A DNA stretch of 28,170 nt from a virus: positions 1 through 28,170 of IMG/VR virus record IMGVR_UViG_3300025122_000109. The stretch is one strand, 5' to 3'. The position numbers were made by a program, and so were the translations under genes. Of the stretch, positions 1 to 28,170 are shown one piece after another. The stretch's first letter is position 1; each line of letters opens with the position of its first letter. The notes below the pieces were generated by a model. The model worked only from the letters and a program-made list of their open reading frames with translations. It did not search any database and had not been told where the DNA came from.

Positions 1-1
1 T

Positions 2-673
2 ATAATCCTTGATGCAGTGTTAACTGACTACGGAAGACAGACTCTAGCGAGAAATGATGGAAGTTTTTCAATATTTAAGTTTGCATTTGCCGATGATGAG
101 ATTGACTATGGCAATATAGTCAATTTTGGAAGAACCGTCGGAAAAGAGAAGATTGAGAAGAATACTCCGATCCTGGAGGCGACAACACAGGCAAATCTTG
201 GCCTAAAGAACAAGCTTGTCTCACTGAACAATAGCTCTCTCACTCGGCTTCCAACTCTTGCACTTGTGACTTCCCTGACAGATAACACATTAAATCTTGA
301 TAGAAGCGGAACTGGAGATGACCCAGCGAGCGCTACAGTGGAAGCAGGACAGGTTTTGGTATCCAACCAGACAATGTCCCCGGACTGTACAGACTTTTCC
401 TACGGGCTTACTTGCGATTATAACTTTCTAAGAGTAGCAAATGCTGTTCCGGACAATGTTGACGATGGGGGTATTGCAAAATATACAATTGAGGCAAATG
501 CGACAGTTAGTTCTCAAAATCTTACAACCTTTACTGTTGTCATGATAGCAAGGTCAGTATCAAACACTGCTCACGAAGCTGCTTCTCAAGATGGGATATA
601 TGTCTTCAGGACTGTTACATGTAATGGTATAAACTCTGGTGCATCTCTTTCATATCAAATTAGAATATCATAA
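2..673 (+). CDS. Virion structural protein, 5' end cut by window
   Basis: The reading frame is open from the first bases of the window, so the GTG at 17 is probably an internal valine and the true start lies upstream. The visible part is about 223 residues. Its beginning, with LTDYGRQTLA followed by FKFAFADDEIDYG, is a pattern I associate with virion or tail-associated structural proteins of T4-like phages, which carry a similar 'LT..GR..LA......I.KFA.ADDEIDY' segment near the N-terminus. The rest is rich in Thr, Ser, Asn and Val and looks beta-structured, with no catalytic motif. The next gene follows after 18 bases. The structural role is an inference from this motif and from the two large virion-type genes after it; a precise position in the particle cannot be given. 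Confidence 0.6.
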   Translation: MILDAVLTDYGRQTLARNDGSFSIFKFAFADDEIDYGNIVNFGRTVGKEKIEKNTPILEATTQANLGLKNKLVSLNNSSLTRLPTLALVTSLTDNTLNLDRSGTGDDPASATVEAGQVLVSNQTMSPDCTDFSYGLTCDYNFLRVANAVPDNVDDGGIAKYTIEANATVSSQNLTTFTVVMIARSVSNTAHEAASQDGIYVFRTVTCNGINSGASLSYQIRIS

Positions 674-691
674 AATTTTTGGAGACAAAGC

Positions 692-1942
692 GTGGCAACA
701 TATAAAGAGATATCAGATTCTGATATCCAGACTACAAAATCATTTCTTAATCAGCTTGTTGATGTAATTCAGGAGGATATATCTGGATCATCTACAAGAA
801 AGACATACCAGGTGTTTGTTACCGGCGGAGTGGGACCAGGTGTAACATCATCCCTGTTTCAGACAGTGTATGATCAGGATTTCTCACTGCAGACAGCAAA
901 CCCTGTTTTTGACATAACAGTTGGAATATTCTCAGGGTCTGATGCAGTTGTTAGCTGCTCTACGGGAGTTGACACTGCTGGAAAAGTATTATTTCCCTCA
1001 AACTCTATAATGATGAGGGAGAAGATAAGCAACTATAGACAGTTTGCTCAAATTCTACTTGGTGACGCATCTAAACAATTTACATCTCCGTTTATAACTC
1101 AGACAACAACTGATGCAATTGATCATGCGATGTTTATATGCTTTAAGCGTCTCTTCTCTCGAGACTCCATAAAGCGTGAAACATTTGCGATGAAATTTTT
1201 TCAGTCTGCTTCTGCGACACAGTATAGAGTTAGATCAGACAAAAATGAGCGCCATCCAAATCTTTTTTCAACTTCTGAGTCTGGATCAGCAATATTTACA
1301 GATGTTGGCGCCGCATCGTCACAGCTGACAGCTTTCGGAGGGCCAGTAGGAAATGTTGTCAACTCTGCAAATACGGCAGAAAGTGTAGGGCTGATGTTTT
1401 ATGATCAGGGTATAGGCATATTTGACCTGGCTAAGGTGCTATCAGGATCCCAGCACATGTCAGGTGCAATCTCTGCAATGAATGCTGTAGATCCAGAGTC
1501 TGTAGGCCTTGGAAAAACACTGCTAGGATCTTCAGATATGGGTGGCTCATCAAACGGAGACGCAAAATTCATTCCAGACTTTATGACATCAGGGTCTATA
1601 GATGACATAGTTAATCACTTGTCAAGCTGTAGATTTAGCTCGGGATCAAATACAGCGATGACATTTCAGAATTTAACTGGAATTAACTCAACATTAATAT
1701 TCTGTAGAGCTACTGCAGATCAGTTTAACTTCTCATCTAATCCAACCTATGTGAGCCCCTCTGACAATAGAATAAGGGTCATTCAAATTGGTCAAGAAGC
1801 TACTCAAAAGGCTTTCTCATTTATTACAACTGTTGGCCTCTATGATGCAAATGACAATCTTTTAGCAGTTGCTAAGCTTTCAAGGCCGATAGAGAAAAAT
1901 GATGAGAAGGATATAACGATTAGAGTCAGGCTGGATTTCTGA
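692..1942 (+). CDS. Virion structural protein (tail or baseplate-associated), 416 aa
   Basis: It starts with GTG at 692, eight bases after a GGAG ribosome site at 681-684. The 416-residue product is Ser/Thr/Asn rich, has no membrane segment or catalytic motif, and begins with a polar helical stretch (roughly residues 5-35) before a long beta-type region. Its last ~40 residues, containing GLYDANDNLLAVAKLSRPI and ending IRVRLDF, closely parallel the end of the next gene's product (GFNLHDDNLNVIMRGNLSQPI, ending IRFKMDF). I have seen this kind of C-terminus on other phage virion proteins, so it may be a shared assembly or attachment element. It is cotranscribed with both neighbours by spacing. 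Which tail part it belongs to is unknown. Confidence 0.6.
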   Translation: MATYKEISDSDIQTTKSFLNQLVDVIQEDISGSSTRKTYQVFVTGGVGPGVTSSLFQTVYDQDFSLQTANPVFDITVGIFSGSDAVVSCSTGVDTAGKVLFPSNSIMMREKISNYRQFAQILLGDASKQFTSPFITQTTTDAIDHAMFICFKRLFSRDSIKRETFAMKFFQSASATQYRVRSDKNERHPNLFSTSESGSAIFTDVGAASSQLTAFGGPVGNVVNSANTAESVGLMFYDQGIGIFDLAKVLSGSQHMSGAISAMNAVDPESVGLGKTLLGSSDMGGSSNGDAKFIPDFMTSGSIDDIVNHLSSCRFSSGSNTAMTFQNLTGINSTLIFCRATADQFNFSSNPTYVSPSDNRIRVIQIGQEATQKAFSFITTVGLYDANDNLLAVAKLSRPIEKNDEKDITIRVRLDF

Positions 1943-1957
1943 TAGGGGTGGTGCTTT

Positions 1958-4411
1958 ATGGCTCTTATCAAGATATTACCAGAGTACATAGAAAATTTCT
2001 CTCTCAGGTTGCACCCTGAGATAGATTATGTTAGTTCTTCACTAGAGCCGGCGTCATCCATGTCAACAGGGTCGATGCCTTTGTCTCCGAGGCCTAGCAA
2101 GTGCTTAAAAAATCTAATAAAGCCAGATCAGATGGGACAGAACTCATATGCTGTAAATAGCCAGGGAGTCCCTGGGTTTAATCAAGGAGATTATGAAACT
2201 GAAATCTGGATGCAAAATGTAAATCATTTTGTTAGAAAGGCAAATAAAGACGGATTGTCTGTTAATGTAAGCGGATCTCTTGAAAGATACATGGCGCTCG
2301 TCAATTCATCCTCAGAGATATCAAGAAACTCAAAAAGATTTGAGATTGTAAGATTTGATCCGCCATTCTCATTTACGAAAAATTCAACAGTAAAGAACAT
2401 TATAAGAAAAGTTCTAATGCCATATTATTATAGCTACTATGATATGTGTGAATTTGGATATTCTAACTATAATACGTTAAATTTTTTCACAGGATCGCTC
2501 GTCCCGTCAGATTCTGCAATAATTTATCCAAACTTAACTGTGGGTAGCAAACCTCGACCATATAACGTACCTAATGCATTTAGCTGTGATTTTTACATTA
2601 ACCCAAGATATACAAATGACGTAGGGAGTGGATTTCACGCCGGAACAATTTTGCATCTATCTTCGACACTTGCGGTCTCTCTTATATCTGGATCACTAAC
2701 AGATCAAAATGACACTGCGTCAGGGTTTAGATTATTGCTACAGCTAAGCCACAGCGCAGACGTAGCACCTCATAAGATTGATTTAAATATTCAAAATAAT
2801 AAACGATCCTGGCCTCAAGATCTATCGTTTACAACTCCAGACAATTCTATTTTGAAAAATAAGTGGCACCATGTGTCAATTAGATGGGGCGGAAAGATGA
2901 CCAATGACGGAACAGGCAGCATTCACATAGATAATAATGTAACTAGCTTCAGCATTCACTCCTCATCTATTGAAAATAATAACTCAGAAGCGGTTTTCTT
3001 GGGAAATTATTATGACGGCTCAGATAACGAGGGGAAATTTTTCAATAACAGCGCGGGCCTATATGAAGGAGTGAGGCCGTATGATTCTGCCATATCAGCA
3101 GACCCTACTGGATTTTCACTTAACCACCCATTAAACGCTGAGATTCACGATGTCAAGCTTTTTAACAAGTATATCTCTGCAAAACAGATTAGTAGTTTTG
3201 AGACAAATGGCAGATCTAATATTAATGAAAAAGGGTTGATATTTTATGTTCCTCCGTTTTTTGTCAAAGACACACCTAAGCGAAACGTGTTAATAACACC
3301 ATTTCAGACTGAGAATATATCCACATCTAAACCAATTAATACGACATATTCTTTTGGCGTTGGCGGATATATGATAAATCTTCCTAATTTTATGAGAGAG
3401 TTTAAAAGAGGAGAGTATCCCCGTCTTTATAATTTAACAGCGTCTACGATTGATACAACAGTTCTTGATATCACAGCAAATGATCACTCATTTGGAACTG
3501 GATCAATAAGAAAGAGAAATCTAACAATTTTACCAAATGATAATGGTCGCTTCAGGCCAGGATTTAATTTGCTAGTTAGCGGAAACATAAAGACTGATAT
3601 GTCTGAATTTAAAACTGCAATTGGAGCAATAAATTTAGGAATGATAAGTGTAAACGAGCTCATAACAACTGAATCTGCATTCCCTGGGCTTCCAACTGTT
3701 TCTGTCTCAGATCTTCAACGTGCACAAGATAATGACGCTGATTCTCTTCCAGATGATACAGGAGATAATACCCTGGCTTTTGAGGTAGCAGGTGTAAGTC
3801 CTACATCTATGGGTGGATCTAGCACAATTACATCAGACGTGTTGACAATTTATCAGAGAACAAGAGATCCTAGCTCAAACGAGATTACTATCTTTGATAT
3901 ATCAAATTTATTTTATGGAAATAGAATATTACCAGAATCCATGTATTTGACAGATCATAATATCACTGGGTCCGGTGGAAAAGTCAAGATGACCCTAAGG
4001 GACAATGGAAGGGGAGGTCTATATAGAGCAGATGCGCTAACTGCTCACCCGAAGTGGTCAAATGTTGGAACAGTTCTTTATAACGAGGGAGTTGCTGTCG
4101 TTAAATCCCCGCACATAGCTTATTTTGGAGTTGAAAAATTTGAGGCAAAATTTAAGGGTGAACAAAATATTCACATGCTTTCAATTAATATGCCAGCGTC
4201 AGTTGGAGCAATAAACTCATCTTCAAACCCATCGTATCAAAAATTATCAGCATCATTTGCAGCAAATGAGTATGATTCAGATTTCGTTTATATAACTGGA
4301 TTTAACTTACACGATGATAATTTAAATGTTATAATGAGAGGTAATCTTTCTCAGCCAATTAAAAAGAGAACAGTTGATGAGATGGTTATTAGATTTAAGA
4401 TGGATTTCTAG
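1958..4411 (+). CDS. Large virion protein with LamG-like lectin domain, 817 aa
   Basis: It starts with ATG at 1958 after an AGGGGTGG ribosome site, 15 bases after the previous stop. In the middle (about residues 205-425) is a concanavalin A/LamG-type segment: FSCDFYINPR opening strand, WHHVSIRWGG, a conserved-looking 'IHIDNN' strand, and HDVKLFNKYISAKQI followed by GLIFYVP. In LamG proteins the 'W.H..'-type strand and the closing 'I.D..ly...ls..ei' segment are characteristic. Such domains in phages usually sit on exposed tail or fibre proteins and can bind glycans; that role is inferred. The C-terminus (GFNLHDDNLN to IRFKMDF) matches the end of the preceding protein. No enzymatic residues are obvious. 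It may be a tail fibre, baseplate wedge or decoration component. Confidence 0.65.
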   Translation: MALIKILPEYIENFSLRLHPEIDYVSSSLEPASSMSTGSMPLSPRPSKCLKNLIKPDQMGQNSYAVNSQGVPGFNQGDYETEIWMQNVNHFVRKANKDGLSVNVSGSLERYMALVNSSSEISRNSKRFEIVRFDPPFSFTKNSTVKNIIRKVLMPYYYSYYDMCEFGYSNYNTLNFFTGSLVPSDSAIIYPNLTVGSKPRPYNVPNAFSCDFYINPRYTNDVGSGFHAGTILHLSSTLAVSLISGSLTDQNDTASGFRLLLQLSHSADVAPHKIDLNIQNNKRSWPQDLSFTTPDNSILKNKWHHVSIRWGGKMTNDGTGSIHIDNNVTSFSIHSSSIENNNSEAVFLGNYYDGSDNEGKFFNNSAGLYEGVRPYDSAISADPTGFSLNHPLNAEIHDVKLFNKYISAKQISSFETNGRSNINEKGLIFYVPPFFVKDTPKRNVLITPFQTENISTSKPINTTYSFGVGGYMINLPNFMREFKRGEYPRLYNLTASTIDTTVLDITANDHSFGTGSIRKRNLTILPNDNGRFRPGFNLLVSGNIKTDMSEFKTAIGAINLGMISVNELITTESAFPGLPTVSVSDLQRAQDNDADSLPDDTGDNTLAFEVAGVSPTSMGGSSTITSDVLTIYQRTRDPSSNEITIFDISNLFYGNRILPESMYLTDHNITGSGGKVKMTLRDNGRGGLYRADALTAHPKWSNVGTVLYNEGVAVVKSPHIAYFGVEKFEAKFKGEQNIHMLSINMPASVGAINSSSNPSYQKLSASFAANEYDSDFVYITGFNLHDDNLNVIMRGNLSQPIKKRTVDEMVIRFKMDF

Positions 4412-4412
4412 A

Positions 4413-4670
4413 ATGGAAGTAAAGATTGGTCATGTAGTAGACGGGTGGATAAACTATGTTAAAAGTAAAAGACCAAAAATGCTATCAGAAGAGATGAAAG
4501 CTGTCTCAGATAATAGAATAAGCATCTGTAATGACTGCGATAGTTTAAAATATATTGAGAGAAAGCTTGGAACTAGAATGATATCCAAATATGCATGCGG
4601 GGAGTGTGGATGCTCTTTTCCAATGATGGCATATGCAAAGAGAAAGAAATGCCCGCTTGGTAAGTGGTAA
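4413..4670 (+). CDS. Small zinc-ribbon protein, 85 aa
   Basis: I chose ATG 4413, one base after the previous stop. A TTG at 4374 or ATG at 4377 would add up to 13 residues overlapping the upstream gene, and neither has a clearly better ribosome site. The product has a CxxC pair (CNDC), a second cluster CGECGC and a terminal 'CPLGKW', a layout typical of small phage zinc-ribbon proteins, which frequently end in CP.GKW. It probably binds one zinc ion; nucleic-acid or protein contact is possible but not shown. Its stop overlaps the start of the resolvase gene by one base (TAATG), so the two are probably translationally coupled. That suggests, without proving, a link with DNA processing. Confidence 0.6.
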   Translation: MEVKIGHVVDGWINYVKSKRPKMLSEEMKAVSDNRISICNDCDSLKYIERKLGTRMISKYACGECGCSFPMMAYAKRKKCPLGKW

Positions 4671-5218
4671 TGATTATTGGTCTTGACATATCTACGAGTT
4701 GCACAGGGTGGTGTATAATTGATGGGTCTGGAAGTTTCATTGATATGGGATATATACCACTATCTTCGTATAAATCAATGTATATAAAGGCACGAAAGGT
4801 AGCAGATGAGCTCAGTAGATTACACATAGCACATGATATCGAACGTGTATTTATAGAGGAAAATCTTCAGGCTTTTCGACCAGGGCTTTCATCTGCCAAG
4901 ACTCTTTTAACGCTAGCCAGGTTCAATGGCATTGTTAGCTATCTTGCACAACAAGAGTTCTATTGTGTGCCAGAGTATATCAATGTTAATGTTGCTAGAA
5001 AGTCAGTGGGTCTTAAAATTATATCAAAGAAAAAGGGTGGAAAGCCGACAAAAGAGCAGGTCTTAGACTGGGTATCATCTAAAATAACGTATAGCTGGCC
5101 GACAAAAATTTTAAAAAGCGGGCCTAGAAAGGATCAAGAGGTGTTAGAGCCTGGTTGTTTTGATATGGCTGATGCATATGTTATATCTGTTGCTGGGTCA
5201 ATTATGAACAGCGTTTAA
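4670..5218 (+). CDS. RuvC-like Holliday junction resolvase, 182 aa
   Basis: I start it at ATG 4670, inside the TAATG overlap with the zinc-ribbon gene; a GTG at 4664 would add two residues. It opens with the RNase H-fold strand GLDISTSCTGW, whose Asp6 matches the first catalytic Asp of RuvC-type nucleases. A second acidic site is FIEEN (Glu63/Glu64) and the C-terminal DMADAYVIS supplies Asp165 and Asp168. A lysine-rich segment (KIISKKKGGKPTKEQV) precedes the last helix, as in phage and poxvirus RuvC relatives. The family cuts four-way DNA junctions, which in a phage debranches replicated DNA before packaging. T4 itself uses the unrelated endonuclease VII (gp49), so this is a replacement. The gene lies just before the primase. 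Confidence 0.8.
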   Translation: MIIGLDISTSCTGWCIIDGSGSFIDMGYIPLSSYKSMYIKARKVADELSRLHIAHDIERVFIEENLQAFRPGLSSAKTLLTLARFNGIVSYLAQQEFYCVPEYINVNVARKSVGLKIISKKKGGKPTKEQVLDWVSSKITYSWPTKILKSGPRKDQEVLEPGCFDMADAYVISVAGSIMNSV

Positions 5219-5222
5219 TAAG

Positions 5223-5232
5223 TTGTTATAAT
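5223..5232 (+). promoter_or_regulatory. Extended -10 promoter-like box before the primase gene
   Basis: TTGTTATAAT contains a perfect TATAAT hexamer with a TG one base upstream, the extended -10 pattern of bacterial sigma-70 promoters. No good -35 is seen. The same ten bases occur at 14117-14126. Transcription from here would leave almost no leader before ATG 5239, so this is a candidate only. Confidence 0.3.
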
Positions 5233-5238
5233 GTTTTT

Positions 5239-6201
5239 ATGAAAACATTTACTTCAAAGGTTGAGTTTCTAAGGCAAGTTTTCGGTTCAGTTGAGATAGC
5301 AAGAGATGGTGTCAACGTAGCTGTTAAATGTCCAGCATGCTCTGATGATTCACAAAAAAGAAAATTTTCAATAAACACAGACACGTGGAAATGTCACTGT
5401 TGGGTATGTGGTGTCAAGGGTAGAAACCCGTATAGATTATTTAAAGACCATATTGGAAATGAGGTCGCTGAGTTTTTTAAAGGGACATTTTTACAGGGTG
5501 TAAATTTTGAAAACACGTCACTTGACATACTCAAAGACAAGATTGAGATACCGAAAGGGTTTATTCCTTTATTTTTGGACAAACGACATATAGATCCTGA
5601 TGTTAAAAACTGTCTATCTTATCTTAGATCAAGAGGGATAACTAGAAGAGATTTGTGGTATTTTAAGATGGGAACATCTTTAAATGGAAGATTTAGAAGA
5701 AGAATAATAATACCATCTTTCGACTCAGATGGAGAATTAAACTATTTTTCAGCAAGATCAATCGATAATTCGTCGAGAAAATATATAAATTCAAAAGCAT
5801 CAAAGACTGATATTATCTTTAATGAGATCAATGTAGACTGGAGTAGAGAGCTCACAATCACTGAGGGTCCGTTTGATCTCTTTAAGTCAAATCAAAATAC
5901 GACATGCATCTTAGGATCATCGTTTCATGAGGGGACTTATCTCTTTAAGAGAGTTGTTGCAAACAAGACTCCGATTTTAATCGCCCTCGACAGAGATATG
6001 AGAAAAAAGTCAGTTAAGATGGCTGAGCTCTTATTAAGCTATGACTGCAAAGTTAGGCTTATTGATCTCGGAAAGTTTAATGATGTGGGTGAAATGACAA
6101 GTGACCAATTTTTAAAAGCAAGAAAAGATGCAATAGTGTGGAATAGATTTCTATCAATGAGGCAGAGAATATCTTCCATTAGAACTGGATCCTTGGTGTA
6201 G
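5239..6201 (+). CDS. 61: DNA primase, T4 gp61-like, zinc finger plus Toprim
   Basis: The 320-residue protein has the two-domain layout of bacterial and T4-type primases. An N-terminal zinc finger uses Cys31 and Cys34 (CPAC) and Cys54 and Cys57 (CWVCG), with KFSINTDTWKCH between them. The Toprim catalytic domain carries Glu209 in ITEGPFDLFKS and the DxD pair Asp251/Asp253 in ALDRDMRKKS; these residues bind the metals used in RNA primer synthesis. Its length is close to that of T4 gp61 (about 340 residues), and there is no helicase domain. In the T4 system the primase works with a gp41-type helicase, which is not in this window. It follows the resolvase by 20 bases, with an extended -10-like box in between. 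Alternative: a DnaG-like primase of another phage lineage. Confidence 0.82.
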   Translation: MKTFTSKVEFLRQVFGSVEIARDGVNVAVKCPACSDDSQKRKFSINTDTWKCHCWVCGVKGRNPYRLFKDHIGNEVAEFFKGTFLQGVNFENTSLDILKDKIEIPKGFIPLFLDKRHIDPDVKNCLSYLRSRGITRRDLWYFKMGTSLNGRFRRRIIIPSFDSDGELNYFSARSIDNSSRKYINSKASKTDIIFNEINVDWSRELTITEGPFDLFKSNQNTTCILGSSFHEGTYLFKRVVANKTPILIALDRDMRKKSVKMAELLLSYDCKVRLIDLGKFNDVGEMTSDQFLKARKDAIVWNRFLSMRQRISSIRTGSLV

Positions 6202-6233
6202 CAAATAATAGTTATACATGTGAGGCCACAAGC

Positions 6234-6557
6234 ATGGATGACTTAAGATTATTAATTAGAGAGATGGTAAAACAATTGATGCAGGATGATGCTCTCTTTA
6301 AGCATAGTGATCCTCCCGGCATTCTAGATAAATTTGATATGCCTGGTGACTCTCAAGGCGGAGACACACACAGCAGAAGATCATATATGGCAAGACCCCA
6401 GCTTTACAATATATCAAAAAACGCTTCTGAGATACTGGATATGCTTGAGGATGAAGAGAATATATCAGACTGGATGGAGAGCCACATCGCACAAGCAGAT
6501 CAGATGATAGATGCTGTTCATGAGAAGCTTAGCTTTAAGAAAAGCGGAAACTATTGA
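6234..6557 (+). CDS. Conserved small phage protein, possibly head-associated, 107 aa
   Basis: Function not recognised with certainty. The first ten residues, MDDLRLLIRE, form a short amphipathic helix ending in I-x-E, which fits the (L/I)xE cleavage rule of T4-type prohead proteases and has the length of the T4 internal-protein capsid-targeting sequence. The second half, from about YMARPQLYNISKNASEIL to ENISDWMESHIAQADQMI, resembles a helical domain I have seen in small proteins and scaffold-related proteins of marine T4-like phages ('L.D.E.L..W...KI..A...I'). It is helical, acidic and soluble. It lies between primase and the fused nuclease, 32 bases after the former. A packaged internal protein is a possibility, not a finding. 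Confidence 0.55.
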   Translation: MDDLRLLIREMVKQLMQDDALFKHSDPPGILDKFDMPGDSQGGDTHSRRSYMARPQLYNISKNASEILDMLEDEENISDWMESHIAQADQMIDAVHEKLSFKKSGNY

Positions 6558-6614
6558 CAATTGTACATTTCAATATTATGTGTAATGATTAAACATTAAG
6601 CGTGTGAGCAGTTA

Positions 6615-9600
6615 ATGAAGATTATTCATCTTGCCGATATTCATTGGCGAGGTCTTTCCAGACATGATGAGTACAGAGAGTCATTCTCTTGCTTTTTAGA
6701 TCAAGCCAGAGAACTTAACCCAGATGTGATATACGTCGGCGGTGACATAGTTCACAATAAGACGCAGGGTATATCTCCAGAGCTCATAGATTGTCTCTGT
6801 TGGTGGTTTACCTCACTATCTGATATTGCACCCACGCACGTAATTCTAGGCAACCACGACGGCCTGGTGCTTAATAAGGATAGGCAAGATGCCATATCTC
6901 CGATCATAGAGGCATTAAATAATCCAAACATATTTCTCTATAAAGACTCAGGAGTTTTTCCAATATCAGGTCACCCTGGATTTAACTGGTGCGTCTTTTC
7001 ATGTTTTGATGAACCTGGATGGAAACACATAGAGCCTGTTGAGAATGATATAAATATTGCTCTTTTTCACGGAGCGGTGTGGGGATCAAAGACAGATATA
7101 GACTGGGAAATTGAGGGAGATGTAACTGACGATCTCTTTAAAGATTTTGATTTTTCTCTTTTGGGAGATATTCATAAAAAACAATTCTTAAATAAAGAAA
7201 AGACAATAGCATATTGCGGATCATCAATTCAACAAAATTACGGAGAAGACACTGGAAAGGGATTTTTATTTTGGGATATTAGATCAAAAGATGATTTTGA
7301 CGTAGAGTTTCATGAAATACCTCATGAAAAACCGTTCGTCACAATTGACTGGTTAGGGTCTGTAGGTGAGACAATTAATGAAGCATCAATATTTCCTTAT
7401 GGCTCAAGATTCAGAATAAGATCTAAGAGAACTCTCAATCAGGCTAGCACAAAACAGATTCAAGAAGAGCTAAAAAGAACAAATGAGGCATCTGAGGTTG
7501 TATTTAAATCAGATTCAACGTTTGATGTTTCGAAGATTAGAACCGGTGCTGGAATCCTAGATAGGGAAAATCTTAGAGATTCAAATACTCATAAAAGAAT
7601 ATTAAGGGAATATTATAAAGAATCTGATATAACAGATGAGAATTTATCTGATATGTGTGATCTAGTAGACAGGTATATGTCTCAGATATCTAAAAATGAT
7701 GAGTCACTAAGAAACTCTAGATGGCAGATAAATTCAATGAGATTTGATAATCTATTTTCATATGGCAGTGGAAATTTTATAAATTTTGAAAATCTTCAGG
7801 GAATTACTGGAATCTTTGGAAGAAACGCAAGAGGAAAGTCCTCTATAATTGGATCTCTTATGTACGGGTTGTTTAACACAACAGATAGAGGATCTATTAA
7901 AAATCTACATATCATCAATAGCAGAAAAAATAGTTGTAAGGCGTCAATAGACATATCAATAAACGGCGAGCCGATTAGGATATTAAGATCTACGATGAAG
8001 CATCAGACAAGAAAGGGTGAGGTATACGCATCCACCGGTCTTCAGCTTTATAAGATTGACGATAAAGGGAAAATAATAGGAGACCTAACAGAGGAGCAAA
8101 GAAGAGAGACAGAAAAGATATTAAGGAGGATGATTGGAACGCCTGAGGATTTTTTGATGACATCTCTTGCATCTCAAGGTGAGATGAATACCTTTATTAA
8201 AGAGGGAGCGACATCAAGAAAAGCAATTCTTACAAAATTTTTAGATTTAGAAATTTTTGATCTGATGCACGACATAGCCAAGAGCGAGTCTTCAGCAGTT
8301 AGATCAAGTGTGAAATCGTATCCGGATATAGATTGGGATGAAGCGTCTGATGATTTTCTTTTGAATTTAGACAAAAATAATGACGATTTATTGAAGATTG
8401 AAAAAGATATTCTTCTAAAGAGGTCCAATCTTTCAAAGCTTAGTGTAGATTTAGCTATCTCTGATAATCCAGATATTATCACAATATCTGAATTTAATAG
8501 TCAAAAAAAGCTAATCAGGTCTAATCAGAACAAGGTGAATGAATTGAGCGATTCCATATCTCAGATTCAATCAGAAATAGATGTTAAAAAGTCAAAAATA
8601 TTAACAATAGATCTTGTCAAGTCTGATTTTTCAATTGACAATCTTAGAGATAGTCTTGTGCAAAAGAAAATCCTTGAGAGAAAAATAGTTCAATTAAATC
8701 ATGACTATATGATAAATGAAAAGGAACTTAAGCGGCAAAAAAAGTCAATTAAAAAATTAAATAATATTCCATGCGGAGATCAATTTCCTAAATGTAAATT
8801 TATAAAGGACTCACATAGAGATAAAAACATGATTGATAAGCACGCAGAAATTGTAAGAATGTCAATGTCAATATTAAATGATGCAAAATTGTCGCTTGAT
8901 ATAATGTCTCAAAATTTCATAGAGGATAATATTGAAAAATATGAGTCTTTGGTTAGCATGCAATCATCTCTTTCATTAGAGATATCATCTAGTGAGATCT
9001 CTTTAAACAACTATATTAATGATTTTAATAGGGCCAAGTTGGACTTAGATAAGTCAGTAAGTGATCTTAGCTCAATGAGAGATAGACTTGTCAAAGATGG
9101 AGAAAATCCGTCATCTGTAATAAGATCTTCAATAGTCTCGCTAGAGAAAGAAATTAAATCTGACGATCTGAAGAGAACTGATATCTTAAAAACGATAGCT
9201 GAGATTAAAGTTCGTCTAGAGAAAATAGAAGAGGACAGAGAGAGATTTGAAAAATTTAAATCAGAATTAAATGTATATGATCTCTTTATGAAGGCGGTAT
9301 CTAAAAAGGGTATTCCGCTTCAGATAATTCTTTCTCAACTTCCAATAATCAACTCAGAGATATCTAAGATTTTACATGGTGTTGTCGGGTTTACAGTTGA
9401 ACTTGAAGCAAATCCTGACTCAAATGCCATGGATGTATTTATAAATTATGGAGACAGCAGAAGAGTGATCGAGCTTGCATCGGGAATGGAAAAGATGATG
9501 TCATCTCTGGCAATTAGAGTGGCTTTGATAAATGTTTCATCATTAACAAAGACAAACATGTTAATTATTGATGAGGGGTTTGGATCACTTGATGAGAGCA

Positions 9601-9752
9601 ATATTGAGGCTTGTAGTAGGCTTCTACAGTCTCTTAAGAAGTGGTTTAGAAATATTATTATTATTTCTCATGTCGATGCAATAAAGGACGCGGTCGATAA
9701 TTCTCTGGAGATAGTTAGAAATGAAAAGGACTCAAAAGTTTTCAATGGATAA
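6615..9752 (+). CDS. 47-46: Fused recombination nuclease, gp47 (Mre11/SbcD) + gp46 (Rad50/SbcC)
   Basis: One uninterrupted 1045-residue frame joins two proteins that T4 makes separately (about 340 and 560 residues). The N-terminal ~330 residues are an Mre11/SbcD metallophosphatase: HLADIHW (Asp8, His10), GGDIVHN, LGNHDG, a later LFHGAVWG and GDIHKKQF, the order of metal-binding motifs in the family. From about residue 375 comes a Rad50/SbcC ATPase: Walker A GRNARGKS (Lys408), a long coiled coil with a central cysteine hook (Cys720 and Cys727), the signature ELASGMEKMM (953-962) and Walker B MLIIDEGFGSLDE (Asp986, Glu987). The complex resects DNA ends for recombination-dependent replication. 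The gene begins 57 bases after its neighbour, and the next start lies inside its end. Confidence 0.92.
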   Translation: MKIIHLADIHWRGLSRHDEYRESFSCFLDQARELNPDVIYVGGDIVHNKTQGISPELIDCLCWWFTSLSDIAPTHVILGNHDGLVLNKDRQDAISPIIEALNNPNIFLYKDSGVFPISGHPGFNWCVFSCFDEPGWKHIEPVENDINIALFHGAVWGSKTDIDWEIEGDVTDDLFKDFDFSLLGDIHKKQFLNKEKTIAYCGSSIQQNYGEDTGKGFLFWDIRSKDDFDVEFHEIPHEKPFVTIDWLGSVGETINEASIFPYGSRFRIRSKRTLNQASTKQIQEELKRTNEASEVVFKSDSTFDVSKIRTGAGILDRENLRDSNTHKRILREYYKESDITDENLSDMCDLVDRYMSQISKNDESLRNSRWQINSMRFDNLFSYGSGNFINFENLQGITGIFGRNARGKSSIIGSLMYGLFNTTDRGSIKNLHIINSRKNSCKASIDISINGEPIRILRSTMKHQTRKGEVYASTGLQLYKIDDKGKIIGDLTEEQRRETEKILRRMIGTPEDFLMTSLASQGEMNTFIKEGATSRKAILTKFLDLEIFDLMHDIAKSESSAVRSSVKSYPDIDWDEASDDFLLNLDKNNDDLLKIEKDILLKRSNLSKLSVDLAISDNPDIITISEFNSQKKLIRSNQNKVNELSDSISQIQSEIDVKKSKILTIDLVKSDFSIDNLRDSLVQKKILERKIVQLNHDYMINEKELKRQKKSIKKLNNIPCGDQFPKCKFIKDSHRDKNMIDKHAEIVRMSMSILNDAKLSLDIMSQNFIEDNIEKYESLVSMQSSLSLEISSSEISLNNYINDFNRAKLDLDKSVSDLSSMRDRLVKDGENPSSVIRSSIVSLEKEIKSDDLKRTDILKTIAEIKVRLEKIEEDRERFEKFKSELNVYDLFMKAVSKKGIPLQIILSQLPIINSEISKILHGVVGFTVELEANPDSNAMDVFINYGDSRRVIELASGMEKMMSSLAIRVALINVSSLTKTNMLIIDEGFGSLDESNIEACSRLLQSLKKWFRNIIIISHVDAIKDAVDNSLEIVRNEKDSKVFNG

Positions 9753-10008
9753 AAATAGGACATTTACAGTCTTAGAAAGAGGAAATTGGAGCAATTCTCA
9801 GATGTTTTGTCCAGTTTGTGAATTTGTTATGGAGAGCTATTCTGATTATGATCACTATGAAGAGTACAAGTGTTGTAAGGAATGTTTCTTAAAATTTGTT
9901 GAGCCTAGAAAAAAGAAGTGGAAAGATGGGTGGCGTCCTAAAAAGGACGAAATAGATAGATATAAGGATGACACTCGTTGTCGTCCTCCATCTTTTATTT
10001 TGAGTTGA
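9721..10008 (+). CDS. Small zinc-finger-like phage protein, 95 aa
   Basis: I start it at ATG 9721, ten bases after GGAG at 9707-9710; this overlaps the end of the fused nuclease gene by 32 bases. An in-frame ATG at 9745 is possible but has no well-spaced ribosome site. Two cysteine pairs, FCPVCEF and KCCKECF, are separated by an acidic aromatic stretch, which looks like a single zinc-binding fold, followed by a basic tail with KKKWKDGWRPKKDEI. I have seen similar short proteins in T4-like phages with no known function. Translational coupling to the nuclease and position before the terminase block are the only functional hints; a role in DNA binding or packaging is speculation. Confidence 0.65.
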   Translation: MKRTQKFSMDKNRTFTVLERGNWSNSQMFCPVCEFVMESYSDYDHYEEYKCCKECFLKFVEPRKKKWKDGWRPKKDEIDRYKDDTRCRPPSFILS

Positions 10009-10038
10009 TCGCGATAATTAATATTAAAGAGGATATAA

Positions 10039-10425
10039 ATGCTTAATTCAAGTGAAATCAGTGCCCTGGGCCAGTGTCTTAATGATAATTGGGCTGGAAG
10101 TACTTTGGGTGATTTTAGATCACCGACAATGGCAATTAGGTCATCTCTTAGCGGAGATGTTTTAACATGTACATATACAACAATAGTTAATCTTGCATCT
10201 GAGAGAAATCTCAGGGATCAGGTAAAAGTTTTTGAAGAGGAATCAATTAAGCTTTTAAAGGATTATGTGAAAGAGCTAAAGAAGAAGTTTAAAGATTCGA
10301 CAGGAAGAGCTTTAAAGGTAAAGGATCTTGCAACAAGAGATAGTGTTGAACTTATAACTACATCACCATTTACTCCTAGAAAGACAGCATATTACAGAAG
10401 ATTTTCAGATTTTAGCCTGGAGTAA
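10039..10425 (+). CDS. Hypothetical protein before terminase, 128 aa
   Basis: Not recognised. It starts with ATG 10039 after an AAAGAGG ribosome site. The product is a soluble alpha/beta protein: a first half with short strands (VLTCTYTTIVNLA), then a strongly helical, basic stretch (about residues 60-100: LLKDYVKELKKKFKD), ending with FTPRKTAYYRRFSDFSLE. The aromatic, basic end could contact DNA or a partner. It lies 5 bases before the large terminase start, in the position where the small terminase subunit gp16 stands in T4. I cannot show a gp16-type coiled-coil or helix-turn-helix organisation, so a small terminase role is only a positional suggestion. Confidence 0.6.
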   Translation: MLNSSEISALGQCLNDNWAGSTLGDFRSPTMAIRSSLSGDVLTCTYTTIVNLASERNLRDQVKVFEEESIKLLKDYVKELKKKFKDSTGRALKVKDLATRDSVELITTSPFTPRKTAYYRRFSDFSLE

Positions 10426-10430
10426 ATATT

Positions 10431-12056
10431 GTGGCCAAAATTAATAAGTCTAGACAAGTATCTGAGATCATCAAGTGTGGAAAAGATCCTAAGTACTTTT
10501 TCAACTCATATCTAAAGATACAGCATCCTGTTAGAGGACTTATTGATTTTGACACGTATGAGTTTCAGGATGACTGTGTTGATATATTTCTTGATAGTAG
10601 ATTTTCTATAATACTAAAATCAAGACAGTTAGGTCTTTCAACTCTAGTTGCTGCATACTCTGTCTGGATGGCAATATTCCAGCGTGAAAAGAATATACTG
10701 ATCATTGCAACAAAATTATCAGTTGCACAAAACTTTATTACAAAAGTTAAGACAATGATTAGAAACCTTCCAAAGTGGCTTATATTGCCTGAGATTGTTG
10801 AGAATAATAAACAGCTTATAAAGTTTAGCCACGGCTCTTCAATTAAGGCAATACCAACATCAGAAGATGCAGGTAGGTCCGAGGCTTTATCTCTTCTGAT
10901 TGTTGACGAGGCAGCATTTGTTAGAAATTTTGACACAATATGGACTGGGTTATATCCAACAGTTTCAACAGGGGGTCGAGTTATAGTTCTATCAACTCCA
11001 AATGGCGTCGGCGGACAATATTATACGCTTTATACTGAGGCTGAATCTGGATTAAATGAATTCACATCTATAAGGCTTCCGTGGAATGTCCACCCGGAAA
11101 GGGGTGACGAATGGTTTGACAATACTACTAGGAACTTGTCAGATAGACAGATTTCACAGGAGTATCTGTGTGATTTTGCGTCGTCAGGAGAGACATTCCT
11201 ATCAGCAAAAGACATAGAGTGGCTAAGGGCTAATATAAAATCACCAATTGACAGAGATGGTGATGATATGAATGTTTGGATATGGAAGTACCCTCTATCA
11301 GAGCACAGCTATATCATGACTGCAGATGTCTCTCGGGGAGATTCAAAAGATTTTTCAACATTTCACATTATTGATGTGGATGAGGGAGAGTGTGTTGCAG
11401 AGTATAAAGGGAAGATCCCACCAGATAGATTTGCAGAGCTATTGCATAAGTTTGGAATGAAGTATAATGGCGCACTATTGTGTCCAGAAAATAATAGCTA
11501 TGGGTATGCAACTATTTTAAAATTAAAAGAATTGCAATATCCAAACCTATATTATAAAAAGAGAAAAGGTGTGTACATAGGTGGATATGTGCCTTTAGCA
11601 GATCAGTCTCTTGCTGGATTCACAACAAGCGGCAAGACAAGAAATCTTATTTTAACAAAGCTAGAAGAGGTTTTAAGAAATAAGCAAATTATGATATACT
11701 CTACAAGATTCTACGAGGAGACAAAGACTTTTAGCTGGAGCGGGACAAAAGCACAGGCACAGAAGGGATATAATGATGATCTTATTATTAGCTTTGCCAT
11801 AGCGATGTGGCTATATGATTCATCATCAGGATATAATAAAAATTCAAAAGTTTTAAATGATGAAATGCTCAAGGCTATGAAGATGACAAGAAATTCATAT
11901 GATGACATGCCCGGAGCGATACTCGAGGGAAGACCCCACAGTGCAACTACAAGGGATCCAAAAACACAACCTGATGATTTTAAGAAGAAGTCTCTGTCTC
12001 ACGGGTGGAATGAAAAACAGCGAATAATGTCTGAGTGGGATTGGCTCATTAAGTGA
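10431..12056 (+). CDS. 17: Terminase large subunit, T4 gp17-like
   Basis: GTG start at 10431. The 541-residue protein has both halves of the packaging motor. The ATPase contains a deviant Walker A, LKSRQLGLST (residues 62-71), where the usual lysine before S/T is Leu but a lysine lies just upstream at residue 63; Walker B LLIVDEAAF with Asp159 and Glu160; and the coupling motif VLSTPNG. The C-terminal RNase H-type nuclease has Asp299 in TADVSRGDSKDFS, Glu353 in CPENNSYG and Asp449/Asp450 in YNDDLIISFA. It docks on the portal, pumps DNA into the prohead and cuts concatemers. The portal gene follows after 9 bases. It is somewhat shorter than T4 gp17 (610 residues), mainly N-terminally. Confidence 0.95.
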   Translation: MAKINKSRQVSEIIKCGKDPKYFFNSYLKIQHPVRGLIDFDTYEFQDDCVDIFLDSRFSIILKSRQLGLSTLVAAYSVWMAIFQREKNILIIATKLSVAQNFITKVKTMIRNLPKWLILPEIVENNKQLIKFSHGSSIKAIPTSEDAGRSEALSLLIVDEAAFVRNFDTIWTGLYPTVSTGGRVIVLSTPNGVGGQYYTLYTEAESGLNEFTSIRLPWNVHPERGDEWFDNTTRNLSDRQISQEYLCDFASSGETFLSAKDIEWLRANIKSPIDRDGDDMNVWIWKYPLSEHSYIMTADVSRGDSKDFSTFHIIDVDEGECVAEYKGKIPPDRFAELLHKFGMKYNGALLCPENNSYGYATILKLKELQYPNLYYKKRKGVYIGGYVPLADQSLAGFTTSGKTRNLILTKLEEVLRNKQIMIYSTRFYEETKTFSWSGTKAQAQKGYNDDLIISFAIAMWLYDSSSGYNKNSKVLNDEMLKAMKMTRNSYDDMPGAILEGRPHSATTRDPKTQPDDFKKKSLSHGWNEKQRIMSEWDWLIK

Positions 12057-12065
12057 GGATAGGGT

Positions 12066-14072
12066 ATGGCAAACGATAAAAGTGCTGGGCTGTTTAGAAG
12101 GCTCACAAAGCTATTTAGAAGCGGTCCAGTAATAAAGCGAAAAGTTAGGGACTTTGAGTCATCTCAAAAATCTACATCTGCGTTCGAGCTCTTTAGAAGA
12201 AATCAAAGCAATGTATATAACACTGCGATGAGTGCATATGGCACGTATGATAGGATGGCTCGATATTCAGATTTTTCAGAGATGGAGTATACTCCTGAAA
12301 TAAGCTCAGCACTTGACATATATGCTGAAGAGACAGTTGCGGCTGATGAGAGAGGAAATGTTTTACACGTCTATTCAGAAAATCCCTCTATAGAGAAGGT
12401 TTTGTCAGAGTTGTTTTATGATACAATAAATGTTGAGTTTAACTTAACAGCCTGGGCTAGAAACTTATGTAAGTACGGTGACTTTTTTCTTTTTAATGAT
12501 GTCTCTCCTGAGCATGGAGTCATTAGTGCATATCCAATCCCAGTTAATGAGATAGAGAGAGAGGAGGGTTTTGATCCCATGGATCCAGCCGCCGTGAGAT
12601 ATAGGTGGGTCACACAGGGAAATCAGGTTCTTGAGAATTGGCAGGTGTGTCACATGCGGGTTCTTGGAAATGATGCATTTCTTCCTTATGGATCGTCTGT
12701 TCTCGAGGCAGCAAGAAGAATATGGAGACAGTTGATTTTAGTTGAAGATGCTATGTTAGTTTATAGAATCGTTAGATCTCCTGAGAGAAGAGTTTTTTAT
12801 GTTGATGTTGGGAATGTTCCCCCTGAGGATATAGGAAACTACATGGAACAGGTGCAGTCAACTCTCAAGAAAGCACAGGTTGTTGATAAGAATACAGGAA
12901 GAGTTGACTTAAGATATAATCCGCTAAGCGTAGATGAAGATTATTATTTACCAGTTAGGGGTGCAGAATCTGGCACAAAGATCGACACTCTTGCAGGGGG
13001 CGCAAATGCAACAGCCATCGAAGATGTCGAATATATTCAGAAAAAACTATTTGCAGCTCTAAAGATACCAAAGGCATACCTTGGTTATGATGAGGGTCTC
13101 GGTGCAAAGGCAACACTATCTCAGGAAGACATAAGATTCTCAAGAACAATAGCAAGAATACAGAGAACAGTTATATCTGAGCTTAATAAGATGGCTATTA
13201 TTCATCTATACTGTAACGGATACGAGGGAGAAGATCTTTTAGATTTCTCTTTACAATTGTCGAATCCCTCTACAATAGCACAGCAACAGAAACTTGAGCT
13301 ATACAGGACTAGATTTGAAATATCAACATCAGCTGCTGGTGTAGAGGGTCTTGTTAGTAAGGATTGGATGAGAAAGACACTGTTTAATATGACAGATGAT
13401 GATATAAGAATCATTAGAGAAGAGAGAGTTGCTGATAAGCTTGAGGATCTAAAAGTTGAATCTGTTAAGCTTCCTGGCGGCGCAGAAGATGAGACAGATC
13501 TAGGTTCTGAGATGGAGATACCAGCTGGCGATACAGGTCTGGAGACAGCCGGAGACACAAGAAATTCACTAGGTCTAGATATAATATCTAGCCCATTGTC
13601 AATAATGGATGATAATGCTCCCATCAGGGCTCAGAGTAATGTTGACAGATACGCTGGGTTGATAAGTGAGGTTATTGACGACGATGATGATGATGATGAT
13701 GTAGAAGAATCAGATGAGACTCCTGCAGAGAAGGAGGTAAGGTGGAATTCTCCAAGAAGAAGAAGAGGAGAGCCCTCAGTTGATCACCTTGGTCTTGTAA
13801 CACATAATAGAAAGAAACATGGCGTGGCTGATTCTCTTGTGGGAGACATAACAAAGCATGAAAAATACAAAAGAAAAAGTGATGCTAAAAAAGATGTAAA
13901 TCCCTTAAAAGGAGCAGGAAAGCTAACTGAGGATGATGATTTTATAGATGCGTTCTTAGATCGAAAGATAGAACATCAGGCTAGAATGACATCTCAGATA
14001 AGATCTACGATAAAATCTCTTGATGCTAAAAAGAGCCAAAATAAAATTATCTTAGAGAGTGATGAGATTTAA
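12066..14072 (+). CDS. 20: Portal (head vertex) protein, T4 gp20-like, with long acidic C-terminal extension
   Basis: At 668 residues it is longer than T4 gp20 (524). The N-terminal ~460 residues show the portal family pattern: MEYTPEISSALDIYAEET early on, VRYRWVTQGNQVLENWQVCHMRV, the stem/crown region with LVEDAMLVYRIVRSPERRVFYVDVGNVPP, and KLFAALKIPKAYLGYDEGL, all recognisable features of T4-type portals. It forms the dodecameric ring through which DNA passes and on which head assembly starts. The extra ~200 residues after the core contain acidic and low-complexity segments, including eight Asp in a row (13678-13701), and end in a charged helix ending ILESDEI. The extension is unlike T4 and may contact scaffold or terminase; that is inference. 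Confidence 0.9.
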   Translation: MANDKSAGLFRRLTKLFRSGPVIKRKVRDFESSQKSTSAFELFRRNQSNVYNTAMSAYGTYDRMARYSDFSEMEYTPEISSALDIYAEETVAADERGNVLHVYSENPSIEKVLSELFYDTINVEFNLTAWARNLCKYGDFFLFNDVSPEHGVISAYPIPVNEIEREEGFDPMDPAAVRYRWVTQGNQVLENWQVCHMRVLGNDAFLPYGSSVLEAARRIWRQLILVEDAMLVYRIVRSPERRVFYVDVGNVPPEDIGNYMEQVQSTLKKAQVVDKNTGRVDLRYNPLSVDEDYYLPVRGAESGTKIDTLAGGANATAIEDVEYIQKKLFAALKIPKAYLGYDEGLGAKATLSQEDIRFSRTIARIQRTVISELNKMAIIHLYCNGYEGEDLLDFSLQLSNPSTIAQQQKLELYRTRFEISTSAAGVEGLVSKDWMRKTLFNMTDDDIRIIREERVADKLEDLKVESVKLPGGAEDETDLGSEMEIPAGDTGLETAGDTRNSLGLDIISSPLSIMDDNAPIRAQSNVDRYAGLISEVIDDDDDDDDVEESDETPAEKEVRWNSPRRRRGEPSVDHLGLVTHNRKKHGVADSLVGDITKHEKYKRKSDAKKDVNPLKGAGKLTEDDDFIDAFLDRKIEHQARMTSQIRSTIKSLDAKKSQNKIILESDEI

Positions 14073-14116
14073 TTAATACTATGACATATTTAATGATACG
14101 TGCTATAAAGACTCTG

Positions 14117-14126
14117 TTGTTATAAT
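14117..14126 (+). promoter_or_regulatory. Extended -10 promoter-like box before the capsid maturation block
   Basis: TTGTTATAAT, identical to 5223-5232, lies in the 77-base gap between the portal gene and the next one and about 23 bases upstream of ATG 14150. It has TG one base before a perfect TATAAT. No convincing -35 is seen. An ATATTTA element also occurs at 14086-14092 in the same gap. Candidate start of a transcript for the prohead genes. Confidence 0.35.
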
Positions 14127-14149
14127 CTGCAGAGAAGGGATGAATTAAA

Positions 14150-15007
14150 ATGGGAAAATCTCACAACAAGAAAAGAAATGTAGGGATTATTTACGAGCTT
14201 CTTTTAAGAAATATATCAAATGCTTTGATAAAAAATGACAAGAGATCAGCAAAGAAGGCTCTTAATATAATTGAGACAAGATTTAGTAAGTCAACAGAGC
14301 TTTATAAGGAGTTTAGACTTTTTAACGCTCTGGCTAAGTCAACAGTGAGTGATACATCTGTAGCAGCAGCTATTTTAACTGAAGCTAAAAACGCAGCAAG
14401 ACGATGTGACACTCGTCGCCTAAATAGTGAGAAATCTCTCTTGATAAGGGATATAAATCACAATCTTAAAGATGACAGCTTTTATCACAGAAGGGTGCCA
14501 GAATATAAGACTTATGCAACTATTCAAACTCTTTTGAACGAGTGGCGTCTTGCAGACATGTCAGATCTATCTAAGACAATTCAGTTTGAGTCAAAGGTTG
14601 TAGAGTGGCTTATTAAACAGGATAAAGTCACAGTAAATGTTGAAGATATGAAAAATCCAAATATTGACTCTCTTGTTGTCAAAATTATGTCTGAAAAAAT
14701 AAATAAAAAATATGGTGGAAAGCTAGGAGACTTACAGAGACATTTGTTAAAGGAATATGTCTTTTCACTAACAGACGATAAAGATGATAGAATTAGGTCA
14801 GTGTTAAATGACATCAAGGATAACACTATTTTAGATCTAGACAGTCTGAAAAATTCAACAAGTAATAGCATTATTCTTGAGAAAATTGATCTGGTGAGAT
14901 CTAAAATTTATAGTGAAAATCTTGAAAAAATAGATGATGATTCAATATCACGATTTTTAGTATTGATTAATTTAAGAAAAGAGATAGGAGATACATTAAA
15001 TGAGTGA
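14150..15007 (+). CDS. Conserved head-region protein of unknown function, 285 aa
   Basis: ATG 14150 lies nine bases after AGAAGGGA. The product is almost entirely helical and charged, opening with a basic stretch (MGKSHNKKRN) and IIYELLLRNISNALIKND, followed by helical segments through LNEWRLADMSDLSKTIQFE. I recall similar proteins in T4-like marine phages at the same place, between portal and prohead protease, where T4 carries the small core proteins gp67 and gp68. It is much larger than either, so equivalence cannot be claimed. The stop overlaps the protease start by 8 bases, which suggests coupled expression. Possible prohead core or assembly factor. Confidence 0.6.
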   Translation: MGKSHNKKRNVGIIYELLLRNISNALIKNDKRSAKKALNIIETRFSKSTELYKEFRLFNALAKSTVSDTSVAAAILTEAKNAARRCDTRRLNSEKSLLIRDINHNLKDDSFYHRRVPEYKTYATIQTLLNEWRLADMSDLSKTIQFESKVVEWLIKQDKVTVNVEDMKNPNIDSLVVKIMSEKINKKYGGKLGDLQRHLLKEYVFSLTDDKDDRIRSVLNDIKDNTILDLDSLKNSTSNSIILEKIDLVRSKIYSENLEKIDDDSISRFLVLINLRKEIGDTLNE

Positions 15008-15608
15008 TAGTTCAAAATTAAAACTTTTAACTGAGTGGACTCCTCTGTCTGTAAGCAAGAACAAGGTTAAGGAGTCTATGAGATCCAACGAAGGTCGTGT
15101 AGTTCTTAATGGAGTTTTACAGAAGTGTGATACTTTAAATCAGAACGGAAGAATATATCCGAGATCAATACTTGAAAGAGAGATAATAAATTATCAGAAA
15201 TTTATCAGAGAGAGAAGGGCACTAGGTGAGTGTGATCATCCCGATAGTTCAGTTGTTGAGCTTAAAAATGTATCGCATCTTGTAACATCAGCTCGTGTAG
15301 AGGGTGATGATGTCATAGGCACTATTGAGATTCTTGACACACCTAACGGAAATATATTAAAAAATTTAATAGAGGCTGGAGTAACTCTTGGTATATCTTC
15401 TAGAGGAGTTGGATCCACAAGAAATGAGGGAGACTCTCAGATAGTTCAAGAAGATTTTCAACTAATATGTTTTGATATGGTTAGTGAGCCGTCAACACCT
15501 GGAGCATTTATGCTGAGAGAGGGTAAGATTTCTAAAGGTGACCTTGATAAGCATTTTACCTCAACAGACAAGATTGATAGAATTTTTAACGATATACTTA
15601 AGTGGTGA
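15000..15608 (+). CDS. 21: Prohead core protease, T4 gp21-like
   Basis: The 202-residue length is close to T4 gp21 (212). The start at 15000 overlaps the upstream gene by 8 bases. Family hallmarks are visible: NGRIYPRSILEREI, the catalytic-histidine segment GECDHPDS (His80), SHLVTSARVEGDDVIGTIEIL, and the serine segment LGISSRGVGS (Ser133/Ser134), then DMVSEPSTPGA. The enzyme sits in the scaffold core and, once the prohead is complete, cuts scaffold, internal proteins and the capsid protein after Glu in (L/I)xE sites, which triggers expansion. It stands in the T4 gene order between portal and scaffold, although four small genes intervene before the scaffold here. Confidence 0.92.
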   Translation: MSDSSKLKLLTEWTPLSVSKNKVKESMRSNEGRVVLNGVLQKCDTLNQNGRIYPRSILEREIINYQKFIRERRALGECDHPDSSVVELKNVSHLVTSARVEGDDVIGTIEILDTPNGNILKNLIEAGVTLGISSRGVGSTRNEGDSQIVQEDFQLICFDMVSEPSTPGAFMLREGKISKGDLDKHFTSTDKIDRIFNDILKW

Positions 15609-15611
15609 AAT

Positions 15612-16124
15612 TTGCCAAGTCAGAAATTTACAAAATCTCATCTTAAGTCTCTTGTGAAAGAGTGTCTTTTAGAAATTTTACATGAAGGCGCAGGATCTAG
15701 CGGTTATGAATATCAAGATAATATGATTTCTGAAAGCCGCGCTGCAGGTCGACCTCGCCAAAGAAAGCACGCAGAGAGACCACCAGCAAGAAGACCTTCT
15801 CTAGACAGCGTAACCTGGCAATCAAAATCAGAAAAACAAGTAGAAAATCCTAACTTCTCAAATAGAGTTAAAACTCTAACAAATCAGATAACTTCTGATC
15901 CTGTTTTATCCGATATTTTCGCTGATACAGCAATGACAACTCTTCAAGAGCAGGTGGGAGCTGAAAGAATAGGTCCTTCTGGGATGTCTCTTCCAAGCTC
16001 CGCAGCAGGAGATACTGCTGCAAGGCTTGCTCATTCTTCAACACCTGAGGAGCTTTTCTCTGAGTCTGCGGGAAAGTGGGCAGCACTTGCATTTGGTGAT
16101 TCACCAAAGGCAGATCATAGATAA
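15612..16124 (+). CDS. Unknown protein after prohead protease, TTG start, 170 aa
   Basis: Not recognised. The likely start is TTG at 15612, three bases after the protease stop; the next in-frame ATG would remove about 37 residues, including the best-structured part. The N-terminus, KFTKSHLKSLVKECLLEILHEG, is a predicted amphipathic helix, and the rest is polar, low in aromatic residues and rich in Ser, Ala, Pro and Arg (RPRQRKHAERPPARR), hence probably mostly disordered, with a short helical end near EELFSESAGKWAALAF. The helix followed by a basic disordered tail resembles a packaged internal or core protein. It carries a potential gp21-type site LLE at residues 19-21. Function is not established. 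Confidence 0.6.
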   Translation: MPSQKFTKSHLKSLVKECLLEILHEGAGSSGYEYQDNMISESRAAGRPRQRKHAERPPARRPSLDSVTWQSKSEKQVENPNFSNRVKTLTNQITSDPVLSDIFADTAMTTLQEQVGAERIGPSGMSLPSSAAGDTAARLAHSSTPEELFSESAGKWAALAFGDSPKADHR

Positions 16125-16192
16125 TAAAAATATCTTCAACAGTAGAAAATTTCCTCAGTTTAAAATAGTTAGTTATGACGAGGAGGTTTTCA

Positions 16193-16432
16193 ATGAGCAA
16201 AAAGCTTACAGTCAGTCGTATTAGAGATATTATCCAAGAAGAGAAGAAGAAACTTAAACAAGCTAGCACAGCTGAGACTGTCAAAGATGCATGGTCGGGC
16301 GGAGATAATTTAGTCAATCAAATTGATTTTATTAAAAAGCTTGGAATAAAAGAGGCAAGACTTAGAAAAAGAGCGAGAGGAATAGCAAAGGCAAGAAGAA
16401 TTTTAAAGAAGCAGATTGTTAAAGATATTTAG
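16193..16432 (+). CDS. Small basic helical protein in capsid block, 79 aa
   Basis: I start it at ATG 16193 because a strong GAGGAGG ribosome site lies at 16179-16185, seven bases upstream; an ATG at 16175 would lie upstream of that site. The product begins MSKKLTVSRIRDIIQEEKKKL and ends with a very basic helix (RLRKRARGIAKARRILKKQIV), so it is likely to bind DNA or an acidic core. IIQE at 13-16 fits the (L/I)xE cleavage rule of the prohead protease. T4 has a small core protein, gp67 (80 residues), in this neighbourhood, but I see no sequence match and only note the similar size. It follows a 68-base gap after the previous gene. Confidence 0.65.
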   Translation: MSKKLTVSRIRDIIQEEKKKLKQASTAETVKDAWSGGDNLVNQIDFIKKLGIKEARLRKRARGIAKARRILKKQIVKDI

Positions 16433-16486
16433 TAGTCTCTTTTTTTAAAACAGGAATACTTATAAACAACACTATTAGGAGAAATT

Positions 16487-16987
16487 ATGGCAGAGCAACC
16501 GCAAACAATTGTAGAGACGAATCCCCCTTCTGAGAGTCCTTTGGGGTCTAGAAACGAGATAAACTTGCAGGCAATGTTTGGTGCATCTCCAATATACAGC
16601 GGCCAGCTCACAGACGATGAGAGAAAGTCTACGTTTCAAAAAGGTGACTATAGTGCTCTCGATGGAGTCGTAACAAGCGGGTTTGGATTAAATAGCTTTA
16701 ATAGAGACTATTCAGAGAATGATCCTCCAAACTTAGAAGATGTTGAGACCGGCGGTGGTGGACTACCTGCAACACCATACGTTCCAAATCCCACATCTCC
16801 TGGGCCTGGTAGCACATTCGCCGGTGATCAAGCAGAGTTTACAGGTGAGATTCCAGAGAGCACTCCAGAGTTCGGCTCAGGATTGGGTGCGACCACTTCT
16901 CCAAGCGTAACAAGCGCAGAGATAGAAAAACAAACATTGGGCTCATACATCTCAGGAAGATCCTATGCTGGATCAGACGGTACGTAA
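16487..16987 (+). CDS. Pro/Gly/Ser-rich head-region protein, 166 aa
   Basis: Not recognised. ATG 16487 has an AGGAG site at 16476-16480. The sequence is low in secondary structure: after a short segment with NEINLQAMFGASPIYSG there are long runs of Pro, Gly, Ser and Thr, including GGGGLPATPYVPNPTSPGPG, and few charged residues. No cysteine, membrane segment or enzyme motif is present. It is followed after only three bases by a similarly flexible protein at 16991. Both lie between the prohead protease and the scaffold, so roles as prohead core, minor head or capsid-surface components are possible. A TATAAAC-like box lies at 16461-16467 in the leader. Confidence 0.55.
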   Translation: MAEQPQTIVETNPPSESPLGSRNEINLQAMFGASPIYSGQLTDDERKSTFQKGDYSALDGVVTSGFGLNSFNRDYSENDPPNLEDVETGGGGLPATPYVPNPTSPGPGSTFAGDQAEFTGEIPESTPEFGSGLGATTSPSVTSAEIEKQTLGSYISGRSYAGSDGT

Positions 16988-16990
16988 TAA

Positions 16991-17689
16991 TTGACAAGAC
17001 TTTATTATAACCCTGTTGCCGCAACCGGTGACCCCAGAAGGGGTATGGGCTATGGAAAGTCACAAAAAATTCCTAGCTTTGGAACAGGTCTTGGATCGAT
17101 GACAGCTATGGGGTCATCAGACACGGGAATATATGTCGAGCCAGATGAGACCGGAGTAGATATTGACTTCGATGATGACTTTGGATTTGACGATGAGTCA
17201 GAGCTGGATGCTTTTGTTAATAGAATTAACGGAAGAACAATAGTTGCTGATCCTACATTTTGGCCTCGGGCTGATAGGTCTTCACTTGGTCAATCTGGGA
17301 ATAGCTCTGCTGCTGCTGCACTTGCTTTAACAGAGATGCGGTTTTCATCATCTAAATCTAAGTCTGATGGATTTCCCACAGCTAGAAAGGGAATGGTTCC
17401 GTTTGGCAATAAAACTCTTTATCCCGGAGGATTCTCTGGTCCACCACTTGGGACAGGAACAGCAAATCAAGCATTTAGGACCACTGGCCCCTATAAAAGA
17501 ACTGGCACACAATATGGGTCGTCAAGAGCACCCATGCCAATTGCAACTGATGAAGATAATGTTGAAACATTGGGTTTTCTTGATATTTTAAGTCTATCTC
17601 CAGAAGAGAGATCTATAATTCGACAAAAAATTAAGATTCTAAAAGTCTTAAATAGAATAGATGAGATTGATAAAGAAAGTGAATTTTAA
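16991..17689 (+). CDS. Unknown head-region protein, TTG start, 232 aa
   Basis: Not recognised. The start is probably TTG at 16991, three bases after the preceding stop; the first in-frame ATG is 18 codons on and is not preceded by a well-spaced ribosome site. The sequence has an opening LYYNPVAATGDPRRGMGYG, an acidic patch (DIDFDDDFGFDDESELD), a segment FVNRINGRTIVADPTFWPRA, a flexible Gly/Pro/Ser middle and a helical end (LDILSLSPEERSIIRQKIK). The C-terminal helix is the only region likely to fold strongly. It sits directly before the scaffold gene. A capsid-assembly or minor virion role is suggested by position only. Confidence 0.55.
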   Translation: MTRLYYNPVAATGDPRRGMGYGKSQKIPSFGTGLGSMTAMGSSDTGIYVEPDETGVDIDFDDDFGFDDESELDAFVNRINGRTIVADPTFWPRADRSSLGQSGNSSAAAALALTEMRFSSSKSKSDGFPTARKGMVPFGNKTLYPGGFSGPPLGTGTANQAFRTTGPYKRTGTQYGSSRAPMPIATDEDNVETLGFLDILSLSPEERSIIRQKIKILKVLNRIDEIDKESEF

Positions 17690-17725
17690 TTTTTTGCATA
17701 ATAATTAACATTAAGAGGTCGAATA

Positions 17726-19213
17726 ATGTCTAAGACAATATATGATGAAGCTATTGCTGATGCGAGAATGCTAAGAGAGACAGCGGAGCAGAATGCAAAA
17801 AATGCTATAATCGAAGCTGTGACACCTAGAATAAGAGAATTCATTGAAGAGCAGCTTATTGGGGAAGAAAAATCTACATCTAATCCAGATGACGATGTTT
17901 TTAATAGCGTTATATCTGACTCCTTCGCAAGATCTAAAAATGATCAATATGCTGATGACTCTGTAGTTCTTGACGAGACAGCTCTTGAGAAATTGCTTGA
18001 GGTTTTTGGATCTTCAAAGTTTTCTAAAAATGCAAGACCGGTGATAAGAGAGGCAATGATTGACTCTTTAGAGTCACTAAATGAGTCACAGAGATCAGAT
18101 TTAGCAAAAGTAGCAAATAAACTTAAGGAAAATGTGGATCTTTTTGAAAATTCAGTAATAAATAATGATATAGATGTCAAACAGGAGAATTCTGGGATGT
18201 CAAGAAATAAAGATATTTTGTATGAAGTTGATCTCGACGCTTTGTCAGAGATGATCGGTGCTGAAGACATGGAAGAAGATGCTTCATTTTCAGAAGAGGA
18301 AATGTTTGAAGATGATCAAGATAACCTCAGAGAGACATTGAGGTCTTTAGGCCTCTTGCGAGAGGATGTTCTTGAGATAGATCTCGGAGACACAGAGCTT
18401 CCGGAAGATATAGTCGACGCACTTTCACGCGCAGCTATAACTGTTGAGCGTGAAGTTGAAGACGAAGAAGAGCTTGATCTAGATATCGACGTAGAAGAGG
18501 GAGATGTTGATGTTGATGTCTCTGCAGAGGAGGAGGTTGAACTTCCTGCTTTAGATGAGGTCATCGAGATAGATGAGAAAGTTTTGAAGTCAGAATTAAG
18601 AAGACTTCGAAGACAGATATCAGAGGCCAAGGAGCTTACTAAGCTCAAGGGCATCAAAAATGATATGGCTGCAAGCTGGGGCGGTAAGGGCAACAGCAAG
18701 GCAGGAGTTAAAGGTTCGTATGGCGGCACCGGTACAGGTAAGTCTGGTGTTGTCGGTTCATTCGGCGGAGGAAAGGCAAGTGGCGATCCGTTAAAGGTTA
18801 CGCTTAACAAGCTCTCCGAGGCTGTGAAAAATGAGAGGCGGAAGAATCGAACTCTCAATAAAAAGCTCAAAGAATACAGAAGTGCAGTTGTAACACTTCG
18901 TGAGCAACTTACAGATTTAAATCTGTTTAACGCAAAATTGCTTTATGTCAATAAGCTCATGCAGAATAAGGACGTAACTGCTGGTCAAAAGAGATCAATA
19001 GTTGAGTCAATTGACGCTGCTAAGAGCCTTAGAGAGGTGAAGCTTCTTTATAAGAGTCTTACACGATCTGCTTCTGGCGGAAGTGGAAGACTTAATGAGT
19101 CCACGACAAGGCGAACTCTTGGATCATCCTCTAGAGCCACAGGGAGATCATCTTCCGGAAGGGCAACAGCAGAGGTTGATCGCTGGGCAGTTCTTGCTGG
19201 GATCAAAGAATAA
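17726..19213 (+). CDS. 22: Prohead scaffold/core protein, T4 gp22-like, 495 aa
   Basis: Its place directly before the major capsid gene and its composition identify it as the scaffold. The N-terminal half is very acidic and helical; residues 230-275 are a nearly continuous Asp/Glu/Val stretch. Residues 322-349 form two 14-residue glycine-rich repeats. The C-terminal part has a basic coiled coil (SEAVKNERRKNRTLNKKLKEYR) and then DLNLFNAKLLYVNKLMQNKD with IVESIDAAKSLREVKLLYKSL, which I recognise from scaffolds of T4-like phages, and ends VDRWAVLAGIKE. It is longer than T4 gp22 (269). Potential protease sites of the (L/I)xE type occur, e.g. LRE and IIE near the start. It assembles the core and is degraded during maturation. 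Confidence 0.82.
   Translation: MSKTIYDEAIADARMLRETAEQNAKNAIIEAVTPRIREFIEEQLIGEEKSTSNPDDDVFNSVISDSFARSKNDQYADDSVVLDETALEKLLEVFGSSKFSKNARPVIREAMIDSLESLNESQRSDLAKVANKLKENVDLFENSVINNDIDVKQENSGMSRNKDILYEVDLDALSEMIGAEDMEEDASFSEEEMFEDDQDNLRETLRSLGLLREDVLEIDLGDTELPEDIVDALSRAAITVEREVEDEEELDLDIDVEEGDVDVDVSAEEEVELPALDEVIEIDEKVLKSELRRLRRQISEAKELTKLKGIKNDMAASWGGKGNSKAGVKGSYGGTGTGKSGVVGSFGGGKASGDPLKVTLNKLSEAVKNERRKNRTLNKKLKEYRSAVVTLREQLTDLNLFNAKLLYVNKLMQNKDVTAGQKRSIVESIDAAKSLREVKLLYKSLTRSASGGSGRLNESTTRRTLGSSSRATGRSSSGRATAEVDRWAVLAGIKE
18689..18772 (+). repeat. Tandem 14-residue Gly-rich repeat inside the scaffold gene
   Basis: Two adjacent 42-base units (18689-18730 and 18731-18772) encode GNSKAGVKGSYGGT and GTGKSGVVGSFGGG, with eight of 14 positions identical by my count. 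They form a flexible hinge between the acidic N-terminal half and the basic C-terminal coiled coil of the scaffold. Confidence 0.75.
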
Positions 19214-19250
19214 TTCAACTGCACATGTAATACATTAAAGGAGTAAACAC

Positions 19251-21227
19251 ATGGCTAAGTCATTTACACTAAATCAGCTTACAGAGGGAATCCGCGATCG
19301 AAACGTGGGTGCCGAAGGACGTAGGCTAGTTGAGAAGTGGACCAGAACTGGTCTTCTTCGCGGCCTTGGTGATCACAAGAGAGAGACTATGTCTCGCCTC
19401 CTTGAGAATCAGGCAGCACAGCTTCTTAGAGAGCAGAACAGTATCTCTACAGGGGCAGCAAGCGGAACATCGTCTGGTGACATCCGCGGCTTCACAAATA
19501 TCGCATTCCCGATCGTTCGTCGGGTTTTCGGTGGTCTAATCTCCAACGAGCTTGTATCAATCCAGCCAATGAGCCTTCCATCCGGTCTGCTCTTCTATCT
19601 GGATTACACGTATGGAAGCAATGTTGGTGGCGACGCTAATACCACAACTGGAGCTGAGGGATCAGTGGCGTCTGAGCAGTATGCTCAAGGTCAATCAATC
19701 TACAACCTTCCAACAGGTAAGGGTGTAAGATCTGGGTCTCTCGCAATCGGCGGTCAGTATGACCTCGTTGGTGCTGGATACACAAAGGTTCACGCAACTG
19801 CTACTGGAACCTCATGGTCATTGTTAGCATCAGGCGCATATATGGGAAGTAAAACTCTACAGAGTGGACTCACAGCAATGTGTCACGCAACTGGTACCGA
19901 CGGAAAACTTCTACAGTTTGATCCACAGGTTACCACTCTAATTGAGGATGATCCTGGCCGATCTAACACAGGTCGTTTCCAGTTTATGTTCTGGGATGTT
20001 ACATCAATGCCTGCCAATATTGATCTCACAGCTGTGAGAGAGGTTGGCATCTTCACTCAGGGCAGCGGCGGAGGATTTGACCCTCTTGCAACTTCCTCTC
20101 CTGGTCTTAAGGAGCTTGGAGCTGGTGCAGGCGGAACTGCAGCTGAGATTCAGGGCGGTAAGGGACTTCTTAACGTTAGACGTCTCAACCAGCTTGGAAC
20201 GTATGTGAGCGGCAAATTCACGCCGGACCCACTCGTAACAAGATCCACAACCAATGCAGCTCTTTTGACAGTTGTCTCTGGAACATATCCAATTGACATG
20301 GCTGGATCTGCTGGGTCTGCGTCAGAAAATAACGTCACTGGCTCTTACGTCGTTGGTGCAACGCTAAGCGTCGGTGGTGACGGTGATGTTCTTACGATTC
20401 CAACGTTTGAGTCAGACTTCTCAACAACACCTCAGATAGTCATCCCAGAGATCGACATCAAGATCGAGTCAATTGCTGTTACAGCTCAGACCCGTAAGCT
20501 CCGCGCTCGCTGGTCACCAGAGCTCGCTCAGGATTTGAATGCCTACCACAGCCTTGACGCTGAGGTTGAGCTCACTCAGATCCTCTCCGAGCAGATTGCT
20601 CTTGAGATTGATAGAGAGATCCTTGCTGATCTTCTCACTGAGGCCAAGGGAGCTAACTACTACTGGTCAAGAATGCCCGGTAAGTTCGTCAATAAGACGA
20701 ATGGTACAGCTCAGAACAAGGCTTCTTCTCTAGCTGCTGGTCCCACCTTCACAGGTACGGTCCGTGAGTGGTATGAGACTCTCGTTGAGACAATCATCGA
20801 CGTTGCAAATGAGATTCACAGAAAGACACTCCGTGGCTCTGCTAACTTCGTTGTAACCTCACCTGATGTCGCAACCATCTTCGAGGCCTCGGTGCTCTAT
20901 AAGCCCAATTACAGCCTTGACGGGCAGGGACAGGTTGGTCAGCCGTTCTCACTCGGTGCAGCCCCAATCGGCTCTCTTAGCAACCGCTTCACAGTCTACA
21001 AGGATCCGTACTTCCCACGGAATAAGATCCTCGTCGGTTACAAGGGCGGAAGCTATCTCGAGACAGGTTACGTCTACGCTCCGTACGTTCCGTTGATCGT
21101 CACTCCAACCATCTTCGCTCCCGAAGACTTCACACCTCGCAAGGGCGTGATGACTCGATACGGCAAGAGAATGGTTCGTGCTGACTTCTACGGTACAGTT
21201 ACGGTCATGGATCTTAACGTAATCTAA
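19251..21227 (+). CDS. 23: Major capsid protein, T4 gp23-like, 658 aa
   Basis: It starts with ATG 19251 after AAAGGAG. HK97-fold T4-type landmarks are clear: IAFPIVRRVFGGLISNELVSIQPM with LPSGLLFYLDYTYG, then IESIAVTAQTRKLRARWSPE, LAQDLNAYHSLDAEVELTQIL and IALEIDREILADL. It is longer than T4 gp23 (521), with an insertion of roughly 130 residues between the two conserved blocks (about 135-390). Candidate maturation sites of the (L/I)xE type are LTE12, LLE52 and LRE61; the last is nearest in position to the T4 cut at Glu65. Codon use differs from neighbours, with many CGC/CGT, CTC and ATC codons, as expected for the most abundant protein. A strong terminator follows. Confidence 0.95.
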   Translation: MAKSFTLNQLTEGIRDRNVGAEGRRLVEKWTRTGLLRGLGDHKRETMSRLLENQAAQLLREQNSISTGAASGTSSGDIRGFTNIAFPIVRRVFGGLISNELVSIQPMSLPSGLLFYLDYTYGSNVGGDANTTTGAEGSVASEQYAQGQSIYNLPTGKGVRSGSLAIGGQYDLVGAGYTKVHATATGTSWSLLASGAYMGSKTLQSGLTAMCHATGTDGKLLQFDPQVTTLIEDDPGRSNTGRFQFMFWDVTSMPANIDLTAVREVGIFTQGSGGGFDPLATSSPGLKELGAGAGGTAAEIQGGKGLLNVRRLNQLGTYVSGKFTPDPLVTRSTTNAALLTVVSGTYPIDMAGSAGSASENNVTGSYVVGATLSVGGDGDVLTIPTFESDFSTTPQIVIPEIDIKIESIAVTAQTRKLRARWSPELAQDLNAYHSLDAEVELTQILSEQIALEIDREILADLLTEAKGANYYWSRMPGKFVNKTNGTAQNKASSLAAGPTFTGTVREWYETLVETIIDVANEIHRKTLRGSANFVVTSPDVATIFEASVLYKPNYSLDGQGQVGQPFSLGAAPIGSLSNRFTVYKDPYFPRNKILVGYKGGSYLETGYVYAPYVPLIVTPTIFAPEDFTPRKGVMTRYGKRMVRADFYGTVTVMDLNVI

Positions 21228-21250
21228 CCCTTCGGGTTGTGATACAACTG

Positions 21251-21283
21251 GGGGCGGCCTTAATTGGTCGCCCCTTTTTGTTT
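21251..21283 (+). terminator. Rho-independent terminator after the major capsid gene
   Basis: A 9-bp stem, GGGGCGGCC with GGTCGCCCC (one G-U pair), loop TTAATT, is followed by TTTTTGTTTG. It lies 23 bases after the capsid stop. A smaller AACCC/GGGTT hairpin precedes it at 21229-21241. Confidence 0.9.
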
Positions 21284-21291
21284 GTGACGTC

Positions 21292-21299
21292 TATAAATG
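21292..21299 (+). promoter_or_regulatory. T4 late-promoter-like box TATAAATG
   Basis: TATAAATG differs by one base from the T4 late promoter consensus TATAAATA and lies just after the capsid terminator, about 94 bases before ATG 21393. This would give a leader of roughly 85 bases that contains a GC-rich structured segment. A terminator directly upstream means this gene needs its own promoter or readthrough, which supports the call. Confidence 0.4.
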
Positions 21300-21341
21300 T
21301 AATTTTAGTGCCTATATATTGGTAGGCCCGGTTCACATAAT

Positions 21342-21366
21342 CAGCCGACCCCGCCGGCGAATCGGA
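21342..21366 (+). other. GC-rich potential hairpin in the leader of the decoration-protein gene
   Basis: The segment contains a CCGA/TCGG pair of arms (21345-21348 and 21362-21365) around the perfect palindrome CGCCGGCG (21352-21359). It is far more GC-rich than the surrounding DNA and sits between the putative promoter and the AGGAGAGAG ribosome site. It could stabilise the transcript or be a remnant of transferred DNA. Confidence 0.35.
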
Positions 21367-21392
21367 ATCTTGCGGACAAAAGGAGAGAGATT

Positions 21393-21899
21393 ATGCCAAA
21401 AGTAACAATTGATAATACAAGAGGTCTCGTTCAAGAAGCAGGAAACGGGCACCTACAAATTAACGCCGGTTATTCGGGAAAGCGCGCTGTCGTCGATCTT
21501 GACGCCGCCACGTACGCACCAACTGCAGCTCAAAGCGGGACAATATTCACTTTTGACGGAACAACATGCGCGGTTACGCTGCCGCAAGCGATAGTCGGAT
21601 TGGAATATACATTCGTCTTTGCTGCCACTGCCGTCACCAACTCTATAACAACTCAGTCAGCTGATGGTTTTGCAGGAGCTTTGCTCACTACAACTGCTGC
21701 GCTTAACAGCACAAACTTATCAACCACAACGTCACTAATTGATTCTTGGGCTGCCACGACCGACACCCTGTCGTTTAATGGAACGACACAGGGGGGTCTC
21801 ATAGGCACCAGAATTCATGTCGTCGCTGTAACTGCGTTAATGTGGCAGGTTTCTGGAATCAATATCGGATCTGGAACTCTGGTAACTGTAGCTTCTTAG
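21393..21899 (+). CDS. Probable virion (capsid decoration) protein, 168 aa
   Basis: ATG 21393 follows AAAAGGAGAGAG. The product is an all-beta, Thr/Ala/Ser-rich protein without cysteine motifs: a segment around AVVDLDAATYAPTAAQSGTI, then TCAVTLPQAIVGLEYTFVFA, and a C-terminal tail VVAVTALMWQVSGINIGSG. The 'TLP.A..GL.YTF' strand and the W-x-VSG ending occur in abundant virion proteins of marine phages as I remember them. Position just behind the major capsid gene, own promoter-like box, own terminator and codon use as rich in GCC, ACG and GAC as the capsid gene suggest high late expression; a capsid decoration protein is the simplest reading. Its C-terminal tail recurs in the next gene. Alternative: head fibre or tail component. 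Confidence 0.6.
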   Translation: MPKVTIDNTRGLVQEAGNGHLQINAGYSGKRAVVDLDAATYAPTAAQSGTIFTFDGTTCAVTLPQAIVGLEYTFVFAATAVTNSITTQSADGFAGALLTTTAALNSTNLSTTTSLIDSWAATTDTLSFNGTTQGGLIGTRIHVVAVTALMWQVSGINIGSGTLVTVAS

Positions 21900-21935
21900 A
21901 CTAATATATTTAATTTAGGTTGCGACTAATATAAG

Positions 21936-21965
21936 GGGCACCTCTTAGAGGTGCCCTTTTTATTT
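21936..21965 (+). terminator. Rho-independent terminator after the decoration-protein gene
   Basis: A perfect 9-bp stem GGGCACCTC/GAGGTGCCC with loop TTA is followed by TTTTTATTTTA. It lies 36 bases after the stop at 21899. Confidence 0.92.
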
Positions 21966-21978
21966 TATCCTAATATTT

Positions 21979-21992
21979 AATAGTATACTATT
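21979..21992. repeat. 14-bp perfect palindrome, operator-like
   Basis: AATAGTATACTATT reads the same on both strands. It sits between the second terminator and the mini-gene, overlapping the end of an ATATTTA element (21973-21979). It could be a dimeric protein binding site, or chance in AT-rich DNA. Confidence 0.35.
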
Positions 21993-22054
21993 TAGGCCAC
22001 GGGGTAACTTTATCAAGTAAGCGTGATGGTGCATATTTATAGTGGAGAAGATGG

Positions 22055-22375
22055 ATGGCAAGCAGCGTTAAATCAACTTATGCTCCAGAGGGCGGATCCA
22101 AAAATAAGAAAAGGGAAGAAACTAAAATGAGTGGAAAAAACCAAGAAAGTCTTTATGACGATGATTTCGATTTTGTCGAAGCTTATGACGAAGATCCAGT
22201 AGCAAGTGATGAGCGGATGCTGCCTGAAAACGATGCAGTTTCTGCAATTTCGTGCGCTTTCCTTGGCATTGGCGGCGGCGGCGTTATTGACCTAATCGCT
22301 GTCTCTGGTTCCGAGTGGCACGTATCAGGCCTCGTTCAAGGAAGTGGCTCAGTTGCAACCGCATTTAGTGGATAG
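22055..22375 (+). CDS. Chimeric mini-protein: tubulin-like N-terminus joined to decoration-protein tail, 106 aa
   Basis: ATG 22055 lies seven bases after GGAG (22044-22047). Residues 1-9 (MASSVKSTY) parallel the start of the tubulin-like protein (MPSTVKRSF). Residues 36-76, from DDFDFVEAYD through SAISCAF to GGGG, align without gaps with residues 93-133 of that protein, 30 of 41 identical by my count. Exactly in the glycine loop the homology stops, and residues 78-105 (IDLIAVSGSEWHVSGLVQGS onward) align instead with the C-terminal tail of the 21393 protein (12 of 28 identical by my count). No GTPase site remains. An own ribosome site, upstream ATATTTAT element and strong terminator argue that it is expressed and not simply debris. 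Function unknown. Confidence 0.65.
   Translation: MASSVKSTYAPEGGSKNKKREETKMSGKNQESLYDDDFDFVEAYDEDPVASDERMLPENDAVSAISCAFLGIGGGGVIDLIAVSGSEWHVSGLVQGSGSVATAFSG
22160..22282 (+). repeat. Diverged copy of the tubulin-like gene segment 22781-22903
   Basis: This 123-base stretch encodes the acidic DDFDFVEAYD motif through the first glycine loop. It matches 22781-22903 codon for codon without gaps. The gene starts are also alike: 15 of the first 18 bases of 22055-22072 and 22505-22522 agree by my count. Confidence 0.8.
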
Positions 22376-22429
22376 TCTATAGGCCTTAAAAATTTATTGT
22401 CTTCTTTTGAGGACTAGAATTTGATATTA

Positions 22430-22461
22430 AAGCCGGTGTGATTTCACACCGGCTTTTCTAT
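22430..22461 (+). terminator. Rho-independent terminator after the chimeric mini-gene
   Basis: An 11-bp perfect stem AAGCCGGTGTG/CACACCGGCTT with loop ATTT is followed by TTCTATTT. It separates the mini-gene from the tubulin-like gene, whose promoter-like sequence begins directly behind it. Confidence 0.88.
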
Positions 22462-22490
22462 TTACATGTGTTTGTGATATTTATTATAAT
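22461..22490 (+). promoter_or_regulatory. Sigma-70-like promoter of the tubulin-like gene
   Basis: TTTACA (22461-22466), an 18-base spacer and a perfect TATAAT (22485-22490) stand directly behind a terminator. The spacer contains ATATTTAT (22477-22484), also present upstream of the mini-gene and of the gp13 gene. The predicted transcript start is only about 8 bases before ATG 22505. Confidence 0.5.
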
Positions 22491-22504
22491 GATAGGTACT
22501 TTTA

Positions 22505-23809
22505 ATGCCAAGCACGGTTAAAAGATCTTTTTTTTATACAGACGAAAAAGAAATAGGAGTTGATAAAGAGATGGCAGACGATTTTTATAAGGAAGCAGCT
22601 CAGGAGACTCTTAAGGCTGCTGTGAGAGAGAAGCTTGCATCGCAGCAACAACCTCAAAAGGAAGAGCAGCCTCAAGTGCAGCCACAACGTGACAGTGCTC
22701 CGGTGGCAGAGGTGAGTCAGCCTGCTCAGCCAGAGCCGCAGCTAGACCCACCGGTCGCTGATGATCATGAAGATGATTTTGATGATTTTGACTTTGTTGA
22801 GGCATATGACGACACTCCTGCTGCAGCTGATGCTCAAATGCTTCCAGACAATAGAGCAAGAAGCGCAATATCGTGTGCATTTATTGGCGTCGGCGGCGGT
22901 GGAGGAAAGATCGCCAAGGCTTTTCTAGACCTTGGATTTACAAAAACAGTTCTTATAAACACAACTGTTAAAGATCAGCCCGAGGGTGTGTCATCTGAGC
23001 ACTTTCTACTGCTCCCAGGAGCTGATGGTGTAGGGAAGGATATAACTCTTGGAAAGAGGGTTCTCATAGACAATAGCGCTATGGTAGAGGACATGCTTAG
23101 AACTAGAGTGGGAAAAGTTGACTGGATATTTGTTCTAGCCGGCGGCGGTGGAGGAACAGGTAGTGCATGCAAGATTCTTAACGATACCCTGGTCCGTCAC
23201 CTTAAGTCTGTAGGGGGAAATGGTGATGTTGTATATATTATCACGAAACCATCCTCACAGGAGCTTCTGAATCCCACCATATCAACAAATTTTGAGTCTC
23301 TACACGATGATGTCAGGCTTACTCCGCACATACTTCTAGACAACGAGAGACAGCTTCAGCTTCTTAGAGGGAAAGTAGGAATTTTAAATCTATACCCCAC
23401 AGCAAATAAGAATTTTGCAAAGCTATTGTGGAATGTTTTAAAGCTAGCATCAGAAAATTCTCCAATTCAATCATTTGACTCTAAGGATCTTGAGAGATGT
23501 CTCTCAACCCCGGGAAGGATGGTCGTTGGAAGCACAATTGCTAGAGATGTGACAAAGCAAGATCTAGGGTCTATTCTGTATCAGGGGTGCATTAGGTCTT
23601 CGCCATGTCCAGCTCCTCCTGGAAGATCAAAAGCAGGAGTGATGCTTCTCATAGCCACCTCTGCAATGGCATCTGACCCATCAGTTAGTAAAAAGCTAGA
23701 GGCTTCGTTTTCATATCTTGGGGGAAGGACAGATACCCTTTTCACCGGCGTGTATGTGAAAGAGAGAATACCTGGTCTGATAGCGATAACTGTTATTGGT
23801 GGAATTTAA
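22505..23809 (+). CDS. Tubulin/FtsZ-family GTPase with acidic N-terminal extension, 434 aa
   Basis: The core from about residue 120 follows the FtsZ/tubulin order. First glycine loop: FIGVGGGGGKIAKAF (G128-K135). A T3-like stretch: GADGVGKDITLGKRVL. The tubulin signature loop: AGGGGGTGSACK (213-220). A T7-type catalytic loop: FDSKDLERCL with Asp325 and Asp328, lined up with FtsZ NxDxxD. The C-terminal domain ends exactly at ITVIGGI, like FtsZ 'VTVIATG', with no FtsZ-type C-terminal tail. Residues 1-119 are instead a Gln/Pro/Glu-rich, disordered acidic extension with DDFDFVEAYDD. ATG 22505 is supported by similarity to the mini-gene start; ATG 22571 (residue 23), 11 bases after AGGAG, is an alternative. 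GTP-driven filament formation is the family property; location in the head-neck block suggests late action. Tubulins known from jumbo phages (PhuZ) lie in other contexts. Confidence 0.85.
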   Translation: MPSTVKRSFFYTDEKEIGVDKEMADDFYKEAAQETLKAAVREKLASQQQPQKEEQPQVQPQRDSAPVAEVSQPAQPEPQLDPPVADDHEDDFDDFDFVEAYDDTPAAADAQMLPDNRARSAISCAFIGVGGGGGKIAKAFLDLGFTKTVLINTTVKDQPEGVSSEHFLLLPGADGVGKDITLGKRVLIDNSAMVEDMLRTRVGKVDWIFVLAGGGGGTGSACKILNDTLVRHLKSVGGNGDVVYIITKPSSQELLNPTISTNFESLHDDVRLTPHILLDNERQLQLLRGKVGILNLYPTANKNFAKLLWNVLKLASENSPIQSFDSKDLERCLSTPGRMVVGSTIARDVTKQDLGSILYQGCIRSSPCPAPPGRSKAGVMLLIATSAMASDPSVSKKLEASFSYLGGRTDTLFTGVYVKERIPGLIAITVIGGI

Positions 23810-23821
23810 TTTTTTTTTTTT
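23792..23821 (+). terminator. Weak terminator candidate: T12 run after the tubulin-like gene
   Basis: Twelve T residues (23810-23821) follow the stop directly. The only upstream hairpin is a short imperfect one at the end of the coding region (ATAACTGTTAT). It may terminate weakly; the following gap holds promoter-like elements. Confidence 0.3.
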
Positions 23822-23871
23822 AGTGAGCCACGAGCTAAAAAGACACAAATATAGTTAATATTGTAGAGTTG

Positions 23872-23897
23872 AAACTAGTAATTCGATAATCTAGTTT
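23872..23897. repeat. Inverted repeat AAACTAG/CTAGTTT before the gp13 gene
   Basis: Perfect 7-bp arms at 23872-23878 and 23891-23897 are separated by 12 bases, 20 bases upstream of an ATATTTAT element (23917-23924). There is no T-run, so it is more likely a binding site or mRNA hairpin than a terminator. Confidence 0.35.
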
Positions 23898-23961
23898 AAA
23901 TCTGACATATTTCTTAATATTTATGATTAGCGCAACAGTGCTTTTCGTCAGGAGATTATTC

Positions 23962-25143
23962 GTGGCTACATTTTCACAAACCACAAATCCGACTCCGTAT
24001 GGATTTTTTGATAATGAGTCAAATTTTCAGACAGAGGCGGATAATGTTGTCACTTTTGTCAAAAGAAAGCTAGGTGATGATGTTTTAAGTGTCGAGTTAA
24101 CAAAAAAGCAGATCTGGGCATCTTTAGAAGAGTCAGCTTTAGAGTTTAGCTCAATACTAAACCAATATCAGGCAAAATCACAGCTATCTCAATTTTTGGG
24201 TCAGGCAACTACTGGATCTACGGGCGCAATGTCTGGGTCAGAGGGAATGTACCCAAGAGAGAATCTTGAGTATCTTACAAGATTTGCTGAGCCATATGCT
24301 GAAAACGCCGGAGTGGGTGGATCATATGATATGATGTCCGGGTCTATTCAGCTAAAACAAAATGTTCAGGACTACGACATCTATAGCACGCTTAAGGATT
24401 CAGGTGATAATCTTATATTTTCTTCAAGTTTAAATCCCCTTAGGACAAAATTGCAAATTAGTGAGGTTTTTCACTTTAATCCACAGGCAGCTTATAGGTT
24501 TTTTGATACAACATCTGCTATAAACTATCTCAATAATGAATTTTCATTTGAGTCATTTACGCCTGAGACCATATTCTATGTGCTTCCTGTCTTTGAGGAT
24601 ATTCTTAGAGCAGGACAGCTTGATATATCAAATAGAGTTAGAAGATCAAATTATTCTTATAAGGTGGTTGGGACAAACATAAGAATATATCCAAAGCCAT
24701 CGCTTGATAATCCTCAAAAGCTCTTTATTAGAGTGAAATTCTTTTCAAACCCCCTTAGCCCATCATTCCGAGACGATACAATAAAGGGAGTGTCAAATTT
24801 ATCAGACATTCCGTTTGGAAATCTTGAATATAATAATATTAATAGTATTGGAAGACAGTGGATAAGGCAGTATGCACTAGCAGTGTCAACAGAGTTGCTC
24901 GGAAGGATCAGATCAAAATTTGGGAATATACCGATACCTGGCTCAGACTTGACACTGAATGGGACGGATTTAGTGTCACAAGGGAGAGAAGATCAGACAA
25001 ATTTAAAAACGCAGCTTAAGGAGATGCTAGAGACAATGACGTATGATAAGCTTATGGAGACAGCGGCAACACGCGCAGAGTTTATCAATAAACAGTTAAA
25101 ATATGTTCCAATGCCTAACGGCCTAGCAATCTTTATGGGGTAG
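23962..25143 (+). CDS. 13: Neck protein, T4 gp13-like, 393 aa
   Basis: I start it at GTG 23962, seven bases after AGGAG; the ATG at 23923 would precede that ribosome site and add 13 unrelated residues. The N-terminal FVKRKLGDDVLSVELTKKQI followed by ESALEF matches the T4 gp13 opening ('LRRLGAP...VELTPDQI...ALE'). The C-terminal part, IGRQWIRQYALAVSTELLGR, IPIPGSDLTLNGTDL and a final LAIFMG, matches the T4 gp13 end ('W.KDYA.ALAKELNG...LPGG..I.G..L...', 'ILVG'). It is longer than T4 gp13 (309), with insertions in the middle. The protein closes the filled head together with gp14 so that the tail can attach. The gp14 gene follows after three bases. Confidence 0.8.
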   Translation: MATFSQTTNPTPYGFFDNESNFQTEADNVVTFVKRKLGDDVLSVELTKKQIWASLEESALEFSSILNQYQAKSQLSQFLGQATTGSTGAMSGSEGMYPRENLEYLTRFAEPYAENAGVGGSYDMMSGSIQLKQNVQDYDIYSTLKDSGDNLIFSSSLNPLRTKLQISEVFHFNPQAAYRFFDTTSAINYLNNEFSFESFTPETIFYVLPVFEDILRAGQLDISNRVRRSNYSYKVVGTNIRIYPKPSLDNPQKLFIRVKFFSNPLSPSFRDDTIKGVSNLSDIPFGNLEYNNINSIGRQWIRQYALAVSTELLGRIRSKFGNIPIPGSDLTLNGTDLVSQGREDQTNLKTQLKEMLETMTYDKLMETAATRAEFINKQLKYVPMPNGLAIFMG

Positions 25144-25146
25144 AGG

Positions 25147-25815
25147 ATGTCAAGACTTTTTATAACGCCGAGAGAGATTAATTTTATAAACGACATAGCA
25201 AAAGAAATTGTTAAGGATGTCATTGGTCAAAAGATATATTATTTTCCAATATCAGAGACAAAATCAAAAATTCATGATGTATATGAGGAATCATCTCATA
25301 AGATATTTGATAATCCTATTGAGATAGATGCTCTGGTCAAATATGCTCCTCAGGAGATAAGGGCAAATACTTTTGGAAGTGAGGAATATTATACCATAGA
25401 GGCATATGTTCAGGAGAGAGATATGCTTGATAAGGGAATTCAAATTCTTGAGGGAGATTTTTTTAGCTATGGGTCTGTATTTTTTGAGGTCATAACTGCA
25501 CCTGACTCTAATACAATATATGGGGAAGTTGAGCACAAGGGATTTATGACAATAACAGGAAAACAGGCCCGTGTCGGACAGTTTAAATCTCACACGTTTG
25601 GACCAACAGATGAGTCATATAGTGATAAGGATGCAGTTGAAAATACATTTGTTCAACAGAGAGGGTTCAAGAGAAATATTCAGGGAGAGACTGGAGATGT
25701 TAGAGCACTTCAACAAAATGGAGTGCTTACAAAGCCTATTACGGGACCAGACCAGGTGTCAGCAAAGGGAGATTCGCAAAACGTAGGGTCTGCATTCTAC
25801 GGAGATGACACGTAA
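25147..25815 (+). CDS. 14: Neck protein, T4 gp14-like, 222 aa
   Basis: Gene order (13-14-15 as in T4) and sequence both support gp14. The N-terminal part has FINDIAKEIVKDVIGQKIYYFP, parallel to T4 gp14 'LVAESIQMRGVECYYVPRE', then a beta segment, IRANTFGSEEYYTIEAYV, and ILEGDFFSYGSVFFEV, parallel to the T4 'GDLIYFPMDNSLFEI' region. The last ~70 residues are polar and probably disordered (SDKDAVENTFVQQRG onward), which also holds for the end of T4 gp14 (256 residues). The protein binds gp13 at the head-tail junction. Its stop shares one base with the next start (TAATG), so the two genes are probably coupled. The sequence match is weaker than for gp13. Confidence 0.72.
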   Translation: MSRLFITPREINFINDIAKEIVKDVIGQKIYYFPISETKSKIHDVYEESSHKIFDNPIEIDALVKYAPQEIRANTFGSEEYYTIEAYVQERDMLDKGIQILEGDFFSYGSVFFEVITAPDSNTIYGEVEHKGFMTITGKQARVGQFKSHTFGPTDESYSDKDAVENTFVQQRGFKRNIQGETGDVRALQQNGVLTKPITGPDQVSAKGDSQNVGSAFYGDDT

Positions 25816-27023
25816 TGACTAGAAAAATAGACTCAGGACATGAAGGAGTTGTTCCAGATGATTTTTCAATTCCGCCAGCCGGAATTGAGCAGATGGATAG
25901 AGCTCTTTTTGAGCTATTTGATAAAAGGCTTGCTTTTCAAGTTAAAATAAAAGAGCAGTCAACTAATGTTCCAGTTGTGTTTTCAACAGGTGAAAGATTT
26001 GCGCTTACAAGAAGAAAGTCACCAATTAGAGATAGAAACAATGCACTAATACTTCCGATAATATCAATACACAGAAAAAATATAGATACATCTCCGTCCC
26101 AGGCTGGCTTCGGCACACCCATATCGTTTAGAAATCAACAAAGCTATGTTATAAGAAAACGCCTTGACAAGAGAGATAGAAATTACCAGAAGATAGTCAA
26201 CAAACTTGGTTTAAAAAATCAGTATGACGCCGCTTCAAGAGCAAATTTTGCCAGAAGTGATAATTTTCCTGGTAATGTTGCCATACCAGGAAGAATAGCC
26301 TCTAGAAGAAATGGAATGAATCTATCTCTATTGGATGATCCCACTGGAACTTTTTTACGAGATGACATTGGAGATAACATATTTGAGATAATTACTTTGC
26401 CGTATCCTAAGTTTTTAACAGCTACATATGAGGTTACATTCTGGACTCAATACATGACACAGATGAATCAGATAGTTGAGACAATGATGGCTCAGTATGA
26501 TGGTCAAAATTATGGATTTGAGATAGAGTCAAAGTCTGGCTACAAATATGTCGCTTATATAGGATCACCCTTTACCAATGCTGATAATTTCACTGATTTC
26601 TCAAGCGAAGAGAGAATAATAAAATATACGTTTAATATAGAGGTGCCAGGATTTTTACTAGGGACAAATAATCCAGGCATGCCATCACCAACAAGAAAAT
26701 TTTATTCAGCTCCCCAAGTAGAGTTTGGATACATTCAGTCAAGTACACAAGTTGTTAAAAAAGACCAGTCACCTGATGGTGACGGTGATGTTAATAATTT
26801 TATTCTATCTGATGTTCAGGATTTAGATATAAACGGAGAGACGAAGGGAATGAGAGGTCAGGGTAGTGAAAGATTAGTTGACACTGTTGTAGATCCTTTT
26901 ACAGGGGAGAAGATTACTCGTCTTGTTAGAGTGATAACGAGAGATCAAAGATCTGGAGAGACTGTTGCAAGCTCAAGAGTAACCGTTAATTTAGAGACCA
27001 CTTTAGATACTGTCACTGATTAA
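25815..27023 (+). CDS. 15: Proximal tail sheath stabiliser/tail completion protein, T4 gp15-like, 402 aa
   Basis: The start overlaps the gp14 stop by one base. The central region matches the T4 gp15 pattern: RFALTRRKSPIRDRNNALIL with PIISIHRKNID, then LPYPKFLTATYEVTFWTQYM and QIVETMMAQYDGQNYGFEI (T4 'MIYELSIFTRYEDDMFQIVEQILPYFQPHF'), then SEERIIKYTFNIEVPGFLL (T4 'RRIEWSLTFEVNGWMYP'). T4 gp15 has 272 residues; this protein has an insertion around residues 110-190 and an extra C-terminal ~120 residues rich in charged and Thr residues. gp15 forms a hexameric cap on the finished tail and joins it to the neck. It is followed by the sheath gene after 72 bases. Confidence 0.8.
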   Translation: MTRKIDSGHEGVVPDDFSIPPAGIEQMDRALFELFDKRLAFQVKIKEQSTNVPVVFSTGERFALTRRKSPIRDRNNALILPIISIHRKNIDTSPSQAGFGTPISFRNQQSYVIRKRLDKRDRNYQKIVNKLGLKNQYDAASRANFARSDNFPGNVAIPGRIASRRNGMNLSLLDDPTGTFLRDDIGDNIFEIITLPYPKFLTATYEVTFWTQYMTQMNQIVETMMAQYDGQNYGFEIESKSGYKYVAYIGSPFTNADNFTDFSSEERIIKYTFNIEVPGFLLGTNNPGMPSPTRKFYSAPQVEFGYIQSSTQVVKKDQSPDGDGDVNNFILSDVQDLDINGETKGMRGQGSERLVDTVVDPFTGEKITRLVRVITRDQRSGETVASSRVTVNLETTLDTVTD

Positions 27024-27095
27024 TAGTGATTTGGGATATTTGGGTAATTAAGCGATAGTTATAACTGTAGAAAGTCGTAACAGGAGATTCATTAA

Positions 27096-28170
27096 ATGGC
27101 CGAACAGACATTTAAATCGCCCGGTTTTTTTGAGAATGAAATCGATCTCTCGCAAAGAGAGTCAGAAATTATCGGAGTACCAGCGGGTGTTGTTGGAACA
27201 TCTGAGATGGGCCCAGCCTTTGTACCCGTAACGGTTGGATCATTTGCTGATTTCGAGAGAAGATTTGGGACGCTAGATTCAAAATATTTTGGTCCCTACG
27301 CGGTTCGAGAATTTTTTAAACACCAGACAGCCTTGACATATGTCAGGGTTTTGGGCGCAGGAGCAAACGAGACTGCAACAGATATATCTAACACAAGGGC
27401 CGGCGGAATTGTCAAGTCAGCTGGTTTTAGGGTGATAGGAACACAGGCAAGAACATACCCGAGCTCTTTTGGAAGATTTCAAGGATGCGTTCAGTTTATA
27501 GGCGCGAGACACATAGTGTCGTCATCCCAAGAGACTGTTGGGTATCCGATATTTAGAGACAATAGAAGCTATGATCTCAAAGCAAGTGATGATCACGTCT
27601 ATCTTGTCAGGGGAATGCTGTTTACATCTACTGGCTCTAGATTTGAGATATTAGATTACGCTACAGCTAGCTACGCAACAACATCTTCTATTCAGACAGA
27701 TCTCGCGACGCCAAGTAATGATGGTCTTTTTAAGCTTGTTCTTTCATCAACAGCTGGATCGGGCTTCTCGACAGGTGACGGTTTCCCTGGTATCAAAATA
27801 TACACAGCATCTCTTAACCCTGTTGCAGATGAGTATATAGGGAATGTCCTTAATACAGATCCTGAGATGTTTGAAGCTGAGCAACACCTTCTCTACGCAG
27901 ATTTCCCAGTTGAGGATGAGCTAGCATCAGTAGATACGGGCAAGACTGGGGTCATGTCGTCACCCTCAATAGCGTTGATGTCTGGGTCTACAAAGTCATC
28001 ACAGTCTGCCGGTATATCTGGAGTATCATTCCTGAATGCGTTCGGAAGATTTGACACGAGATATGGCGCAGCAAGAACATCAGCGTTTATCTCTCAGCCG
28101 TACGGAAGAAAAGAGTTTCCACTATTTCACTTTGAGTGCATATCTGATGGTGCTGTTGCAAATCAAAAGT
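27096..28170 (+). CDS. 18: Tail sheath protein, T4 gp18-like, 3' end beyond window
   Basis: ATG 27096 follows ACAGGAG (27080-27086). The frame stays open for 358 codons to the window edge, so the C-terminus is missing. The start MAEQTFKSPGFFENEIDLSQ followed by IGVPAGVVGTSEMGPAFVPV and FERRFGTLDSKYFGPYAVREF is the classic opening of contractile tail sheath proteins. T4 gp18 has 659 residues, so somewhat over half is probably present. Sheath subunits stack around the tail tube and contract at infection. The gene opens what is probably the sheath-tube transcript. The 72-base leader contains the palindrome AGTTATAACT (27057-27066), overlapping a TATAAC box, and an ATATTTG (27036-27042), a one-base variant of the ATATTTA element seen before other late genes. 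Confidence 0.93.
   Translation, partial: MAEQTFKSPGFFENEIDLSQRESEIIGVPAGVVGTSEMGPAFVPVTVGSFADFERRFGTLDSKYFGPYAVREFFKHQTALTYVRVLGAGANETATDISNTRAGGIVKSAGFRVIGTQARTYPSSFGRFQGCVQFIGARHIVSSSQETVGYPIFRDNRSYDLKASDDHVYLVRGMLFTSTGSRFEILDYATASYATTSSIQTDLATPSNDGLFKLVLSSTAGSGFSTGDGFPGIKIYTASLNPVADEYIGNVLNTDPEMFEAEQHLLYADFPVEDELASVDTGKTGVMSSPSIALMSGSTKSSQSAGISGVSFLNAFGRFDTRYGAARTSAFISQPYGRKEFPLFHFECISDGAVANQK

Follow-up and report, generated by a model that had tools for sequence, protein, structure and literature searches.

Gene Z of the viral record IMGVR_UViG_3300025122_000109 encodes, as judged from sequence profiles and a predicted structure, a GTPase of the tubulin/FtsZ superfamily. It belongs to a separate tubulin family in large gp23-type phages that is encoded by hundreds of stretches in IMG/VR. 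We use the name Z for the phage tubulin/FtsZ-like GTPase gene in the 28,170-nucleotide stretch of this record that was analysed here (the window). Reviews of phage tubulins name PhuZ of the nucleus-forming phiKZ-like phages and TubZ of the plasmid-like phage c-st and of plasmids (PMC7950403). In a survey of marine jumbo phages, tubulin homologs were unique to the phiKZ-like cluster (PMC9123017). The main text of a tree study of the tubulin superfamily mentions no phage or viral members (PMC9871819), and for one hot-spring virome a tubulin/FtsZ protein cluster was reported, with no further study (PMC8597652). T4-like marine viruses had previously not been reported to carry a tubulin, and our literature search, which left out subscription papers and preprints, returned no description of the Z family.

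Assignment of Z to the tubulin/FtsZ superfamily

The 434-residue product of Z had originally been predicted to be a tubulin/FtsZ-like GTPase, and this assignment is confirmed at the level of family profiles and predicted fold (Table 1). The minus strand of 22505-23809 is full of stops. With the window protein as the only query, matches were obtained to PF00091 (E 1.1e-4, under the gathering cut-off), to the PHROG family 'tubulin PhuZ' (E 3e-5) and, by phmmer against the PDB, to CetZ (3zid, E 1e-6) and FtsZ (E 1e-5). A profile made from an alignment of 70 family members found FtsZ in the PDB with E 1.1e-9 and CetZ with 1.3e-8, followed by TubZ of 4xcq (1.4e-6) and plasmid TubZ/RepX (3.8e-4); a PhuZ chain was absent from the 60 PDB matches listed for this profile. 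The NCBIfam ftsZ model was matched by all 70 members, and the window protein scored 25.1 bits against TIGR00065, below the equivalog cut-off of 295 bits. PF00091 gave a single match, hence one tubulin, in each of 15 out of 15 Z phage genomes, with E-values of 1e-5 to 1e-9, and in two genomes the match exceeded the curated cut-off.

The final AlphaFold2 model, which is based on the same 70 sequences, reached a pLDDT of 93.1 and a pTM of 0.89 and shows a C-terminal domain of four strands as well as the helix H7 and the T7 loop. All matches listed in a Foldseek search of the PDB belong to the tubulin superfamily, the best being CetZ, FtsZ and TubZ (4ei7), with CetZ 3zid in first place (E 7.5e-21) and FtsZ at a TM of ~0.6-0.8. 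Both the profile search and the structure prediction, which had been suggested as checks on the original prediction, place the core with tubulin/FtsZ. A non-tubulin Rossmann protein is ruled out by the profiles and the fold search; matches to dehydrogenases were weak and covered the first glycine loop only.

Table 1. Features of the Z locus, with positions in the window
Feature	Position	Strand	Basis or remark
gp23, major capsid protein, upstream of Z	19251..21227	+	PF07068 E 6.7e-77
Relic/hybrid ORF, 106 aa	22055..22375	+	5' part = second Z gene of L004/L027 type; 3' part resembles upstream-frame tail in L065
Intrinsic terminator just upstream of Z promoter-like site	22429..22456	+	prediction; 8 terminator-like sites vs 1.8 in shuffles
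Promoter-like site TTTACA-N18-TATAAT (11/12), sigma70-like	22461..22490	+	just 5' of start codon 22505
Z, tubulin/FtsZ-like GTPase, 434 aa	22505..23809	+	uninterrupted ORF, profile matches, predicted fold
Variable N-terminal spacer, residues 1-94, predicted disordered	22505..22786	+	low pLDDT; length variation among relatives
Conserved short motif FDFVEAY, residues 95-101	22787..22807	+	fixed distance to T1 loop in relatives
T1 glycine loop GVGGGGGK, residues 128-135	22886..22909	+	sequence, family alignment, FtsZ profile alignment
T4 tubulin signature loop GGGGGTGS, residues 213-220	23141..23164	+	GGGTGS invariant in 70/70
Central helix H7, residues 293-314 (model helix 208-229)	23381..23446	+	predicted structure
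T7 catalytic loop SFDSKD, residues 323-328	23471..23488	+	D325, D328 invariant in 70/70
gp13-like head-tail adaptor, downstream of Z	23923..25143	+	phrog_211 E 4e-11; immuto match

A global profile alignment of Z with FtsZ spans 307 columns, including the C-terminal domain, at ~20% identity. In it, D325 and D328 line up with the catalytic aspartates of FtsZ, N280 aligns with the ND motif that follows the sixth strand, and N301 corresponds to the asparagine of H7; we take the roles of these FtsZ residues from general knowledge of FtsZ. Both glycine loops and the T7-type D-x-x-D are intact at the residues originally predicted, and N280 and N301 are likewise invariant in all 70 members. Two departures from FtsZ are common to the aligned Z proteins: Ser/Thr replaces the asparagine of the T7 loop, and Ala/Ser stands where the T4 loop (G-box) of FtsZ has its final glycine. 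Owing to these substitutions, the kinetics of Z may differ from those of FtsZ. The absence of an FtsZ-type tail had also been predicted correctly, since the window protein ends directly after the last strand, in sequence and model alike, with neither a C-terminal linker nor a tail peptide.

The N-terminal region

An acidic N-terminal extension of ~119 residues had been described for Z. The extension is present, but it consists rather of a variable spacer and one conserved motif whose spacing to the core is fixed. In 85 of 99 relatives, FDFVxxY (or FGFIxxY) precedes the T1 loop by 31-33 residues; in the other 14, either the motif itself varies or the script did not locate the T1 loop. The whole region N-terminal of the T1 loop ranges from 34 to 176 residues in the 85 complete relatives with the motif, and the first ~25 modelled residues of Z, which contain it, are of low confidence. 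The fixed distance between motif and T1 loop suggests a structural or binding role near the core, with the rest of the region as a tether.

Two other readings of the motif were rejected. A prohead protease site at FDFVE/A would involve an E-A step that is not conserved in the family (FGFIEHY, FDFVADY, FDFVDHY). A motif common to Z and head gene 16991 was considered on account of a similar acidic/aromatic stretch in the window, which is not conserved in the orthologues of 16991.

Expression signals and the upstream relic

Z had been predicted to have its own promoter, and a promoter-like site indeed stands right before its start, after a strong terminator. A Z promoter at 22461-22490 is likely, although promoter-like sites in the region are no more numerous than in shuffles. 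The nearest relative, L020, keeps this arrangement of terminator and promoter-like site and, largely, the sequence of the latter. Upstream of Z, a search of the coding strand for the T4-type late promoter TATAAATA gave no match. ATATTTAT precedes just the relic ORF, Z and gp13 on the + strand, and three such sites prove nothing.

The relic ORF at 22055-22375, which the original prediction did not mention, has a 5' part that resembles the Z genes of L004, L027 and L028, with the motif and the beginning of the T1 loop. It is absent in L020, whose Z is ~90% identical to that of the window. It is probably a scar left when two loci with Z exchanged sequence, and less probably an assembly chimera. 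Such a scar would be in keeping with the behaviour of Z as a cassette, which is set out below.

Genomic position and mobility

The original prediction placed Z in the capsid-neck cluster, between capsid and decoration genes and gp13. gp23 does lie upstream and a gp13-like gene downstream, but the 'decoration gene' at 21393-21899 was only a guess. The naming of the downstream gene as gp13 is reasonable in view of its phrog_211 match and the match of its product to the 'putative head completion protein' of Flavobacterium phage immuto. Its relatives align from residue 14, which makes GTG at 23962 the likelier start; the listed start is probably 13 codons early (23923-23961). The gp23 of the window has 658 residues, with the main match at residues 383-649; the large stretch that separates this match from the N-terminal part is probably an inserted domain. 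Elsewhere in the window, a gp47-like phosphoesterase and a gp46/SbcC-like ATPase are fused in a 1045-residue ORF (6615-9752, + strand; Pfam Metallophos and AAA_23/SbcC). In T4, gp47 and gp46 are two genes, and a fused version of 1072 residues is present in L142.

Membership of Z in a head-neck operon did not hold up. In the clade of the window, Z is present in 13 of 45 complete gp23-gp13 intervals and absent from 32. Of 13 contigs lacking Z in this interval, two carry the gene at another site; the others are fragmentary and yielded no Z. By an approximate assignment with a simple script, the order gp23-Z-gp13 was seen at 25 loci, with Z adjoining gp13 at 11 more (most of them truncated upstream), gp20..Z..gp21 at 12 and gp21..Z..gp22 at 3; Z stands beside gp46/47 or primase at 10 loci, PhoH at 18 and an amidase gene at 5, and 30 loci show other positions. 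SpoVR, PrkA and chaperonin-like genes are also near Z in the PhoH group. In a group of large phages, the genes for SpoVR, the PrkA kinase and a chaperonin-like protein lie in a row upstream of Z (L041, 748-5733), and Z is found close to PhoH in one jumbo group. In L021 (9310-10194), L047, L050, L053, L056 and L119, Z is adjoined, on one side or the other, by a sulfotransferase-like gene (PF03567 E 6e-4, under the cut-off).

Pairwise identities of gp23 and gp13 are correlated with a rho of 0.86, and those of Z with the two with 0.45 and 0.41, respectively. Z divergence thus tracks gp23 and gp13 poorly, and Z appears to move between phages. A fixed component of the neck operon is rejected by the patchy presence of Z in the gp23-gp13 interval, by its other sites and by this poor tracking. 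Instead, Z appears to be a transferable, self-contained cassette among large T4-type phages, often located beside head genes. As many close relatives do without it, Z is dispensable for the assembly of T4-type heads. Measured against the nearest relative, dN/dS is ~0.06 for Z (0.056/0.906), 0.11 for gp23 and 0.04 for gp13. By this ratio Z is under purifying selection, and the low value indicates a moving gene that is selected to stay functional. Defence-system models gave no match.

Distribution and hosts

A first scan of IMG/VR returned 13 relatives with 59-90% identity, and a nine-sequence profile found 276 Z-encoding stretches there. Of these loci, 80 were taken for analysis, and a third scan added more, giving 114 distinct Z proteins. 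Of 20 long Z contigs, 17 (94-293 kb) carry T4-type gp23, the remaining three being pieces of 71-101 kb. Chimallin was undetected in these 20 contigs with a query that does find the chimallin of 201phi2-1, a result that very diverged shells or missing regions could also produce.

In bacterial and archaeal genomes, only four Z contigs were found, in three MAGs whose bins are labelled Flavobacteriales or Flavobacteriaceae; a sample of 399 Flavobacteriales genomes contained no additional one. This points indirectly to flavobacterial hosts, though MAG bins can be contaminated. The similarity of head genes is in line with such hosts, since immuto is an isolate with head genes among those most similar to the window's. 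Three different queries against isolate phages returned no clear Z member, and neither immuto nor Microcystis phage Mel-JY01 has a Z gene. In both of these phages (L016 and L017), gp23 and the gp13-like gene are separated by PhoH, at the site that Z occupies in some relatives. BFVD holds structures from uncultured phages named 'FtsZ Cell division GTPase', and members of the Z family may already sit in databases under such automatic names.

Phylogenetic placement

The tree was built with FtsZ of E. coli, Bacillus, Bacteroidota, archaea and Flavobacteriales MAGs, together with PhuZ, plasmid TubZ and gp138 of phage G; CetZ was not included. One clade (99/98) unites the phage Z proteins and another (99/99) the FtsZs, those of the Flavobacteriales MAGs included. 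The grouping of Z with phage G gp138 and plasmid partition proteins is weak (86/52), with long branches. A captured host FtsZ was rejected because of the separate clades and the low score of Z against the equivalog cut-off given above.

Proposed function and alternatives

We propose that Z is a phage-specific, filament-forming GTPase that would act as a late intracellular cytoskeleton and position or move heads and/or DNA as PhuZ does, without a nucleus shell, with the motif used for docking and the gene carried as a cassette. For this proposal we see the balance as even. Subunits of Z would assemble head-to-tail, so that the T7 aspartates of one complete the GTPase site of the next. The filaments would act as a cytoskeletal element inside the infected cell, presumably late, and their cargo, by analogy with PhuZ, would be heads and/or replicated DNA. 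Z belongs to a branch of the superfamily separate from PhuZ and would work without a phage-nucleus shell. FDFVxxY on its flexible spacer may be a docking site for cargo, for an anchor or for a neighbouring subunit, and the N-terminal tether would mirror that of FtsZ, which is tethered at its C-terminus. The invariant machinery of the GTPase cycle, together with T7, which acts only in the polymer, argues for assembling filaments and not for a degenerate homologue. Frequent placement with head genes and large genomes make the positioning of heads or DNA the leading idea, on circumstantial grounds; that several groups have Z away from head genes counts against the proposal. In phiKZ-like phages, PhuZ filaments carry capsids (PMC13282480), which sets a precedent for a phage tubulin with such a job, and the filaments of PhuZ phages also centre the DNA (PMC13282480, PMC7950403).

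A patchy, transferable cassette with its own promoter-like site would also be expected of a host-takeover gene. Z might then antagonise host division by co-assembling with or capping host FtsZ, so that septation stops during infection. Host FtsZ is of the same superfamily, and Z has about the size of the FtsZ core, with the tail missing. We regard this as unlikely, since an identity of only ~20% and a clade apart from the FtsZ of Flavobacteriales, whose MAGs hold phage contigs, speak against co-assembly, and a capping inhibitor would have no need of invariant catalytic T7 residues. The sites between gp23 and gp13, gp20 and gp21, and gp21 and gp22, as well as the conserved acidic/aromatic motif near the N-terminus, would fit a virion- or prohead-associated GTPase in head morphogenesis or packaging, with the motif as a capsid-targeting signal. 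However, Z is absent from most complete gp23-gp13 intervals of the same clade (32 of 45) and lies outside head genes in many other genomes, and the E-A step, which is similar to a prohead-protease site of T4, is not kept in the family; a virion role is accordingly quite doubtful in our view.

T4-type phages are known to be lytic, which makes it hard to accommodate a TubZ-like role in partitioning the DNA of a phage in a plasmid-like or pseudolysogenic state. Such a role is suggested by the nearest plasmid relative, on plaBV1 of B. velezensis (E 1e-5), which sits behind a TubR-like winged-helix gene, and by the loose tree grouping of Z with TubZ and phage G gp138. Yet no adjoining winged-helix gene and no tubS-like iterons were seen around the window's Z, and phage G gp138 is likewise without an annotated regulator alongside; we consider partition highly improbable.

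A broader reading is that Z stands for a third family of phage tubulins apart from PhuZ and TubZ, a nucleus-free cytoskeleton of large T4-type phages with cargo tethered via FDFVxxY and with spread as a cassette. We put this forward tentatively, at slightly less than even confidence. If it is true, intracellular transport by phages is not confined to those that form a nucleus. If Z forms filaments, the spatial organisation of infection would be a wider phage strategy that is independent of a nucleus. With close relatives that have or lack the gene, and with several genomic positions, the Z family offers a natural comparison set.

Comparison with known systems

Bacterial FtsZ is the best match of Z by sequence profile and shares with it the fold, the T1, T4 and T7 loops, H7 and the C-terminal sheet. 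Z differs from it by the low identity, by an N-terminal extension in place of the C-terminal tail and by its separate clade. CetZ is the best Foldseek match and comes second by profile, but it is archaeal, whereas Z comes from phage contigs and from MAG bins of Flavobacteriales, with no archaeal link. The TubZ proteins of Bacillus and Clostridium plasmids and of phage c-st are of the same superfamily, with the weak match to 4xcq and the structural match to 4ei7. In contrast to TubZ, the neighbours of Z in the window are structural genes, with no TubR-type gene and no iteron array at 21200-24000. On plaBV1 (L243, 3735-5131), an FtsZ-like gene annotated as cell division FtsZ lies right behind a winged-helix gene; the two are probably a partition pair of the TubRZ type.

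Among named phage proteins, the closest relative is gp138 of Bacillus phage G, a 'putative FtsZ-like cell division protein' (profile E 6e-18) with ~24% identity to Z by tblastn. It differs in its location among nucleotide-metabolism genes, and its grouping with Z is weak. To our knowledge, there is no functional study of gp138. The best match among predicted viral structures is A0A6J5RW92, an 'FtsZ Cell division GTPase' of an uncultured Caudovirales phage (E 7.4e-21, TMq 0.78), of which we found no study. Its aligned identity to the window's Z is only 19%, and it is possibly a distant relative that UniProt already lists under an automatic annotation.

PhuZ, like Z, is a tubulin-superfamily protein encoded by large lytic phages. 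The fold is the same, and in BFVD Z matches PhuZ of phage Noxifer with a TM of ~0.54. On the other hand, the 70-member Z profile finds nothing in phiKZ or 201phi2-1, PhuZ lies outside the Z clade, and the match of Z to phrog_4733 is weak (10 of 70 members, best E 2e-5). Z is carried by gp23-type phages without detectable chimallin and differs further from PhuZ in its variable spacer and the FDFVxxY motif.
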